Origin: Paraburkholderia sp. PGU19
GTDB lineage: Bacteria; Pseudomonadota; Gammaproteobacteria; Burkholderiales; Burkholderiaceae
Direction of reading: 5' to 3'
NCBI RefSeq assembly: GCF_013426915.1
Contig: NZ_AP023180.1
Span: 1,364,001 to 1,428,000 of the forward strand
DNA: 64,000 nucleotides
The notes beneath the pieces were generated by a model. The model was not told the origin of the DNA and did not search any database. It saw only the letters and a list, made by a program, of their open reading frames with translations. Each line of letters starts with the position of its first letter. Position 1 is the stretch's first letter. This document shows positions 1 through 64,000 of the stretch, piece after piece. Made by a program: the position numbers and the translations under genes.

Positions 1-604
1 TCCCGAGATAGACAAAAGTGAACACGCAAATCCACACGACATCGAGGAAGTGCCAGAAAAGACTCAGGCACGTCAGCCGCGTGATTTCACGCTGCGTCAG
101 TTGCGGCGCGCGCGCCACCTGCACGGCGAGCACGGCCATCCAGATCAGCCCCGTCGCGACGTGCAGGCCGTGCGTACCGACCAGCACGAAGAACGACGAC
201 AGGAACGCGCTGCGCGACGGACCTGCGCCTTGCGCGAGCAGATGCGAAAACTCGCCCAGTTCGAGCTTCAGGAACACAAGGCCAAGCACGAACGTAACGG
301 CCAGCCAGCCGAGCACGGCACGCGTGTTCTGCCCGCGCGCGGCGACCATCGCGAAGCCGTACGTGATGCTGCTAAACAGCAGCGCAGCCGTTTCGACAGC
401 GACGCCGGGAAGGTCGAACAGGTCCTTCCCCGTCGGCCCGGCGTTGAACTGATGCGCCATCACGGCGAACACCGCGAATAGCGACGCGAACAGCACGCAG
501 TCGGTCATCAGGTACAGCCAGAAGCCGAACACCGAATGCGATTCGCCATGATGGCCGTGACCATCGATCCCGTTCAGGGTTGCGGTATGGACTTTTTGCA
601 GCAT
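1..604 (-). CDS. cyoC: Cytochrome o ubiquinol oxidase subunit III (partial, C-terminus cut)
   Basis: This is subunit III of the proton-pumping cytochrome bo quinol oxidase in the inner membrane. No stop codon is reached before the window edge: 201 codons are visible, and E. coli CyoC is about 204 residues, so only a few are missing. The reading frame gives a His-rich start ([11 protein letters not shown]) and then hydrophobic helices typical of the COX3 fold, including [19 protein letters not shown] and [12 protein letters not shown]. The ATG at 604-602 overlaps the cyoB stop (TGATG), so translation is coupled to cyoB. It is the third gene of cyoA-cyoB-cyoC; cyoD would be expected just outside the window. 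Confidence 0.95.
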
Positions 605-2616
605 CACTCGACCTCCGCGAGCACCGGCGACACTTCCACATGCTTCGGAAGCGGCGTGCGGCCTTTGTTTTCGATTGCCCGCACGACGTCGGACGGGATG
701 AAGTAGCCGTCGTCGCGACCGAAGCTGCGGCCGATCACGGTCACGGCAATCGCCAGCAGCGAGACGATCGCGAGCCACCAGATGTGCCACACGGCAGCGA
801 AACCGAACGCTAGGCTGAACACGCCGATGAAGAAACCCGCACTCGTGTTCGACGGCATGTGGATGTCCTGATACGCCGCCTGGATGCCAAGCCCCCTGCC
901 CGTTTCCTTCATGTGCGCGAACGCATCCAGTTCCTCGACGACGGGAATCGTCGCGAAGTTATAGACGGGCGGCGGCGACGAGATCGACCATTCGAGCGTA
1001 CGGCCGCCCCACGGATCGCCCGTGACGTCGCGATACGCCGGCTTGTTGCGATTGATGATGCTGACCACCACCTGCGCGACCTGGAACACGACGCCGACCG
1101 CGATCAGCGCGACGCCGCATGCTGCGACGATCATGTACGGCTGCCAGGCGGGGTTGTCGTAGTGATTCAGACGGCGCGTCGCGCCCATGAAACCGAGCAC
1201 GTACAGCGGCGTGAACGCAACAAAGAAACCAACGAACCAGCACCAGAACGCGCTCTTGCCGAGCTTGTCGTTGAGCTTGAAGCCGAACACCTTCGGGAAC
1301 CAGTAGCTGAACCCGGCCAGATAGCCGAACACCACGCCACCGATAATCGTGTTGTGGAAGTGCGCGACGAGGAACAGCGAGTTATGCAGCACGAAGTCCG
1401 CGCCCGGGATCGCGAGCATCACGCCCGTCATCCCGCCGATCGTGAACGTGACCATGAAGCCGATTGTCCACAGCACGGGCGCCGTGAATTCGAGGCGGCC
1501 TCGATACATCGTGAACAGCCAGTTGAAAATTTTCACGCCCGTCGGAATGGCGATGATCATCGTCGCGATGCCGAAGAACGCGTTGACGTCGGCGCCCGAG
1601 CCCATCGTGAAGAAGTGGTGCGCCCACACGAGGAACGCCAGCACCATGATCGCGCACGACGCGTAGACCATCGTCTTGTAGCCGAACAGCGGCTTCTTCG
1701 CGAACGTCGAGATCACTTCCGAGTAGATGCCGAACGCGGGCAGAACCAGGATGTAGACCTCCGGGTGTCCCCAGGCCCAGATCAGGTTCAGATACAGCAT
1801 GGCGTTGCCGCCGGCTTCGTTCGTGAAGAAATGCATGTCCGCGTAGCGGTCGAGGCCGAGCAGCGCGAGCGCCACCGTCAGGATCGGGAACGTCGCCATG
1901 ATCAGCACGTTCGAGCACAGCGCCGTCCACGTGAACACAGGCATCTTCATCAGCGTCATGCCGGGCGCGCGCATCTTGATGATCGTCACGAAGAAGTTGA
2001 TCGCCGTGATCAGCGTGCCGACGCCTGAGAGTTCCAGTGCCCAGATGTAGTAATCGACACCCACGCCCGGGCTGAACTGCAACTCCGACAGCGGCGGATA
2101 CGCAAGCCAGCCGACCTGCGCGAACTCGCCGATCACCAGCGAAATGTTCATCAGGATCGCACTGATCGCCGTCATCCAGAAGCTCAATGAGTTCAGGAAC
2201 GGGAACGCGACGTCGCGCGCGCCGATCTGCAACGGCACGACGATATTGAAGAGCCCCACCATCAGCGCCATCGCCATGAAGAAGATCATGATGACGCCGT
2301 GCGCGGTGAAGATCTGGTCGTAGTGATGCGGCGGCAGATAGCCGGCAGCGCCGCCGCTCGCGAGCGCGAGTTGCAGTCGCATCATTACGGCGTCGGCGAA
2401 ACCGCGCAGCAGCATCAGCACGGCGACGACGATATACATCACGCCGATGCGCTTGTGATCGACGGACGTGAGCCATTCCGTCCACAGCCAGCGCCATTTT
2501 TTCAGGTGCGTCACGAGCACGACGACGGCCAGCACGATCAGCCCCATCAGGGCGGCCGCGCCCATGATGATCGGCTGATCGAACGGAATCGCCTCTAAAG
2601 TCAGATTGCCGAACAT
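604..2616 (-). CDS. cyoB: Cytochrome o ubiquinol oxidase subunit I
   Basis: This is the catalytic haem-copper subunit that oxidises ubiquinol, reduces oxygen and pumps protons. It has 670 residues, close to E. coli CyoB (663). The oxidase signature [16 protein letters not shown] holds the first CuB histidine and the cross-linked tyrosine, and [10 protein letters not shown] holds the other two CuB histidines. HFHNTIIGG carries haem ligands near helix X. Many transmembrane helices are visible. The start lies 3 bases after the cyoA stop and the stop overlaps the cyoC start, so the three genes form one operon. The quinol type rather than a cytochrome c oxidase is supported by the CyoA partner. 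Confidence 0.97.
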
Positions 2617-2619
2617 GGG

Positions 2620-3519
2620 TTACTCCTTCGCAGTATTCGTGATGCAGTTGGCGTCACGGAAATCGACGACATGCCCGCTGTTGTATTTCGCGATGACGTT
2701 GCGGAACAGCTTCGGGTCGACCGCGGAGAAATAGCGCACCGGGTTTTTCTCGCTCGGTTTCGCGACCGCGTAGTAGCCGTCCATATCGAGCCGTTCCGGC
2801 GACGCCTTCACCTTCTGCACCCAGGCGTTGAAATCCGCGGCGCTCACGGCGAGCGTGCGGAACTTCATGTCCGAGAAACCCTTGCCGCTGAAATTCGCCG
2901 ACACGCCCGCGTAGTCGCCCGGTTCATCCGCGATCAGATGCACGCGCGTCTGCATGCCCGCCATCGCGTAGACCTGCGTGCCGAGTTGCGGGATGAAGAA
3001 CGAGTTCATCACCGAGTCCGACGTGATGTGGAAGTTGACGGGCGTGCCGACGGGCATCGCCAGCTGGTTCACCGACGCAATGCCGAGATCGGGATAGATG
3101 AACAGCCACTTCCAGTCCAGCGCGACGACTTCGACGTCGATCGGCTTCACGTTCGATTCGAGCGGCTTGTACGGATCGAGCTCGTGCGTGGTTCGCCACG
3201 TCAGGATGCCGAGGAACAGGATGATCAGCGCGGGGATCGTCCACACGACCACTTCGATTGCCGTGGAGTGCGCCCACTTCGGCGCGTAGACCGCGCTTTT
3301 GTTCGACGCGCGGTAGCGCCACGCAAAAAACAACGTCAACAGAATGACGGGCACGACGACCAGCAGCATCGTCCACGTCGCTGTCGCGATCAGCGACTTC
3401 TCGGCGACGCCGACGCTGCCCTTTGGGTCGAGCACTTCAAGTTGACATCCCGTGAGAAACGCGGTCAGACCGATGCTGACCGGTAAGAGGCAAGCTCTTA
3501 AGGTTTTTCTGGCTAACAT
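2620..3519 (-). CDS. cyoA: Cytochrome o ubiquinol oxidase subunit II
   Basis: This is subunit II of the bo-type quinol oxidase. I start it at the ATG at 3519, because the protein then begins with a lipoprotein signal ending in the lipobox LTGC (Cys25), as in E. coli CyoA; the open frame extends 21 codons further upstream without a plausible signal. Two transmembrane helices follow, then a cupredoxin domain with DWKWLFIYPD and FSGKGFSDMKF. The CuA-binding cysteines of cytochrome c oxidases are absent, as expected for a quinol oxidase. It is the first gene of the cyo operon. The 293 bases upstream (3520-3812) must hold the promoter, but I could not assign boxes with confidence. Confidence 0.96.
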   Translation of the reverse strand: MLARKTLRACLLPVSIGLTAFLTGCQLEVLDPKGSVGVAEKSLIATATWTMLLVVVPVILLTLFFAWRYRASNKSAVYAPKWAHSTAIEVVVWTIPALIILFLGILTWRTTHELDPYKPLESNVKPIDVEVVALDWKWLFIYPDLGIASVNQLAMPVGTPVNFHITSDSVMNSFFIPQLGTQVYAMAGMQTRVHLIADEPGDYAGVSANFSGKGFSDMKFRTLAVSAADFNAWVQKVKASPERLDMDGYYAVAKPSEKNPVRYFSAVDPKLFRNVIAKYNSGHVVDFRDANCITNTAKE

Positions 3520-3812
3520 GTTTGCCCAATAATCGTTGAACCACGCTGAACACGTGTGGGGTTTGCAAGGCAAAGCGCACAAGGTCCTATGTGCCCGGCG
3601 ATTCTATGGACGCGTTGCGTTCGAAGTCCTGATCCGCGTCAAGGACACGACGCTAAGGTGTGTGATGGATGTGCGACCGGATGTCACACGGTCGGAGCGC
3701 GGCGGGCGCGTCTGATTTTTCTTGTGCCGCCCCGTTCGCGTTTGATGCACGGCGAGGGTAGGGAGAAACCGCCCGAACATCGAATGGATGTGGGCGGCTG
3801 CGTGAGCGACGG

Positions 3813-4202
3813 TTAGTTCGTCAGACCTTCGGGCAGCTTGCCGCCATTCGCGGCGAGCGCCGTCATCAGCTGCTTGTGCAGCCAGATGTTCATCGACGCC
3901 GAATCGTTCGTGTCACCGCTGTACTTCAGTTCGCCCGCCAACTGCTTGCGGTGCTCGAGACTGCTGTCGACGTCGAGCAGCTTCATCAGATCGACGATCG
4001 AACGACGCCAGTCGAGCTTTTGCGGGTTCGCCGCGGCCAGCTGGTCCATCACGGCCGCGACATCGATGTCCGCGAGCGCCGTCGAGACAGGTGCACCAGC
4101 CGACGCGTCCGCAGGCGCCGGCGCGATGGGTTCGGCGGGCAGCGCCTCCGCCGGCTTGGCCTTGCCAAAAATCTTGCTGACGACGGTTCCAAAGATGCTC
4201 AT
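3813..4202 (-). CDS. DUF3597 domain-containing protein
   Basis: The 129-residue protein begins MSIFGTVVSKIFGKAKP, the characteristic N-terminus of the DUF3597 family. An Ala/Pro-rich linker (about residues 18-45) is followed by the conserved C-terminal half (VAAVMDQLAAANPQKLDWR, SIVDLMKLLDVDSSLEHRK, LAGELKYSGDTNDSASMNIW). That part resembles small Gram-negative proteins of unknown function that often accompany peptidoglycan or LysM-type genes. No signal peptide is visible. It is divergent from the OmpA-like lipoprotein gene at 4503. Family assignment is from remembered sequence character; the biochemical role is unknown. Confidence 0.85.
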   Translation of the reverse strand: MSIFGTVVSKIFGKAKPAEALPAEPIAPAPADASAGAPVSTALADIDVAAVMDQLAAANPQKLDWRRSIVDLMKLLDVDSSLEHRKQLAGELKYSGDTNDSASMNIWLHKQLMTALAANGGKLPEGLTN

Positions 4203-4502
4203 GGTGTGGGCTCTTCCTTTTCAAGTGGATAACGAGAGACTGCGCAACGGCATCCGCCTTCCGTTTGTCTGGACTCGCGGCGACGCTGCTTGCGACTAAC
4301 GCCATTTGATCCGAACTGTTGACCTTTGCGTGCGGTCGGCCGCAAGTTTCACGTTTGTTCGCACTTCGGTGCGTCCACGCGACACCTTCGTGTCAAATTT
4401 TGAAAAACTTTGCATGCCTTATCAAACTTTCTCCTGGTTTGATGAAAAATCCTGGCCTGACGCGAATTTCCTTCCCTTCTCTCCCACAACGCCATCACAA
4501 CC
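4203..4502. promoter_or_regulatory. Divergent intergenic region (DUF3597 / OmpA-like lipoprotein)
   Basis: These 300 bases separate two divergent genes and must hold promoters for both. The right half is AT-richer than its surroundings. A 7-bp inverted repeat, ATCAAAC (4421-4427) and GTTTGAT (4437-4443), lies about 60 bases before the lipoprotein ATG and could be a leader hairpin or an operator. I could not assign clear -35/-10 boxes. Confidence 0.4.
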
Positions 4503-5003
4503 ATGAAAAAACTGTTGACCATCGCAGCCTGCGCCCTTTCCCTGTCGATGTTCGCCGCGTGCAGCGGCCTCGATCGCAGCAAAGAAGAAGCGCTGAACCA
4601 GCAAGCCGGTATCGAAGTCACGCAGACCAGGGAAGGCGTGCAGGTTCGCCTGCCTGAGAAGGTCCTGTTCAACTTCAACGAATCGAGCTTGCGTCCTGAC
4701 GCAGGCTCTGCGATTGCCCGCGTGGTCGTCGTACTGAGCCGCACGCAAAAGCCGATAATCGTCGAAGGCCATACGGATAACGTTGGCACGCGCGAGTACA
4801 ACCAGCAGTTGTCCGAAGCGCGCGCGAAGTCGGTCGCGGATGAACTCGAACGCCGAGGCATCAGCGCGTCGCGCATCACGCTGGTCGGCTACGCGTTCGA
4901 TCGCCCCGTGGCGGACAACGACACGCCCGATGGCCGCGCACGAAACCGGCGTACGGAGATCGTCGTGAAGGGCGAATCCCTCGAAGCGGTGATGGGCAAG
5001 TAA
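4503..5003 (+). CDS. OmpA family outer-membrane lipoprotein
   Basis: This 166-residue protein has a lipoprotein signal with lipobox FAAC (Cys20) and a C-terminal OmpA-like domain that binds peptidoglycan. The domain shows the usual motif order: VLFNFNESSLRPDAG, then VEGHTDNVGTREYNQQLSEARA, then VADELERRGI, and finally ARNRRTEIVVKG. These include the conserved Asp and Arg that hold the diaminopimelate of the peptide stem. It is a Pal-like or YiaD-like protein without a beta-barrel and probably ties the outer membrane to the wall. A strong hairpin follows the stop, so the gene is probably monocistronic. It precedes the RlpA gene, which also acts on the wall. Confidence 0.9.
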   Translation: MKKLLTIAACALSLSMFAACSGLDRSKEEALNQQAGIEVTQTREGVQVRLPEKVLFNFNESSLRPDAGSAIARVVVVLSRTQKPIIVEGHTDNVGTREYNQQLSEARAKSVADELERRGISASRITLVGYAFDRPVADNDTPDGRARNRRTEIVVKGESLEAVMGK

Positions 5004-5017
5004 CCGTTCGCCGTGCA

Positions 5018-5048
5018 CAGTCAGGCGCCGTTCGGTGGCGCCTGACTG
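5018..5048 (+). terminator. Strong stem-loop after the OmpA-like gene
   Basis: A perfect 12-bp stem, CAGTCAGGCGCC (5018-5029) and GGCGCCTGACTG (5037-5048), with a 7-base loop, starts 15 bases after the stop codon. There is no T-run after it, so it is either a non-canonical terminator or a 3'-end stabilising hairpin. Confidence 0.6.
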
Positions 5049-5171
5049 TCGCCCGATCGGCTTCGCGAGCGCGTAAAGATTTGTCAAAACATCACAGCAA
5101 CTGTCGCATGCCGTCAACGCGAAAATATTGAGACCGTTAGACCCGCTTCTCTTGCTGATTCGTGGTCTGTG

Positions 5172-5699
5172 ATGTCAACCGTTCGTCTTTTTGGATTACT
5201 AGGAATTTTCGGATTATTTGCCGGTTGCGCGCAGATCCCGTCCGAGCATCAGGCGGCGAGCACGACAGGAATCGTGTCGACGCCGATCACGCCTGCCAAC
5301 CCGGATAGCGTCTCAAATGACGCGAAGATTCAATCTGAAGTCATCGCACTCCAGCCGGCCGGCGCCGCGCTGCAAATGGGCCACGCGTCATGGTATGCGC
5401 GCAAGATCGAGGGACGCCGCACTGCAAACGGAGAACGCTACAACGGTCACGCGTTGACGGCTGCCCATCGCACGCTGCCGTTCGGCACTTATGTGCGCGT
5501 GACGTCGCTGTCCACTACGAGGTCAGTGGTGGTTCGCATCAACGATCGCGGCCCGTTCGTCCGGGGACGCATCATCGATTTGTCTTATGCGGCGGCAAGT
5601 GCACTCGGCCTGACTCGAGCGTCGTCGATGGACGTGCGGATTGAGCGCGTCGAAGAGCAAGCAGACACTCGAACGGCATCCGGTGGATCAGAATCTTGA
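5172..5699 (+). CDS. Septal ring lytic transglycosylase RlpA family lipoprotein
   Basis: This 175-residue lipoprotein (lipobox FAGC, Cys19) has a double-psi beta-barrel domain, as in RlpA. Key segments are GHASWYARKIEGRRTANGERY, DGHALTAAHR-like GHALTAAHRTLPFGTYVRV, VVRINDRGPFVRGRIIDLSYAAASALGL. They contain the catalytic-type Glu and Asp/His of RlpA enzymes that cleave naked glycan strands. The C-terminal SPOR domain of full-length RlpA is missing, so septal targeting through denuded glycan is not expected. A GTG three bases upstream (5169) is an alternative start. The stop overlaps the TTG start of the next gene (TTGA), which indicates coupling. Confidence 0.88.
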   Translation: MSTVRLFGLLGIFGLFAGCAQIPSEHQAASTTGIVSTPITPANPDSVSNDAKIQSEVIALQPAGAALQMGHASWYARKIEGRRTANGERYNGHALTAAHRTLPFGTYVRVTSLSTTRSVVVRINDRGPFVRGRIIDLSYAAASALGLTRASSMDVRIERVEEQADTRTASGGSES

Positions 5700-6088
5700 A
5701 CCGCAAGACGGTGATATCTCACGCACATGCGGCGAAACGGAAGACAATCAGCGTAGTAGCGCGGCATGTCGCATTTGCGGCGTGCATCGTCGCGTGGTGT
5801 GCTTCCGATGCGCTCGCTGCACGCCGTAAGCCCGAAGCACTCGTAGCAGATAGCGCGGCGCGCAGCCCGGCGACGCAGGCCCTCAAAAAGCCCAAAGCAG
5901 GCAAGAAGCTCGTAAAGGCTTCACGCAAAACCCACCGTAAAGCCAAAGCGGCTCGTCGCCCAGACGTGTTTTACCGCTGGTCGGACGAACAGCTGATGTT
6001 GGGCGGCGTCAGCCCTTCGCAAATCGGCAAGCGCGACGGGGACGCATACGGTAAGCAGACAAGCAAAGGCGCAGCCTCTTCAAAATAG
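5696..6088 (+). CDS. Hypothetical basic secreted protein coupled to RlpA
   Basis: I do not recognise this 130-residue protein. It starts at a TTG whose last two bases are the first two of the rlpA TGA stop; a GTG at 5711 is an alternative. A hydrophobic segment (VAFAACIVAWCASDALA) followed by ARR looks like a signal peptide. The mature part is rich in Lys, Arg and Ala (KKPKAGKKLVKASRKTHRK) and ends in a more conserved-looking tail, DVFYRWSDEQLMLGGVSPSQIGKRDG. The overlap with rlpA suggests that both act at the cell wall. The basic middle could bind an anionic polymer; this is inference. Confidence 0.6.
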   Translation: MNRKTVISHAHAAKRKTISVVARHVAFAACIVAWCASDALAARRKPEALVADSAARSPATQALKKPKAGKKLVKASRKTHRKAKAARRPDVFYRWSDEQLMLGGVSPSQIGKRDGDAYGKQTSKGAASSK

Positions 6089-6110
6089 AAGCCACGCCCG
6101 ACACCCAGTA

Positions 6111-7310
6111 TTAAATAGACCCGCCGCTGTACCGCACGACATCGAGCAGCGTCTTCTTTTTGTCCTGATAGTGATACAGGGTGATCGCGCCTTCCTTCAT
6201 GTCGCCGTGGGCGTCGAAGGCGATATGTCCGATCACGCCGTTGTAGTCGGACATGGGCATCGCGGCGAGCACCTTCGCGGCGTCTGTGGTGTTGGCACGC
6301 TTCATTGCATCGACGACAACGTACACGGCGTCGTAGGCGAACGGAGCATTGAAGAGAATCGGACCGTTGAAACGCGCCTCGAAGCGCTTTTCGAACTCGG
6401 CGCCCTGCGGCATGCGCGATACCGCAAGGCTTGCTTCGGAACAAACGAGATTGTTGACAGCGTCGCCTGCAAGCGCCGCTACTTTTTCCGTGCACGCGCC
6501 GTCGCCGCTCAGAACTTTCGCAGTCAAGCCAAGCGCCGCCGCCTGACGAATGAACGGACCGACCGTCGAATCCATCCCGCCGAACATGATGACATCCGGA
6601 CGCGCGCTCTTGATGGTGGTGAGAATGGCGCGGAAGTCGGTGGACTTGTCGGTCGTGGCCTCGCGCGCGACGATGCGCCCGCCACCCGTCTGCGCCGCCT
6701 TCGCGAACTCGTCGGCGAGGCCTTTGCCGTAGGCCGTTGCGTCGTCGACGACGGCAATGGTCTTCGCGTTCAACGACTTCAGCGCGTAATCGCCGAGCGC
6801 GGGGCCTTGCTGCGCATCCGTCGCGACCACGCGATACGCACTCTTATAGCCCTGCTTCGTGTAGTCGGGATTGGTCGACGACGGCGAAATCTCCGCGATG
6901 TTCGCGTCGTTATAGATGCGCGACGCGGGAATCGACACGCCCGAGTTCAGGTGGCCGATCACCGCGACCACATGCTCGTCGACGAACTTCTGCGCGATCT
7001 GCGTGCCCGTCTTCGGATCGGCCGCGTCGTCTTCGCCGTCGAGTTCGAGACGCACCTTCTGCCCTGCGATCACGAGTCCCGTGTTGTTGACTTCCTCGAC
7101 GGCGAGCCGCGCGCCGTTCTCGTTGTCCTTGCCGAGATGGCTGCTGCCGCCCGTGAGCGGCCCCGCGTGGCCGATCGTCACCACCTGCTCGGCTGCACTG
7201 TCGTTGCCTTGCGCGGCCTCGTGCGATGGCGGCTCCTTCTTGTCGCAACCCATCAGCGTCAAGCTGGCCAGCGAGATGCCGACCGCTGTCAGTTTTACCA
7301 GATTGTTCAC
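6111..7310 (-). CDS. Branched-chain amino acid ABC transporter substrate-binding lipoprotein
   Basis: This 399-residue periplasmic binding protein belongs to the Leu/Ile/Val-binding family (periplasmic binding fold type I, Peripla_BP_6). I chose the GTG at 7310 because GGAGGA lies 7 bases before it and the protein then starts with a signal ending in LMGC (Cys22); an ATG at 7325 is possible. Motifs include VVTIGHAGPLTGGSSHLGKDNENGARLA-type opening residues, AVIGHLNSGVSIPASRIYND, and FAYDAVYVVVDAMKRA. No permease or ATPase gene is next to it, so it is an orphan receptor that must share a transporter encoded elsewhere. The ligand cannot be told from the sequence. Confidence 0.9.
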   Translation of the reverse strand: MNNLVKLTAVGISLASLTLMGCDKKEPPSHEAAQGNDSAAEQVVTIGHAGPLTGGSSHLGKDNENGARLAVEEVNNTGLVIAGQKVRLELDGEDDAADPKTGTQIAQKFVDEHVVAVIGHLNSGVSIPASRIYNDANIAEISPSSTNPDYTKQGYKSAYRVVATDAQQGPALGDYALKSLNAKTIAVVDDATAYGKGLADEFAKAAQTGGGRIVAREATTDKSTDFRAILTTIKSARPDVIMFGGMDSTVGPFIRQAAALGLTAKVLSGDGACTEKVAALAGDAVNNLVCSEASLAVSRMPQGAEFEKRFEARFNGPILFNAPFAYDAVYVVVDAMKRANTTDAAKVLAAMPMSDYNGVIGHIAFDAHGDMKEGAITLYHYQDKKKTLLDVVRYSGGSI

Positions 7311-7466
7311 AGCTTTCTCCTCCATGATTGTTTGTATTTTCAATCTACCGCCGTTCGATTCGCATTCCGAATGGATGCTCAAAAACGGTAGCACAGGGGA
7401 AAAGCCGGGACTGCAAAGATTGGGCAAGCAGACAGCTCAAGAACTGACGGGAGGCTGCACAACGAC

Positions 7467-7494
7467 AAACGGGCTAGCCGAAGCTAGCCCGTTT
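7467..7494 (-). terminator. ahpF terminator with UUCG tetraloop
   Basis: A perfect 12-bp stem (AAACGGGCTAGC / GCTAGCCCGTTT) lies about 30 bases after the ahpF stop. Read on the minus strand the loop is TTCG closed by a C-G pair, the extra-stable C(UUCG)G tetraloop, and it is followed by a moderately U-rich stretch. On the plus strand the loop is CGAA, which fits less well. Confidence 0.75.
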
Positions 7495-7523
7495 GCTTTT
7501 ACAGCGAACACAAAACCCGTCGA

Positions 7524-9125
7524 TCAGGCCTCAGCCAGTTCCGCTGCCTGCGCATCTTCAAGATCTTCAAGATCTTCAACGCTCGTACGGATCAGATGAT
7601 CGAACGCGGCCAGCGATGCCTTCGCGCCCTCGCCCACGGCGATCACGATCTGCTTGAACGGCACCGTCGTCACGTCGCCGGCGGCGAAAACGCCAGGCAC
7701 CGACGTCGCGCCCTTCGCGTCGACGACAATCTCGCCGTGTTTCGACAGCTCGACCGTGCCCTTCAGCCATTCGGTGTTCGGCACCAGACCGATCTGCACG
7801 AACACGCCTTCCAGTTCGACATGCTTCGACTCGCCCGACGCACGGTCCGTGTAGGTCAGACCGTTGACCTTCTTGCCGTCGCCCGTGATTTCCGTCGTCT
7901 GTGCCTGCGTGATGACCGTCACGTTCGCGAGGCTGCGCAGCTTGCGTTGCAGCACTTCATCAGCGCGCAGCGTCGCGCCGAATTCGATCAGCGTCACGTG
8001 GCTAACGAGACCCGCCAGATCGATCGCCGCTTCGACGCCCGAGTTACCACCACCGACCACCGCGACGCGCTTGCCCTTGAACAGTGGACCATCGCAGTGC
8101 GGGCAATACGCGACACCATGATTGCGGTACTCGCGCTCGCCCGGCACGTTGATCTCGCGCCAACGCGCGCCCGTCGCCAGAACGATCGTCTTTGCCTTCA
8201 GCACCGCGCCGCTCGCGAGGCGCACTTCGTTGATCTTGCCGGGAATCAGCGCTTCGGCGCGCTGCACGTCCATCACATCGACTTCGTAGCTCTTCACGTG
8301 CTGCTCGAGCGCCGTGGCGAACTTCGGCCCTTCCGTTTCCTGCACCGACACGAAGTTTTCGATCGCGAGTGTGTCCAGCACCTGGCCGCCGAAGCGTTCC
8401 GCGACGACGCCCGTCGCAATGCCCTTACGCGCCGCGTAGATCGCAGCCGCCGCGCCAGCAGGACCGCCGCCGACGATCAGCACGTCGAACACCGGCTTCT
8501 TCTCCAGTTCTTTCGCGGCACGCGCGCCGGCATTGGTGTCGAGCTTCGCGAGGATTTCCTTCACGCCGCTGCGGCCCTGGCCGAACACTTCGCCGTTCAG
8601 GAACATCGTCGGCACGGCCATGATCTGGCGCGACTCGACTTCGTTCTGGAACAGCGCGCCGTCGATCGCCACGTGCTGGATGCGCGGGTTGATCAGCGCC
8701 ATGATGTTGAGCGCCTGCACGACTTCCGGGCAGTTCTGGCACGACAGCGAGAAATACGTCTCGAACGCGAAGTCGCCGTCGAGTTCGCGGATCTGCTGGA
8801 TCACGGCGTCGTCGAGCTTGATGGGGTGGCCGCCCGTTTGCAGCAGCGCCAGCACCAGCGACGTGAACTCATGACCCATCGGAATGCCGGCGAAGCGGAT
8901 GCCTGCCGCCTTGCCCGGCTCGCCGATCGAAAATGACGGCTTGCGCTCGTCGTCGCCGCGGCGCTCGATCACGCTGACGCGCTCCGACAGCGTGGCGATG
9001 TCGTTCAGCAGCGCGAGCATTTCCTGCGACTTCGCGCTGTCGTCGACGGAGGCGACGATCTCGATGGGACGGCCGACTTTCTCGAGGTAGGCTTTGAGTT
9101 GGGTCTTCAGATTCGCGTCGAGCAT
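7524..9125 (-). CDS. ahpF: Alkyl hydroperoxide reductase subunit F
   Basis: This is the flavoprotein disulfide reductase that passes electrons from NADH to AhpC. It has 533 residues from the ATG at 9125, slightly longer than E. coli AhpF (521). The N-terminal double-thioredoxin domain carries the redox pair SCQNC (Cys129/Cys132). The FAD site GGGPAG is near residue 219, the second redox pair CPHC is at Cys341/Cys344, and the NADH-binding GGGNSG is near residue 358. A late ATGDV-type FAD motif (FAAGDVT) is also present. It follows ahpC in the same direction, with a stem-loop in the 195-base gap that may set the ahpC:ahpF ratio. Confidence 0.97.
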
Positions 9126-9202
9126 GGTTTTTCGAGTCCGTGGCGAGATGGGAATGAGAGGTTCGATTCGCGCCAATGCGTTACGGCGAACGCGACGCGT
9201 AA

Positions 9203-9237
9203 GGCAGTTCGCAAGGCTTGTGACCTTGCGGACTGCC
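9203..9237 (-). other. Intercistronic stem-loop between ahpC and ahpF
   Basis: GGCAGTTCGCAAGG (9203-9216) and CCTTGCGGACTGCC (9224-9237) form a 14-bp inverted repeat with one imperfect pair and a 7-base loop. No T-run follows on either strand. Its position after ahpC and before ahpF suggests partial termination or protection of the ahpC mRNA 3' end. Confidence 0.6.
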
Positions 9238-9320
9238 TCACAACGGCGCCCCGCGAGGCGGCGCCGCTCAAGGCAGGGGTTACAGCGGATAGCGTGTGGC
9301 TTCTAGCGAGCCGGTAAAAC

Positions 9321-9884
9321 TTAGATCTTGCCGATCAGGTCCAGCGACGGCGTCAGCGTTTCAGCGCCCGGCGTCCACTTGGCGGGGCAAACTTCACCCG
9401 GGTGTGCCGCGATGTATTGCGCAGCCTGCACCTTGCGCAGCAGTTCGCCAGCGTCACGGCCGATGCCGTTGTCGTGGATTTCGCACAGCTTGATCTCGCC
9501 TTCCGGGTTGATCACGAACGTGCCACGCAGCGCCAGGCCTTCTTCTTCGATCAGAACGTCGAAGTTGCGCGAGATGGCCAGCGTCGGGTCAGCGATCATC
9601 GGGTACTTGATCTTTTGGATCGTGTCCGACGTGTCGTGCCATGCCTTGTGCGTGAAGTGCGTATCCGTCGACACGCTGTAGATTTCGACGCCGATTTTCT
9701 TGAATTCTGCGTAACGGTCGGCCAGATCGCCCAATTCGGTCGGGCACACGAACGTGAAGTCGGCCGGGTAGAACACGACGACGGACCACTTGCCCTTCAG
9801 GCTTTCGTCGGTGACGGTCACGAAATCGCCATTGTGGTATGCGGTTGCCTTGAACGGTTTGACCTGGCTGTTGATGATCGGCAT
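9321..9884 (-). CDS. ahpC: Alkyl hydroperoxide reductase subunit C (peroxiredoxin)
   Basis: This is the typical 2-Cys peroxiredoxin that reduces H2O2, organic peroxides and peroxynitrite in the cytoplasm. It has 187 residues, the same as E. coli AhpC. The peroxidatic cysteine is Cys47 in DFTFVCPTE, and the resolving cysteine is Cys166 in [21 protein letters not shown] and the [12 protein letters not shown] segment are typical of the family. It is the first gene of ahpC-ahpF. The upstream gap to polB (9885-10115) is AT-rich, as expected for a strong regulated promoter. OxyR control is usual for this operon, but I could not match a full OxyR site there. Confidence 0.97.
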
Positions 9885-10115
9885 CTGATGCGTCCTCTTC
9901 GGTTGAGTGGGTTTGGGTACTGCGATGGAATGGATTATGAAGAAGTCGCAGAATTTGATAAATTTGATTGTTGCGATGCACCCTATTTAAATTTCCTATC
10001 GACAAGCCCAAACCCTTGCCCGACAAGGGAAAGCGCCCCGGGCGCGCCGTTTCGGGCACGCGTAGAATTGCCGAAAAAAGTGTCGGCGGCGAGCGTTTTC
10101 AGCAGAGGTTTTCGT

Positions 10116-12503
10116 TTGAGTGAGCTTCAACAGGGGTTTCTTCTCACCCGTCATTGGCGCGATACGGCCGCCGGAACGGAGGTCGAGTTCTGGCTCGCGA
10201 CCAACGACGGTCCGCGCCACATCCGCCTGCGCCCGCAGCCGAACGTCGCGTTCATCCCCGCCGCGCATCGCGAGCGCGCGGAAGACGTGCTGCACCGGGA
10301 GAAGAACGCCCAGTCGCGCGGTGTCGAACTGCGCCCGCTCGATTTGTGCGACTTCCAGCATCGGCCGGTGCTGGGGCTGTATTGCCCCCAGTACCGGCAG
10401 CTGACCGGGATCGAAAAGCGTCTGAAACAGGGTGGCGTCGACGTCTACGAAGCCGACGTGTTCCCGCCCGAACGCTACATGATGGAGCGTTTCATCACTG
10501 CGCCCGTGCTGTTCGGTGGCGAGGCGAATCCCGCCGGTCATGGCCCGCTGATGAACGCCGACATGAAGCCCGCGAGCGGCTATCGTCCGAAGCTCAAGCT
10601 GGTATCGCTCGATATCGAAACCAGCGCGCACGCCGAGTTGTACTCGATCGCGCTGGAAGGCTGCGGGCAGCGTCAGGTGTACATGCTCGGACCGCAGAAC
10701 GGCGACGCGACGGACCTCGACTTCGCGCTGGAGTATTGCGACACCCGGGCGCAACTGATCGAGCGGCTGATCGGATGGCTGGAGACGCACGATCCCGACG
10801 CGATCATCGGCTGGAATGTCGTGCAGTTCGATCTGAAAGTGCTACATGAAACCGCGCAGAAGTGCGGCGTGCCACTGCGCATCGGGCGCGGCGGCGCGGT
10901 GATGGAATGGCGCGAGCATGGCCTGAAGCAGAACCATTTCTTTGCGGGCGCGGCGGGGAGGCTGATCATCGACGGCATCGAGGCGTTGCGCTCGGCCACA
11001 TGGAGCTTTCCGTCGTTCAGCCTCGAATACGTCGCGCAGGCGGTGCTGGGCGAAGGCAAGTCGATCGACAACCCGTATCAGCGGATGGACGAGATCCAGC
11101 GCCGCTTCGACGAAGACAAGCCCGCGCTCGCCCGCTACAACCTGAAAGACTGCGAACTCGTCACGCGAGTCTTCGGCAAGACGGACCTGCTGTCGTTCCT
11201 GCTCGAACGCGCGACCGTCACGGGACTGCCTGCCGACCGCAGCGGCGGGTCAGTGGCGGCGTTCACGCATCTATACATGCCGCGCATGCACCGGCTCGGC
11301 TACGTCGCGCCGAATCTCGGCGACGTTGCGGGCGCGGCCAGCCCTGGCGGCTTCGTGATGGACTCGAAGCCGGGCCTCTACGATTCCGTGCTGGTGCTCG
11401 ACTACAAGAGCCTGTATCCGTCGATCATCCGCACGTTTCTGATCGATCCCGTGGGGCTGGTCGACGGCGTGCGTCACCCCGACGATGAGCATTCCGTGCC
11501 CGGCTTCCTCGGCGCGCGGTTTTCGCGGGCACACCACTGCCTGCCATCGATCGTCGCGCAGGTGTGGGAAGGACGCGAAGCCGCGAAGCGCGAGCAGAAC
11601 AAGCCGTTGTCGCAGGCGCTGAAAATCATCATGAACGCGTTCTACGGCGTGCTCGGCTCGACAGGCTGCCGGTTCTTCGATCCGCGCCTTGCATCGTCGA
11701 TCACGATGCGCGGCCACGAGATCATGCACCGCACGCGTGAGCTGATCGAAGCGCGCGGGTACGCGGTGATTTACGGCGACACCGATTCGACTTTTGTGTG
11801 GCTGCGCCGCGCGCATGACGAGGAAGACGCGGCGCGCATCGGACGAGAGCTGGTTAGCGGAATCAATGCGTGGTGGCGTGAGCATTTGCGCGAGCGCTTC
11901 GGGCTGGAGAGCGCGCTGGAGTTGCAGTTCGAGCGGCATTACAAGCGCTTTTTCATGCCGACCGTGCGCGGCGCGGAGGAAGGCAGCAAGAAGCGCTACG
12001 CGGGATTGACCGTGCTTGCCGATGGAAGCGAAGACGTCGTCTACAAGGGTCTCGAAACGGTGCGCACCGATTGGACACCGCTAGCGCAGCGCTTTCAGCA
12101 GGAACTGTATCTGCGCATTTTCAAACAGCAGCCGTATCGGGATTATGTGCGCGATTATGTGCGGCGCACGCTGGCGGGCGAGTTCGATGATCTGCTCGTG
12201 TATCGCAAGCGGCTGCGTCGGCCGCTGTCCGAGTATGAGCGCAATGTGCCGCCGCATGTGCGTGCCGCACGTTCCGCCGATGAGTTCAACCGGCAGCGCG
12301 GTCGGCCGCTTCAATATCAGAATGGCGGATGGATCAGTTATGTGATGACTGGCAGCGGGCCTGAGCCGCTCGAAACGCTGCGCTCGGAAATCGACTACGA
12401 GCATTATCTGACGCGGCAGCTTCAGCCTGTAGCGGATGCGATTTTGCCTTTGCTCAAGGATGATTTTGCTACGTTGGCTTCGGGGCAGAAGCAGTTGTTT
12501 TGA
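10116..12503 (+). CDS. polB: DNA polymerase II
   Basis: This is a family B DNA polymerase with 3'-5' exonuclease, used in damage repair and lesion bypass. It has 795 residues from the TTG at 10116, which has AGAGG six bases upstream; E. coli Pol II has 783. The exonuclease domain shows LVSLDIETSAHAELYS (Exo I) and IIGWNVVQFDLKVL (Exo II). The polymerase motifs are DYKSLYPSIIRTF (motif A), KIIMNAFYGVLGS (motif B) and YGDTDSTFVW (motif C). The open frame extends upstream without a usable start. It is divergent from ahpCF; in E. coli polB is an SOS gene, but I did not find a clear LexA box here. Confidence 0.95.
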   Translation: MSELQQGFLLTRHWRDTAAGTEVEFWLATNDGPRHIRLRPQPNVAFIPAAHRERAEDVLHREKNAQSRGVELRPLDLCDFQHRPVLGLYCPQYRQLTGIEKRLKQGGVDVYEADVFPPERYMMERFITAPVLFGGEANPAGHGPLMNADMKPASGYRPKLKLVSLDIETSAHAELYSIALEGCGQRQVYMLGPQNGDATDLDFALEYCDTRAQLIERLIGWLETHDPDAIIGWNVVQFDLKVLHETAQKCGVPLRIGRGGAVMEWREHGLKQNHFFAGAAGRLIIDGIEALRSATWSFPSFSLEYVAQAVLGEGKSIDNPYQRMDEIQRRFDEDKPALARYNLKDCELVTRVFGKTDLLSFLLERATVTGLPADRSGGSVAAFTHLYMPRMHRLGYVAPNLGDVAGAASPGGFVMDSKPGLYDSVLVLDYKSLYPSIIRTFLIDPVGLVDGVRHPDDEHSVPGFLGARFSRAHHCLPSIVAQVWEGREAAKREQNKPLSQALKIIMNAFYGVLGSTGCRFFDPRLASSITMRGHEIMHRTRELIEARGYAVIYGDTDSTFVWLRRAHDEEDAARIGRELVSGINAWWREHLRERFGLESALELQFERHYKRFFMPTVRGAEEGSKKRYAGLTVLADGSEDVVYKGLETVRTDWTPLAQRFQQELYLRIFKQQPYRDYVRDYVRRTLAGEFDDLLVYRKRLRRPLSEYERNVPPHVRAARSADEFNRQRGRPLQYQNGGWISYVMTGSGPEPLETLRSEIDYEHYLTRQLQPVADAILPLLKDDFATLASGQKQLF

Positions 12504-12867
12504 GGGGTTTTTTCTGTCTGCGACGCTGGGTGGGTTTTTGATTCTGCTTTGGTATCCGTGAGGCGATGTTTTTTTTGCGGCGCAAGCCGGTTTGGTTTAT
12601 TTGCCTCGGCGCTGGCATCCGCGGTTGCGTTTTCTCGGCGCGGGTGCGTTGGGTGTGCTGGTCTTTTCGCTGGCATCCGCGATGCGCTAGCTTACTTCAA
12701 GCGTCGCCCCGCACAGGGGGCAACGCCTGAAGCACGAAGGCAAAGCGCGGATGCCAGCGCGAAGGCAAAAAAACCGAACTGCGACGCATAAAGCACAAAG
12801 GCATAACGCGGATGCCAGCGAAAAAGCCCCCCGGCGTCGCAGACAAAACCAAAACCAAAACCAAACC
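12504..12867. repeat. Intergenic inverted-repeat cluster (364 bases, no gene)
   Basis: No gene is visible. The 14-mer CGCTGGCATCCGCG occurs twice directly (12610-12623, 12668-12681) and twice inverted (12746-12759, 12807-12820). Outer arms GTCTGCGACGC (12516-12526) and GCGTCGCAGAC (12834-12844) face each other across the cluster. The right edge ends in a short AAAACC tandem run from about 12844. The whole block is a nested imperfect palindrome between the convergent ends of polB and the protease gene. It resembles dispersed intergenic repeats that I associate with Burkholderia-group genomes; that link is from memory. Confidence 0.75.
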
Positions 12868-13893
12868 CTAAGCACTCTGCTCAACAGGCACAACAACCAC
12901 CTCAACCCGCTGCGCCCCGCGCAAAACCGTAACGCTCACAGAGCGCCCAATCCTGGACCCATCGAGCACGCGCTGCAGCGCATCGACACCCTCAACAACC
13001 TGCCCATCAACCGCAACGATCGTATCATCCGTCCGCAGCCCGCCGAGCGCGGCAGGACTCTCCTTAACGATCTCCATCACCCGCACGCCGCTTTCCGACT
13101 CCAGCGCGAAATACCGCTGCACACGCCGCGGCAACGCGAAAGTCGTACCCGCCACGCCGATATAAGCCCGCCGCACGCGCCCGTGCGCAAAAATCTGCAT
13201 GATGACCCACTTCGCAGTATCGATCGCGGTCGCAAAGCTGATCGACTGCGCGCCCGGAATGATCGCGGTATTCACACCGATCACATGGCCCGCCGAGTTG
13301 ATCAACGGCCCGCCCGAATTGCCTGGATTGAGCGCGGCATCCGTCTGGATCACGTCATAGATCATGCGGCCCGAGTTCGACCTCAGCGAGCGCCCGAGCG
13401 CGGAAACCACGCCCGCCGTCACCGTCTGCTCGAGCCCAAGCGGATTACCCACCGCGACCGCAATCTGCCCGACGCGCAACTTGCCGGATTCGCCCAGTAC
13501 GACATGCGGCAGCGGCTCGGGCGAACCGATACGCAACACAGCCAGGTCGCTGTGCGGATCGTCGCCGACCAGATCGGCGTCGAACTTCGTGCCGTCGGCG
13601 AGTTGCACACGGATATGCGTCGCGCCGTGCACGACGTGGCTGTTGGTCAGAAGATAACCATCGGGCGTGAAGATGAAACCCGAGCCGGTGCCCGCGCGCG
13701 CATGGCGCTCCGGCGCGCCCGGCACGCGGCGCTCGACAGTGATGAAGACGACGGCCGCCCGCACCCGTTCTAGCGCATCGATGACGGTGCGCGAATAGGC
13801 GTCGAGGAGTGCGTCGTCTTCGGACGACCCGGCGGCCGCGGCGCTTGGCAGCGCACCCGACAGATCGTCGACAAAACGGGGACGGCTTCCCAT
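12868..13893 (-). CDS. S1C family serine protease (HtrA/DegP-like), one PDZ domain
   Basis: This 341-residue trypsin-like protease has the HtrA triad: His86 in LLTNSHVVHGA, Asp116 in DPHSDLAVLRI, and Ser193 in DAALNPGNSGGPLI. A single PDZ domain forms the C-terminal third (about residues 240-335; YIGVAGTTFALPRRVQRYFAL, LGGLRTDDTIVAVDGQVVEG). The start at 13893 gives MGSRPRFVDD; starting at 13938 does not add a signal peptide either. HtrA proteases normally act in the periplasm, so the absence of an export signal or anchor is unusual and suggests either a cytoplasmic variant or a missed start. It is convergent with polB across a repeat cluster. Confidence 0.85.
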   Translation of the reverse strand: MGSRPRFVDDLSGALPSAAAAGSSEDDALLDAYSRTVIDALERVRAAVVFITVERRVPGAPERHARAGTGSGFIFTPDGYLLTNSHVVHGATHIRVQLADGTKFDADLVGDDPHSDLAVLRIGSPEPLPHVVLGESGKLRVGQIAVAVGNPLGLEQTVTAGVVSALGRSLRSNSGRMIYDVIQTDAALNPGNSGGPLINSAGHVIGVNTAIIPGAQSISFATAIDTAKWVIMQIFAHGRVRRAYIGVAGTTFALPRRVQRYFALESESGVRVMEIVKESPAALGGLRTDDTIVAVDGQVVEGVDALQRVLDGSRIGRSVSVTVLRGAQRVEVVVVPVEQSA

Positions 13894-14001
13894 GACAAGG
13901 CTCCGTATAAGCGAGAGCCGAACATGCAGGGCAGGCAAGCCATTTTCAAGCGCGGCGGCTGGGGGGAAAGAACGACGAAACCAGCCGCCGATAGAGAGGC
14001 G

Positions 14002-14193
14002 TCAGATGAGCCTTAGATTGCGGATGCGGCCGATACGCGGAGAACGTTCGAGTATCAGCTTCTCGATTGCTTCGGGCAGCAGCGCCTTGGGAATGTTCGA
14101 CGGCACGTCCGACACCAGTTGCGACGGCACATTCACGATGAAGTCGTCGGGGGCGGTGGCGAGGCTGTGCTCGTAGGTAACGCGGTAGTCCAT
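14002..14193 (-). CDS. Small conserved-looking hypothetical protein (63 aa)
   Basis: From the ATG at 14193 the product begins MDYRVTYEHSLATAPDDFIV and ends in IEKLILERSPRIGRIRNLRLI. No signal peptide, membrane segment or known motif is evident. The composition is protein-like, unlike the arginine-rich extension upstream of this ATG in the same frame, which I reject. It lies between the HtrA-like protease gene and a small lipoprotein gene, all on the minus strand. I do not recognise the family. Confidence 0.5.
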   Translation of the reverse strand: MDYRVTYEHSLATAPDDFIVNVPSQLVSDVPSNIPKALLPEAIEKLILERSPRIGRIRNLRLI

Positions 14194-14393
14194 GCTGGGT
14201 GCGAAAACGTAGATGATGTTGCGGAATCGTGGCGTCGGAAGGCGCGCCGCTAACGCGCGGGCGCATTCTTTCCGAGATCGTACAGCAACCCGCAGCGCGC
14301 GCGGCACAGCATGCGCCCGCAATGTGCTCCGCCTAACGCCGAAAGCCGAATGTCGAAAGCCAGCCACCGGGCTGCCCACATGCCGCGCCGCCT

Positions 14394-14436
14394 AAAAAAA
14401 GCCGGACGGGACGCTCACGCATCCACATCCGGCTTC
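14394..14436 (-). terminator. Rho-independent terminator of the small lipoprotein gene
   Basis: On the minus strand AAGCCGGA (14436-14429) pairs with TCCGGCTT (14406-14399 region) across a loop of about 23 bases and is followed by a run of T (the complement of A-run 14394-14400). It lies about 80 bases past the lipoprotein stop. The long loop lowers confidence. The rest of 14194-14513 shows no gene. Confidence 0.55.
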
Positions 14437-14513
14437 TTTGGGTCTCGATCACGGGATCGCTCTGGATGATTCGCCGCCAGCCAGCCCGAGTTCACCCTGC
14501 CGTGGCCGCGCGC

Positions 14514-14705
14514 TTACCGATGCCAGCCGCCATGGCCCCAGCAACAGCTATAGCCGATGCCGACGTTCACTGACGGCCCCGCGTAATACCCCGGCGCGTA
14601 GCCATAGGCCGGCGCGTATCCATAGCCATACGGCGGCGCGACGACGCAGCCTCCCAAACCGATCGTCGCCATCGCGACGGCTGCCAGCGTCAGAAGCTTT
14701 TTCAT
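14514..14705 (-). CDS. Small Gly/Tyr-rich lipoprotein (63 aa)
   Basis: The protein starts MKKLLTLAAVAMATIGLGGC, a lipoprotein signal with lipobox LGGC (Cys20). The mature part is a low-complexity YGYAP-type repeat (PPYGYGYAPAYGYAPGYYAG) and then a short tail with CCWGHGGWHR. Such small Tyr/Gly/Pro-rich lipoproteins are common in Burkholderia-group envelopes, with no assigned function that I know. The start is supported by AGGGAGAACGATC on the minus strand just upstream of the ATG at 14705. A terminator-like hairpin follows. Confidence 0.75.
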   Translation of the reverse strand: MKKLLTLAAVAMATIGLGGCVVAPPYGYGYAPAYGYAPGYYAGPSVNVGIGYSCCWGHGGWHR

Positions 14706-15052
14706 GATCGTTCTCCCTTCTCTTCTGCTATTTGAGCAGACGCTACAGAAGGTGTGCGTGACCACTTGTGACGGAGCATTACGGCTCGATACGAACGGAC
14801 GGCCGCCGCGCCCCACACTCGACCCGCGCAAGAAAGGAGCCCGCGCAACCCAGGGCCTCTACGTGCAGACCGCGCACTAACAGTTGCTTACCATTCGCCG
14901 GGACGTGGACAGGAAGCGGGCGTTCCCGTCGTTCGCAGGCAGGCACATTTCGATGACGGCGGTATGAATCCGAAATCGGCCTCTGTTCGACCGATTGAAC
15001 GCAGGGGCCGCAGCGCACACTGCAGTCATGCCAGTGCACTGAGGAGCCTGAA
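14706..15052. promoter_or_regulatory. Divergent intergenic region, no gene seen
   Basis: These 347 bases separate the small lipoprotein gene (minus) from the 94-residue gene at 15053 (plus), so both promoters should lie here. I see no convincing gene, and the arginine-rich open frames inside lack start signals. No clear promoter boxes could be assigned. Confidence 0.35.
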
Positions 15053-15337
15053 ATGTCTTCCCGTCATGACAGTAGCAACCCGTTCGAGCCCGACGCGCTC
15101 AACGCGCCGGAATGGAATAACCTGCGGGATTACCCGGAGTCCGATCTGATGCGCGGCTTGCAACTCGCGTCCGACACGGTGCTGCGCCTCGCCACCAAGA
15201 CACACGCCGCCGTCGCACGTGGCGACGCGGTGAGCGCGGAACTGGCGCGCGTGTCGCTGGAGAAGCAGCTTGCACTGACCACGCGGCTGATCGACGAGCT
15301 TCTGTTCGACGGCGAGACGCAGCACACCACGCATTGA
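15053..15337 (+). CDS. Hypothetical helical protein (94 aa)
   Basis: The ATG is preceded by GAGGAGCCTGAA, a good ribosome-binding site. The N-terminus is polar (SSNPFEPDALNAPEWNNLRDY), and the rest predicts as two amphipathic helices (DLMRGLQLASDTVLRLATKTHAAVARG and SAELARVSLEKQLALTTRLIDELLF). There is no signal peptide, membrane segment or known motif. It may be a small coiled-coil adaptor, but that is only inferred from the heptad-like pattern. A 47-residue membrane ORF follows 99 bases downstream in the same direction. Confidence 0.65.
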   Translation: MSSRHDSSNPFEPDALNAPEWNNLRDYPESDLMRGLQLASDTVLRLATKTHAAVARGDAVSAELARVSLEKQLALTTRLIDELLFDGETQHTTH

Positions 15338-15436
15338 CCGGCCGCCGCACGCGACCGTGAGAACTGAACCTGACGGTAGCAACCCGGCAACAATTGCACC
15401 AACGGCAGCGCCGACTGACTGAGACTGGAACTGGAA

Positions 15437-15580
15437 ATGAACGTCTTGACCGTACTTCTTTGCATCTGGGCCATGGTGGCGTTGTGCGCAGTGCTGTTCA
15501 TCCGTGGCGCGAGCCCGCGTGTCAAGCGTCCCAGCAAGGCGAAGCAGACGCGGTCGTCGCGCTTTTCGATCGCCGAGTAA
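15437..15580 (+). CDS. Small single-pass membrane protein (47 aa)
   Basis: The ORF reads MNVLTVLLCIWAMVALCAVL then FIRGAS, followed by a basic tail (PRVKRPSKAKQTRSSRF) and a TAA stop. One N-terminal transmembrane helix with a positively charged C-terminal tail points to an inner-membrane miniprotein with the tail in the cytoplasm. GGAACTGGAA precedes the ATG. An 11-bp inverted repeat 20 bases past the stop could terminate it. I do not recognise a family. It rests on protein-like composition and signals alone. Confidence 0.5.
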   Translation: MNVLTVLLCIWAMVALCAVLFIRGASPRVKRPSKAKQTRSSRFSIAE

Positions 15581-15599
15581 TCCTTCCGCCGATACGGCG

Positions 15600-15646
15600 A
15601 GAAAGCGCTGACCATCAGCGCCCTCGCCTTCCGGCCAGCGCTTTCT
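15600..15646. terminator. Inverted repeat between convergent genes
   Basis: AGAAAGCGCTG (15600-15610) and CAGCGCTTTCT (15636-15646) form a perfect 11-bp stem with a 25-base loop between the small membrane ORF and the convergent SulP gene. No long T-run follows. It is possibly a bidirectional terminator. Confidence 0.45.
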
Positions 15647-15717
15647 AGAACTGCTGTTTCAATAGACCGATAAGTCCGATAACGCGCCGCCGCGCGCTAT
15701 CGCGCCCTTTTTACGGG

Positions 15718-17280
15718 TCAGCCGGCCGTCGCACCTAGCGACGGCAGTGCCGCCCGCCCTTCCTGAGCCGCCGGCTCCGGCCAGCGCATACGCTCGACGG
15801 TGATCTGCCGCTGCGCCGCCTCGCTCACGAACGCATCGAGCGTGTCGCGGATATCCCGGTCGATGAAATCAGCACGCTCCGCGTCGATCAGCACCGTCGC
15901 ACGGTCCGGAATCTGCGCGAGGCAGCGCGTGAGCATCGGCTTCGACAGGAACGTCGCGTCTTTGCGCAGCACCAGCAAATAGTGATCGTCGTGACGCGTC
16001 AGCGTGAACGTGCGCGACAGGTTCGCGCGCAGCGCGAGCACCGCGCTCGTCGCAATGCCGATGCCAATGCCGATCAGCAGATCCGTCGCCAGCACGCCCG
16101 CAATCGTCGCCACGAACGGCACGAAGCGGTCGACGCCTTCGCGCGCCATTGCCGTGAACAGCGCCGGCTTCGCAAGCTTGTAGCCCGTGTGAATCAGGAT
16201 CGCCGCGAGACACGCGAGCGGAATCAGGTTCAGCACGGCCGTCAGCGCGAACACGCTCGCCAGCAGCAGCACGCCGTGAATCACGGCCGACATGCGCGTC
16301 TGCGCGCCCGCATTCACGTTCGCCGAGCTGCGCACGATTACGGCCGTCAGCGGCAGACCGCCAAGCACGGCCGCCACCATATTGCCCACGCCCTGCGCCT
16401 TCAACTCACGGTCCGGCGACGCGCGGCGGCGCTTCGGATCGATCTGTTCGACGGCTTCGAGGCTCAGCAGCGTTTCCAGACTCGCGACGATGGCGAGCGT
16501 CAAGCCGACGCGCCAGACGTGGCCATCCACGAGCTGGCTGAAGTCGGGCATCGAGAGCGCGCCTGTCAGCGCCGCGAACGAATCCAGCGACACCAGCGAC
16601 ACCCGATGCTCAGCCGGTACCGCGAGTACGGGCGCCAGCACATCGAGCGCAAGCGTCACGCCGATGCCGAGCGCGACGACGGCGAGCGGCCCCGGCAGCA
16701 TGCGCACGATCGCGTAGCGCTTCGCGCGCGGCGTCTCCCACGCGAACAGCATCACCACCGAGATGAGCGCGAGCGCGGTCGTCACCATCGACAGATCGCC
16801 GAACGGCGTCGCCAGCATGGCCGCGTGCGCGTTGTTGGCATCCGCGCCGCTCACGAGCCCGACGCTGAGCGGAATCTGCTTGATGATCAGGATGATGCCG
16901 ATCGAAGCCAGCATGCCCTTGATGACGGCGACGGGCACGAAGCTGGCGAGCTGTCCCGCGCGCAACAGGCCGAAGCCGATTTGCAACGCGCCCGCGATCA
17001 GCACGGCGGCGAGAAACGCGGAGAAACTGCCGAGCGACGCGATCGCCGACACGACGATCACGACGAGGCCCGCAGCCGGCCCGCTCACGCTCAGATGCGA
17101 GCCGCTCAACAGCGCGACGACCAGTCCGCCGACGATGCCGGACACCAGCCCGGCAAACGGATCGACCCCGGACGCGGTGGCGATGCCCAGACACAGTGGC
17201 AGCGCGACGAGAAACACGACGATCCCCGCGAAGACATCGCTGCGCAGGTTCGATAAACGGGAAACAGGTGGAGTGTGCAT
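15718..17280 (-). CDS. SulP family inorganic anion transporter
   Basis: This membrane transporter of the SulP/SLC26 family probably carries bicarbonate, sulfate or a similar anion. From the ATG at 17280 it has 520 residues; a GTG at 17307 would add nine. The opening SNLRSDVFAGIVVFLVALPLCLGIATASGVDPFAGLVSGI is split here only for description: its key part is ALPLCLGIA followed by GVDP and SGI. About 10-12 helices follow, then a C-terminal STAS-like region (about residues 430-500; DATVLIDAERADFIDRD-type segment). The beta carbonic anhydrase gene lies 117 bases upstream in the same direction, which favours bicarbonate as substrate. Confidence 0.9.
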   Translation of the reverse strand: MHTPPVSRLSNLRSDVFAGIVVFLVALPLCLGIATASGVDPFAGLVSGIVGGLVVALLSGSHLSVSGPAAGLVVIVVSAIASLGSFSAFLAAVLIAGALQIGFGLLRAGQLASFVPVAVIKGMLASIGIILIIKQIPLSVGLVSGADANNAHAAMLATPFGDLSMVTTALALISVVMLFAWETPRAKRYAIVRMLPGPLAVVALGIGVTLALDVLAPVLAVPAEHRVSLVSLDSFAALTGALSMPDFSQLVDGHVWRVGLTLAIVASLETLLSLEAVEQIDPKRRRASPDRELKAQGVGNMVAAVLGGLPLTAVIVRSSANVNAGAQTRMSAVIHGVLLLASVFALTAVLNLIPLACLAAILIHTGYKLAKPALFTAMAREGVDRFVPFVATIAGVLATDLLIGIGIGIATSAVLALRANLSRTFTLTRHDDHYLLVLRKDATFLSKPMLTRCLAQIPDRATVLIDAERADFIDRDIRDTLDAFVSEAAQRQITVERMRWPEPAAQEGRAALPSLGATAG

Positions 17281-17397
17281 GGTATCCGTAAGGTCGAGTT
17301 GAGCCACGCCGCCCGGCGACGCGCGCCGGCGGCTCGATGGACAGGAACGTGTAAAGGCGTGAGTGAGTGTGTGAAAAGGGGCGCGGCCCGAACGTCG

Positions 17398-18051
17398 CTA
17401 CGCGGCGTCGCGCACAGCGATGGATGGGGGCGGCTCGGCGTGCATAACGGCGATGTCGCGGGCTTCATCCATATCGGTCAGTTGCGTGATGAGCCCTGCG
17501 CGCAGCCCGAAAATCCAGCCGTGCACCTGCGGCGGACGCGGCGCGCGGCGCACGATGGGCGACTCCCGCAACAGCCGCACCTGCTCGATCACGTTCAACT
17601 CCGCAAAGCGGTCGACGCGTTCGTCGAAATCCGCAACCGCATGCAGTTCGTCGCGATGACGTTCGGCGAGCTCGCGCAAACCGGCAATGCGTCGGTTCAC
17701 GATGGGCAGCGCATCCGAAGGCGTCGACAGCGCCGCGCGTACGCCGCCGCAATGATGATGTCCGCAGATGATCACGTGCTCGACCTTCAGCGCATGCACG
17801 GCGTATTCGATTACGCTCGATGTGTTGCCGTCGTCGGAGGTGTAGAGGTTCGCGATGTTCCGATGGACGAACAGCTCGCCCGGCTGCGCGTTGGTGATGC
17901 GCTCGGCGGGCACGCGGCTATCGGAGCAACCGATCCACAGAAAGCGCGGCTGCTGGCCGCGCGCGAGTTCCGTGAAGAACTCGGGCTCGCGCGCCGAGAC
18001 CTCTTGCGACCACGCCAGATTGGACAGCAATAAGCGTTTTGGATGATTCAT
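17398..18051 (-). CDS. can: Beta-class carbonic anhydrase
   Basis: This is a zinc enzyme that interconverts CO2 and bicarbonate in the cytoplasm. It has 217 residues, close to E. coli Can (220). The zinc ligands are visible as Cys42 in IGCSDSR (with the Asp44/Arg46 dyad) and His98/Cys101 in ICGHHHCGG. PGELFVHRNIANL is another signature. It lies just upstream of the SulP gene on the same strand, so the pair could work together: the transporter moves bicarbonate and the anhydrase equilibrates it with CO2. The 117-base spacing leaves co-transcription likely but not certain. Confidence 0.95.
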   Translation of the reverse strand: MNHPKRLLLSNLAWSQEVSAREPEFFTELARGQQPRFLWIGCSDSRVPAERITNAQPGELFVHRNIANLYTSDDGNTSSVIEYAVHALKVEHVIICGHHHCGGVRAALSTPSDALPIVNRRIAGLRELAERHRDELHAVADFDERVDRFAELNVIEQVRLLRESPIVRRAPRPPQVHGWIFGLRAGLITQLTDMDEARDIAVMHAEPPPSIAVRDAA

Positions 18052-18520
18052 CGATCGGGCTCCTGCCGGATTCTGAATTGAACGGAGTCAGTCCATCACA
18101 GACCAACGTGATGGTGTTTACGAAAAGCTTACGGCAAGAAGGTTCCGAAAATAAATCAACAAAAAATCATTTGATGCCAGCTGCATCCGATGCCCCGAAA
18201 GCGTGCATACATGCGGCTTTCGGGCGTTTTATGTTGTTTGCGTGACTGGCTGCGCCGTGAGTAGACGGAGCGTTCCGGAGATGAATTTTTTTGTCATTGT
18301 TTTTTATCAATCATGTCAAGTTTGATTGCACTTGCGCGCGATTGACAGCGGTGTCAATGACTGAAAAACGGCGGAGAACCGGCGACGACGCGTCGCGATT
18401 CGATGGAAGAAGGAAGGTTTTGAAGCCCTCGAACGAGGGCTTCGATGTCACCGCAACGGGCCCGACACTAGCCGCCCGTTCGCGTCCTCATTGCGTCCTC
18501 ATTGCGTACTTATTGGGTAC
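18052..18520. other. Intergenic region with two hairpins, no gene seen
   Basis: These 469 bases between can and the DUF427 gene contain no convincing gene. A perfect 9-bp stem CCCGAAAGC/GCTTTCGGG (18194-18202 and 18216-18224) is followed by CGTTTTATGTTG and looks terminator-like on the plus strand. A second hairpin, GAAGCCCTC/GAGGGCTTC (18422-18430 and 18435-18443, loop GAAC), could end the DUF427 transcript on the minus strand but lacks a T-run. An AT-rich stretch around 18140-18180 probably belongs to the can promoter. Confidence 0.5.
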
Positions 18521-18898
18521 TTATTGCGCGCTGACCTCGATGGCGTCCACGCGGTCGCGATAGAACGCCACATGTTCGCGGATCGACTCGACGGCTTCGT
18601 ACGGGCTTTCGTAACTCCACACCGCATTGACGGAACGCTCGCCGCCAGCGGGAATGCTGTAGTAGCTGCACTCGCCCTTGTACGGGCAATACGTCGAATG
18701 ACCGGTGCGTTCGAGCAGCGACATGTCGACGTCCTTGCGCGGAATGTAGAGGACTTCCGGATACGAGGCTTCATGGAAGGACAGCGCGTTGGTGCTGTCA
18801 GCGATCTTGTGGCCTGCCACGGACACGACTACGCGCGATCCGCTTTTTGCAATCGTGATGGGATGATCGGGTCCGGGAATCTTCACTGTCTTGTGCAT
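18521..18898 (-). CDS. DUF427 domain-containing protein
   Basis: This 125-residue protein is the DUF427 (NTP_transf_9) fold, a small beta-barrel of unknown function. Typical motifs are HPITI near the start, VVSVAGHKIADSTNAL, and the core YPEVLYIPRKDVDMSLLERTGHSTYCPYKGECSYYS, of which GHSTYCPYKGECSYYS is the hallmark. AVWSYESPYEAVESIREHVAFY closes the domain. I start it at the ATG at 18898, where MHKTVKIPGPDHP matches the family start; the frame extends upstream without family character. No operon partner is evident. Confidence 0.92.
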   Translation of the reverse strand: MHKTVKIPGPDHPITIAKSGSRVVVSVAGHKIADSTNALSFHEASYPEVLYIPRKDVDMSLLERTGHSTYCPYKGECSYYSIPAGGERSVNAVWSYESPYEAVESIREHVAFYRDRVDAIEVSAQ

Positions 18899-19413
18899 GA
18901 CGGCGTGTCCTTGCGGTGGAAACAGGTTGTGGCCGGGCGGCGAAGTACCGTCCGAGTATGGTCGCCCGTCTTGCGATGTCAAGACAAGACCTTGCGCCGC
19001 GTAGCGGCTATCGGGCGGTTACGCGCGGGATCTGTGTGCATATGCATCGCCGGACAGCCTGATGCGGCAAGCGATTGCCGTCATTTGACATATCCATGCC
19101 GTCCCATTGTTTGAATTAGATAAATTGAGTGTTCATTTAGCTGGCATTTATCTGCCAATGGCAAGCCGTTAGGATGCACGCCATGCGACCGGTCATCCGT
19201 GCCGGCCGCGAAAGCCGATTGCAACGCTGTGATGCAGCATGAAGCCGCTCCGATCGTTCGCCGTGAGGGCGCAGCGACGCGCGGCGCATGCGTTTTCGCC
19301 CGCGCGCAAGTGGCCGCAAGTGCGGCTGCCGGGCGGCCATCAAAAGCAGAACGTAAGGTTCTGCGTGGATGAATGAGCCGCCTCGATGGGCCACGCTTTA
19401 ACGAGGAGTCGAC
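18899..19413. other. Intergenic region, no gene seen
   Basis: These 515 bases separate the divergent DUF427 and DUF3331 genes. I see no convincing gene. The part around 19081-19150 is clearly AT-richer than its surroundings and may hold a promoter. Open frames here have arginine- and cysteine-rich translations typical of shadows. Confidence 0.35.
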
Positions 19414-19995
19414 GTGAGCAGGATTGGAACTGCAACAGGCACTACGCCTGAACCCAGGCCTCGCGCCCACGCAAACCGGCGCGCGAACGGTGAGCCGGAA
19501 CTGCGTCGCAAGGAAACGCTGTACACCGACCTCCGGTCCGAGCCCGCTGGCGGCGGCATGGCGCCTGTCACGCCCGCCCTGCACGACCCATGGACCGCGA
19601 CGATCTCGCGGCTCGGCAAGTCGCCCGCCCAGGACAGCAAGCTCGCATCTTCCGACAAATGCGACAAGGGCGCTTGCGCCGCGCGTCCGGCGCGCCGCAA
19701 CGCCACCGCCGAACGCGCGCAAGCGGCGGCGAGCCAGCATAGCGACGCGGTGATCACATTCGTTGAACGCTTCGGCGCGAAGTCGATTTCGATCACGTGG
19801 CGCGATTCGACGGCCGGACGCTATACCGAGCAGTTGTGGGTGCGCCGCATTGCCCGCTCGCGTGGCGTGTGCGCGCTGACGGGTGCCAGCATCGTGCGCG
19901 GCGATGCCGTTTATGGACCGTTCAGCCGTCCGTCGAGCCGCCCGCGCAACATGTCGCAGATGATCCTCGCGGATCAGCTCGACGACCTCGAATGA
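19414..19995 (+). CDS. DUF3331 domain-containing protein
   Basis: This 193-residue protein starts at a GTG (19414) with GAGGAG five bases before it. The N-terminal 105 residues are polar and look disordered. The C-terminal part is the DUF3331 domain: ERFGAKSISITWRDSTAGRY, EQLWVRRIARSRGVCALTGA and GDAVYGPF show the family pattern of W-D, a basic stretch, a Cys in G-x-C-A-L-T/S-G, and G-D-x-V/A. I know this family mainly from Burkholderia relatives, and its function is not known to me. It could be a small regulatory protein. A GC-rich hairpin follows before the LysR gene. Confidence 0.82.
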   Translation: MSRIGTATGTTPEPRPRAHANRRANGEPELRRKETLYTDLRSEPAGGGMAPVTPALHDPWTATISRLGKSPAQDSKLASSDKCDKGACAARPARRNATAERAQAAASQHSDAVITFVERFGAKSISITWRDSTAGRYTEQLWVRRIARSRGVCALTGASIVRGDAVYGPFSRPSSRPRNMSQMILADQLDDLE

Positions 19996-20047
19996 TCGAC
20001 ACAGCGCGCACGCGCTACACTTCGGACGCGCACGGCTAGCGTGCGAC

Positions 20048-20078
20048 GCGCCGCCCGCGTTAACACGCCGGGCGGCGC
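20048..20078 (+). terminator. GC-rich hairpin after DUF3331, in the LysR leader
   Basis: GCGCCGCCC (20048-20056) and GGGCGGCGC (20070-20078) form a perfect 9-bp stem with a 13-base loop, followed by TTTC. It ends 21 bases before the LysR start codon, so it can end the DUF3331 transcript and isolate or attenuate the next gene. Confidence 0.55.
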
Positions 20079-20099
20079 TTTCAGCTCCGGAGACCTGCC

Positions 20100-21113
20100 A
20101 TGGCTACACAAGCCGATGTGGCGCGCACGGCGCCCGTCACGCTGCACTCCGCGTCGTCGGCGACGATCGACGGCACGACGAGCACGGGCGCAATGGACCG
20201 CTTCGGCTCGCTCAACATCTTCGTGCGCGCCGCCGAAACCCGCAGTTTCACCGAGGCGGGCCGCCAGCTCGGCATCTCGGCCTCCGCAGTCGGCAAGGCC
20301 ATTTCACGGCTGGAAATGCGGCTCGGCGCGCGGCTCTTTCATCGCAGCACACGCAGCATCACGCTCACGCCCGAAGGCGCGCTGTTTCTCACGCGCTGCC
20401 AACGCATCTTTGAGGAGATCGAGGCCGCGGAGAGCGAACTCGCGCTCGCTCACGCAGCGCCGCGCGGCAAACTGCGCGTGAGCATGCCGATGGTCACGAA
20501 GCTGCTGATGCCCGTGATCGGCGAGTTCATGAAGGCGTATCCCGAGATCATGCTGGATATCGACTTCAGCGACCGCGTCGTCGATGTGATCGAAGAAGGC
20601 TTCGACGTCGTGATGCGCACGGGCGACGTCAACGACTCGCAACTGATCACGCGGACCATGGGCACGTATGTGCATCTGATCGTCGCGTCGCCGGCGTACC
20701 TCGCGAAACATCCGCCGCTCATGACACCCGAGGCGCTCGTCCATCATGCGTGTCTTCAGCATCGTTTTCCGACGACGGGGAAACTGCGCCGCTGGCCGCT
20801 CGAACGCAATGGTGAGTCGATCGATATCGACTTGCCCACGACCGCCATCGCCACGGCCGTCGAGCCGCTGATCGCGATGGCCGAGCAGGATCTCGGCCTG
20901 GCCTGCGTGCCGGATTTCACGGTGCGCGCGCAGGTGGAAAACGGCACGCTCGTCCCCGTGCTGCGCGAATACTCCGGCGCGCTCAGCGTGTTTCGCGCGC
21001 TGTGGCCTTCGGGCGGGCAATTGACGCCGAAAATGCGGGCCTTCGTGGACTTCATGAGCGTGCATCTTTTTCCCGTGGAAGCCAGCGCGCGACACCACTC
21101 GCGCAGCGACTGA
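20100..21113 (+). CDS. LysR family transcriptional regulator
   Basis: This 337-residue regulator has an unusually long N-terminal extension of about 30 residues before the winged HTH (about 32-92: MDRFGSLNIFVRAAETRSFTEA, then GISASAVGKAISRLEMRLG). The C-terminal domain is the usual LysR effector-binding fold. A CGGAG site precedes the ATG at 20100; an internal ATG at 20193 would give a standard-length protein. It resembles the CrgA/AaeR-like group that controls aromatic or quinone stress genes, a loose similarity. The neighbouring YbaK and WrbA genes do not reveal its target. Confidence 0.9.
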   Translation: MATQADVARTAPVTLHSASSATIDGTTSTGAMDRFGSLNIFVRAAETRSFTEAGRQLGISASAVGKAISRLEMRLGARLFHRSTRSITLTPEGALFLTRCQRIFEEIEAAESELALAHAAPRGKLRVSMPMVTKLLMPVIGEFMKAYPEIMLDIDFSDRVVDVIEEGFDVVMRTGDVNDSQLITRTMGTYVHLIVASPAYLAKHPPLMTPEALVHHACLQHRFPTTGKLRRWPLERNGESIDIDLPTTAIATAVEPLIAMAEQDLGLACVPDFTVRAQVENGTLVPVLREYSGALSVFRALWPSGGQLTPKMRAFVDFMSVHLFPVEASARHHSRSD

Positions 21114-21201
21114 CGGCATGCGCGCAATGCGGCCGCAGATCAGCCGTGAATCGTACAATGTGTGCGCGTTGTTTTCGTCCGCTCACTGCTCACAGGTCAC
21201 C

Positions 21202-21756
21202 ATGCTTTCGCACGAACCGCTTCAGAAGCTCGACATCATCTCGCCTGACAGCATCGGCGCGCATCTTCCCGCGCACGTCGCCGCGTCCATCGAAGGCCGC
21301 GACATCGTCGTGTTCGCCGTCACCGACGACGCATCGGACACCGCCGACTTCAGCGCGCGATACGGCTTTCCGATGGAAGACTGCGCGAACACGATCGTCG
21401 TCAAGTACAAGAAGGATGGCGGCGAGCATCTGGCCGCGATCGTGACGCTCGGCTCGCTGCGGCTCGACGTCAATGGCGCAGTGAAAGCCGTGCTGGGCGC
21501 AAAGCGCATTTCGTTCGCGCAGCGCGAGATCGCGACGCAACAGAGCGCGATGGAGTTCGGCGGCATCACGGCGTTCGGCCTGCCCGCGAACTGGCGCGTG
21601 CTCGTCGATGCCGGCGTGATGGAACGCCGGCAGGTGGTGATGGGCGCGGGCGTTCGCAAGGCGAAGCTGTTGCTCGCGCCGTCCGTGCTCGAACAGCTCG
21701 ACAACGTCGAAGTCGCGCAACTGACGTTGCCGCCGGACGCACCCGCAGCGGCCTGA
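21202..21756 (+). CDS. YbaK/EbsC family aminoacyl-tRNA deacylase-like protein
   Basis: The 184-residue protein belongs to the YbaK/prolyl-tRNA-editing superfamily, which hydrolyses mischarged aminoacyl-tRNA. Family features are DCANTIVVKYKKDGGEHLAAIV (with the substrate-site Lys), LGAKRISFAQREIA, and the glycine-rich MEFGGITAFGLP. I chose the ATG at 21202 after CAGGTCACC; upstream codons in the frame lack family character. A TACAAT hexamer at 21154-21159 is a plausible -10 box. It is convergent with wrbA, with a long hairpin between. Which amino acid it edits cannot be judged here. Confidence 0.85.
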   Translation: MLSHEPLQKLDIISPDSIGAHLPAHVAASIEGRDIVVFAVTDDASDTADFSARYGFPMEDCANTIVVKYKKDGGEHLAAIVTLGSLRLDVNGAVKAVLGAKRISFAQREIATQQSAMEFGGITAFGLPANWRVLVDAGVMERRQVVMGAGVRKAKLLLAPSVLEQLDNVEVAQLTLPPDAPAAA

Positions 21757-21768
21757 ACGACGGCGCAT

Positions 21769-21806
21769 TGAACGCGCGCGAGTTCTCGTGCGCTCGCGCG
21801 CATTCA
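21769..21806. terminator. Hairpin between convergent ybaK-like and wrbA genes
   Basis: TGAACGCGCGCGAG (21769-21782) and CTCGCGCGCATTCA (21793-21806) pair over 14 bases with one mismatch and a 10-base loop. It sits between two convergent stops and could terminate both, though neither side has a T-run. Confidence 0.5.
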
Positions 21807-21843
21807 GTGCGTCCGGCGCGCCGAAGTCAACCAACAAAAAACC

Positions 21844-22443
21844 TCAGCCAAACAGCTTCGCCGCCGTCTTCGCGACCAGTTCGCCCTGATGCCGCGCGCC
21901 TTCCAGATCGATTGCGCTCGGCTGACGCGAGCCGTCTGCGGCTGCGATCGTCGTGGCGCCATAAGGCGCGCCGCCGACGATCTCCGTCATGTTCATCATC
22001 CCCTGATGGCTATACGGCAAGCCCACGATGATCATCCCCAGATGCATCAGATTCGTGATGATCGAGAACAGTGTGGTCTCCTGGCCGCCATGCTGCGTTC
22101 CCGTCGATGCGAACGCCGCGCCGACCTTGCCGTTCAGCGCGCCGCGCATCCAGAGTCCGCCCGTCTGATCGAGAAACGCGGCCATCTGCGACGACATGCG
22201 CCCATAGCGTGTGCCCGTGCCAACCACGAATGCATCGTATTGCTCGAGGTCGGCGACCGTCGCAACAGGCGCCTGCTGGTCGAGCTTGAAGTTCGACTTC
22301 TTCGCGATCTCTTCGGGCACGGTCTCCGGCACGCGCTTGATATCGACCTGTGCGCCCGCGGCACGCGCGCCTTCCGCGATGGCTTCCGCCATCTTTTCGA
22401 CATGCCCATACGACGAGTAATAGAGAACGAGAACCTTGGCCAT
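21844..22443 (-). CDS. wrbA: NAD(P)H:quinone oxidoreductase, type IV (WrbA)
   Basis: This FMN flavodoxin-like enzyme reduces quinones by two electrons and limits redox cycling. It has 199 residues from the ATG at 22443, equal to E. coli WrbA (198). The FMN phosphate loop is [15 protein letters not shown], and [16 protein letters not shown] and [15 protein letters not shown] are the other FMN/quinone-site segments. [12 protein letters not shown] and [17 protein letters not shown] complete the signature. It is convergent with the YbaK-like gene. Confidence 0.95.
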
Positions 22444-22691
22444 TGCGATCTCCTGACGAGTGTGCGAAGCCGGCACCGTTTGCCGTGGCACTCACGATAC
22501 TCCAGACGCGCGGCACATGTCTTCGCAGATGGTCGCGTCGCGCGACCGTATTGCATCGCAGCGCGCTGCGCGCCACAAGCTTTACGCCCCGTTACACAAG
22601 CGACATCGTCGTTTCACCTGCACGCGAGACCGGCCCCTAGAATGCCTTCGGCTGATTTCTAGCTCATACCCAGTTCACTGAAGGAGAACAC

Positions 22692-23255
22692 ATGATCCGT
22701 TTGCCCATCGCTTCCATCTTCTGTGCATCCACGACCAGTCTGTTGCTGTTCGCATCGGCGGTGAACGCGCAAACCACGCAACCGGCACAGGCCGCGCCCG
22801 CGGATTCCGTGCGGCTGCACGCAGCCGACCAGACCTTCGTCAACGACGGCACGCAAGCCGTCGCCACGCAGCGCGATGCCGCGCGCATCGCGACGTCGCG
22901 TTCGACGGACCGCGAGGTGAAGGCATTCGCCGAAAAGGCCGCCGCCGACAACCTCACGATCGCCAATGCGCTGCGCGCAGCGAGCCCGCGCGGTGTCGAC
23001 GTGCCGCACAACAACCCGGATATGGCGACGCTCGACAGCATCAAGAATCTGCGCGGCGCGGAATTCGACAAGGCGTATATCGAGCAGATCGCATTGAGCG
23101 GCCAGCAGAAGACGCTGTCGGCATTCCAGGCGGAGATCGCATCGGGACGTGACGGGCAGTTGAAGGCAGCCGCGCAGAAGGCGCTGCCCACCATCCAGGC
23201 GCAGTACGCAGCCGCGCAGGAACTCGCGAAGCGCAAGCATCTCACGACGCAGTAA
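22692..23255 (+). CDS. DUF4142 domain-containing periplasmic protein
   Basis: This 187-residue protein has a Sec signal (LPIASIFCASTTSLLLFASAVNAQ) and the DUF4142 four-helix fold of the ferritin-like group. Recognisable parts are DQTFVNDGTQAVATQRDAARIA, STDREVKAFAEKAAADN, and DKAYIEQIALSGQQKTLSAFQ. A perfect AAGGAG lies before the ATG. Members are periplasmic and often stress-linked, with no firm activity. A canonical terminator overlaps the end of the convergent mgtC-like gene. Confidence 0.9.
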   Translation: MIRLPIASIFCASTTSLLLFASAVNAQTTQPAQAAPADSVRLHAADQTFVNDGTQAVATQRDAARIATSRSTDREVKAFAEKAAADNLTIANALRAASPRGVDVPHNNPDMATLDSIKNLRGAEFDKAYIEQIALSGQQKTLSAFQAEIASGRDGQLKAAAQKALPTIQAQYAAAQELAKRKHLTTQ

Positions 23256-23288
23256 GCACGCGGCTCGACTAGCAGTCGGTGTTCAGTC

Positions 23289-23326
23289 AAGCGCATCGCG
23301 GCATCGCCGCGCGATGCGCTTTTTTT
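23289..23326 (+). terminator. Rho-independent terminator of the DUF4142 gene
   Basis: AAGCGCATCGCG (23289-23300) and CGCGATGCGCTT (23310-23321) form a 12-bp stem with a 9-base loop, followed by seven T. The T-run overlaps the stop codon region of the convergent MgtC-family gene (TAA at 23327-23325). Confidence 0.9.
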
Positions 23327-24032
23327 ATTCAGGCGTCGGCTCCACTTCCTTCGCGGACCAGCTGACGCTCGACACGCTCTTCTCCATGCTGATCCGGCTT
23401 GCCATCAATTCGAGCTTGGCCTGATCCTTCGGGTGCATGCGCAACGTCGCCGTCACCTGGATACGCGACGGTTCGCCTTCGACGTCCTCGCTCGTCAGAC
23501 TCTGAAACGACAGCGGTTGTGAATACATCGAGTTCGACAACACCGTGCGAATGTGGATTTCGTCGTGCTCGCGGCACACGACGGTCAACACATATTCGCG
23601 CACGAGGTCCGCGCTCGACACCGGCGTCGCGTTGATCGCGCGGCTCACTTCGCGCAGCACCGTGTTGGTCACGAGCACGACGACCGTACCGGCGAGCGCC
23701 GGTCCGTAATGTCCCGCGCCGCACAGCACGCCGACGGCCGCCGAACACCAGAGCGTCGCGGCCGTATTGATGCCCTGGATCGAGCCCTTGTCGCGCATGA
23801 TCACGCCGCCGCCCAGAAAGCCCACGCCCGACACCACATACGCGGCGATCTGCGTGACGCCCGCGACGCCATTGCCCGTCAGCATGCCGAGCGTGACGAA
23901 CAGGCAAGCGCCGCTCGCGACGAGCGTGATCGTGCGCAGCCCCGCCGTGCGCTGCCGCATCTGACGTTCGAGACCAATTGCGACGCCGCACGCGAACGCG
24001 GCGAGCAGCCTCCAGATGAAATCCGCTGACAT
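23325..24032 (-). CDS. MgtC/SapB family membrane protein
   Basis: The 235-residue protein is an MgtC-family inner-membrane protein. Four or five helices with the family motifs are seen: RLLAAFACGVAIGLERQMRQRTAGLRT in pieces (GLERQ, RTAGLRT), GVGFLGGGVIM, IQGINTAATLWCSAAVGVL and AGHYGPALAG. A soluble C-terminal domain (about residues 140-235) looks ACT-like. MgtC proteins are tied to low magnesium, acid and survival in macrophages, and Salmonella MgtC inhibits the ATP synthase. Whether this homologue does so is unknown. Confidence 0.93.
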   Translation of the reverse strand: MSADFIWRLLAAFACGVAIGLERQMRQRTAGLRTITLVASGACLFVTLGMLTGNGVAGVTQIAAYVVSGVGFLGGGVIMRDKGSIQGINTAATLWCSAAVGVLCGAGHYGPALAGTVVVLVTNTVLREVSRAINATPVSSADLVREYVLTVVCREHDEIHIRTVLSNSMYSQPLSFQSLTSEDVEGEPSRIQVTATLRMHPKDQAKLELMASRISMEKSVSSVSWSAKEVEPTPE

Positions 24033-24430
24033 TTCGTTTGACTAGTTGATGCAGGACCGATGTGGAATGAAAGCCGGTTGCTCGGGCCGGCGCATGGGGA
24101 CGATATCCTGAGGCGGCTGTTTATCAGGTTTGTGTTACGGGTTCATGTTGGTCGCCAAATGAGTGCGATTGCCGCGACGTTCCTGGCGATCGGCAAGCGG
24201 GAATGCCATCCGCATGAAACCGGTTGCGTGCTCAAACATGCCCCGTTGCGCCACCAACCCCTGAGGCAACCTCACCGCTTTTCTGAACCCTCCACGGTCA
24301 GAGTTTCCGAACGACCGCCGTTCTTGAGTCAAGTTTCCCGATTTGGCAAACGTTTGCGGTTTGCATATCAAGTTCGACGCAATCCTGCCGACAAATCCGA
24401 AATAGCGTCAACGACTTCTGGGAGCAGCTC
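24033..24430. promoter_or_regulatory. Divergent intergenic region, no gene seen
   Basis: These 398 bases lie between the MgtC-family gene (minus) and the lipoprotein gene at 24431 (plus). It presumably carries both promoters and a long leader. I looked for magnesium-sensing leader features and saw none I could defend. Open frames inside have no gene-like start. Confidence 0.35.
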
Positions 24431-24808
24431 GTGAAGCAGCTTGCGTTTTGTATGGTTTTCGCCGCACTGGCCGGTTGCGCGCAATTGCCGGCCAATACGG
24501 CGCAGCAGGCGGACAAGCCGCCCGTGTCGAACGATGTCATCAGTTTCACGATTCCGCCCGACGCGCTCGGCGCACGCGATCCGCAGCTGTCGGCGGTGCT
24601 CGCCAAAGCGGGCGCACTGGCCGCTGCGCAGAAGCAGCCGACCACGATTCTCGTCACCGCCCTCGGCCAGGATCTGCCGTACCTGAACCAGGCGATCTGG
24701 CGCGGCGTGCCGTCGCAGCATCCGGCGAAGCTCAGCCTCGAGAACCTGACGGCGGGCGCGAACCAGCCATATAGCGTGTCGGTCCGGCCGACAGCGGCGA
24801 CGCCATGA
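24431..24808 (+). CDS. Hypothetical lipoprotein (125 aa)
   Basis: A GTG start at 24431 with GGGAG six bases upstream gives MKQLAFCMVFAALAGC, a lipoprotein signal with Cys16. The mature protein (DVISFTIPPDALGARDPQLSAVL in part, then TTILVTALGQDLPYLNQAIW) looks like a compact alpha/beta domain. I do not recognise the family. The stop overlaps an in-frame-shifted ATG, and the next secreted protein gene starts 14 bases on, so it is the first gene of a three-gene envelope cluster that ends with a lytic transglycosylase. Confidence 0.65.
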   Translation: MKQLAFCMVFAALAGCAQLPANTAQQADKPPVSNDVISFTIPPDALGARDPQLSAVLAKAGALAAAQKQPTTILVTALGQDLPYLNQAIWRGVPSQHPAKLSLENLTAGANQPYSVSVRPTAATP

Positions 24809-24822
24809 GGAGAGGCCACGTC

Positions 24823-25203
24823 ATGTTCCGCATTGTCATCTGCGCGGCGAGCCTCGTTGCGCTCACCACGTTCATGAGCGAGGCCGCGCGAGCGGGTCAG
24901 CCGGCCGTCGCAGGCACGCTGTCCGCGAACGGCGCCGCGGCCTCAAATGGCGCCAATGGCGCGACCGCCGCAACAGCCTCCGCCGACAAGGTCTATCCGC
25001 CTCTGCCGACGCTCGCGATGCTGCCGCCCACGACCGACGACGACGAGCCGGTCGCGCCGAAGCCCGCCGCGAAAAAACGCAAGGTGCGCGCCGCCGTCGA
25101 CGTGCGGCCCACCGCGCCCGCCGCGCGTCTCGTCGTGTCGGACGCTTCGCGCACCTATCTGCGCTCGGTCGACAAGCAGCTTGACCTCGCACTGGCGAAA
25201 TAA
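24823..25203 (+). CDS. Hypothetical secreted Ala/Pro-rich protein (126 aa)
   Basis: The ATG at 24823 follows GAGGAGAGG; an earlier ATG at 24805 overlaps the previous stop. A signal peptide (FRIVICAASLVALTTFMSEAARA) is followed by a low-complexity Ala/Asn/Gly stretch, a Pro-rich part (YPPLPTLAMLPPTTDDDEP), a basic patch (KPAAKKRKVRA), and a short C-terminal helix ending LRSVDKQLDLALAK. The layout suggests a periplasmic linker protein. I do not recognise a family. It lies between a lipoprotein and a lytic transglycosylase gene. Confidence 0.6.
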   Translation: MFRIVICAASLVALTTFMSEAARAGQPAVAGTLSANGAAASNGANGATAATASADKVYPPLPTLAMLPPTTDDDEPVAPKPAAKKRKVRAAVDVRPTAPAARLVVSDASRTYLRSVDKQLDLALAK

Positions 25204-25236
25204 CCGCTGATTCGCACACTCAACGGAGCGTCCCAC

Positions 25237-25731
25237 GTGTTCAACCATCGACTCCGCGCCGCGCCCCGCTCGCTGCGCCCGCTCAGATGCGCGCTCGGCG
25301 CGCTCGCGCTTTCGCTTGCCTCGTTGACGTGCGGCGCCGCCCGCGCCGACGACTGCTTCGAGCAGGCTGCCGTCTATCAGGGCGTCAATCCGCTGATCCT
25401 GCGCGCCGTCGCGTGGCATGAATCGAAAGGCGACCCCGCTGCCGTCAACCGCAACGCAAATGGTTCGATCGACGTCGGCCAGTTGCAGATCAACTCCGTG
25501 CACTTCAGCGATCTGAAGCGCCTCGGCATTCCGCATCGCGCGCTCACGGATGCTTGCGTGAACATCTATGTCGCCGCGTGGCTGATGAAGCAGAAGATGG
25601 TGAAGTACGGCAACACGTGGCGCGCGATCGGCGCCTACCACTCGGAGTCGCCGAAAGAGCGCGACGCTTACGCGCGCAGCATCCAGAAAATTCTCGTCGC
25701 CTGGGGCGAGCTGCTGCCTGCGTCGCGCTGA
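25237..25731 (+). CDS. Lytic transglycosylase domain protein (IagB/VirB1-like)
   Basis: This 164-residue exported enzyme cleaves peptidoglycan glycan strands to open space for envelope machines. The signal peptide ends ARA before DDCFEQAAVYQGV. The SLT fold shows ILRAVAWHESKGDP with catalytic Glu62, then GSIDVGQLQINSVHF, and ACVNIYVAAWLMKQK with AIGAYHSES. The start is a GTG at 25237 with GGAG upstream. Size and layout match specialised transglycosylases of type III/IV secretion or pili (IagB, VirB1), but no secretion genes adjoin it here except the two small envelope genes upstream. Confidence 0.88.
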   Translation: MFNHRLRAAPRSLRPLRCALGALALSLASLTCGAARADDCFEQAAVYQGVNPLILRAVAWHESKGDPAAVNRNANGSIDVGQLQINSVHFSDLKRLGIPHRALTDACVNIYVAAWLMKQKMVKYGNTWRAIGAYHSESPKERDAYARSIQKILVAWGELLPASR

Positions 25732-25771
25732 GGACAATGGCACGCGCTTACTTGTCCGCTCCCCTGCCCCC

Positions 25772-26176
25772 TCACTTGCGGGATTTGGTGAGCCGGTGCC
25801 CGAGGCCGAGGTTAGTGGCGATCTGCCATGTGTAGACACGCGAGTAGCTGACGCCGAACCGGGCGCGTATCAACTCGCGCAGACGGTTGCTCGTCCATGC
25901 ATCGGACGGAAAGCCGTGAATGCCCGCAGGCCCGCTCAGCGCAGCCGCGATCCACTGCATCGCGTCTGCGTCGAGCACCGACGAACGTCCACCCACGCTC
26001 ATCTGCCGTAACGACTCCAGCCCGCCCTCGTTCACCAGCGCGCGATATTTGCGCACGGTGTTCTCGGAGATATGCAGCTGCGCGGCGATGTCGCTGACGG
26101 ACGCGCCTTCCATCAGCATCTTGCCCGCCGCGAGCCTGCGCATGACAGTCGGCAATGCTTCGTTTCGTGAAGGCAT
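25772..26176 (-). CDS. Winged helix-turn-helix protein (IS630-type transposase N-terminus, stand-alone)
   Basis: The 134-residue protein has two DNA-binding modules. The first is a resolvase-like HTH (about 10-45: VMRRLAAGKMLMEGASVSDIAAQL, HISENTVRKYRALV). The second is a winged helix (about 85-130: WTSNRLRELIRARFGVSYSR, VYTWQIATNLGLGHRL). This pair is the arrangement at the N-terminus of IS630-family transposases, but the DDE catalytic domain is missing and the gene stops cleanly. It may be a domesticated transcription factor or an IS remnant. The ATG at 26176 is preferred; the frame continues upstream. It is convergent with the transglycosylase gene. Confidence 0.75.
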   Translation of the reverse strand: MPSRNEALPTVMRRLAAGKMLMEGASVSDIAAQLHISENTVRKYRALVNEGGLESLRQMSVGGRSSVLDADAMQWIAAALSGPAGIHGFPSDAWTSNRLRELIRARFGVSYSRVYTWQIATNLGLGHRLTKSRK

Positions 26177-26804
26177 GAGCAGTCTCGCTGGCGGTCGGAA
26201 GACGAAAGCCCGAGGTGCCGCATGACGGGCCTGCGTGGCGCGTGACATGACACAAGACAAAAACCAATATATGTTCCCGGCCTGTTTGTGTCGGCTGTCC
26301 GTAAAATTTCATGAATATCGAAAAATCATTTGCGGATTTTATTGCGTTTCGTTTAACGGCAATAAACAGACAAACCATTTCGATCAACAATAAAAGTCCT
26401 CATGTTTTTTCAGAAGCATTACATTGCGCCTTGAACTTACCGAAATCGTTTGCTAGCATGCTGTAACCGTTACTCGCATCGAGTGCACTCCGGCTTGACA
26501 ACCCGCACTTTGGTCCGTGCGCCTGCCACGTTTTCATGGGAACGTTGTATGGCAAGATCCGGCTACAAGAATCGAACATCTCGATTGCATCGAAAATAGT
26601 ATTTATTCATGCCTTGTTCGCCGTTCTAATATGCGGCGTGTATATGCATGCTCAAAGAAAATGCGTTTGCGTAATTGAGTTAAATCAATATTTCAGCGGC
26701 GCGAAACAACTTCGCCTATAAACGGCATAACCGATTAATCGCAATAGCCTGTCGCGCAGCATGCGTATTGCTCGCGCGAAGGCGCATCACGCGCGGAGGT
26801 CAAG
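26177..26804. other. AT-rich intergenic region, no firm gene
   Basis: These 628 bases are much AT-richer than anything nearby, especially 26260-26460 and 26580-26720. A 61-codon frame at 26536-26721 has one hydrophobic stretch, but no good ribosome-binding site, and I do not accept it. The region may be a horizontally acquired or silenced promoter area, or an IS remnant next to the transposase-like HTH gene. Confidence 0.45.
26431..26459 (+). promoter_or_regulatory. Candidate sigma-70 promoter in the AT-rich gap
   Basis: TTGAAC (26431-26436) and TAGCAT (26454-26459) are spaced by 17 bases, a fair match to sigma-70 boxes. It would read toward the gene at 26805 with a leader of about 340 bases. 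Weak evidence on its own. Confidence 0.3.
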
Positions 26805-27197
26805 ATGGAAGTCGAACGGGTCGAGCGGATCGTGCTCGCATTGCGACGCGCCGCGGAACATGAGCGTCTTCTCAGTTATCAGCGCTTTCACGCCATGTTC
26901 GGCGCGGGTGATCCGCTCACCGCCCGCTACGATGCACTCGAGCGCGCCATCGCGTCGCTCGGCGAGGTGTCGGCCATCGACTATGGCGTGCTGCTCGCGC
27001 TGAGCAACGGCTTACCCGGCCCGGACTTTTTCCGCCGCTACCAGAAGCACCGCTATGCCGACTACGTCGCGGTGATGGGACCGCCCATTCATCGCCAGTC
27101 GGTCAAGCGCAAGCGCCTGCTGGTCGAGGCGGAACGACGCCGCGTCTATGAAGATGCAAGAAGAAAAGCGGCCAGCCACGTCGCTGAACCCGCCTGA
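26805..27197 (+). CDS. Hypothetical protein (130 aa)
   Basis: The ATG follows GGAGGTCAAG, a strong ribosome-binding site. The protein is soluble and helical: VERIVLALRRAAEHERLLSY, then DPLTARYDALERAIASLGEV and a basic C-terminus (QSVKRKRLLVEAERRRVYED). A central segment, LPGPDFFRRYQKHRYADYVAVMG, looks conserved. No signal peptide or known domain is recognised. The downstream gene on the same strand starts 82 bases later and encodes a periplasmic protein. Confidence 0.65.
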   Translation: MEVERVERIVLALRRAAEHERLLSYQRFHAMFGAGDPLTARYDALERAIASLGEVSAIDYGVLLALSNGLPGPDFFRRYQKHRYADYVAVMGPPIHRQSVKRKRLLVEAERRRVYEDARRKAASHVAEPA

Positions 27198-27279
27198 ACC
27201 CGATGGCCGGTTTCGCGCCCAGCTTCTTCGCGACTGATCGGCCCACGGACCACAGGCCCATTCCACCGAGGAGTCTCCC

Positions 27280-27888
27280 ATGCAACTTGCAGCTCGCCGT
27301 CCGGTTCGCATCCTGGCCATCGCAGCCGCATGTGCTGCACTCGCCGCGCCCGCCATCGACGCTACCGCGCAGGACAATCCGGCGTCCTCGCCCGCCCCCA
27401 ATGCCGTCGGCACGGCCGCCGTCGCCGACGTGACGGCGCACATCGTCAAGATCGACGCCGACAACAATGAAGTGACGATCCGTGGGCCGCGCGGCGGCAC
27501 GATGATCGTCGACGTCGATCCCGACGTCGGCGACGTGAAGAAGCTGAAAGTCGGCGACGAGGTGCATATCTCGTACAAAGGCGCGCTGCTGCTGACAGCG
27601 GACAAGGTCGACTCCAAGGGCGTGCGCTCGCGCGTCGAATCGCAAACGACCACACCCGCGCAAGGCGGCGCGTCGACGCAGACGCGTCACGTCGAGGTGG
27701 TCGCGACCGTGCAGAAGATCGACCGCAAGAAGCGCGAGGTAACGCTGCGCGGCCCTCAGCACACCGTGGTCCTGCAAGTGTCAGAGGACGTGCCGCTGAC
27801 CAAAATCAAGGTTGGCGACAGCATTCGCGCGACCTATGTGTCCGCAACGGCCGTACAGATTACGCGCAACGGTACACCGATCAAGTAA
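27280..27888 (+). CDS. Periplasmic protein with two tandem beta-rich repeats
   Basis: The 202-residue protein has a signal peptide (ILAIAAACAALAAPAIDATA) and two similar modules. Module one (about 48-105) reads VTAHIVKIDADNNEVTIRGP and later KLKVGDEVHISY. Module two (about 138-195) reads VVATVQKIDRKKREVTLRGP and later KIKVGDSIRATY. Each is an all-beta unit with the pattern V-x-I-D-x-x-x-x-E-V-T-I/L-R-G-P and K-V-G-D. The fold may be OB- or SH3-like; the function is unknown. GAGGAG precedes the ATG. Confidence 0.75.
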   Translation: MQLAARRPVRILAIAAACAALAAPAIDATAQDNPASSPAPNAVGTAAVADVTAHIVKIDADNNEVTIRGPRGGTMIVDVDPDVGDVKKLKVGDEVHISYKGALLLTADKVDSKGVRSRVESQTTTPAQGGASTQTRHVEVVATVQKIDRKKREVTLRGPQHTVVLQVSEDVPLTKIKVGDSIRATYVSATAVQITRNGTPIK

Positions 27889-27971
27889 GCGCGCGTTTGC
27901 GCGACTGCCGTCTCGCCATGCCGGCGAGATGGCAGTCGTCGATCATCTCGCAGTCCCGCATAGTCAACCCG

Positions 27972-28199
27972 ATGCCTATTGAACCCTGGAATTCCCCGAA
28001 GCGCCGCGCACGCCGCAAAATGATCTGGAGTAAGGCCCACGTCGTGCTGGCTGCGATCGGCACGTTGTCGGCCGTTGCCGGCATTGCCGTCGCGATCAAG
28101 GGCGGCCTCGAATTCAACCGCACGAAAGTATTCGTCGGCGCGGGGATCATCGTCGTGTCGACGATCCTCTACGTGTCGATGCTGTTCGTCGACGACTAG
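27972..28199 (+). CDS. Small two-helix membrane protein (75 aa)
   Basis: From the ATG at 27972 the product has a basic N-terminus (NSPKRRARRK) and two transmembrane helices (AHVVLAAIGTLSAVAGIAVAI and VFVGAGIIVVSTILYVSMLF), a hairpin inner-membrane protein. An ATG at 28020 is a shorter option. The stop overlaps the stop of the convergent diguanylate cyclase gene by three to four bases. I do not recognise a family. Confidence 0.6.
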   Translation: MPIEPWNSPKRRARRKMIWSKAHVVLAAIGTLSAVAGIAVAIKGGLEFNRTKVFVGAGIIVVSTILYVSMLFVDD

Positions 28200-29347
28200 C
28201 GCAGCGGCGCTTGCACGACGAGCGTCGCAACCCGATTGCGTCCGTCGCTCTTCGCCTTGTACATCGCGCGGTCCGCTTCGTCGACGAGCGTACGTCCGAG
28301 GCCGTCGAGATCGGCGCCTTGCTGCATGGCATGCGCGGATACGCCGATCGACACCGTCAATGGGATGCGCGTGCCATCGTTCGCGCCGTCGTTCGCATTG
28401 TCGCTGTCACGCAGCTCGAGTTGCGCGACGGCTGCGCGCATGCGCTCCGCCACCACCAGCGAATCCTTCAGGTCGCCTTGCAGCAGCACGGCAAATTCTT
28501 CGCCGCCGTAGCGCGCAATCGTGTCGCCGAGGCGCGTCTGCTTGCGCAGGCAGGCGCCGACCATCGCCAGCGCGCGGTCGCCGACGGTGTGACCGTACGC
28601 ATCGTTGATCTGCTTGAAGCCGTCGATATCGATGAACAGGCAGCCAAGCGGCAGCCGGTAGCGCGACGCGCGCGTCGTTTCTTCGCGCAGGCGTTCGTCG
28701 AAATAGCGGCGGTTGGGCAGACCCGTGAGCGCATCGGTTGCGCCCAGGCGTTCAAGCTGCTCGCGATGCGCGATGTTATCGAGGCTTGCCGCGACGATCA
28801 CGGCAAAACGCTCCAGCATGTCGGTCGCCATGCCGGGCGCGAAGCGACTTTCGTTGTCGCTCGCGAGAAAGAGAAAACCGCTCGGCTGTCCGTTCGTCGC
28901 GAGCGGCAACAGCGCGATGCTGGCAGGCCGCGGGTCGCTGCCGAAGCAGGCATTGCGCGCCGCGTCGTCCATCGCCGCCGGCGTGCCGAGCCACGGACGG
29001 CCCTGAGAACACAGCCGCGCGGCGGCCTCGCCCATCTCGCGCGAGGTCTTCAGCGACGAGGCGGCCACGCCGTTGTTCTCGTTGCTTCGCCTGTTCGCGC
29101 TGCTCGCGTGCCGCAACGCCAGTTCGTGCAGCAGCGGCAGCGTGTCGTTGAGCCACAGCGTCACGCGCTCCAGTCCGAATTCGCGCGGCAGATAGTCGAG
29201 CAGGACACGACACAGCGACAGGAAATCCTGCGCACGAATCAGCTGAAGCTCGACATCCTGGAAGCGACGCAACGTGCGTTCGTTGCGTTGCACCGTATCG
29301 ACGAGTGCGCGAAGGCGGACGGACGGGGGCGTGTGTGTTGTGCTCAT
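28196..29347 (-). CDS. Diguanylate cyclase (GGDEF) with N-terminal DUF484/GAF-like domain
   Basis: This 383-residue soluble protein should make cyclic di-GMP from two GTP. The N-terminal part has a short coiled coil (about 20-45) and a GAF/DUF484-like sensor (about 45-195). The GGDEF domain follows (about 203-375) with DALTGLPNRRYF, DIDGFKQINDAYGH and the active-site loop GGEEF at 281-285. An RxxD inhibitory site (Arg272 to Asp275) lies five residues before it, so product feedback is expected. The ATG at 29347 is preferred over an upstream frame extension. No membrane segment is seen. Confidence 0.93.
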   Translation of the reverse strand: MSTTHTPPSVRLRALVDTVQRNERTLRRFQDVELQLIRAQDFLSLCRVLLDYLPREFGLERVTLWLNDTLPLLHELALRHASSANRRSNENNGVAASSLKTSREMGEAAARLCSQGRPWLGTPAAMDDAARNACFGSDPRPASIALLPLATNGQPSGFLFLASDNESRFAPGMATDMLERFAVIVAASLDNIAHREQLERLGATDALTGLPNRRYFDERLREETTRASRYRLPLGCLFIDIDGFKQINDAYGHTVGDRALAMVGACLRKQTRLGDTIARYGGEEFAVLLQGDLKDSLVVAERMRAAVAQLELRDSDNANDGANDGTRIPLTVSIGVSAHAMQQGADLDGLGRTLVDEADRAMYKAKSDGRNRVATLVVQAPLR

Positions 29348-29468
29348 CTGGGCCGTGGCATTGGGGCCGCGACAGGGGCCCAACGTCTGGTTATCGGCCT
29401 CGAAGCGCGTTTGCTTGAGGCCGATGCGTGCAACCAGGCCGGTTCAGATGTGTTTGCAACGAATGCGC

Positions 29469-29663
29469 TTAGGAGCGCCGGCCGAGCGCTTCGTCGATCT
29501 TGCGGTCGGTGTTGTACTGGCTGAGCGCATACACGGACCAGATGGCGGCCGGCAGCCAGCCGATGATCGTGAGTTGCAGCACCAGGCAGATGATCCCGGC
29601 GAACGGCCGGCCAATCGTGAAGAACTGGAACCATGGCAAAAGCAGAGCAAGCAACAGACGCAT
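29469..29663 (-). CDS. YqaE/Pmp3 family membrane protein (64 aa)
   Basis: This is a tiny two-helix membrane protein of the Pmp3 (UPF0057) family, tied to membrane potential and stress in yeast, plants and bacteria. The family hallmark is clear: LLLPWFQFFTIGRPFAGIIC, then LQLTIIGWLPAAIWSVYALSQY. The C-terminus is polar. The ATG at 29663 gives the standard length. It lies just downstream of the YbjQ-family gene on the same strand (29 bases), so the two may be co-transcribed as envelope-stress genes. Confidence 0.88.
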   Translation of the reverse strand: MRLLLALLLPWFQFFTIGRPFAGIICLVLQLTIIGWLPAAIWSVYALSQYNTDRKIDEALGRRS

Positions 29664-29692
29664 TGACGTTTCCTTCTGGTTGAAAAACTCGG

Positions 29693-30028
29693 TTACACGT
29701 TGCGGCGCACGTGTACGGCTGTCCCATAGCACAGCACTTCCGTCACGCCCGCGCCGATCTCCGTTGCATCGTAACGCATGCCGATGACGGCATTCGCGCC
29801 GAGCGTCGCCGCTTCCGCCACCATGCGCTCGTAGGCATCCTGCCGGGCGCGCTCGCACAGCGACGTGTACAGCGAGATATTGCCGCCGAAGATGGTCTGC
29901 AGTCCCGCGCCGATCGCGCCCACCACCGAGCGCGAACGCACGATGATGCCGCGCGCGATGCCAAGTGACGCGTCGACGGTATAGCCTGGCAAATCGAAGG
30001 CCGTGGAGACCATGTTTCGTTCGATCAT
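29693..30028 (-). CDS. YbjQ family protein (UPF0145)
   Basis: The 111-residue protein has the YbjQ/UPF0145 fold, a small pentamer-forming domain that has been called heavy-metal-binding by name only. Family motifs are [23 protein letters not shown] in parts ([11 protein letters not shown]), [22 protein letters not shown], and [18 protein letters not shown] with VLCYGTAV. It precedes the Pmp3-like gene in the same direction and follows the TauE/SafE gene, whose stop is 31 bases upstream. Function unknown. Confidence 0.93.
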
Positions 30029-30059
30029 GTCGTTCCCTTCCCTGTTGTAGCGTGTTCGA

Positions 30060-30782
30060 TCACCGTCCCGCCGCCCACAGCAGCGACAGACCGGACGACA
30101 GCATCAGCCCGTCCACGACCAGCCTGAACGTGCCGGGACTCATGCGCACGACGATGCGCCGCGCGCAGAACGCGCCCGCCATCAGCGCGGAACCCGTGAT
30201 CAGGCCATCCAGCACGACGTGCAGCGGCAGCGCGCCGAAGTGGTTGAAGGTCGCGACCTTCGCGGCATAGACGGCGAGCGAGCCGGCCGCTTCCGTCGCG
30301 AGGAACGCGCCTTTCACGAGGCCGTAGCCCATGAACACGGGCACCGTGATCGGCCCCGTCGACACCACGATGCCCGTCAGAAACCCGACGGGCGCGCCGA
30401 TCGCCGCCAGGTGCCACGGCGAGAAGCGCACCGAGCGCCGCGCAAGCCAGCGGCGCACCGGCACCATCGCGACGAAGAAGAGACCGAGCGCGATCTCGAC
30501 GGCATGCGGCGGCAGCGCGAGCAGCGTGCGCACGCCGAGCGCCGCGCCCGGCACGGCCGTCGAGCAATAGGCGCCGCAGGCGCGCCAGTCGATCTCGCGC
30601 CACCACGCGAGCACCTTGCCGAAATTGCCCATGATCGCCGCGATCGCCATGATGGGCACCGCCTGCTGCGGACCGAACAGCATCACGAGCACGGGCATCA
30701 GCATCATCGACGAGCCCGTGCCGATCACGCCGCTCAGCGTACCCGCCGCCAGGCCGACGGCGAGAACCAACAGATAACCCAT
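30060..30782 (-). CDS. Sulfite exporter TauE/SafE family protein
   Basis: This membrane protein of about 240 residues belongs to the TauE/SafE (DUF81) family of anion exporters. It shows the two-fold repeated pattern with [24 protein letters not shown] in the first half and [23 protein letters not shown] in the second. Eight helices are likely. I prefer the ATG at 30782, because GGGGATGCGC then acts as a ribosome-binding site; ATG 30788 is nearly equal. Substrates in the family include sulfite, sulfoacetate and other organosulfonates; none can be assigned here. Confidence 0.9.
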
Positions 30783-30908
30783 GCGCATCCCCGAAAAACG
30801 CGTTGGCGCCATGCTACTGGAAAATGGCGGCACAACAGCCAAACCTGTGACGAATCCCGCTCGCCAGATTTTATTTGCCCGCGTGACTGCATCCAATTGC
30901 TGCTACAA

Positions 30909-30944
30909 CTCGTATTGCATACGAGCGCAGCTCGCGCTTTTTTT
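30909..30944 (+). promoter_or_regulatory. Overlapping hairpins with T-run (possible attenuator)
   Basis: A perfect hairpin, CTCGTAT/ATACGAG (30909-30915 and 30919-30925), shares bases with a second, AGCGC/GCGCT (30924-30928 and 30934-30938), which runs into seven T (30938-30944). The two cannot form together. They sit 68 bases before the gene at 31012, so they could act as antiterminator and terminator, or the second could simply end some upstream transcript. Confidence 0.4.
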
Positions 30945-31011
30945 GTCTGCGGAATGCGCGTGAAGCGGCGCGCGTATCGACGTGTGCGGTATCGACCCGA
31001 AGGGATGCGCG

Positions 31012-31893
31012 ATGTTGAGTGAATCCAACAGAATGTTCGTCGCGGGCGGCCTGCTGATCGGCGCGCTGGTGCTTGCGACGCTGGGGCTTCGGTTCGGCAA
31101 TCGCGAGTCGGCGGCGAAGGATACGGACGGCCGCGTCGATAGCGCCCTGTCGTCCGCCGCGCGCCCCGTGACGCCCGACGCGCCTGTCGACGATCCGCGC
31201 AACGCGGGTATCGCGCGCGTATTGCAGGCGGTGCACGACAGCCTGCAACGCGGCGACCTCGCGTCCGCGCGCGTGCTGCTCGACGCGGTGCTGACGATGC
31301 GCAGCGACGAACCGCAAGCGCTGCTGCTGCAAAAGGAACTGGCCGCGCGCGAAGCGCAGGCGCGCGAAATGCGGTCGGCCACGTTGAATGAGCCAGGCGC
31401 TGCGCAGCCGCTTGCACGCGCGCATGCTTCGGCGAAGACCACGCATGCGCGATCGGCAACGTCACGTCATGCGACGGACACTTCGGACCCTGACCAACCC
31501 ACAATCGACGTAACGCCGCCCGTCGATATCCGCTCCGACAGCGTGAAGGACGATGCAACCGCAAGCGATCACGCGGCCGACACGGCTGCGCTTCCATCGC
31601 ATGCGCAGCCTGAACCGGTGATCGCATCCGCGGTGCAAACTGCCGCGACGGTCGCCGAACCCGTTGAGCAGCCGCCTGCACCCGCTGCGCCACCGACGGT
31701 GCAAACGCACGACCCAGTTGCCCCGCCGCCCGCCGCCGCACCCAGCGACGCACCGAAGACACGCGCCCAGGTGCGTGACGAACTCAGCCGCGCGCGCACG
31801 AACGGAACGATGTCGCGCTTCGGCAATCCCGATCCCTATGGTCCAGGCGGTTCGCCGAGGGACAACACGCAGCCTTCGATCCGGACCTGGTAG
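31012..31893 (+). CDS. Membrane-anchored Ala/Pro-rich hypothetical protein
   Basis: From the ATG at 31012 (GAAGGGATGCGCG upstream) the 293-residue protein has an N-terminal anchor (FVAGGLLIGALVLATLGL). A possible TPR-like helical hairpin follows (about 58-110: IARVLQAVHDSLQRGDLASA, RVLLDAVLTMRSDEPQALLL). Then comes a long, low-complexity Ala/Pro/Thr stretch (about 130-255) and a conserved-looking tail (RAQVRDELSRARTNGTMSRF, GNPDPYGPGG). The tail is a recurrent Burkholderia motif in DUF4148-like proteins; I cannot assign it firmly. It is likely periplasmic and wall-spanning. Confidence 0.7.
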   Translation: MLSESNRMFVAGGLLIGALVLATLGLRFGNRESAAKDTDGRVDSALSSAARPVTPDAPVDDPRNAGIARVLQAVHDSLQRGDLASARVLLDAVLTMRSDEPQALLLQKELAAREAQAREMRSATLNEPGAAQPLARAHASAKTTHARSATSRHATDTSDPDQPTIDVTPPVDIRSDSVKDDATASDHAADTAALPSHAQPEPVIASAVQTAATVAEPVEQPPAPAAPPTVQTHDPVAPPPAAAPSDAPKTRAQVRDELSRARTNGTMSRFGNPDPYGPGGSPRDNTQPSIRTW

Positions 31894-32068
31894 CCCCAGA
31901 AGTCTGGTCCGCATTGCGAACCATCAACATTGGCTAGCCGGCTCGCGTGCGCGGTTTTTCTCCCACTGATGCCTCACGCAACCTTTAGTGGTTAACCCCG
32001 TCATCTTCCCTTCGAAAGCCATCGCACAATAGACACAAACCCCGCGTCAGATCGCCAGTCCAGACCAA

Positions 32069-32098
32069 TTGGCGAATCCATCAAGCTGCCGCTACAAT
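32069..32098 (+). promoter_or_regulatory. Candidate promoter of the IclR gene
   Basis: TTGGCG (32069-32074) and TACAAT (32093-32098) are 18 bases apart. Transcription would begin about at 32105, practically at the ATG at 32107, so either the mRNA is leaderless or a later ATG (32152 or 32197) is used. Confidence 0.4.
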
Positions 32099-32106
32099 GG
32101 TCCGCT

Positions 32107-33018
32107 ATGCGAACCAACACTCCACAGCCGATTGACACGAAGTCGAGCGACATGACAGCATTCGCTCCAAGCACCAAGACGGGAGACAAGCGCGACATGC
32201 GTCCGAACCAGCCGCCCGAGCACCGCGACATCGCGCGTTTCGACGATGAACCGTTCGAAACCGATCGCCAGTTCGTCACGGCGCTCGCGCGCGGCCTCGA
32301 ATTGCTGCGCTGTTTCGGCCTGAAGGAACGGCATCTCGGCCTGACCGAGCTGGCGCGCCGAACGGGCTTGCCGAAAGGCACCGTCGCGCGGCTCGCCGGC
32401 ACGCTCGCGAAGCTCGGCTATTTGCGCTACGACGAACCGCTCGGCAAGTACAGCCTCGGCACGGGCGTGCTCTCGCTCGGCTACGCGATGTTGTCGAACC
32501 TCGACATTCGCGACCTCGCGCGGCCGCTGATGCAGGAGCTTGCCGAATACGCGGGATGCTCGGTGGCGATCGGCGTGCGCGACCGTCTGTCGATGATGTA
32601 CGTCGAATGGGTGCGCAGCAGCGCCCCGATCACCGTGATGCGCAGCATCGGCACGCGTCTGCCGATTGCGACGACATCGATGGGCCGCGCGTATCTCGCC
32701 GCCGCCACCGATGCCGAACGCAACGCGGTGCTCGACCAGGTGCGCGCGCAGGACGAAGCCGCCTGGACGCGCATCGAAAGCGGTATCGGCGAAGCGATAA
32801 AGGATTACGCCACACGCGGCTTCTGCCTGTCGTATGGCGACTGGGATGCGGACATCGCAAGCGTCGGCGTGCCGTTCATGGCGCCCGACGGCACGCAGAT
32901 GGCCTTCAATTGCGGCGGCCCCGCCTTCGTGCTGAGCCGCGACAAACTGGAGAACGACATCGGCCCGCGCCTCGTGGCCCTTGTCAAACGAGTGGAGGCC
33001 GCCATCGGGCGGCGATGA
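32107..33018 (+). CDS. IclR family transcriptional regulator
   Basis: The 303-residue regulator has an N-terminal extension of about 55 residues, then the IclR winged HTH (about 56-115: VTALARGLELLRCFG, LGLTELARRTGLPKGTVARL, AGTLAKLGYLRYD). The IclR effector domain follows (about 130-300: CSVAIGVRDRLSMMYVEWVRS, TSMGRAYLAA, GFCLSYGDWDADIASVGVPF). The pattern is close to the PcaR/PobR branch that controls aromatic-acid genes. The adjacent acyl-CoA dehydrogenase gene, 78 bases downstream on the same strand, is the likely target. Shorter starts at 32152 and 32197 are possible. Confidence 0.93.
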   Translation: MRTNTPQPIDTKSSDMTAFAPSTKTGDKRDMRPNQPPEHRDIARFDDEPFETDRQFVTALARGLELLRCFGLKERHLGLTELARRTGLPKGTVARLAGTLAKLGYLRYDEPLGKYSLGTGVLSLGYAMLSNLDIRDLARPLMQELAEYAGCSVAIGVRDRLSMMYVEWVRSSAPITVMRSIGTRLPIATTSMGRAYLAAATDAERNAVLDQVRAQDEAAWTRIESGIGEAIKDYATRGFCLSYGDWDADIASVGVPFMAPDGTQMAFNCGGPAFVLSRDKLENDIGPRLVALVKRVEAAIGRR

Positions 33019-33096
33019 AGAAGACCGGCGCGGCGCGCCTCACGCGTTCATGCGAGCGCAACAGGCGAGCCGCGTCATAGCACACAAGGTAAAACG

Positions 33097-34251
33097 ATGA
33101 TTCGCGATCAGGAAACACTGTCCATTCTTCTCGACTCGCTGTCGCGCTTCGTGCGCGAGCGTCTCGTGCCCGCCGAAAACGAAGTCGCCGAAACGGATGA
33201 AATCCCCGCCGGCATCGTCGGCGAGATGCGTGAACTCGGTCTCTTCGGGCTGTCGATTCCCGAGGAATACGGCGGCCTCGGACTGACGATGGAAGAGGAA
33301 GTGCTCGCCGCGTTCGAGATCGCGAAGACCTCGCCCGCGTTCCGCTCGCTGATCGGCACGAACAACGGCATCGGCTCACAGGGGCTCATCATCGACGGCA
33401 CCGATGAGCAGAAGCACTACTATCTGCCGAAGCTCGCGTCGGGCGAACTGATTGCGTCGTTCGCATTGACGGAGCCGGGTTCGGGCTCGGATGCCGCATC
33501 GCTGCGCACGACGGCTGTGCGCGACGGTGACCACTACGTGATCAACGGCACCAAGCGGTTCATTACCAACGCGCCCGAAGCGGGCATCTACACGGTGATG
33601 GCGCGCACCAACGCTGAAATCAAAGGTGCGAGCGGCATCTCGGCGTTCATCGTCGAGAAAGGCACGCCTGGACTTTCGCTCGGCAAGATCGACAAGAAGA
33701 TGGGCCAGAAAGGCGCGCATACCTGCGACGTGATCTTCGAGAACTGCCGTGTGCCGGCGGCGAATATCATCGGCGGCAAGGAGGGCGTCGGCTTCAAGAC
33801 GGCGATGAAGGTGCTCGACAAAGGCCGCCTGCATATCTCTGCGATCTGCGTCGGCGCGGCCGAGCGCATGCTCGACGATGCGCTGCGCTATGCAATGGAG
33901 CGCAAGCAGTTCGGCCAGCCGATCGCCGAGTTCCAGCTCGTGCAGGCCATGCTCGCCGACAGCCGCGCGGAAATCTACGCCGCGCGCTCGATGGTGCTCG
34001 ATGCCGCGCGCCGTCGCGACGACAAACAGGACGTATCGACGGAAGCATCGTGCTGCAAGCTGTTCGCGTCGGAGATGTGCGGCCGCGTCGCGGATCGCGC
34101 GGTGCAGATACATGGCGGCGCGGGTTATGTGTCCGAGTACGCCGTCGAGCGCTTCTATCGCGACGTGCGCCTGTTCCGCATTTACGAAGGCACGACGCAG
34201 ATCCAGCAACTGGTGATCGCGCGCAATATGATTCGCGACGCAAGCCGCTAG
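33097..34251 (+). CDS. Acyl-CoA dehydrogenase
   Basis: This FAD enzyme of 384 residues oxidises acyl-CoA at the alpha-beta bond. Signature regions are SFALTEPGSGSDAASLRTTA, then DHYVINGTKRFITNAPEAGI and the C-terminal QIHGGAGYVSEYAVERFYRDVRLFRIYEGT in its parts (QIHGGAGY, RDVRLFRIYEGTTQIQ). The catalytic base Glu is expected in YEGTTQIQ, as in short-/medium-chain members. The gene follows an IclR regulator and ends in a 15-bp perfect hairpin. The chain length or branched substrate cannot be told here. Confidence 0.95.
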   Translation: MIRDQETLSILLDSLSRFVRERLVPAENEVAETDEIPAGIVGEMRELGLFGLSIPEEYGGLGLTMEEEVLAAFEIAKTSPAFRSLIGTNNGIGSQGLIIDGTDEQKHYYLPKLASGELIASFALTEPGSGSDAASLRTTAVRDGDHYVINGTKRFITNAPEAGIYTVMARTNAEIKGASGISAFIVEKGTPGLSLGKIDKKMGQKGAHTCDVIFENCRVPAANIIGGKEGVGFKTAMKVLDKGRLHISAICVGAAERMLDDALRYAMERKQFGQPIAEFQLVQAMLADSRAEIYAARSMVLDAARRRDDKQDVSTEASCCKLFASEMCGRVADRAVQIHGGAGYVSEYAVERFYRDVRLFRIYEGTTQIQQLVIARNMIRDASR

Positions 34252-34261
34252 GTTGAACAGA

Positions 34262-34303
34262 ACGTCGATCAAGGCGGACGATTGCTATCGCCTTGATCGA
34301 CGT
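34262..34303 (+). terminator. Perfect 15-bp inverted repeat after the acyl-CoA dehydrogenase
   Basis: ACGTCGATCAAGGCG (34262-34276) and CGCCTTGATCGACGT (34289-34303) are perfect complements with a 12-base loop, starting 10 bases after the stop. There is no T-run, so it is a strong hairpin of terminator position rather than a textbook terminator. Confidence 0.6.
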
Positions 34304-34648
34304 CAACGCATCACTTCCGCACATCCTCACTGGCATATTTCAGATTGCCAGAAAAATCATCCCGTCCTAAACTGGGTTGTTGACGCAACGCAACAAGCAC
34401 CGGATCACGCAACATGCGTGTCCGATGTTCGCATTCATCAAAGCGTCATGTTTCTGCCATTTTTATCGCTGATCTTGATCGAAGCCGCGCCTCGTCGAGG
34501 CGCGTAGAAGTCTCGCCCTGGTTTCAGGCCGCGCGACTCATTGCAACGTTGCTCGCGCGTCGGGTAAGCGCTTCATGCGTGCATCACGCGTGCATGTGAA
34601 CGTTGCGCGAGACCGCGGCGCCGACCCTTTGAGGGAGCAGATGCGACC
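34304..34648. promoter_or_regulatory. Upstream region of the DUF3141-pta-ackA-fabI block
   Basis: These 345 bases hold no gene that I can support. It should contain the promoter for the five-gene block on its right. GAGGGAGCAG at 34631-34640 is the likely ribosome-binding site, a little far from the ATG at 34649. No clear promoter boxes or riboswitch were found. Confidence 0.35.
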
Positions 34649-36934
34649 ATGAATCAGTCTCAACCGAACGCCGCTACACCTGACACATTCGCGCCTTCGA
34701 TGCCCTTCGCATCGATGCCGGGCAATCTGCTCGCGCAAGGCTACGCCTACGCTGTCGACGCATGGCAGCGCAGCGTGCTGTTCGCCGACGTGATGCGCGA
34801 ACGAGGCAATCAGTATCACGCGCACATGCAGGAGCGCGTGCCCAATGTGCTCGACTTCGACACCGAACTCATCGTCGATGGGCGCACGCTGCCGCGCCCC
34901 GTCAACTACGGTCTCGTGCGCATCACCGCGCCGGATGATCTGAAGCCCGACCGCGACCTTGCGGAAGGGCATGATCCCGGACGCCTGCGTCCGTTCGTGG
35001 TGGTCGATCCGCGCGCCGGACACGGGCCCGGCATCGGCGGATTCAAGCGCGACAGCGAAATCGGCGCGGCGTTGCGGGCGGGCCATCCCTGCTACTTCAT
35101 CGGCTTTCTGCCCGACCCCGTGCCGGGACAAACCGTCGAAGACGTGATGCACGCGGAAGCCGCCTTCCTCGAAAAAGTCATCGAACTGCACCCGAACAGC
35201 CCCGGCAAACCCGCCGTGATCGGCAATTGCCAGGCGGGCTGGCAAGTGCTGATGACAGCGTCGATGCGCCCTGACCTGTTCGGCCCGATCGTCGTCGCGG
35301 GCGCACCCGTCTCGTACTGGGCCGGCTGGCGCGGCAAGAACCCGATGCGCTATTCGGGCGGCATGCTCGGCGGCTCGTGGCTCACGGCGCTCACCGGCGA
35401 TCTCGGCGATGGCCGCTTCGACGGCGCGTGGCTCGTGCAGAACTTCGAGAACCTGAACCCGGCGAACACGTTGTGGACCAAGCAGTACAACCTGTACGCG
35501 AACATCGACACGGAAGGTCCGCGCTATCTCGGCTTCGAAAAGTATTGGGGCGGCCACGTGTTTCTGAACGCGGGCGAAATGCAGTACATCGTCGATAATC
35601 TCTTTGTCGGCAACCGCTTCGTCAGCGGGGAGATCGTGACGTCGGAAGGTGTGCGGCTCGATCTGCGCAATATTCGCTCGCCCATCGTCGTGTTCTGCTC
35701 GTATGGCGACAACATCACGCCACCGCCGCAAGCGCTCGGCTGGATCACCGACCTCTATCGCGACGACGCCGATCTGCTCGGCCACGACCAGACCATCGTC
35801 TACGCGACGCACGACAGCATCGGCCATCTTGGCATCTTCGTGTCGAGCAGCACGGGGAAGAAGGAACATCGCGAGTTCGTCAGCAATATCGATCTGATCG
35901 ACCTGCTGCCGTCGGGCCTGTACGAAGCGCACATGGGCGCGAAGACGGACGCGACGCCTTATGCGGAACTCGCGCAAGGCCAGTATGTGATGTCGATTTC
36001 TTCGCGCACCATCGCCGACGTGCGCAAGATCGTGCAGCCCGATCCCGAAAGCGACCGGCGCTTCGCCACGGCAGCGTATCTGTCGCGCGTCAATCTCGGC
36101 CTGTATCGCAGCTTCATGCAGCCGTGGGTGCGCGCATGCACGACACCGTTGACTACGGATCTTTCGAGCAAGCTGCATCCGCTGCGCGTCACGTACGAAC
36201 TGTGGTCCGATCGCAATCCGCTTGCGTCGTCCGTCGCGCAGGCTGCTGAAAGCGTGAAGGAAGCGCGCGCGCCCGTCGCGGCCGACAACCCGTTCCTGCA
36301 GATGCAGACGGTCATGTCGGATGCCGTCATCGCGTCGTTCGATTTCTATCGCGACATGCGCGATGCCGCCGTCGAGCAGATTTTCGAAACCGTCTATGGC
36401 GCGCCCTGGCTGCAAGCCTTCGCGGGCCTTCCGCCGCGAACCGACAGTGAAGCAAACGCCGCGTTGACGGAACCGGGCGACACCGAAGAGCGCGAGGCGT
36501 CGATCGTCGCGGAGCATGAACGTCTGCGCCACGACATGACGGAAGGCGGTCTCGTCGAAGCGAGCGTGCGCGCGCTGCTATACGTGCGGCGCACGCATGG
36601 CGAAGCGGACGAGCGCCGCTTCAATCTCGCGCGCGAAATGCTGAGCAAGCTGTCGGATCAAGGCATTCTGGCGTTCAAGCATGTCGTGCGCGAACAGGCC
36701 GCGCTGCTGCGCCTCGACAGCGAGGCTGCAATCGACGCCATGCCGGGCCTGCTCGCGAGCGCGCCGCCCGACAACATCCGCAACGCCGCGCGCGACATCG
36801 ACAAGCTCAGCACGGTGCTGACGCTCGACGACCACGAGCGCGCCGCTCTTGCACGCGTGCTGACCATTTTCGAGTCGGCATCGAAGAAGAAAACGTCGCG
36901 ACGCGCGGAGCCCGCGCGCCAGCAGGTCGAATGA
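34649..36934 (+). CDS. DUF3141 domain protein, PHA-synthase-like alpha/beta hydrolase
   Basis: This 761-residue protein has an N-terminal alpha/beta-hydrolase region similar to polyhydroxyalkanoate synthases. The nucleophile elbow is IGNCQAGW with Cys194, a cysteine lipase-box as in PhaC. The acid is Asp354 in CSYGDNITPPP and the histidine is His393 in SIGHLGIF, so the whole PhaC-type triad is present. A PhaC-like LNAGEMQYIVDNLFVGN segment lies between. The C-terminal third (about 540-761) is helical with an acidic, low-complexity part and no known domain. It heads a block with Pta, AckA, FabI and an RRM-like protein. Whether it polymerises, transfers or hydrolyses acyl groups is unknown. Confidence 0.9.
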   Translation: MNQSQPNAATPDTFAPSMPFASMPGNLLAQGYAYAVDAWQRSVLFADVMRERGNQYHAHMQERVPNVLDFDTELIVDGRTLPRPVNYGLVRITAPDDLKPDRDLAEGHDPGRLRPFVVVDPRAGHGPGIGGFKRDSEIGAALRAGHPCYFIGFLPDPVPGQTVEDVMHAEAAFLEKVIELHPNSPGKPAVIGNCQAGWQVLMTASMRPDLFGPIVVAGAPVSYWAGWRGKNPMRYSGGMLGGSWLTALTGDLGDGRFDGAWLVQNFENLNPANTLWTKQYNLYANIDTEGPRYLGFEKYWGGHVFLNAGEMQYIVDNLFVGNRFVSGEIVTSEGVRLDLRNIRSPIVVFCSYGDNITPPPQALGWITDLYRDDADLLGHDQTIVYATHDSIGHLGIFVSSSTGKKEHREFVSNIDLIDLLPSGLYEAHMGAKTDATPYAELAQGQYVMSISSRTIADVRKIVQPDPESDRRFATAAYLSRVNLGLYRSFMQPWVRACTTPLTTDLSSKLHPLRVTYELWSDRNPLASSVAQAAESVKEARAPVAADNPFLQMQTVMSDAVIASFDFYRDMRDAAVEQIFETVYGAPWLQAFAGLPPRTDSEANAALTEPGDTEEREASIVAEHERLRHDMTEGGLVEASVRALLYVRRTHGEADERRFNLAREMLSKLSDQGILAFKHVVREQAALLRLDSEAAIDAMPGLLASAPPDNIRNAARDIDKLSTVLTLDDHERAALARVLTIFESASKKKTSRRAEPARQQVE

Positions 36935-37023
36935 CAGATGGTCTCCCGGTGCGCGAGTGGACGGTCACAGTCCACCGCGCACGACAGGCCACTCCGATCG
37001 CCTCACCTACGAGGGCACTGAAG

Positions 37024-37965
37024 ATGGAACACAAACGCGAGAAATACGAGCGTCTGGTTGCCTTTGCAGCCACGCTTCCGCCGACGCCTACGGCCGTTGC
37101 GCATCCTTGCGACCATGATTCCCTGTCGGCCGTCGTCGAAGCCGCGCGGCTGAAATTGATCGCGCCGATACTGGTCGGTCCTCGCGCGAAGATCGAAGCG
37201 GCCGCGAAAGAAGGCAATCTCGATCTCGGTGATCTGCCCATCGTCGACGCCGCGCATAGCCACGCCGCTGCCGAATGCGCGGTGCAACTGGTGCACGAAG
37301 GCCGAGCGCAGGCACTGATGAAAGGCTCGTTGCACACGGACGAACTGATGGCCGCCGTGGTCGCGCGCGCCACCGGCCTGCGCACCGAGCGGCGCGTGAG
37401 CCATTGCTTCATCATGGACGTGCCGGGCCGCGCCGAAGCGCTGATCATCACCGACGCCGCCGTCAACATCGCGCCCACGCTCGATGAAAAACGCGACATC
37501 GTGCAGAACGCAATCGACCTCGCGCATGCGCTGCGTTTTCCCGTTGCGCGCGTCGCGATCCTGTCGGCAATGGAAACCGTCAACTCCAAGGTCCCATCGA
37601 CACTCGAAGCCGCCGCGCTGTGCAAGATGGCCGACCGCGGCCAGATCACGGGCGGCATACTCGACGGCCCGCTTGCGCTCGACAACGCCATCAACGAGGA
37701 CGCCGCGAAGATCAAGGGCATCGATTCGCCCGTCGCGGGCCATGCGAACGTGCTCGTCGTGCCCGATCTCGAAGCGGGCAACATGCTCGCGAAGAGCCTG
37801 ACGTTTCTCGCGGGCGCCGATGCCGCCGGCATCGTGCTCGGCGCGAAGGTGCCCATCATTCTCACGAGCCGCGCGGATTCTGTCATCACGCGGCTTGCTT
37901 CGTGCGCCGTTGCGTCGATGGTCGCGCTCGCGCGGCGCGAGCAACCCTCTTCCGCCATCGTTTGA
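37024..37965 (+). CDS. Phosphate acetyl/butyryltransferase
   Basis: This 313-residue PTA_PTB-family enzyme converts acyl-CoA and phosphate to acyl phosphate. It is the short, single-domain form. Motifs include KLIAPILVGPRAKIEAAA, GRAQALMKGSLHTDELM, RRVSHCFIMDVPGRAEALIITDAAVN in parts, and AGHANVLVVPDLEAGNMLAK. The ATG at 37024 gives the usual start MEHKREKYERLV. The frame itself overlaps the DUF3141 stop. The acetate kinase gene follows 19 bases on, so the pair makes ATP and acetate (or another short acid) from acyl-CoA, or the reverse. Resemblance to bifunctional enoyl-CoA hydratase/PTA proteins is limited to this domain. Confidence 0.93.
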   Translation: MEHKREKYERLVAFAATLPPTPTAVAHPCDHDSLSAVVEAARLKLIAPILVGPRAKIEAAAKEGNLDLGDLPIVDAAHSHAAAECAVQLVHEGRAQALMKGSLHTDELMAAVVARATGLRTERRVSHCFIMDVPGRAEALIITDAAVNIAPTLDEKRDIVQNAIDLAHALRFPVARVAILSAMETVNSKVPSTLEAAALCKMADRGQITGGILDGPLALDNAINEDAAKIKGIDSPVAGHANVLVVPDLEAGNMLAKSLTFLAGADAAGIVLGAKVPIILTSRADSVITRLASCAVASMVALARREQPSSAIV

Positions 37966-37984
37966 CACGTCTTGAGGGAGTGGC

Positions 37985-39166
37985 ATGGACGTCATCCTCG
38001 TCATCAACGCGGGCTCGTCGAGCATCAAGTTTCACGTGTTTGAAGCGAAAGGCACGCAGCTCGAACCCTTTGCGGGCGGCAAGATCGAAGAGATCTATAC
38101 CAACCCGCGCTTCACCGCGAAGCGGCAAAACGGCGAAGTCATCGAAGACAAACGTTGGCCCGAAGGCGAACGCCTCGGGCACGACAACGCGACGGCATTT
38201 CTGCTCGACTGGCTGCGCAGCCATGGCGAGGGACGCGCAACCCTCCTCGCGGTCGGCCATCGCGTCGTGCACGGCGGCGACAAGTATTCGAAGCCCGTGC
38301 GCGTCGATGCGCAGGTGATGCAGGATCTCGAAGCGCTCGTGCCGCTTGCGCCGCTGCATCAGCCGCACAATCTCGCCGTCATCCGTTCGATCATGGCGCG
38401 CAATGCGCAGGTGCCGCAGATCGCATGCTTCGATACGGCGTTTCATCACACGCAGCCCGCTGTCGCAACGCGCTTCGCGTTGCCGCCCGATATTACGGAG
38501 CGCGGCGTGCGGCGCTATGGTTTTCACGGGCTGTCGTACGAATACATCGCGAGCGTGTTGCCGCAAATCGACGAGCGCGCCGCGAAAGGCAAAACCGTCG
38601 TGCTGCATCTGGGCAACGGCGCGAGCATGACGGCCTTCGACCAGTGCAAAAGCGTCGCGAGCACGATGGGCTTCACCGCCGTCGAAGGACTCGTGATGGG
38701 CACGCGCTCTGGCAGTCTCGATCCCGGCGTCGTGCTGTGGATGCTCGAAGAAGCGAACATGGATGCGCGCGCGATCGAATCGCTGCTCTACAAGCGCTCT
38801 GGTCTGCTCGGCGTGTCCGGCATTTCCAGCGACATGCGCACGCTGCTCGCCAGCGACGATCCGAAAGCCACCGAAGCCGTCGAGCTGTTCTGCTATCGCA
38901 TTTCGCGCGAGCTCGGCTCGCTCGCGGCCGCGCTCGGCGGGCTTGACGCGATCGTCTTCACTGCAGGCATCGGCGAACGCGCGGACCCGGTGCGCAAGCG
39001 CGTGGCCGAGCTAGCGGCGTGGCTCGGCGTCTCGCTCGATGATGCGGCGAATCAACGGCACGGTCCGCGCATCAGCAGTTCGAAAAGTGCCGTCGACGTA
39101 TGGGTGATTCCGACCAACGAAGAACTGATGATCGCCCGGCACGCGCTCGGCCGACTGGAGGGGTAA
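37985..39166 (+). CDS. ackA: Acetate kinase
   Basis: The 393-residue ASKHA-fold kinase interconverts acetyl phosphate plus ADP with acetate plus ATP. The two acetokinase signatures are present: VILVINAGSSSIKFHVF near the start and GHRVVHGGDKYSKPV. RYGFHGLSYEYI, HLGNGASM and the late FTAGIGERADPVRKRV are also typical. It is the partner of the upstream phosphotransacetylase gene; fabI follows two bases after its stop. Length matches E. coli AckA (400). Confidence 0.96.
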   Translation: MDVILVINAGSSSIKFHVFEAKGTQLEPFAGGKIEEIYTNPRFTAKRQNGEVIEDKRWPEGERLGHDNATAFLLDWLRSHGEGRATLLAVGHRVVHGGDKYSKPVRVDAQVMQDLEALVPLAPLHQPHNLAVIRSIMARNAQVPQIACFDTAFHHTQPAVATRFALPPDITERGVRRYGFHGLSYEYIASVLPQIDERAAKGKTVVLHLGNGASMTAFDQCKSVASTMGFTAVEGLVMGTRSGSLDPGVVLWMLEEANMDARAIESLLYKRSGLLGVSGISSDMRTLLASDDPKATEAVELFCYRISRELGSLAAALGGLDAIVFTAGIGERADPVRKRVAELAAWLGVSLDDAANQRHGPRISSSKSAVDVWVIPTNEELMIARHALGRLEG

Positions 39167-39168
39167 GC

Positions 39169-39948
39169 ATGAACACGCCAACGAGTCAGGTGATGGCGCA
39201 ACACAAGGTGCTGGTCGTCGGGATCGCGAACGAGCATTCGATCGCGTACGGCTGCGCGCGCGCGTTCCGCGAGCTTGGCGCCGAACTCGCGATCACCTAT
39301 CTGAATGAGAAGGCGAAGGCATACGTCGAGCCGCTCGCGAAGGAACTCGGCGCGTCGCTGCTGCTGCCACTCGACGTGTCGAAGCCCGGCGAACTCGAAG
39401 CCGTGTTCGATGAAATCCGCGCGACGTGGGGACGGCTCGACGTTGCCGTGCATTCGATCGCGTTCGCGCCGAAAGCCGATCTGCAAGGCGGCCTGCTCAA
39501 CAGTTCGGCGGAAGGCTTTTCGGTGGCGATGGATATTTCGTGTCATTCGTTCATCCGCATGGCGCGCCTCGCCGCGCCGCTGATGGACGAAGGCGGTTCG
39601 CTGTTCGCGATGAGCTATCTGGGCGCGACGCGCGTCGTGCCGAACTACGATCTGATGGGGCCTGTGAAGGCCGCGCTCGAAGCGTCGTGCCGCTATCTGG
39701 CGCATGAACTCGGACCGAAGCGCATCCGCGTGCATCCCATTTCGCCGGGACCGCTGAAGACGCGCGCCGCGTCGGGACTGAAGGACTTCGATCTGCTGCT
39801 CACCGAAGCGGCCGAGCGCGCGCCCATCGGCGAACTCGTCGACATCATGGACGTCGGCTACACCTGCGCGTTCCTTGCGACGCCCTTCGCGCGCCGCATG
39901 ACGGGCAACACGGTGTTCGTCGACGGCGGCGTGAGCATCATCGGCTGA
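39169..39948 (+). CDS. fabI: Enoyl-[acyl-carrier-protein] reductase (NADH), FabI family
   Basis: The 259-residue short-chain dehydrogenase performs the last step of fatty-acid elongation. The FabI-specific nucleotide site VLVVGIANEHSIAYG replaces the usual SDR glycine motif. The catalytic pair is in YDLMGPVKAALE (Tyr-x6-Lys). RIRVHPISPGPLKTRAASGL and the end RRMTGNTVFVDGGVSI are typical. The ATG at 39169 is two bases after the ackA stop and has GGAGGGGTAAGC upstream. Burkholderia relatives usually have another, main fabI elsewhere, so this may be a second copy serving acyl-CoA metabolism; that is inference. Confidence 0.93.
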   Translation: MNTPTSQVMAQHKVLVVGIANEHSIAYGCARAFRELGAELAITYLNEKAKAYVEPLAKELGASLLLPLDVSKPGELEAVFDEIRATWGRLDVAVHSIAFAPKADLQGGLLNSSAEGFSVAMDISCHSFIRMARLAAPLMDEGGSLFAMSYLGATRVVPNYDLMGPVKAALEASCRYLAHELGPKRIRVHPISPGPLKTRAASGLKDFDLLLTEAAERAPIGELVDIMDVGYTCAFLATPFARRMTGNTVFVDGGVSIIG

Positions 39949-39961
39949 GCGGGACAAGGGC

Positions 39962-40270
39962 ATGAAACTGTTGATTACCGGCCTGCCGCAAAAAGCCTCG
40001 CTCGATGATGTGAAAGCGCTCGTGTTCCGCTATTCGCACGCGGACTGCCGTGACATCGAACTGGTCGGCGAAGCCGACGCGCACCCCGCCGCGCTCATCG
40101 CCATCAAGGGTGCGAACTGGACGACGCTGAACTACATCCGGCGCCGCCTGCACGGCATGTACTGGCATCGCTGCCGGCTGTCGGTGCAGGTGCTGTCGTT
40201 CTGGGACGTCAGCGAAGCGGCCGAGACACGCCGTCAGACTCGGACCGCGTTGCCGGGGCCCGTCTTCTAG
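39962..40270 (+). CDS. Small RRM-like hypothetical protein
   Basis: The 102-residue protein begins KLLITGLPQKASLDDVKALV, a beta-strand plus helix with the spacing of an RNP2-type RRM start, then ALIAIKGANWTTLNYIRRRL, similar to RNP1 and its helix. The match to RRM is by pattern only. It is the fifth gene of the DUF3141-pta-ackA-fabI block, 13 bases after fabI, and may tie the block to post-transcriptional control, but that is speculative. The stop is convergent with the NTF2-like gene. Confidence 0.65.
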   Translation: MKLLITGLPQKASLDDVKALVFRYSHADCRDIELVGEADAHPAALIAIKGANWTTLNYIRRRLHGMYWHRCRLSVQVLSFWDVSEAAETRRQTRTALPGPVF

Positions 40271-40279
40271 ATTGCGGAT

Positions 40280-40762
40280 TCAGACCGCGGGCGGATTGAT
40301 CGTCGAAAAGCTATAACGCGCGACACGCCAGATGCCGTCCGCCCCGCGATGCAGGATGAACAACTCCTGATTGGCTTCGGGCTGCGTTGCGTGCTTACCT
40401 GTCAGCGTTTCGATCGTGCCCGTCGAGCGCGTGCGTGCGAACGCCCAGTCGGGCGACATCGGCTTGATCTCATCGATCGAAAAACGCACGTTCAGCCTGA
40501 CCGCGCTGAAAGCGTGCGTGTACGCGTCGCGCACGGCTTCACGCCCTTCTGCCGGCGGCGCGTACTGTGCCATGACAACGGGTGCGTCGTCGTATAGGCT
40601 CATGATCGCGTCGGTGTCCGACGCGTTCAGCCCCTGCTCGTAGCGATGCAGTTGTTGCGTGATCGCGCGGTCCGTGTCGGTCAAGGGCGCGGCAGACGCA
40701 GCGCCCGGCAGCGCGACGCTGGCCGCAAACAGCACGGGAGCGAACAATGTCCTGAATGTCAT
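40280..40762 (-). CDS. SgcJ/EcaC-type NTF2-like (DUF4440) periplasmic protein
   Basis: The 160-residue protein has a signal peptide (LFAPVLFAASVALPGAASAA) and an NTF2-like domain (about 35-155: ITQQLHRYEQGLNASDTDAIM, SLYDDAPVVMAQYAPPAEG, FILHRGADGIWRVARYSFST). Such domains bind small ligands or act as catalytic pockets; the name SgcJ/EcaC is only by fold. I take the ATG at 40762 (GAGAGGGCCGTCAAC upstream), because an earlier in-frame start would overlap the next gene and spoil the signal peptide. It is last in a minus-strand series with the quinone oxidoreductase. Confidence 0.85.
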   Translation of the reverse strand: MTFRTLFAPVLFAASVALPGAASAAPLTDTDRAITQQLHRYEQGLNASDTDAIMSLYDDAPVVMAQYAPPAEGREAVRDAYTHAFSAVRLNVRFSIDEIKPMSPDWAFARTRSTGTIETLTGKHATQPEANQELFILHRGADGIWRVARYSFSTINPPAV

Positions 40763-40788
40763 GTTGACGGCCCTCTCACATGCCGCGT

Positions 40789-41775
40789 TCATAGCCGCAC
40801 CACGATCTTGCCGAGCGCACGATTACTCTCGATCAGACGATGCGCGTCCTGCAGTTCGTCGAATGCAAATGCCTGTACGAGGTGCGACGGGATACGCCTG
40901 TTCTCCACATCGAGTGCAAGCGACTTCAGCGGCGTGTTGATGAGCGGCAAAGCCTCCGTGCCGAACAACTGGCTCGGAAAGAAGCTCAGTCGCGCGGCAG
41001 GCGGCAGATCGGCGATCAGATTGAACTGATCGAGCACGGGCGGGCCGCCGAGCATGCCGATCACCGTGATCGCGCCAAACGGGCGCACCGTTTTCATGGT
41101 GTCGCGAAGTGTCGCGGCGCCGACAATTTCGAGCGCGGCATCGACGCCGGCCGGTTGTGCATCAAGCACCTGTTCTGCGATCGTCCCGACGTCGACGATG
41201 ACCGCGTCGGCGCCTGCGCGATACAGCCGCCCGGCGTGCTCCGTGGAGCGGGTCGAAGCGAGCACGCGCGCGCCCGAGGCCTTCGCATAGGTGACGGCAG
41301 CAAGGCCGACCGACGATGTGGCGCCCCGCACCAGCAGCGTTTGCCCCGCTTCGATCTTCAGGCTTTTGCGCAGCGCGCCCCACGCGGTCAGATACGCTTG
41401 CGGCAGCGCGGCCAGTTCTTCCCACGGCAACGCGCTGCCCTGAAGCGACACGACGTTACGCGCGAGCACGGTGATTTCCTCCGCATAGCTTCCCGCCCGC
41501 GTGAACTGCAGTCCGCCCATCGCGGTTGCAACCCGCTCGCCGGCGTGAAACGCGCCAGACGGATCTTCGAGTATTTCGCCGACCGCTTCGATGCCGGGCA
41601 CGCGGGGCGCGTCGATCGGCCCGAGTTTGCCGGCGCGCAGATACGCTTCAGCGCGGTTGATACCGAAGGCGCGCACGCGAATGCGCACTTCATCGGACTT
41701 CGGCGGGACAGACGGCATGTCGCGCAGTTCGAGCACTTCCGGGCCGCCGGCCCGTTCGATCACATAGGCTTTCAT
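40789..41775 (-). CDS. Zinc-type alcohol dehydrogenase/quinone oxidoreductase family protein
   Basis: This MDR-superfamily NADPH oxidoreductase has 328 residues. It starts MKAYVIERAGGPEVLELRD and shows FGINRAEAYLRAGKLG, the nucleotide fold VRGATSSVGLAAVTYAKASGARVLAS, and the C-terminal RALGKIVVRL. The structural-zinc cysteines of alcohol dehydrogenases are absent, so it is a quinone-oxidoreductase-like member. It lies next to a nitroreductase gene, 55 bases downstream of it, both on the minus strand and divergent from a LysR gene, a typical arrangement of a regulated detoxification pair. Confidence 0.92.
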   Translation of the reverse strand: MKAYVIERAGGPEVLELRDMPSVPPKSDEVRIRVRAFGINRAEAYLRAGKLGPIDAPRVPGIEAVGEILEDPSGAFHAGERVATAMGGLQFTRAGSYAEEITVLARNVVSLQGSALPWEELAALPQAYLTAWGALRKSLKIEAGQTLLVRGATSSVGLAAVTYAKASGARVLASTRSTEHAGRLYRAGADAVIVDVGTIAEQVLDAQPAGVDAALEIVGAATLRDTMKTVRPFGAITVIGMLGGPPVLDQFNLIADLPPAARLSFFPSQLFGTEALPLINTPLKSLALDVENRRIPSHLVQAFAFDELQDAHRLIESNRALGKIVVRL

Positions 41776-41830
41776 CGTGGACTCCTGATTAATTGGATAA
41801 TTGTTCCGCTTTCATCTGAACGCGCCGGTA

Positions 41831-42457
41831 TCAGGCGAACAGCAATACGTCGGCAACGGGCCTGCGTGGCTTTTGCGGCCAGTTGCCCGGTGCGGGATAG
41901 CCAACGGTGACGAGCATCGCGGGCACATCGGTCGACGCCAGTCCGAACTCGCGCGCGACGCCGGCCGGATCGAAGCCGATCATCGGGCCGGACGCGAGGC
42001 CCTTCCCCTGCGCCGCGAGCATCAACGTCATCGCGGCAAGCGACGCCGAACGGATCGCTTCGTCACGCTGGAACGCCGGGTTGTCCTGATACATCGAGCG
42101 CGCGGCGCCGACCCAGCCGTCGTAGGTCGCGCGATCCAGCAGACCGGCGTCCACGGATGGCTGAAGCGCAACCGGCAGCGTCCGGTGCGGTTCGAGCGTG
42201 CCGCAAACGATGAACGTGACCGCCGCGTCGACGACCTTCCGTTGCCCGTACGCGTGCGGCAACAGACGCGCCTTCGCGTCGGCAGTGCGAACCGCGACAA
42301 ACTTCCAGTTCTGCAGGTTGAACGCCGAAGGCGCCTTCGTCGCGAGGCGAATCAGGTCTTCGATTTCGTGGTCGGCCACATGGCGCGCGACATCGAAATG
42401 ATTTGCAGAGGTGCGCGATTCGATGTGGCTTTCAACCGGGTTCTCAACGGCAGACAT
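41831..42457 (-). CDS. Nitroreductase family protein
   Basis: The 208-residue FMN protein belongs to the nitroreductase superfamily (NfsB/RutE-type fold). Key parts are IRLATKAPSAFNLQNWKFVAV (the FMN phosphate and Ser/Asn site), AAVTFIVCGTLEP, SASLAAMTLMLAAQGKGLASGPMIGF in parts, and PAMLVTVGYPAPGNWPQKPRRP. It could reduce nitroaromatics, quinones or enals. The divergent LysR gene starts 110 bases away; the quinone-oxidoreductase gene follows. The pair likely forms an operon controlled by that LysR. Confidence 0.9.
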   Translation of the reverse strand: MSAVENPVESHIESRTSANHFDVARHVADHEIEDLIRLATKAPSAFNLQNWKFVAVRTADAKARLLPHAYGQRKVVDAAVTFIVCGTLEPHRTLPVALQPSVDAGLLDRATYDGWVGAARSMYQDNPAFQRDEAIRSASLAAMTLMLAAQGKGLASGPMIGFDPAGVAREFGLASTDVPAMLVTVGYPAPGNWPQKPRRPVADVLLFA

Positions 42458-42566
42458 CTTGTTCTCCTTGTTGATCGGGACGATGTGATGCTACTTTGGC
42501 CTATCGGAATGAAAAGCGGAACTCGCAAAACTGGCACGCTCCCTCTCAAATGTGGAAGGACGAACG

Positions 42567-43460
42567 ATGGATCTGAACGCGGTCGAAATGTTCGTCAACG
42601 TCGTGCAGACGGGGAGTCTGTCGGCGGCGGCGCAGCGGCTCGGCGTACCGCTGCCCACACTGAGCCGCAAGATGCGCGAACTGGAGCAGCAACTGTCGGT
42701 GCAACTGCTGGAACGCACGGCGCGCGGCACGAAGCTGACGGACGCCGGCACCCGGCTGTACGAACACGCAAGCCGTGGCATCGAGTCGCTCGTCGACGCA
42801 CGGGAAGCCGTGCTCAGTTCGCAGGCGCAACTGAAGGGTTATCTGCGGCTGTCGCTGCCGCCGTCCTTCGAACCGTGGTGGGCCGTGCTCGACGCGTTCC
42901 AGCAGCGCTATCCGGGCATTCGCGTGTTCGTCTACTCGACCGAGCGCCGCGTCGATCTGACGGCTGACGGCATCGATGTCGCGCTGCGCGTCGGCGCGAT
43001 CGATCACGAACTGATGGTCGCGCGCAAGATGTTCGCGTACCGGCACGTGCTGGTCGCGAGCCGCGCACTCGTCGAACGGCTGGGTCCGCCCGTCACACCG
43101 GACGACCTCAATCGTTATCCTTGCGCAGCGTGGATGCAGAACAGCTACGCCCGGCCGCTATGGCGGCTCGGCAACGCGACCTTCCAGCCGAAGCCGCTCA
43201 TATCGACGAACGACTACGCGCATTTGCGGTTTCGCGTGCTGCGCGGCGAGGCCGCGACGGAACTGCCGCCGTACCTGGTCGCCGACGATGTGAAAGCAGG
43301 CCACGTCGTCGCGCTGCTGCCCGATTACCCGTTGCCGTTGCAAGAGATCAATCTGCTGTATCCGTCGCACCGGCATCCGTCGTCGATCGTTCGCGCGTAT
43401 CTGGATTTTTGTCAGGAACGCCTGCGCGGCGACGCCGCGGACGATGGCCCGTTACCTTGA
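42567..43460 (+). CDS. LysR family transcriptional regulator
   Basis: The 297-residue regulator begins MDLNAVEMFVNVVQTGSLSA with the LysR HTH (about 1-60: AAQRLGVPLPTLSRKMRELE). The effector domain contains YLRLSLPPSFEPWWAVLDAF and GIDVALRVGAIDHELMVARK. This is the CrgA/AaeR-like type. AAGGACGAACG precedes the ATG at 42567. It is divergent from the nitroreductase-quinone oxidoreductase pair across 109 bases, which should hold its operator. Confidence 0.93.
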   Translation: MDLNAVEMFVNVVQTGSLSAAAQRLGVPLPTLSRKMRELEQQLSVQLLERTARGTKLTDAGTRLYEHASRGIESLVDAREAVLSSQAQLKGYLRLSLPPSFEPWWAVLDAFQQRYPGIRVFVYSTERRVDLTADGIDVALRVGAIDHELMVARKMFAYRHVLVASRALVERLGPPVTPDDLNRYPCAAWMQNSYARPLWRLGNATFQPKPLISTNDYAHLRFRVLRGEAATELPPYLVADDVKAGHVVALLPDYPLPLQEINLLYPSHRHPSSIVRAYLDFCQERLRGDAADDGPLP

Positions 43461-43604
43461 CGTTGTACTTCTGCACATCCCACGCGTTGCCCGCTGACGC
43501 CGTTCCCGTTATGTCATAACATGATGGACCTCGCAGCGCGGCTGCCGGCCACGGCCTACGCCCATCCTGTCCAGTTACCGGTTCGAAAGAAACACGTTGT
43601 CGAA

Positions 43605-43922
43605 ATGAACGATGCGTCGCATAAGATAGGTTCTATCTCTTCGTCGTCTAAAGCTTCCGCCGTGACCACACCGTCTACCGTTCCCGATCCCGAACGCTCG
43701 CAGGACACGACCTGCGTCCCGAAAGATGCCGCGAAGCACGGCGGCGCGCCGTGGGCGATGTTCGCGCTGTCGGCCGTCGGGCTGCTGGTCGGCGCGTTCG
43801 CGGTGATCGGGCCCGAGCATGTGTCCGTGGCCGTCGCCAAGACGCTGCTGACGGTCGGCTGCCTGCTGGTCGCGGCGCTCGCGGGCATCGTCGCGTCTGA
43901 CCTGTCGCGCAATCGGCGGTGA
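43605..43922 (+). CDS. Small membrane protein with two helices
   Basis: From the ATG at 43605 the product has 105 residues: a Ser/Thr-rich polar start (ISSSSKASAVTTPSTVPDPE), then two transmembrane helices (APWAMFALSAVGLLVGAFAVI and VSVAVAKTLLTVGCLLVAAL), ending in SDLSRNRR. An earlier ATG at 43521 would add 28 residues and cannot be excluded. No family is recognised. It precedes the rpoD gene but is probably transcribed separately, given the palindrome and promoter-like box in the gap. Confidence 0.55.
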   Translation: MNDASHKIGSISSSSKASAVTTPSTVPDPERSQDTTCVPKDAAKHGGAPWAMFALSAVGLLVGAFAVIGPEHVSVAVAKTLLTVGCLLVAALAGIVASDLSRNRR

Positions 43923-43963
43923 CGGGCATGCACCAGCACGGGGCATCAACAGCTGCATAAAAC

Positions 43964-43994
43964 TGGTGCACTGCACCACCTTTTCTGCTACACT
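43964..43994 (+). promoter_or_regulatory. Palindrome and -10-like box upstream of rpoD
   Basis: TGGTGCA-C-TGCACCA (43964-43978) is a perfect 7-bp inverted repeat around one base. TACACT at 43989-43994 looks like a -10 box, and the palindrome covers where the -35 box would be. It could be a repressor or activator site for the rpoD promoter. Confidence 0.45.
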
Positions 43995-44224
43995 CGCAGA
44001 TTCACTTTTCAGCACGCGTCGAATTGCGTCCTAACTGGAAGGCACTGCGCGGAAGTCCGGGTGAACGTGCTGGCATGCCAGCGCATCGCCAGTGACTTCG
44101 AGCACACCGTTCCGCGTCAATCGATTCGTGCAACACCCCGCCCACATCTCACGATCCGACAGGTCAGCCCGCCTGCCGCGTGTGCGCGCGCGGGGATGCG
44201 AAACAGCCTGCCGAGGAGAACGTA

Positions 44225-46225
44225 TTGGCAAAGCTTGACCGGGACAACTCCCAGTTCGAAACCATCACTGCAACGAAGGCGCCCAAGCGCGCAGCAAAAG
44301 CGAAGGCGCAACCCGCCGCCGCGCCGCAAGATGCGGCCTTGCTGGAATCCCTCGTTGAAGAGCGTCAACGTCAGATGCGCGCGCTGATCGCGCTGGGCCG
44401 CGAGCGCGGCTATTTGACGCACGCCGACATCAACGACCACTTGCCCGACAATTTCACCGAAACGGCCGCGATGGAAACCATCGTCAGTACGTTCGGCGAA
44501 ATGGGCGTGTCCGTGTACGAAACGGCGCCCGACGCGGAAACACTGCTTCTGAACGATGGCCCGTCGGCTGCCGCATCGGACGATCAGGCCGATGAGGAAG
44601 CGGAAGTCGCGCTGTCCACGGTCGACTCCGAATTTGGCCGCACCACCGACCCGGTCCGCATGTATATGCGTGAAATGGGTGCGAGCGAGCTGCTCACGCG
44701 CGCCGGCGAAATCGAAATCGCCAAGCGCATCGAAGGCGGCCTGCAGGACATGGTGCAAGCCATCGCAATGTGCCCGTCAATCATCTCGACGATCCTCTCG
44801 GACGTGGACCGCGTCGTCGCGGGTGAAATCCGCATCGACGAACTGGTCGACGGCATCAGCGACACGAGCGAAGCCGCCGAACTCGACGAGGACGCAGCGG
44901 ACGTCGCCGCGGAAGAAGAGCTGGAAGCAAGCGCCTCGGACGAAGATTCGGACGAAGACGACGGCGACCTGTCGGATGACGGCGGCGAAAAAGCCAACGC
45001 CGCACGCCTCGAGCAACTGACGGCGGACAGCCTCGCGATCTTCCAGCGCGTGCGCGACCTCTTCGCCAGCGTGCCCGACATGCCCGTCACGGACAAGCGC
45101 CGCGCGACGGCCATCGCCAACCTGCGCGAGTCGATCCAGCAGGAACTCACGCCGATCCGCTTCACGGCAAAGACCATCGACCGCCTGTGCGCGGAAGTGC
45201 AGGCGCAGGTCGCGCAGGTTCGCGCGATCGAACGCAACATCCTGCAGATCGCCGTGGATCGCTGCGACATGCCGCGTGAAGCGTTCGTCGAATCGTTCCC
45301 CGGCAACGAAACCGATCTCGACTGGACGACGCGCGTCGCCGCGAAGTCGAAGTCGTACGGTCCGGCGCTCGAGCGTCACCTGCCTGCCATCCAGTCAGAA
45401 CAGCAGAAGCTGGTCGACATCGAAGCGTCGATCGCGCTGCCGCTGCAGCAGCTCAAGCAGATCAACAAGCAGCTCGGCTCGGCGGAAGGCAAGATGCGTC
45501 AGGCCAAGCGCGAGATGATCGAAGCGAACCTGCGTCTCGTCATTTCGATCGCGAAGAAGTACGTCAACCGCGGCATGCACTTCCTCGACCTGATCCAGGA
45601 AGGCAACATCGGCCTGATGAAGGCAGTGGACAAGTTCGAATACCGTCGCGGCTGGAAGTTCTCGACGTACGCAACGTGGTGGGTCCGTCAGGCCATCACA
45701 CGCGCGATCGCCGACCAGGCGCGCACCATTCGTGTGCCGGTTCACATGATCGAATCGATCAACAAGCTGAATCGCATTCAGCGCGAGATCGTTCAGCAGA
45801 CGGGCCAGGAGCCGCATCCGTCGGTACTCGCCGAGCGCATGGACATGCCTGAGGCGAAGATCCGCAGCATCCTGAAGATCGCGAAGAATCCGGCATCGCT
45901 GGATTCGCCCGTGGGTGAAGATGCCGACACGACGCTCGGCGACATGATCGAAGACACGTCCGCAACGTCGCCCGCCGACGCCGCCGTGCACGCGAACATG
46001 CGCCGCGCGATCGACGAAGCACTCGACGCTCTCACGCCGCGTGAAGCGAAGGTGCTGCGCATGCGCTACGGCATCGACACGGCGTCGGAACTGACGCTCG
46101 AAGAAGTGGGCCGCCAGTTCGACGTGACGCGCGAGCGTATCCGCCAGATCGAAGGCAAGGCGATCCGCAAGCTCAACCACCCGAGCCGCGCGGACAAGCT
46201 GCGCCCGTTCCTCGAACGCAGCTGA
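44225..46225 (+). CDS. rpoD: RNA polymerase sigma-70 factor (RpoD family)
   Basis: The 666-residue primary-type sigma factor has all regions: 1.1 (about 38-110: [20 protein letters not shown]), 1.2 ([11 protein letters not shown]), a large acidic non-conserved region (about 225-270), 2 ([60 protein letters not shown]), 3 ([18 protein letters not shown]) and 4 ([20 protein letters not shown]). The TTG at 44225 has GAGGAG seven bases before it; a GTG at 44180 lacks one. The usual rpsU-dnaG genes are not next to it, so it may be a second RpoD copy. A strong terminator follows. Confidence 0.94.
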
Positions 46226-46271
46226 TCGCTATCGCCGCCGCCTGATAAGGGCGCGGCAGAGCCTCAAACGA

Positions 46272-46304
46272 AACGCGGCAGCCTAAAGGCTGCCGCGTTT
46301 TTTT
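46272..46304 (+). terminator. rpoD terminator
   Basis: AACGCGGCAGCC (46272-46283), loop TAAA, then GGCTGCCGCGTT (46288-46299) and a run of seven T (46298-46304). This is a textbook Rho-independent terminator 47 bases past the rpoD stop. Confidence 0.95.
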
Positions 46305-46348
46305 ATGCTTGCGGTTCGCTCGAACTCGATGCGAACCGCATGACACGC

Positions 46349-46789
46349 TTAGTGATGCTCGCTGTATTCCTTGCGAGCGATCGGCGTTGCGCGGACCTTC
46401 GCGTACTCGAAGGCCGGAATGGCCTTCACAGCGTCCTTGGTCGCGCCTGCCCACACCAGCTTGCCGCCCGTAAAGTCGATCTGCGAGAACGGCACGGCGA
46501 CGTCATGCTGCGACACGCCGAGGAACTGATGCGCAGCAACGATCGCGAACGAAGCCGCATTGTCCGGCGCGATGATGATGTCGTGCAGCACGCCGACCTT
46601 CTGGCCTTGCTCGTTGTAGATTGGCTTGCCAAGCAGGCTCTTCTTCGCGCTCCAGCCGTTGACGATGATCGATTCCTGCTCGACGCTCACGCCGATAGTC
46701 TGCGAGCCTGCCACTTGCGCGCTTGCCTGGCCTGCCATCAAGCCGAACGTCGATGCCGCGATCAGAACCGCTGCCCACTTTGCCTTCAT
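46349..46789 (-). CDS. PRC-barrel domain-containing periplasmic protein
   Basis: The 146-residue protein has a signal peptide (AAVLIAASTFGLMAGQASA) and a PRC-barrel domain (about 45-125): SAKKSLLGKPIYNEQGQKVG, VLHDIIIAPDNAASFAIV, DVAVPFSQIDFTGGKLVW. PRC barrels occur in photosynthetic reaction centres and RimM; periplasmic ones in Burkholderia have no known role. The stop is 45 bases past the T-run of the rpoD terminator, on the opposite strand. It appears to be a single-gene unit. Confidence 0.9.
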   Translation of the reverse strand: MKAKWAAVLIAASTFGLMAGQASAQVAGSQTIGVSVEQESIIVNGWSAKKSLLGKPIYNEQGQKVGVLHDIIIAPDNAASFAIVAAHQFLGVSQHDVAVPFSQIDFTGGKLVWAGATKDAVKAIPAFEYAKVRATPIARKEYSEHH

Positions 46790-46961
46790 AGCTTATTCTC
46801 CGATGTGAAATGTTGCGAAGGACTGCCGCTACTGTAAGAGGAAGCGTCATACCTTACCGCATCAGAAAGAAAAAGTCGCAGAAGGGTACGTAGGTTTTTT
46901 CCGAGAATGCGTGCGCCGTTTCCTACGCGCACGGCGACGTGCATCGCGTCTATATGCACCG

Positions 46962-47762
46962 CTACTTGGCGAGCCGCAGCCCTTTGCCAATCACCGTGCC
47001 GTCTTTCTGGTTCACCAGCCAGATGGCATGAACGTTCGCGTGCAGTGTCGAGGTGCGGCGCGTGATGTCGGTGGGTTCTTCGTCGGTGGGATCGGTGTGC
47101 TCTCGCGTCTCCGTCAGATACGGCGATTCGAGCGTGCAGACCAGCACGATCGCAAAGTTGTTGTCGGCCTGCTCGAAGGCTGCTTGCGGGACGGTCAGAC
47201 GCCCGCGTGCCGTCGTCTTCGCCTTGCCTTCCGTCGCCAGTTCGATCGAATCGATCGTCTGGATAAAACCCTTGGCCTTCGCATCGGGCGCGATCACGAG
47301 GCCGCGCCCGCTCGGGCCGACGATGCTCTGGTAGAGCTGGATCGCGTCGGGATCGTCGTCGCTGGCAAGCGGCACGTTCACGCTCAGCACATGCGTATTC
47401 GAGCGATACAGAATGCCGTGCGGCGCCGGAATCATGAACAGGAAAGTGCGCTGCCCATTTTCGGCCGCCTCCGCATGACCGCGCACGATGCGGTCGTAGG
47501 GTTCGCGCGCGAACTTGCGGATGCGAGTGGTCAGCGAATCCGACGCGGCCGGGGGCATCTGGCTCGCGAGCATGTCGCGCACCTTGACGGGGTCGTCGGC
47601 GGTGAAGCGGTCAGGCGTTGCAGGGGTGCTTGCCTCATGCGCCACGTTGCCCGTGGGCGCGGCCGGCGTGGCGTTCGCCGCGCCGGCGCACAACGTCAGC
47701 GCAACACACAGCATTGGCAGCACGCGATTAGCCGAAGCAACCGTGCGATTCAGAAATTGCAC
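46962..47762 (-). CDS. Hypothetical exported protein (266 aa)
   Basis: I start this at the GTG at 47762, where GGAGAGGATGTT precedes it and the product begins with a signal (VLPMLCVALTLCAGAANA). The mature part has FAREPYDRIVRGHAEAAENG, RTFLFMIPAPHGILYRSNTH, SVNVPLASDDDPDAIQLYQS and GTVIGKGLRLAK. The pattern suggests a beta-rich secreted protein. I do not recognise the family. The open frame extends much further upstream but that part crosses a terminator hairpin and is not gene-like. It is downstream of the spherulin-4-like gene on the same strand but separated by that terminator. Confidence 0.7.
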   Translation of the reverse strand: MQFLNRTVASANRVLPMLCVALTLCAGAANATPAAPTGNVAHEASTPATPDRFTADDPVKVRDMLASQMPPAASDSLTTRIRKFAREPYDRIVRGHAEAAENGQRTFLFMIPAPHGILYRSNTHVLSVNVPLASDDDPDAIQLYQSIVGPSGRGLVIAPDAKAKGFIQTIDSIELATEGKAKTTARGRLTVPQAAFEQADNNFAIVLVCTLESPYLTETREHTDPTDEEPTDITRRTSTLHANVHAIWLVNQKDGTVIGKGLRLAK

Positions 47763-47894
47763 AACATCCTCTCCGTTGAAAACGGCGCTATCGATGCGCC
47801 TCGCTGCGTTAAACGCAGTCCATTTCAGCACGCATTCTAAGCGTATTCGATCGACGGGATATGGCATGCACGCGTTTGCCCGAATGGGTTGGCG

Positions 47895-47922
47895 AAAAAA
47901 AAGCCAGGCGCAAGCGCCTGGC
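47895..47922 (-). terminator. Terminator of the spherulin-4-like gene
   Basis: On the minus strand GCCAGGCG, loop CTTG, CGCCTGGC is followed by eight T (complement of A-run 47895-47902). It lies about 50 bases after the stop at 47972. A clear Rho-independent terminator that isolates this gene from the one downstream. Confidence 0.93.
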
Positions 47923-47971
47923 GTACATCGACATCGAACTGCACGGCGCGAAGCGCCTTCGTTCTTCTTGG

Positions 47972-48793
47972 TTATTTGATTGCGAGCACACTGCTCACCA
48001 GTTGGCTCCACCAGGTGGGCAGGTTCTTGTACGGATTCGGCAAGCCCGTTGATGTGACGAACACGCTGCCTGCGCCATGCATCGCCGCGTACGACACGAT
48101 GCCCGGCATCTGCGCCTCTGTCGCGCCGTACACGATGTGCACGAAACGCTTCGCCGGATAGTTGGCTTGCCACTTCGCCGCAGCGTAGTTTGCGTAGCGC
48201 TTCGCAGAATCTTCGAATACAACGAATTGATCGGCCGTGGGCAGGCTTGCGTAGAGTTCGGGGATGTTCGTGCCCGGATTGCCCATCACCGAATACGCGG
48301 ACGAAAGCCCTTTGATGTAGTTGTAGACCGACTGATAGAACTGGACATGCGACGTCACGCTGTCCGACGTCATCTCGTCGATGAAGAAGCCGTCGATCTT
48401 ATAGAGCGCGACATAGCGATTGATGTCCGTCACGACAGCCGACAACGAACGCTTCGCATACGATGTCGACACGTAGCCGATCACGCGGCCGCCTGCTGCA
48501 TGCACTTTCGCGATTGCCGCGATATACGTGGCGTCTGCATTCGTGCCGGGACCGCTGTTGGGATTCAGAATGACCGTGGTCGGCACTTTGGCCGCCGTCG
48601 TCGCGAGATCGTTCCAGTAACCGGCGCCCTTGCCGACGGGATCGAAATACGCGGGGACGGTCAGCGGCAGCACAGTTGCCGCATAAGCATTCGCATGAAC
48701 GGCAATGGCCAACGGCGCCACTGCAAGCAACGCCACACGTCGCAACCACTGAATAGCGCGAAACCCTGAAACGGGTGTGCGAGCGTTGAACAT
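47972..48793 (-). CDS. Spherulin-4/GH135-like secreted putative polysaccharide hydrolase
   Basis: The 273-residue protein has a signal peptide (about 1-39, ending HANAYA) and a TIM-barrel of the spherulation-specific family 4, which includes fungal Sph3 (GH135), an enzyme that cuts galactosamine-containing exopolysaccharide. Family motifs are VPAYFDPVGKGAGYWNDL, VILNPNSGPG, GGRVIGYVSTSYAKR, and IDGFFIDEMTS with acidic pair Asp139/Glu140, then FVVFED with Glu194. These acids fit the catalytic positions recalled for Sph3; that mapping needs alignment. AGGAGG lies seven bases before the ATG. The leader holds a GEMM-I c-di-GMP riboswitch, and a strong terminator ends the gene, so it is a single-gene regulated unit. 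Confidence 0.88.
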   Translation of the reverse strand: MFNARTPVSGFRAIQWLRRVALLAVAPLAIAVHANAYAATVLPLTVPAYFDPVGKGAGYWNDLATTAAKVPTTVILNPNSGPGTNADATYIAAIAKVHAAGGRVIGYVSTSYAKRSLSAVVTDINRYVALYKIDGFFIDEMTSDSVTSHVQFYQSVYNYIKGLSSAYSVMGNPGTNIPELYASLPTADQFVVFEDSAKRYANYAAAKWQANYPAKRFVHIVYGATEAQMPGIVSYAAMHGAGSVFVTSTGLPNPYKNLPTWWSQLVSSVLAIK

Positions 48794-48800
48794 CTCAATG

Positions 48801-48828
48801 CCTCCTGACGACGGTCTTTATCACCGTC
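48801..48828 (-). promoter_or_regulatory. Hairpin and ribosome-binding site after the riboswitch (expression platform)
   Basis: On the minus strand GACGGT (48828-48823) and ACCGTC (48815-48810) form a 6-bp hairpin with a 7-base loop, followed at once by CAGGAGG (RBS at 48806-48801). It sits between the aptamer and the start codon. There is no T-run, so control of translation is more likely than termination. Confidence 0.5.
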
Positions 48829-48856
48829 CATCGCTTGGCCCGCTGCGGATGCAGAG

Positions 48857-48930
48857 GGCAACTGGCTGACTCCTGCACGGAGTCCCTATAGCTTTGCGTC
48901 GCCGGATCGCTCCGGTTTTGCCTTTACGTG
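48857..48930 (-). promoter_or_regulatory. GEMM-I (cyclic di-GMP-I) riboswitch aptamer
   Basis: Read on the minus strand the segment has the conserved pieces in the right order: CACGTAAAGGCAAAACC (48930-48914), a CCGGA stem with GCGA tetraloop (GNRA) and TCCGG return (48915-48902), then GACGCAAAGC (48900-48891), TATAGG, a GACTCC/GGAGTC hairpin (48884-48868), and AGCCAGTTGCC (48867-48857). GGCAA near the 5' side can pair with TTGCC at the 3' end. These are the hallmark strings of c-di-GMP-I aptamers such as Vc2. It lies 64 bases before the start of the spherulin-4-like gene. The match is by eye against the remembered consensus. Confidence 0.9.
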
Positions 48931-49107
48931 TATATCGACGCCCAGTGGCCCTTCTTTAGGCTTTAATGCGGAATTTTTAATGGGGAAAGAATGCAGAGAT
49001 ATTCGATGATTTTGTGATCCTGATCGTTTTAACGTTTGCGAGTTGCAATAACGCGATTCGCAAACGTTGCCTTTCCCCTGTTCACGGCACCGTGCCCGTG
49101 AAAAAAA

Positions 49108-50301
49108 TTATTGCACGCTCGACCCGAGAAGTCCGCGCGCCGCGAGATTTGCGTACAGCGCACGCACGCCGAAGGTCCACGGCGTGATCTCCGTGCACAG
49201 TTGCACCGTGTTGCGCAACGCGCCGAGTTGCGGCGTCGAGATCGTCACGATATCGCCGAGGTGATGCGTGAAGCCGCCGCCTTTCGCGTCGCGGTCCTTG
49301 ATCGGCGAAAACATCGTGCCGAGGAACAGCATGAAGCCATCCGGATACTGATGATGCTTGCCGCAAGTCTGCGCGACGAGATCGGCGGGATCGCGGCTGA
49401 TCTCCGACATATGGCTCACGCCTTCGAGCAGAAAGCCATCGTCGATGCCTTCCACGCGCAGCGACACGCTCGTGCGCCGTACGGTATCCAGCGTGAAGTC
49501 GCCGTCGAAGAGCCGTATGAACGGCCCGATCGAACACGAGCCGTTGTTGTCCTTGCACTTGCCGAGCAGCAATGCCGAGCGCCCTTCGATATCGCGCAGG
49601 TTCACATCGTTGCCGAGCGTCGCACCGACGATCACGGCCTTGCTGTTGACGGCCAGCACGATTTCCGGCTCGGGGTTGTTCCATTTCGATGCCGCGAGCA
49701 GACCGACATCCGCGCCGAAGCCCACGGACGACATCGGCTGCGACTTCGAAAACACTTCCGCGTCCGGGCCGATGCCAACCTCCATGTATTGCGACCACGC
49801 GCCGCGACGTTCGAGCTCCGCCTTCAGACGCGCCGCCGCCTCCGAGCCGGGCTTGATCTTCGACAGGTCGGTGCCGATCAACGTTGCGATCGTCTGCCGC
49901 ACTTCTTCGGCCTTCGCCGGATCGCCGCCCGCCTGCTCTTCGATCACGCGCTCGATCAGGCTCACGGCGAACGTGACGCCACATGCCTTGATCGGCTGCA
50001 CGTCGCAGGGCGCGAGCAGTTGCAGGTTCGCCGACGCGTCGTTCGCGAGACTCGCGGCGATCAGATCGGCGGCGCTGCCGAGCCGCTCGCCGGGCGCGTT
50101 GCGTGCGATCTCGACGGCATCGTCGCGTTCGAACAGATCGGCCGTGGTCGGCGCGCTCGACGTGATGTCGAACACGTCGCCATTGCGCACGGCCACGACG
50201 CTCGGCCCTTCATGGCGATCCGTCTTGCGCCACACGCGACCAATCAGCAGCGCGCGGTCGAGGTCGTCGGGAAGATAGTTCGTTTCGTTCGATGCAGTCA
50301 T
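49108..50301 (-). CDS. Fumarylacetoacetate hydrolase family protein (XylX-like sugar-acid dehydratase)
   Basis: The 397-residue protein is a long FAH-family enzyme like Caulobacter XylX, which dehydrates 2-keto-3-deoxy-D-xylonate. The FAH metal site is seen in EPEIVLAVNSKAVIVGATLGNDVN, with NLRDIEGRSALLLGKCKDN and the C-terminal HHLGDIVTISTPQLGALRNT. I chose the ATG at 50301 with GGAG eight bases upstream. The neighbours are an IlvD/Edd dehydratase, LacI regulator and SMP-30 lactonase, the set expected for oxidation of a pentose to 2-oxoglutarate semialdehyde. L-arabinose or another aldose is equally possible. Confidence 0.88.
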   Translation of the reverse strand: MTASNETNYLPDDLDRALLIGRVWRKTDRHEGPSVVAVRNGDVFDITSSAPTTADLFERDDAVEIARNAPGERLGSAADLIAASLANDASANLQLLAPCDVQPIKACGVTFAVSLIERVIEEQAGGDPAKAEEVRQTIATLIGTDLSKIKPGSEAAARLKAELERRGAWSQYMEVGIGPDAEVFSKSQPMSSVGFGADVGLLAASKWNNPEPEIVLAVNSKAVIVGATLGNDVNLRDIEGRSALLLGKCKDNNGSCSIGPFIRLFDGDFTLDTVRRTSVSLRVEGIDDGFLLEGVSHMSEISRDPADLVAQTCGKHHQYPDGFMLFLGTMFSPIKDRDAKGGGFTHHLGDIVTISTPQLGALRNTVQLCTEITPWTFGVRALYANLAARGLLGSSVQ

Positions 50302-50326
50302 GAAGCGAGTCTCCAATCATTGTTGG

Positions 50327-52114
50327 TCAATGCGAATGCCGCGGGTTCCCGCGCTCGGCGATCACTTTCAGATAGAGCGTCGCGGGCTCGAGGCAGCCAC
50401 CTGTCGAAAGCTGCCCGACCGTCTGACGATACAACGCCTGCCACGGCGTTTGCGCAGGTGGAATGTCGAACTTCATGCTTGCGCGGCGGCGCGCCAACTC
50501 GTCTTCATCGACGAGCAACTGCACGCTGCGCGCGTTGAGATCGACGCGAATGCGGTCGTTCGTGCGCAATAGCGCGAGGCCGCCGCCGACGGCCGCTTCC
50601 GGCGACATGTTGAGAATAGATGGACTCGCCGACGTGCCGCTCTGCCGTCCGTCGCCCATGCACGGCAGTGACGTGATGCCCTGGCGCACGAGTTCCGCAG
50701 GCGGCGCCATGTTGACCACTTCCGCGCTGCCCGGATAACCGACTGTGCCCGCGCCGCGAATGACGAGCATGCAGTGCTCATCGATTTCGAGCGACGGGTC
50801 GTTGATGCACGCGTGATAGTCCTCGGGACCGTCGAACACGATCGCGCGTGTTTCGAACGTATTCTCGTGGCCCGGCTCGCTCAGATAGGTTTGCCGAAAC
50901 GCCTCGCCGACCACCGACATCTTCATGATCGCGCTATCGAAGAAGTTGCCCGACAGCACGATAAAGCCCGCGCCATGTTTGAGCGGCTCGGCGGTGGTGC
51001 GAATCACGTCGCGATCGCCTGTCACCGAACGCGCTGCGATATCGCCGATGCTGCGGCCCGATACCGTCATGCACGATTCGTGTATAAGGCCCGCTTCGTT
51101 CAGTTCGTGCATGACGGCAGGCACGCCGCCCGCACGATGAAAGCTCTCGCCGAGATACTCGCCCGCAGGCATGCAATTGACGAGCAACGGCACCTGTTCG
51201 CCGACACGCTGCCAGTCCGCGAGACTCAATTCGACGCCCATATGCCGCGCAATCGCGATCAGATGCGGCGGGCAATTGCTCGACGCGCCCAGCGCGGATG
51301 CCACGACGATCGCGTTCTCGAACGCCTCTTTCGTCATGATGCGCGAGGGCTTCAGATCTTCGCGAACCATCTCGACGATCCGCTTGCCCGTCGCATACGC
51401 CATCTGTCCTCGCTCGCGGTATGCAGCGGGAATGCTCGCGCAGCCGGGCAGCGACATGCCGAGCGCTTCCGCGAGACTGTTCATCGACAGCGCCGTGCCC
51501 ATCGTGTTGCAGTGTCCGATGGAAGGCGACGAGGCCGTCGTCAGTTCCATGAAGCCTTCATAGTCGATCTCGCCCGCCGCGAGCAGATTGCGCGCGTGCC
51601 AGATCACGGTGCCGGAACCGACGCGCTTGCCTTGATGCCAGCCGTCGAGCATCGGGCCACCCGACAGCACGATAGCGGGCATGTCGACGGTCGCGGCCGC
51701 CATCAGGCACGCGGGCGTGGTCTTGTCGCAGCCCGTGGTGAGCACCACGCCGTCGAGCGGAAAACCATGCAGGATTTCAACGAGGCCGAGATACGCGAGA
51801 TTGCGGTCGAGCGCGGCCGTCGGGCGGCGGCTCTGTTCGGCAAGCGGATGCACGGGAAATTCCATCGGAATGCCGCCCGCGTCGCGGATGCCCGCCTTCG
51901 TGCGCGCGGCCAGTTCGATGTGGTGACGATTGCAGGGCGCGAGATCGCTGCCCGTCTGCGCGATGCCGATGATCGGCCGGCCCGACTGTAGCTCTTCGCG
52001 CGTGAGACCGTAATTCATGAAGCGCTCGACATAGAGCGCGGTCATGTCCGCGTGCGAAGGATCGTCGAACCATTCCTGGCTGCGCAGACGACGTGCTTGC
52101 GTGTTCTCTGTCAT
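50327..52114 (-). CDS. IlvD/Edd family dehydratase (sugar-acid dehydratase)
   Basis: The 595-residue Fe-S enzyme dehydrates a sugar acid such as D-xylonate or L-arabonate; its length equals Caulobacter XylD. The cluster and metal motifs are LTTGCDKTTPACLMAAATVD, GGPMLDGWHQGKRVGSGTV, and SIGHCNTMGTALSMNSLAEA with PGCASIPA. KHGAGFIVLSGN and YPGSAEVVNMAPPAELVRQG are in the C-terminal half. It is not the biosynthetic ILV dehydratase, judging from context. It is the first gene after the operator palindrome, with the FAH gene 25 bases downstream, so the two form an operon. GGAGACACGAG precedes the ATG. Confidence 0.93.
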   Translation of the reverse strand: MTENTQARRLRSQEWFDDPSHADMTALYVERFMNYGLTREELQSGRPIIGIAQTGSDLAPCNRHHIELAARTKAGIRDAGGIPMEFPVHPLAEQSRRPTAALDRNLAYLGLVEILHGFPLDGVVLTTGCDKTTPACLMAAATVDMPAIVLSGGPMLDGWHQGKRVGSGTVIWHARNLLAAGEIDYEGFMELTTASSPSIGHCNTMGTALSMNSLAEALGMSLPGCASIPAAYRERGQMAYATGKRIVEMVREDLKPSRIMTKEAFENAIVVASALGASSNCPPHLIAIARHMGVELSLADWQRVGEQVPLLVNCMPAGEYLGESFHRAGGVPAVMHELNEAGLIHESCMTVSGRSIGDIAARSVTGDRDVIRTTAEPLKHGAGFIVLSGNFFDSAIMKMSVVGEAFRQTYLSEPGHENTFETRAIVFDGPEDYHACINDPSLEIDEHCMLVIRGAGTVGYPGSAEVVNMAPPAELVRQGITSLPCMGDGRQSGTSASPSILNMSPEAAVGGGLALLRTNDRIRVDLNARSVQLLVDEDELARRRASMKFDIPPAQTPWQALYRQTVGQLSTGGCLEPATLYLKVIAERGNPRHSH

Positions 52115-52189
52115 CTCGTGTCTCCATCTTTGCTTGTGCCGTCGTTGCTTCGCTCGCGTCGCGCGTCAAGAGCGCATCACGTACGGCAC

Positions 52190-52201
52190 GTTATCGGTAA
52201 C
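52190..52201. promoter_or_regulatory. LacI/GntR-type operator palindrome
   Basis: GTTATCGGTAAC is GTTA-N4-TAAC, and on the minus strand reads ATGTTACCGATAAC with its flanks, close to the operators of E. coli GntR. It sits 75 bases upstream of the dehydratase ATG and right after the lacI-like gene. A second palindrome, ACCATGGT (52207-52214), is adjacent. Confidence 0.65.
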
Positions 52202-52256
52202 ATCAGACCATGGTAGCACGGCCTACGCGCGACACGAAAGGCCGCGATGACGCGGG

Positions 52257-53375
52257 TCAGGCGCTTTCGCGCGCGATCACCGCGTAGTCGATTTTCACGC
52301 TTTTGCGCGTCGACGCGCGAGCCGATGCATGACGCGCCGCACCGTCGTTTTCGGCAAGCGCGGCCAGCAGCGTTTCGCCCGTGCGCGTGCCGATGCCGTA
52401 AGCGTCGACGGAAACTGTCGTGATGGTGGGCGAGCAGCACGCGGCCATTTCGAAGTTGCCGAAGCCCGCAATTGCGATATCGCCGGGCACCGACAGGCCG
52501 CGCCGGTGGCACTGCATGATCGCGCCAAACGCGGACATGTCGCTCACGCACATGACGGCATCCGTGTCGGGCCATTGCTGCAACAGCGCTTCGAGCGCGG
52601 GCGCGCCGTGGCTCATCGTGATGGGCGACTCGCCCAATCGTACGACGCGCGGCTCGCCCATACCCTGCGCCTTCACTTCCTGCAGATAGCCCTTCAGCCG
52701 TTCCATGCCGCGTCGGTCGAGTTCGCTCGCGCCGCCCAGAAAGCCGATCCGCCGATAGCCGCGCCCGGCCAGATAGCGCACCATTTCGCGTGCCGCTTTT
52801 GCGTTGGAGAAACCTACGGCCGCGTCGATCGGCGTCGCGGGCAAGTCCCACATCTCGACGACGGGCACGCCCGAGCGCACCAGCAGTTCGCGCGTCGCGG
52901 GCGTGTGCTGCGCGCCCGTCAACGCGATGCAGCGCGGCTGATGCCGCAGCATCGAACGCACGAGCCGCTCTTCGCGTTCGAGGTCGTAGTCGGTGTCGCC
53001 GATCAGCAGTTGCAGGCCGTGCGGTTCGAGCGCGGCCGTCAGTCCGCGCACGGTGTCGGAAAAGTTGGAACTGGCGAGCGACGGCACGAGCACTGCCGCG
53101 AACGCGGAGCGCCCTGACGACAGCGCGCCTGCCGCCGCGTCCGCGACGTAGCCGAGTTCGTCGATCGCAAGCTGTACGCGCTCGCGTGTCGCGGGCGCGA
53201 CGCCGCGGCCGGCCAGCACGCGCGACACGGTCATCTTCGATACGCCCGCCAGCGCCGCGACATCGGACATGCGCGGCGGTCCCGCGAGCGTGCTGCGTGT
53301 TGCGGAGACGCGCCTGGTGATGCGTGGGGTGCTCGACATGCTGATGGGTGCGGTCGCGTTCGTGGACAGGCGCAT
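52257..53375 (-). CDS. LacI family transcriptional regulator
   Basis: The 372-residue repressor has an N-terminal extension of about 35 residues and then the LacI HTH (about 36-85: MSDVAALAGVSKMTVSRVLA, with the GntR-like recognition helix KMTVSR and hinge YVADAAAGALSS). The sugar-binding domain shows LVPSLASSNFSDTVRGLTAAL and GRGYRRIGFLGGASELDRRG. It most likely controls the downstream dehydratase-FAH operon through the palindrome at 52190-52201; its ligand is probably the sugar acid or its keto-deoxy derivative. Shorter starts such as the ATG at 53339 are possible. Confidence 0.93.
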   Translation of the reverse strand: MRLSTNATAPISMSSTPRITRRVSATRSTLAGPPRMSDVAALAGVSKMTVSRVLAGRGVAPATRERVQLAIDELGYVADAAAGALSSGRSAFAAVLVPSLASSNFSDTVRGLTAALEPHGLQLLIGDTDYDLEREERLVRSMLRHQPRCIALTGAQHTPATRELLVRSGVPVVEMWDLPATPIDAAVGFSNAKAAREMVRYLAGRGYRRIGFLGGASELDRRGMERLKGYLQEVKAQGMGEPRVVRLGESPITMSHGAPALEALLQQWPDTDAVMCVSDMSAFGAIMQCHRRGLSVPGDIAIAGFGNFEMAACCSPTITTVSVDAYGIGTRTGETLLAALAENDGAARHASARASTRKSVKIDYAVIARESA

Positions 53376-53432
53376 ATGATAACGGCAGCGCCGTACGCCC
53401 CACTCATCCGCGACGGATGCAACGCCGCGCGC

Positions 53433-54323
53433 TTACTCCGTCACGCGTAGCGCGCTGCGCTTCTCGATCAGACCCGGCACCGATACGCGCATCGCGAATA
53501 CTCCGCCCGATTGCGGAAATTTTTCGATCTCTTCCGCGGGACGCCCGCCACGCGCCGTCGTCACGTAGAGCGTACGCAGATCGTCGCCGCCGAACGTGCA
53601 CATCGTCGGGCAGCGCGCAGGCAGCGGATGTTCTTCGACCACCTTGCCCTCGGGCGAAATGCGCACGACGCGCCCGCCCTCATACAACGCCGACCAGTAG
53701 TAGCCTTCGCTATCCACCGACGCGCCATCGGGACGCCCGCGATCCGTCGGCGTCGGCTGGAACTTCACCCAGTCCTCGCGCGGCCCGACCTCGCCGCTGT
53801 CGATGTCGTACGGATGACGGTAGATCGTGAAGCGCGGCGTATCCGAGTGATAACACCAGCGATAGTCAGGGCTGAACCCCATGCCATTCGACGTGAGCAG
53901 GCCTGCGTCGATCTTCGTCAAGGCGCCGTTCGCGTAGCGATACAGCGCCGCCGCATCGCCCGCCTTCGGCTCGTCGAGCGTGCCGAGCCAGAAGCGTCCG
54001 CGCGCGTCGCAACGGCCGTCGTTGAAGCGGCTCGTCGCGGGGTTCTCGGCGTTCGCGCATAGCTTGCGCACAACCTGTCCTTTCGCATCGAGCAAAAAGA
54101 TGCCTGTGCGCATGCCCGCGATGAAACCATCGTCCTCGGTCAGCGAGAAGCAGCCAATGTTCTCAGGCATCGGAATCGCGATGTTCTCGCCCGTCTTCGG
54201 ATCGAAACAGTTCAGCGCGGGCGCGTTGATATCGACCCACCACAGCTTCGCGCGGCGCTCGTCCCAGCGCGGACATTCGCCGAGCGCGGCGGCGGCGGGC
54301 AACACACATTCCAATGTCTGCAT
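53433..54323 (-). CDS. SMP-30/gluconolactonase family protein (sugar lactonase)
   Basis: The 296-residue six-bladed propeller hydrolyses an aldonolactone, probably pentonolactone here (XylC-like). Metal ligands are in ALGECPRWDERRAKLWWVDI (Glu near residue 16), FNDGRCDARGRFWLGTLDEP (Asn/Asp near 100) and TSNGMGFSPDYRWCYHSDTP (Asn near 145), with GRPDGASVDSEGYYWSALYE (Asp near 195). The ATG at 54323 follows AGAGGATCGTCATC. It lies upstream of the LacI gene on the same strand and completes the sugar-acid pathway set. The first dehydrogenase and the final semialdehyde dehydrogenase are not in this cluster. Confidence 0.92.
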   Translation of the reverse strand: MQTLECVLPAAAALGECPRWDERRAKLWWVDINAPALNCFDPKTGENIAIPMPENIGCFSLTEDDGFIAGMRTGIFLLDAKGQVVRKLCANAENPATSRFNDGRCDARGRFWLGTLDEPKAGDAAALYRYANGALTKIDAGLLTSNGMGFSPDYRWCYHSDTPRFTIYRHPYDIDSGEVGPREDWVKFQPTPTDRGRPDGASVDSEGYYWSALYEGGRVVRISPEGKVVEEHPLPARCPTMCTFGGDDLRTLYVTTARGGRPAEEIEKFPQSGGVFAMRVSVPGLIEKRSALRVTE

Positions 54324-54435
54324 GATGACGATCCTCTGCGAAAAACGATGGGCCGCGCGCGGGACACGACGCGTCGGCGAATCAGTCAACAGTAGCAGAC
54401 ATTCCCGCGTGTTTCGAGTCCGACGATGCCGGCGC

Positions 54436-56019
54436 TCACGCGCACAGTAGCTTCAGCGCGCGCTCCAGTTCGCGCGCCAGCACGATACGTTCGCCCGCCT
54501 CACCGCTTTCACCCGCCGGATGCGAAACGGTCAACGCGCCCTCCTCGACCGCTTTCGACAGTATTCCAAGCAGGTCCGCCTCGTTGCGGCTGCCATCGAT
54601 ATGAGGCAACAGCAACTGCGTAACCGCATCCATCTGGACGGGTTGATGCCAGGGATTGAACGTGTGCGCCATTTGCCCTCGCGGAAGCCCTGCGGGATAG
54701 TTGCGCACGGCGGCATGCAGACGCGCATTGCCTGCGCTTCGCGTCAACGGATGAAGCCGGAAACGGCCCAGCCCTCTGACGACGATTGCGTTGAAGAGCA
54801 CGCCGAGCCGCGCTTCGATGTCGCTATCGGGCAGCGCTGCATCGTTGCCCAGATGTGTCTGCACATTGCGTTTCAACGCGTCGAAGCTCATCGTGAATGG
54901 CCACGCCCGTTCGAGTTCGATCGCGGCCGCCTTGTCGATGGCGTGGTTCAATATGATCGAGCGGTCGTTCTCCGCGTCGAAACGCTGCGGAGAATCGTCC
55001 ATGCGGACGTGGCCGTCCGCGCACTTCAACGACGCCGCGAGATGTAACGTGCGCAGACGCTCATGTTCGACGCGATACTGGATGCCGCCCGCGCGTTCCT
55101 GATGCACGATCAGCGAAGTCCGGAACGCCCGGTCGCTCACGAAGTCCAGATACTGTTCGGTCAGCACCTGGCTGTGACCGCATTCCGCCAGCAGCAGCCG
55201 CCCAATCTCATCGCCGTAGTTGGACGCGAACATCGAAGGCAGGTTCGCATCGGCGAGATACGCGAGCCCGTGTTCGCCGATCCGTTTCGTGAAGTCCTGG
55301 AAGTAACACGGCGCGTTCGACAACGCCAGATAGTCGTGATTCACATAGGCGGAGAAGCCCGCGTCGTTGTTGTTGATCATCTCGTGATCCTGCTCGACCG
55401 CACGCGCCACCACGCTGTCCTTCCTCGCATACTCGCGCAGAAAATCGATCATGCCGCGTCCATGTGCGAGACGTTCGCCAGCGCGTTTCAGTTCGCCGGC
55501 GCGCAACAGCATCGCATCGCGCACGATCTCGCGCGACTTCCATCCCGGATACGTCTTGTAGCCGACGTAAGCAATGCCGTCCGCCGACAGGTTCTCGCTA
55601 CAGATGCGCAAGATAGCCTGCTGCACGGCTTGCGGCACCCAGCTGTACACGCCGTGACAGATGATGTAGTCGAACTTCCCGTCCACCTCGCCCAGCGTCG
55701 CGAGATCCTGCTGTCGCAACTCGACGTTCTTCAGCTTCAACCGTTTGATGTTTTGGCGCCCTTCCTTGACCTGCACGCCGGAGAGATCGACGCCGATCAC
55801 ACGCGCGCCGGGATTGCGCACGGCGAACGGAATGAGATTCCTGCCTGCCGCGCAACCCAGTTCGAGCACGCGCGCCTTGCTCACATCGGGCGCGAGCAGC
55901 CCGAACACATGCGCGACGGCCGCAAGGTGTTCCGGCGCGGACTGCTCATAGGAGAATGAGTAGTAAGGGTTATCGTCGTAGTCCTGCTCGATCTCGTTCG
56001 TGTGCTGTGTGGTGTCCAT
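54436..56019 (-). CDS. Class I SAM methyltransferase with methyltransferase regulatory domain
   Basis: The 527-residue protein has a Rossmann methyltransferase (about 25-170) with the SAM motif VLELGCAAGRNLIPFAVRNP and VIGVDLSG, then DYIICHGVYSWVP. A MethyTransf_Reg domain follows (about 200-300: GFSAYVNHDYLALSNAPCYF, QDFTKRIGEHGLAYLADANL). The remaining C-terminal region (about 310-527) is winged-helix-like and typical of this architecture. Such proteins occur near secretion or polysaccharide genes, but here no partner is evident. The substrate is unknown. The ATG at 56019 is preferred to one 33 bases upstream. Confidence 0.9.
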   Translation of the reverse strand: MDTTQHTNEIEQDYDDNPYYSFSYEQSAPEHLAAVAHVFGLLAPDVSKARVLELGCAAGRNLIPFAVRNPGARVIGVDLSGVQVKEGRQNIKRLKLKNVELRQQDLATLGEVDGKFDYIICHGVYSWVPQAVQQAILRICSENLSADGIAYVGYKTYPGWKSREIVRDAMLLRAGELKRAGERLAHGRGMIDFLREYARKDSVVARAVEQDHEMINNNDAGFSAYVNHDYLALSNAPCYFQDFTKRIGEHGLAYLADANLPSMFASNYGDEIGRLLLAECGHSQVLTEQYLDFVSDRAFRTSLIVHQERAGGIQYRVEHERLRTLHLAASLKCADGHVRMDDSPQRFDAENDRSIILNHAIDKAAAIELERAWPFTMSFDALKRNVQTHLGNDAALPDSDIEARLGVLFNAIVVRGLGRFRLHPLTRSAGNARLHAAVRNYPAGLPRGQMAHTFNPWHQPVQMDAVTQLLLPHIDGSRNEADLLGILSKAVEEGALTVSHPAGESGEAGERIVLARELERALKLLCA

Positions 56020-56147
56020 TGTGTGTGATCCGAAGATGTTCCTGGATTGCAAAAAAACACAATGTATTCACAGCGCGAATTCGAAATGTCGATTTGTGTC
56101 AACGTCCATTCCGGGTCAGAGATCAGTCCCAGCGACCGGCGGGTCTA

Positions 56148-56348
56148 TCAGCCGCAACTTGCCGTCGCTGTCTGCCTGTGCGCCATGGCGCGGGGCATCC
56201 GCGCACGCGATCCGCGACGCCCTCTGAGCCGTTCGGGACGAATGCAGGCACCCTGCCGCTGCCGCGCTTCGTCGTCCGTCGCAAGCGAGACCATTGACAC
56301 CGTTACTCCGGCGAAGAATTCGATCAACGTCGAGATGCGCTGCTTCAT
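56148..56348 (-). CDS. Possible small protein (66 aa) downstream of a leader hairpin
   Basis: The ATG at 56348 has a good ribosome-binding site (TGGAGACAAA). The product begins MKQRISTLIEFFAGVTVSMV, one short hydrophobic segment, and then becomes Arg-rich (RPERLRGRRGSRARMPRAMA). The first half looks like a membrane-anchored peptide; the second half may be non-coding in character. Its leader has a hairpin related to the one before cobA. This is a weak candidate supported mainly by the start signal. Confidence 0.35.
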   Translation of the reverse strand: MKQRISTLIEFFAGVTVSMVSLATDDEARQRQGACIRPERLRGRRGSRARMPRAMAHRQTATASCG

Positions 56349-56404
56349 TTTGTCTCCAGATGTCTCGGGCAATGCGACGCGAAGAACGCGCGCGATTAAA
56401 TGCA

Positions 56405-56454
56405 AACGGCGTCCCGACCGTCCGGTGCGAAAACCGGATAGAAGGGACGCCGTT
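56405..56454 (-). promoter_or_regulatory. Leader hairpin, copy 1 (minus orientation)
   Basis: AACGGCGTCCC (56405-56415) and GGGACGCCGTT (56444-56454) form an 11-bp stem. Inside, TCCGGT (56421-56426) and ACCGGA (56433-56438) form a second 6-bp stem. On the minus strand it is followed by TGCATTTAA. It lies about 55 bases before the start of the 66-aa ORF and resembles the hairpin at 56821-56854 read in the opposite direction. Confidence 0.6.
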
Positions 56455-56820
56455 GTCCAATTCGAAGCCTGAAAAAATCGATGCGACGCGGGTCGTCGTC
56501 GACACCGCGGCAGTTTGATGACGCAAGCTGTGTGCCATGCACGTGCGAGCATTGCCGTCGCGATGCGGGGCAAGCGCCAGACGATGTTTGCCATGTTCAG
56601 CGGAGCGACGAGCAGCGATTCATCGTGATGCCTCACGGCACGTTCGTGGTGCGTCGCAGCACTGCGCGGGTGCGCGCCCGCTCTCGCCCGCGCAGCCTGC
56701 CCGGCCTCATATCCGTAGGGAAGCTGGGAATGCGAACACTGGCCTCGTTCTTGCAATAACTGCTACACCGGCAAAGGCGCCGGCATCGAATTGCTTGACA
56801 GCAGGATCACACAGGACAGC
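56455..56820. other. Segment between the two related hairpins, no gene seen
   Basis: These 366 bases lie between two outward-pointing, related hairpins. Open frames exist on both strands but none has a gene-like start or a protein-like composition throughout. It should hold divergent promoters for cobA and for the minus-strand transcript. A MITE-like origin is possible. Confidence 0.4.
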
Positions 56821-56854
56821 GGCGTCCCCTTCGTGCATGCACGGACGGGACGCC
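56821..56854 (+). promoter_or_regulatory. Leader hairpin, copy 2 (upstream of cobA)
   Basis: GGCGTCCC (56821-56828) and GGGACGCC (56847-56854) enclose the perfect palindrome CGTGCATGCACG (56832-56843), and GTTTTGCATT follows. The outer stem and the downstream GTTT(T)GCATT string match copy 1. It ends 48 bases before the cobA ATG. Confidence 0.6.
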
Positions 56855-56902
56855 GTTTTGCATTGGCGGCCAAAGATCGACGATCACGCGATGGAGAACA
56901 GA

Positions 56903-57664
56903 ATGAACACGGGCAAAGTCACACTCGTCAGCGCAGGACCCGGCGACCTCGATCTGCTGACCTTCAGGGCGGCCAAGGCGATCGCTGCCGCCGACGTGCT
57001 GTTGATCGACGACCTCGTGAACGACGAGATCGCGACGCTGAAAGCGCCGCATGCCCGCGTCGTCAAGGTCGGCAAACGCGGCGGCTGCAAGTCCACGCCG
57101 CAAGCGTTCATTCAACGCCTGATGCGCCGCTATGCGCTGCAAGGCAAGCACGTGGTACGCATCAAGGGCGGCGACGCGCTGCTGTTCGGCCGCGCCGGCG
57201 AAGAGATCGCGGACCTGCGGCGCGCAGGGATCGACGTCGAGATCGTCAACGGCATCTCGTCGGGCTTCGCGGCAGCGGCCTCGATCGGCGTGTCGCTGAC
57301 GCACCGCGATCACTGCCAGGGCGTGATCTTCGTGACGGCGCATCTGCGCGACGGCACCGAGCCCGACTGGGCGATGCTCGCGGCGACGGGCATGACGCTC
57401 GCGATCTACATGGGCGCGAGCCGCATCGACAGCATCACAGAGGCATTGAGCGAGACGCTAGCCCCCGATACGCCCGCTGCCGTCGTGCAGTGGGCAGGCA
57501 CAGCGCGCGAGAAGCGGGTTTGCGCACCGCTCGGCGAAATCGCGGCGAGCGCGGCGGCGCAACAGATTGCCAGTCCGGCTGTGATCCTGATTGGTGGCGC
57601 GATCGGCGAGGCGATGGCGGAACTGGCCGCGCGCGGCGAACCGCTGCGCCGGCTGAGCGCGTGA
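56903..57664 (+). CDS. cobA: Uroporphyrinogen-III C-methyltransferase
   Basis: The 253-residue SUMT enzyme makes precorrin-2 by two SAM-dependent methylations, the branch point to siroheme and cobalamin. Signature segments are VTLVSAGPGDLDLLTFRAAK, VLLIDDLVNDEI, VVKVGKRGGCKSTPQAFI, VRIKGGDALLFGRAGEE, and GISSGFAAAASIGVSLTHRD. MTLAIYMGASRI closes the second domain. The ATG at 56903 has GGAGAACAGA just before it; the ATG at 56891 is less likely. It is a stand-alone gene with a leader hairpin; no cob, cys or nir genes adjoin. Confidence 0.94.
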   Translation: MNTGKVTLVSAGPGDLDLLTFRAAKAIAAADVLLIDDLVNDEIATLKAPHARVVKVGKRGGCKSTPQAFIQRLMRRYALQGKHVVRIKGGDALLFGRAGEEIADLRRAGIDVEIVNGISSGFAAAASIGVSLTHRDHCQGVIFVTAHLRDGTEPDWAMLAATGMTLAIYMGASRIDSITEALSETLAPDTPAAVVQWAGTAREKRVCAPLGEIAASAAAQQIASPAVILIGGAIGEAMAELAARGEPLRRLSA

Positions 57665-57683
57665 CGTCCAACAGACGGCGCGC

Positions 57684-58289
57684 TTACACGCCGCCCGGAT
57701 GGCCGTACATGATCTTCATGATATCGGCCTGAGTCAGCATGCCGACGACGCGCCCATCCTCATCCGCAACAGGCAGATGATGATGGCCGTTCTTCGTGAA
57801 GAGCGGGATGACTTCCGTGAGCGGCGCCGTCGCGTCGACGTACTGCGCGTGGCTCGACATCACCGTCGTGACAGGCCATTCGCGCCGTTCGCTCTCGGGT
57901 GCGACGGTGTCGGAAGCGAGCTTGAGAAAAGGCAGCACTTCGTCCAGCGGCTGCAGATCGACGTGCGTGACGACGCCTTTGAGGCGCCCTTCCGCATCGA
58001 CGACGGGCAGCAGCTTGATGTGGTGCGCGTCCAGCGTCGCCAGCGCGCCGCCGATGGTTTCATTGACGGACACCGTGACGGGCGGTTTGCGCATCACATC
58101 CGCGCACGTGAGCCGCAGCAGATCGCGCAGATACGCCTGCCGACGCAGTTCGTCGAGCAGCACCTGCCGTTCGTCCTGCCGCTCCGGCGAACGCCGCTCG
58201 CCGTCGCCCGATTCCCCGTTGCCGTGGTCGAGTCCCATATGATGCCGCTGGGTTCCGAAACACCAGTGCAATACCGACGAAATCGACAT
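57684..58289 (-). CDS. CBS domain-containing protein
   Basis: The 201-residue protein has two tandem CBS motifs (about 75-135 and 140-200: TCADVMRKPPVTVSVNETIG, LPVVDAEGRLKGVVTHVDL, and TTVMSSHAQYVDATAPLTEV, HHHLPVADEDGRVVGMLTQA). These bind adenine nucleotides and sense energy state. The N-terminal 60 residues are polar and His-rich. GGAGGCGCAAC precedes the ATG at 58289. It shares no obvious operon with its neighbours and is convergent with cobA. Confidence 0.92.
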   Translation of the reverse strand: MSISSVLHWCFGTQRHHMGLDHGNGESGDGERRSPERQDERQVLLDELRRQAYLRDLLRLTCADVMRKPPVTVSVNETIGGALATLDAHHIKLLPVVDAEGRLKGVVTHVDLQPLDEVLPFLKLASDTVAPESERREWPVTTVMSSHAQYVDATAPLTEVIPLFTKNGHHHLPVADEDGRVVGMLTQADIMKIMYGHPGGV

Positions 58290-58451
58290 GTTGCGCCTCC
58301 ACACCGTCAGCTTACATCGCTTTCCGTCACTTTACATCATAACGTGAGATATTTGCACGCGCGCGCCGCTCGCGGGCGCGAACGGGAGAAACAGCCCGGC
58401 ATGCGATAATTCATCGATACGCCGCGCCGCGGCGGCCTTTGGCTTCAGTCC

Positions 58452-59525
58452 TTGAACTCGCTTCTCGTCCCGCTTGACCAGATCGCGGACTTCGATGAAA
58501 TCGTCGACGTCCGCACGCCGCTCGAATTCGCCGAGGACCACATTCCCGGCGCGATCAACGCGCCCGTGCTGTCCAACGAGGAGCGCGTGATCATCGGCAC
58601 GATGTACGCGCAGGTGTCGCCGTTCGAGGCGACGCGGCAAGGTGCCGCAATGGTGTCGCGCAACATCGCCGCGCATCTGGAGACGACCTTCGCCGACCGT
58701 CCGCGCAACTGGCGTCCGCTGATTTACTGCTGGCGCGGCGGCAAGCGTTCCGGGTCGATGGCGACGTGGTTCAATCTGATCGGCTGGCGCGCGCGGCAAC
58801 TGGACGGCGGCTACAAGACCTACCGCCGCAACGTCGTCGCACTGCTCGACACGCTGCCACGGCAATTTCGGTACATCGTGCTCGCGGGCCACACGGGCAG
58901 CGGCAAGACGCGTCTGCTGAACGCGCTTGCAGGGGCCGACGCGCAGACCCTCGACCTCGAAGCACTGGCCGCGCATCGTGGCTCGATACTCGGCATGCTG
59001 CCCAACGAGCCGCAACCCTCGCAGAAAGCGTTCGATACCGCACTCGTCGGCACCTTGCATGGGTTCGACGCGAACCAGCCCGTGTTCGTCGAAGCGGAAA
59101 GCCGCCGTATCGGGTCCATTTCGTTGCCCGCTTCGTTGACGGAACAGATTCGTCGCGGCTCGTGCGTCGCGGTGGTCACGGAGCGCGACGAGCGCATCCG
59201 CCTGCTGCTGCAGGACTACGCGCACCTGTTCGACGACCGCGGCCTCTTCAAGTCGCAACTCGCGCGGCTCGTCGAATTGCATGGACGAGCGCGAATCGGT
59301 GAATGGCACAACATGATCGACGAAGACCGCCGTGTCGAGCTATTCGAGCAGTTGATCGATCTGCATTACGACCCCGCGTATGCGCGCAGCACAGGCAAGC
59401 ACTTTGCGCGGCTGCCCGAGTCGACACGTTTCGCGCTTCGTCCCACGGCTGCCGATCTCCACGAGCAGGCTTGCGCGCTGCTCGCGCAACTGCATTCATC
59501 GAGCGACGAACCGGCCTTCCGATAA
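58452..59525 (+). CDS. mnmH: tRNA 2-selenouridine(34) synthase
   Basis: The 357-residue enzyme (SelU/YbbB) swaps sulfur for selenium at the wobble uridine of certain tRNAs through a geranylated intermediate. It has an N-terminal rhodanese domain with the active-site Cys93 in YCWRGGKRSGS and a C-terminal P-loop domain with GHTGSGKT at 146-153. LDLEALAAHRGSILG and VEAESRRIGSISLP are family segments. The start is a TTG at 58452. A selenophosphate synthetase would be needed elsewhere; none is in the window. A shared end with the convergent GGDEF-EAL gene leaves 8 bases between. Confidence 0.94.
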   Translation: MNSLLVPLDQIADFDEIVDVRTPLEFAEDHIPGAINAPVLSNEERVIIGTMYAQVSPFEATRQGAAMVSRNIAAHLETTFADRPRNWRPLIYCWRGGKRSGSMATWFNLIGWRARQLDGGYKTYRRNVVALLDTLPRQFRYIVLAGHTGSGKTRLLNALAGADAQTLDLEALAAHRGSILGMLPNEPQPSQKAFDTALVGTLHGFDANQPVFVEAESRRIGSISLPASLTEQIRRGSCVAVVTERDERIRLLLQDYAHLFDDRGLFKSQLARLVELHGRARIGEWHNMIDEDRRVELFEQLIDLHYDPAYARSTGKHFARLPESTRFALRPTAADLHEQACALLAQLHSSSDEPAFR

Positions 59526-59533
59526 GCCGCGCA

Positions 59534-61879
59534 TCACCAATGCTCGGCCGTCGGCCACGGCAGACGCTGCAGCGACCAATCCAGCTCCGCGCCGACCACG
59601 CAACGTCCCACAGCCGACTGCAACGCGACCGTCACCGCAATGCACGGCCTGCCGCTCGCCAGCGACAGATACGGGCTGCTCGTGATGGGCACGCCCGGCC
59701 GAAGCACGGCATTGCGGAAATACGGCCGGTGGTCCCAGCGCGCATCGCGTGGATTCGCGACGGGATGCAGCGAACCGCCGTCGATGACAGACGCCTTGCC
59801 CGACACTTCATGTCCGATTTGCCGGCCCGTGTCGTCGAGTACGAAGCAGCTGATGCACAGTTCCATTTGCGCGAGATCGTAGAACGCGTCGTTGAGCGAC
59901 ACGCCCTTGAGCCACGCATCGACGCCCGTGTCGAGCGCCTGCCGGTACGGCCGCACTTCCGATTCGAACAACGCATGCTGATGCGCGCGCCCTTCGGCGA
60001 TCACGTCGAACGCATGGTCGATGCGCCGGTGCACGGCATCGGGCGGCGTGACGGTCGGTGCCGGACGGCCGAGCAGATAGCCCTGCGCGAAGTCGACATT
60101 CGATTCGACGGCGAGAATCAGTTGCTCCGTGGTCTCGACGCCTTCGACGACCACGAGCATGCCCGCCTGATGCAGCAGCGACACGAGCTTCGGCAGGATC
60201 GGCTGATCCGCGCCGGGGCTCGTCGCGCGGATCAGTTCGCCGTCGAGCTTCACGAGATCGGGCCGGATGCGCAGCAGCCGGTCGAGGTTCGAATGGCCGG
60301 CGCCGAAATCGTCGACTGCAATCAGGAAGCCGTGATCGCGATATTGGCCCGCCGCCCGCGACATATCGTCCACGCTGCCGCCGTGCGACTCCAGCAGTTC
60401 GAGCACCACGCGCCCGGGCGGAATGCCCGCTGAGTGCGCGATCTCCGCGAGCTGGTCGGGATAGCCGTCGGCGACGAAGGTCGCGGGCAGGATGTTGAGG
60501 AAGACCCACGCGTCGTCCGGTATCAGGCGGCGCGCATTGCTCAGATGCAGCGCGTGGCTGGTGCGGTCCAGCTCGCCCTGATCGGTGAATGGCTTGGGGG
60601 AAAACAGCTCGACGGGCGGCACCTGCGCGCCATCCACGCGCTCGCCGCGCAACAAGGCTTCGAAGCCGACCTGCTTCTGGTGCGACAGGCTGTAGAGCGG
60701 CTGAAAATGCGAGGTCAGCCAGAAGTCGTCCCATTGCTGGCGGATCGGCTGCGACGCCGTGCCGTCGCCCGCGCGGACGTGCGTCCATGTCAGGCGCACC
60801 GGGTCGACGAGGGTCGCGCGTTCCGCGCACACGCGGTTACGCCCCGAATACTTCGCGCGCAGCAGCGCCTCGTCCGCGCGGTCGAGCAGCGCCATTACGC
60901 TTTCGCCTGGCCGGTATTCCGCGACGCCGAAGCTCGCGCTCAACTGGCCATCGGGACGCGCGATGCGCCCGATCGCCGCGCGCAGCGTTTCGGCCAGTTG
61001 CGCGGCGGGACGCAACGCCGCGTCATGCAACAGCGCGAACTCTTCGCCGCCGATGCGGCTCACGATATCGGCCGCTGCCGTCAGCTCCTTCAGCACGCGC
61101 GCCACGTCCGACAGCGCCTGATCGCCGACAGCATGGCCGAACTGGTCATTAAGCGACTTGAAGTAGTCGATGTCGAGAAAGATCGCGCTGACCTTCGCGC
61201 CGCTGTCCAGCTTCGACAGACGCAACGCCGCCTGCTCCAGAAACGCGCGGCGGTTTTGCAAGCCTGTCAGCGGATCGGTGGCGGCGAGGCGCGCGAGCCG
61301 GTCTTCGAGCAAAAAGTGATTGCGCCGGAACCAGTAGAAGCCGAGGTGAAACACGGCCGAGGTCGGCACCGCGATCAGGATCCACATCCAGCACACGACG
61401 CTGACGTCGCCGCGCGGGTCCGGCAGGCTCAGCAGCAGCGGCGTGCCCGCTGCGTAGAACAGCGCGGTGCCGATCCAGAAGTGCGCGGGCGTGAGCCACA
61501 GCGGCGCGGCGCAGACGGAGATCACCACGATCGCCGGCAGCGCCCATAACAGCGGCTCGTCGAGCCCGATCACATTCAACGCGATCCCCACCAGCAGGAC
61601 GAGCGTGTACGCGACGCCGATGCCGCCGAATATCCAGGTGCTCTTAGTGCGCGGAATCGCGGCGACCAGCAGCGCGAGCAGGATCGCGCACGCGAGCCGC
61701 CATACGAGCGGCACAGCCGGTCCCGTGACGAGGCTGCGCGCGCAAGCGAAGGCGATGAACGCGACGACGGTAAACGCCATCGTCACGGTCGAAAGGGGTC
61801 GCTGATGTTCCAGCGAACGTCGGTGAAACCGGCTTCTAAATCCGGCGTCGGACGTCTGTTCCGTCGAGGAGAAAAGCAT
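59534..61879 (-). CDS. GGDEF-EAL protein with N-terminal membrane domain and C-terminal sensor-like domain
   Basis: The 781-residue protein may make or break c-di-GMP. Several helices lie in residues 32-183. The GGDEF domain (about 198-355) has GGEEF at 277-281 but AAAD in place of the RxxD inhibitory site. The EAL domain (about 385-610) keeps EALLR (407-411), Asn462, Glu496, DDFGAG at 523-528, Lys544 and the EGVE at 579-582, so phosphodiesterase activity is likely. An extra C-terminal domain (about 640-781: ELCISCFVLDDTGRQIGHEV, DHRPYFRNAVLRPGVP, SLASGRPCIAVTVAL) resembles a PDC/Cache sensor, unusual after an EAL domain. Confidence 0.93.
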   Translation of the reverse strand: MLFSSTEQTSDAGFRSRFHRRSLEHQRPLSTVTMAFTVVAFIAFACARSLVTGPAVPLVWRLACAILLALLVAAIPRTKSTWIFGGIGVAYTLVLLVGIALNVIGLDEPLLWALPAIVVISVCAAPLWLTPAHFWIGTALFYAAGTPLLLSLPDPRGDVSVVCWMWILIAVPTSAVFHLGFYWFRRNHFLLEDRLARLAATDPLTGLQNRRAFLEQAALRLSKLDSGAKVSAIFLDIDYFKSLNDQFGHAVGDQALSDVARVLKELTAAADIVSRIGGEEFALLHDAALRPAAQLAETLRAAIGRIARPDGQLSASFGVAEYRPGESVMALLDRADEALLRAKYSGRNRVCAERATLVDPVRLTWTHVRAGDGTASQPIRQQWDDFWLTSHFQPLYSLSHQKQVGFEALLRGERVDGAQVPPVELFSPKPFTDQGELDRTSHALHLSNARRLIPDDAWVFLNILPATFVADGYPDQLAEIAHSAGIPPGRVVLELLESHGGSVDDMSRAAGQYRDHGFLIAVDDFGAGHSNLDRLLRIRPDLVKLDGELIRATSPGADQPILPKLVSLLHQAGMLVVVEGVETTEQLILAVESNVDFAQGYLLGRPAPTVTPPDAVHRRIDHAFDVIAEGRAHQHALFESEVRPYRQALDTGVDAWLKGVSLNDAFYDLAQMELCISCFVLDDTGRQIGHEVSGKASVIDGGSLHPVANPRDARWDHRPYFRNAVLRPGVPITSSPYLSLASGRPCIAVTVALQSAVGRCVVGAELDWSLQRLPWPTAEHW

Positions 61880-62102
61880 TATTCACTCAGGCCAGTTCGG
61901 TCACTCTGCCGATGTATAACGGCAGCAAACGCCTGAGGTTAATACTTCATATCAATTCGCACAGACAGGCAGTCAATGCCAGCCGCCCCGTTTTGTTTGA
62001 CATTTGACGTTTGCGGTGCGGGCAGCTTGCATTCGATGCAATTTATGTTGCGAATGCAACCGTCTATTCCCTTTATATGGGAAAGATATCGCAACGCATG
62101 CG

Positions 62103-62738
62103 TTAAAGTGGCGGCCGCTGCAACTGGACCCAGCGTTGCACGGACGGCCTTTGCCATTGATGCCGCGCGTACTCGGCGAGATGCTTCGGCACGTCGTCGC
62201 CGTTCAGCACGAGGCGGTTGAGCATCAGCGCGAGGTCGACATCGGCAATGCACCACTCATCGAACAGAGACTGTGCGCCTGGCGCGAGCCATGCATCGCA
62301 AGCCGCGAAGAGCTTGTCGGCCGCCTTGCGCGCGGTGGCAGAGAGCACCCCGCCTTGCGCGCCATAAAACACGACTTCGGTCGGGCGCTCGCTGCGAATC
62401 GGCATCAGGTCGCTGCGCAACCACGCCTGAATCTGGCGCGCCCGCGCGCGCTGTTTTCTATCCGCCGGATAAAGCGGCGTGCCTTCGAAAGCGTCGTCGA
62501 TGTACTCGGTGATCGCCGACGACTCCGACACCGCAAACCCATCGTGAACCAGCGTCGGCACACGCTGCGTGACGGAAGTCGCGGCGTAGTCCGGCTCGTT
62601 GTTCGCATGACGGCCCAGATCGACGGTGCGCATGTCGAATGTCAAATGCTTTTCGTGAAGCGCGACGAAAACCGACATCGCATAGGGACTCGCAAATTGT
62701 GCGTCCACGTAAAGAATCAGTGAATTGGCCGACGACAT
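62103..62738 (-). CDS. Glutathione S-transferase, YfcF type
   Basis: The 211-residue GST has the thioredoxin-like N-domain (LILYVDAQFASPYAMSVFVA, VPTLVHDGFAVSESSAITEY with the glutathione-binding ES) and the helical C-domain (IADVDLALMLNRLVLNGDDV, RPSVQRWVQLQRPPL). The pattern is closest to E. coli YfcF, which has peroxidase-like activity. AAGGAGCGT precedes the ATG. Its stop overlaps a 12-bp palindrome (62093-62104). It stands alone between the GGDEF-EAL and GNAT genes. Confidence 0.9.
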   Translation of the reverse strand: MSSANSLILYVDAQFASPYAMSVFVALHEKHLTFDMRTVDLGRHANNEPDYAATSVTQRVPTLVHDGFAVSESSAITEYIDDAFEGTPLYPADRKQRARARQIQAWLRSDLMPIRSERPTEVVFYGAQGGVLSATARKAADKLFAACDAWLAPGAQSLFDEWCIADVDLALMLNRLVLNGDDVPKHLAEYARHQWQRPSVQRWVQLQRPPL

Positions 62739-62792
62739 ACGCTCCTTGCAAGCGTGCGTGATGAACGTTCGTGGCGCGCGCCCTCTTGCGCC

Positions 62793-63302
62793 TCAGAGCA
62801 CGAGTTCGAGAAAGCGCGTACCGGGAACGGGATTCGCATAATACGGAGACGTTTCGGTAAAACCCAAACGCTCATAGAGTCGTTGCGCGAAAGCCGTTTG
62901 AGGTACGGAATCTAACACGAGCTTTGCGTAGCCCAGCGACTTCGCCTTGTCGATCAACACATGCATGAGCGTCTCTCCAAGCGCAAGCCCACGGTATGCC
63001 GGGCGCACGTAAAGCCGCTTCACGTCGGCGACCTCATTCGAATGGCGCAACAGCCCCACGCAGCCCGCTATCTCCGCCGTAGTTTCCGCAATCAGGAACA
63101 TGCCTGAAGGCAACGTATAGGTTTGCTCGAACGACTGCATCTCTTCTTCGAAGCCGCGATACGACAGATCCATATCGAGCCATCTCACGTATTCACGAAC
63201 GATCTCGACAAGCGGCGCAGTATCGCCCGGATAAACCGCTTCGCGAATCTGGGGAAGCACCTGAGGCGTGGTTAACGTGGTTGCAGTGGTGGAAGTCATC
63301 AT
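62793..63302 (-). CDS. GNAT family N-acetyltransferase
   Basis: The 169-residue acetyltransferase has the acetyl-CoA loop YVRPAYRGLALGETLMHVLI and the motif B segment YAKLVLDSVPQTAFAQRLYERLGF. IAETTAEIAGCVGLLRHSNEV is motif D/A. I start it at the ATG at 63302 (GAGGGCGAC upstream); an ATG three bases later is equivalent. The frame extends 90 codons further but without domain character. The substrate is unknown. Confidence 0.93.
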   Translation of the reverse strand: MMTSTTATTLTTPQVLPQIREAVYPGDTAPLVEIVREYVRWLDMDLSYRGFEEEMQSFEQTYTLPSGMFLIAETTAEIAGCVGLLRHSNEVADVKRLYVRPAYRGLALGETLMHVLIDKAKSLGYAKLVLDSVPQTAFAQRLYERLGFTETSPYYANPVPGTRFLELVL

Positions 63303-63540
63303 GTCGCCCTCGCGCTGGGTACCCGGATCTACCGTACGGAATGCAGCGTATCGCGCGCGGCGGCGCGCGGTCTTGAACGTTTGTGCATGCTTCGCGCTCG
63401 CTCGGCGCGCCATCTCTTCCACATCCTGACGCGTGCGCAACTTCTCGTAAGCAATCGGCTTTATCGCCCGTTGCTCGCCTAAATGCGCGCGCATACGGCA
63501 CCTATGCTTGCGGATCGAGACTATCTGCATCGAGGGGCCA

Positions 63541-63687
63541 ATGCGCTTTACCACTGCTTCCATCCTGCTCGCGGTCATCCTGTGTCTGCAAGGATGCGCG
63601 ACGTCGCTTCAGACCTTCATGCTCGGCGGCCTGGTCGGCGCGGCGGCGGGCATCAGCGCCGTCACATGCGTTGTCGTGTGTCACTAG
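63541..63687 (+). CDS. Small lipoprotein (48 aa)
   Basis: MRFTTASILLAVILCLQGC gives a lipoprotein signal with Cys19, followed by a Gly/Ala-rich hydrophobic segment (LGGLVGAAAGISAVTCVVV) and TAG. GAGGGGCC lies just before the ATG. A glycine-zipper-like membrane segment is typical of small envelope-stress lipoproteins. Too short for usual gene finders, but the signals are good. The LprI-like gene follows 14 bases later and may be in the same operon. Confidence 0.65.
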   Translation: MRFTTASILLAVILCLQGCATSLQTFMLGGLVGAAAGISAVTCVVVCH

Positions 63688-63701
63688 CCATTTACATTCC
63701 G

Positions 63702-64000
63702 ATGAAGCTCAACCGATACACCGTAGCCGCGCTCGGCCTGCTTGCGATGACCAGCGCGCATGCCACCAGCTTCAATTGCGCGAAGGCGCATTCGCCTGCC
63801 GAGACGCTGATCTGCCACGACGATGGCCTGTCCAGAGCGGACGACGAACTCGGCAAGCTGTTCAAGCTCGCGCAGCGACAGGCCGCCGACCGTCGCGCGT
63901 ACAGAAAAGAGAGCGACAGCAAATGGGCGTGGCGCGAAGAAAACTGCAGGGATGTCGCGTGCCTGACCGACTGGTACTCGACGCGGATCGAAGAGATTCG
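63702..64000 (+). CDS. Lysozyme inhibitor LprI family protein (partial, C-terminus cut)
   Basis: The visible 99 residues start with a signal peptide (VAALGLLAMTSAHA) and a DUF1311/LprI-N domain: SFNCAKAHSPAETLICHDDG, LSRADDELGKLFKLAQRQAA, and the Cys-rich WREENCRDVACLTDWYSTRI. The paired cysteines (C..C and C...C) are the family hallmark. Members inhibit host lysozyme in some species. The gene runs off the window end; about the last few residues are missing. Confidence 0.88.
   Translation, partial: MKLNRYTVAALGLLAMTSAHATSFNCAKAHSPAETLICHDDGLSRADDELGKLFKLAQRQAADRRAYRKESDSKWAWREENCRDVACLTDWYSTRIEEI

Follow-up and report, generated by a model that had tools for sequence, protein, structure and literature searches.

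The window analysed here, a stretch of 64,000 nucleotides from Paraburkholderia sp. PGU19, carries on its minus strand a gene for a secreted glycoside hydrolase whose leader contains a c-di-GMP-I (GEMM-I) riboswitch aptamer. In the direction of transcription, the features of the locus are:

48932..48958, minus strand: sigma-28 (FliA)-like promoter, with a -35 TAAAG at 48954-48958, 14 nt, and a -10-like GTCGATAT at 48932-48939
48854..48932, minus strand: c-di-GMP-I (GEMM-I) riboswitch aptamer (RF01051, 54.5 bits, full model length)
48838..48859, minus strand: hairpin H1 (anti-aptamer), with pair-preserving changes across 44 leaders
48807..48832, minus strand: hairpin H2, immediately 5' of the Shine-Dalgarno
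48800..48806, minus strand: Shine-Dalgarno AGGAGGC, its GGC at 48802-48800
47972..48793, minus strand: secreted Spherulin4/GH135-type glycoside hydrolase, 273 aa (PF12138)
47895..47923, minus strand: intrinsic-terminator-like inverted repeat followed by 8 T, 3' of the gene (sequence read directly)

One Rfam match over cut-off was obtained by cmscan in the whole window, RF01051 at 48932-48854 on the minus strand, with a score of 54.5 bits (gathering score 35, E 7e-8, model positions 1-87 of 87). The first-pass annotation had claimed a GEMM-I aptamer at 48857-48930 and called for a covariance-model check; the match is the same element and it passes the gathering threshold. It is the single RF01051 match in the 11.2 Mb genome (150 of 805 first-look candidates scored). 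The letters at the places of G20, A47 and C92 (Vc2 numbering), which we take to be the ligand-contacting positions, read G, A and C both in the window and in each of the 44 leaders compared below, a count that is not independent as the search pattern itself demanded those letters. A chance match is ruled out by the RF01051 score and by the placement before the same gene across genomes. By its sequence the element is firmly established as a true c-di-GMP-I riboswitch aptamer, and it would be expected to bind c-di-GMP. The 5' arm of H1 uses the G, C and C of the aptamer 3' end (48859-48857), one of which we assign as C92, and its 3' arm terminates in a conserved GCC (48839-48837). Neither H1, with its overlap of the aptamer 3' end, nor the sigma-28-like promoter figured in the earlier description. 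An inverted repeat, AACGTTTGCGA ... TCGCAAACGTT, was also observed at 49031-49068, between the promoter and the end of the upstream gene, with one more half site at 24349.

The 273-aa open reading frame (47972-48793, minus strand) scored 160 bits against PF12138 (Spherulin4; cut-off 30.2), gave no match in NCBIfam, and begins with a signal-peptide-like stretch (residues ~1-39). The protein was found to have the Sph3 fold, its nearest solved relative being fungal Sph3. Residues D139, E140 and E194 align with the DE and E of Sph3, presumably its catalytic acidic residues D166, E167 and E222 (the residue correspondence being likewise our assumption), and are invariant in 28 sequences. The protein is thus firmly assigned from its sequence to the GH135-type hydrolases, with a predicted endo-alpha-1,4-N-acetylgalactosaminidase activity, and the spherulin-4/GH135 reading of the first-pass annotation holds on both family score and fold. 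The ribosome-binding-site hairpin and terminator that it had described are also present, as the hairpin at 48807-48832 before AGGAGG and as a G+C-rich inverted repeat with a T run at 47895-47923. The next downstream open reading frame (46962-47780, minus strand) encodes a secreted-looking protein of 272 aa with no Pfam or NCBIfam match.

Conservation of the aptamer-gene pair

Among 144 genomes of the genus, RF01051 gave 26 matches, of which 24 were over the cut-off, one per genome, and PF12138 gave 27. All 24 over-cut-off aptamers lie directly 5' of a Spherulin4 gene, which answers the proposal made earlier that other Paraburkholderia genomes be searched for the same leader. The longest downstream open reading frame begins 54-77 nt away in 22 of these 24 leaders; in L004 and L006 the start chosen was an in-frame ATG further upstream. 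The match at L025 (genome G142, 31.8 bits) is a degraded aptamer, after which tblastn recovered Spherulin4 fragments in two pieces (53-56% identity); in this genome the aptamer and the gene have decayed together and the pel operon (PelG) is still present. The match at L026 (G052, 31.3 bits), which lacks the conserved aptamer strings and is followed by no Spherulin4 gene, was rejected as a false positive. Spherulin4 proteins encoded in the genus with no aptamer are those of G003 (59% identical) and of G001 and G056 (26% identical, another subfamily).

In a sample of 398 genomes of the family, PF12138 was found in 42 and RF01051 in 34, and by coordinates the aptamer directly precedes a Spherulin4 gene in 33 of the 34 aptamer-bearing genomes. 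The exception, G160, carries two aptamers and no Spherulin4 gene; these aptamers (L084 and L205; 65.9 and 65.1 bits) come from another genus of the family and lie before other genes, that of L084 before the gene for a small secreted protein. No over-cut-off aptamer was found in nine of the 42 PF12138 genomes: G167, G262 and G473, where Spherulin4 is a distant protein, G288, G435, G439, G447, G474, and G243 (Caballeronia grimmiae, locus L116), where the aptamer is degenerate (24.9 bits) and has lost the P3 region. Intact Spherulin4 genes with no working aptamer were found in G003, G243/L116 (broken), G288 and Burkholderia sensu stricto. A class-wide draw of 274 genomes contained the gene in three only, the window's own genome included. 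Among the named genomes, the aptamer precedes the gene in 30 of 64 loci by motif search, and L145, which that search missed, has it by Rfam (43.6 bits). The pair was found in Paraburkholderia, Caballeronia, Robbsia and Ralstonia and in three Burkholderiales/Oxalobacteraceae records. Combined, these comparisons of sequences firmly establish the aptamer and the GH135 gene as a conserved unit. The first-pass annotation regarded the pairing as undescribed, and this agrees with the open-access literature, in which no report of an aptamer-Spherulin4 pairing was found (subscription journals lay mostly outside the scope).

Promoter and predicted expression platform of the leader

The window promoter matches 11 of the 13 positions of TAAAG-N14-GCCGATAA, which we take to be the sigma-28 consensus, and 1 of 100 shuffled sequences was as good. 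In 30 of 31 leaders from Paraburkholderia, Caballeronia and Robbsia, a box of the TAAAG-N14/15-GCCG[AT]TA type stands 7-9 nt upstream of the aptamer core; in L003 the distance is 21 nt. The mean score of the box in these 31 leaders is 10.97 of 13, compared to 8.49 after shuffling (78 of 3100 shuffles reach it), and all 13 positions are matched in two loci. The sigma-28 box was not found in the 13 leaders from Ralstonia, Oxalobacteraceae-type genomes and the MAG L121 (8.38 versus 7.79 when shuffled; 574 of 1300), the test having been split into these two genus groups after inspection of the sequences. At L046 (G003) and L116 (Caballeronia grimmiae) the box is retained at 12 of 13 positions; as both loci have an intact Spherulin4 gene and a broken or absent aptamer with the promoter retained, they appear as cases of riboswitch loss.

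The pattern was also compared with the FlgM and MCP promoters of the window's own genome. The exact form TAAAG-N13-15-GCCG[AT]TA, from which the window's own box deviates, occurs 20 times in this genome compared to 12 for the reversed control, and the genes after 6 of the 20 matches encode FlgM, three chemoreceptors and two HAMP proteins truncated at the locus edge. A CsgG-domain gene also lies 3' of an exact match (L224, G000 C1:2681468). The FlgM and chemoreceptor genes following the exact pattern mark the box as flagellar-type, and that FliA reads the box of the window, placing the gene under flagellar control, is a good and testable prediction from the sequence.

The leaders compared for the expression platform numbered 44, 24 from the genus and 20 from named genomes, and are related to each other; L145 lay outside this set as the pattern missed it, and 11 named Paraburkholderia loci were excluded as likely repeats. 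All 44 have the same order: aptamer, H1 with its 5' arm over the last G, C and C of the aptamer, H2, and Shine-Dalgarno. H1 covaries, the third pair being C-G in 35 leaders, U-A in 4 and U-G in 4, and the sixth C-G in 29 and U-A in 8 (the row of L121 is misplaced in these counts). The last C of the conserved GGCC is unchanged even in the four leaders with A as its H1 partner, and the C that follows the Shine-Dalgarno shows no variation among the 44. For L121 the GCC anchor was misplaced, which leaves its pair probabilities (0.00) and its H1-count row not meaningful and its opening energies unaffected.

Folding was calculated from secondary-structure energies, without tertiary contacts or kinetics. 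In the free state of the window leader, C92 pairs with G in H1 with a probability of 0.99. Pairing of the GCC at 48839-48837 with the GGC at 48802-48800 has a probability of 0.00 in the free leader and 0.54 with the aptamer imposed; the two partners do not vary among the leaders and therefore offer no covariation in favour of the pair. Across the 44 leaders, forcing the bound aptamer carries a penalty of 1.6 to 9.4 kcal/mol, and opening of the Shine-Dalgarno becomes costlier in 43 of them, the average rising from 2.62 to 5.30 kcal/mol. The mean change of +2.68 kcal/mol compares with -0.11 for shuffled platforms, 23 of 352 shuffles reaching the value of their leader. With 3, 18 and 45 coding nt included the mean change is 3.33, 2.68 and 1.78, above zero in 43, 43 and 38 of the 44 leaders. 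For the window leader the corresponding changes are +2.66, +0.38 and +0.45; the effect is clear only with 3 coding nt and small with 18 or 45, where 4 of 8 shuffles reach it. A transcription terminator was rejected as the expression platform, no T run following H1 or H2 in the window leader. A translational OFF switch is thus a good, testable prediction of the folding model for the family as a whole; from the window's own leader sequence the modelled prediction is weak.

The opposite direction appears unlikely to us: expression would then rise with c-di-GMP, and the hydrolase would trim Pel or assist in its synthesis while the biofilm grows, much as fungal Sph3 takes part in making galactosaminogalactan. 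Fungal Sph3 is reportedly required for galactosaminogalactan biosynthesis, to go by the title of Bamford's 2015 paper, and the weakness of the OFF effect in the window's own leader would also fit an ON switch. Both signs occur among GEMM-I switches, 1 of 12 in Clostridioides difficile going up with c-di-GMP (PMC3649979). However, across several genera folding favours OFF in 43 of the 44 leaders, against a shuffled control, a flagellar-type promoter suits the motile state, and neither leader hairpin is followed by a terminator-like T run.

Association with Pel and the likely substrate

PelG (PF16933) was found in 60 of the 144 genus genomes, a few of the 60 being fragments (G034, G048). It is present in 24 of 24 genomes with the aptamer-Spherulin4 module compared to 36 of 120 others (Fisher p 2.7e-11, ancestry ignored). 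In the family sample, where PelG occurs in 146 of 398 genomes, it accompanies close Spherulin4 genes in 39 of 39 genomes compared to 107 of 359 others (Fisher p 2.6e-19, ancestry ignored) and distant ones in 0 of 3. Linkage was also observed. In 13 of the 24 genus module genomes, PelG and the aptamer are ~12.1-12.3 kb apart on opposite strands, the same head-to-head arrangement is seen in G142 with its decayed pair, and in Caballeronia G329 and G378 PelG is on the opposite strand ~11.7 kb off. In G027 it is on another contig than the module. At L118 pelA and pelB stand beside the Spherulin4 gene, and gene-by-gene annotation of L218 placed Spherulin4 divergent from pelA, B, C, D, E, F and G. 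Among the named loci, 15 of 64 have pel genes within 6 kb of Spherulin4; these pel-linked loci include Zoogloea, Paracidovorax/Acidovorax and a MAG, where the aptamer is absent. The window's own genome has two pel operons (L219 and L220), neither beside the window: PelG is ~465 kb away on the same contig and the second operon is on another contig.

The sequences thus make a strong case for a link between the Spherulin4 module and Pel. The co-occurrence might nevertheless be a by-product of shared ancestry or of large genomes, the substrate being another N-acetylgalactosamine polymer; the counts take no account of phylogeny, and distant Spherulin4 proteins occur with no PelG in G167, G262 and G473 of the family and in G001 and G056 of the genus. 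We consider this very unlikely, as shared ancestry with an unrelated function would not be expected to yield the head-to-head linkage in 13 Paraburkholderia genomes, in the decayed G142 and in Caballeronia G329 and G378, nor the gene-neighbour linkage seen in other genera.

Searches in the reverse direction were negative within their scope. Five 20-kb pel stretches contained no over-cut-off aptamer at the pel operons themselves, bar the three already known before Spherulin4, and no pel genes were detected by tblastn near other c-di-GMP-I aptamers (Zoogloea, Oxalobacteraceae-type and planctomycete; 16 loci, among which L197 and L202 carry Spherulin4). The RxxD motif in the GGDEF domain of PelD is kept in both pel operons of the window's genome and in L218, and since PelD keeps RxxD, Pel synthesis is probably stimulated by c-di-GMP. 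Other features of the pel operons were observed. The PelA of L218 (3984-6773) gave no Pfam hydrolase match and stretches of its hydrolase domain are missing, unlike the PelA of the own genome's second pel operon, which is canonical. Genes for GH114-domain proteins directly follow pelG at L218:17033-18205 and L220:7677-8612, giving pel operons with GH135 and GH114 enzymes at their flanks, as in the fungal galactosaminogalactan cluster. Such fungal clusters contain Sph3 plus the GH114 enzyme Ega3, and spherulin-4 genes are seen in some actinobacterial operons (PMC7229062).

The enzyme most probably acts on the Pel polysaccharide of the cell itself. The first-pass annotation had proposed an enzyme acting on an exopolysaccharide, perhaps in dispersal or in contact with fungi; pel co-occurrence and linkage favour own Pel and not the fungal part. 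An enzyme aimed outwards, at the galactosaminogalactan of fungi or at Pel made by competitors, would accord with fungal Sph3 being the nearest solved relative and with hosts from genera that include soil and plant-associated bacteria. It is distinctly unlikely in view of the 39 of 39 close genes that share their genome with PelG and of the pel linkage found even in relatives from Zoogloea and Paracidovorax/Acidovorax. For own Pel as the substrate, the known activities of Sph3 set a condition. Sph3 has alpha-1,4-N-acetylgalactosaminidase activity and breaks up the GalNAc-rich aggregates of Pel formed by Streptococcus intermedius (PMC12345266). With P. aeruginosa Pel, the Aspergillus enzyme is active on the re-N-acetylated polymer and inactive on the native one (PMC9135694), and P. 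aeruginosa Pel biofilms are not disrupted by it (PMC12345266). Because Aspergillus Sph3 is inactive on native P. aeruginosa Pel, either the local polymer must be GalNAc-rich or the window's enzyme must differ.

Proposed circuit and comparison with known systems

From the aptamer, the gene family and fold, the conserved pairing and the pel association established here, we infer ligand binding, an OFF direction, sigma-28 use, Pel as substrate and a role in dispersal. We lean slightly towards the resulting model, in which a c-di-GMP-I riboswitch behind a sigma-28-like promoter turns off translation of an Sph3-like hydrolase that acts on the cell's own Pel in dispersal. In the Paraburkholderia, Caballeronia and Robbsia lineage, transcription would start at the flagellar sigma-28-like promoter. 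At low c-di-GMP, H1 would take the aptamer 3' end and hold the conserved GCC, leaving the Shine-Dalgarno open for translation of the hydrolase. With c-di-GMP high, the bound ligand would keep the aptamer 3' end, the outer pairs of H1 would be lost and the freed GCC would pair with the GGC of the Shine-Dalgarno, stopping translation; PelD would then drive Pel synthesis with the hydrolase silenced. The folding model and the flagellar-type promoter both point to expression at low c-di-GMP, and motile, low-c-di-GMP cells would synthesise the hydrolase and escape from their own biofilm. The more specific proposal of a two-lock circuit, in which transcription of a Pel-cutting GH135 enzyme goes with the flagellar regulon and its translation requires an empty riboswitch, so that c-di-GMP acts in opposite directions on Pel synthesis and destruction, is tentative and falls a little short of an even chance.

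Biofilm research has yet to settle how cells leave the matrix that they built. If the circuit is true, Paraburkholderia, Caballeronia, Robbsia and Ralstonia would possess a compact dispersal switch, GEMM-I riboswitches would gain a defined role in Burkholderiaceae and GH135 would gain a bacterial substrate. A true two-lock circuit would also be, to our knowledge, the first riboswitch-controlled enzyme directed against a biofilm exopolysaccharide.

With respect to known systems, the window aptamer resembles other RF01051 riboswitches in being a full-length covariance-model match over the curated cut-off; its platform (H1, H2 and the GCC-GGC pair) and its GH135 target gene were not found described in the open-access literature. 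Compared with Aspergillus Sph3 (GH135), the window protein is bacterial and 26-28% identical, and its family is pel-associated and under a c-di-GMP riboswitch whereas Sph3 belongs to a fungal galactosaminogalactan cluster. PelA_H of Gram-positive pel operons (BCE_5582) is likewise a free-standing hydrolase encoded head-to-head with pel; however, it resembles the PelA hydrolase domain, whereas the hydrolase described here is Spherulin4/GH135, Gram-negative and equipped with a riboswitch, and the words 'riboswitch' and 'spherulin' are absent from the text of the PelA_H paper (PMC7112168). Deletion of the hydrolase divergent from the pel operon raised biofilm in B. cereus (PMC7112168, PMC12345266). 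The closest precedent is ZmpI/CD2831 of Clostridioides difficile. A c-di-GMP-I riboswitch of the OFF type controls this secreted protease, which releases cells when c-di-GMP is low (PMC4591827, PMC3649979); it is a secreted cutting enzyme regulated in the opposite direction to its target (PMC4591827). That system employs a protease, a protein adhesin and transcription termination (PMC3649979), whereas the circuit proposed here would pair a glycoside hydrolase with a polysaccharide and, according to the model, act on translation; if the circuit is true, it would be a Gram-negative, polysaccharide-based counterpart of the C. difficile adhesin-release switch.
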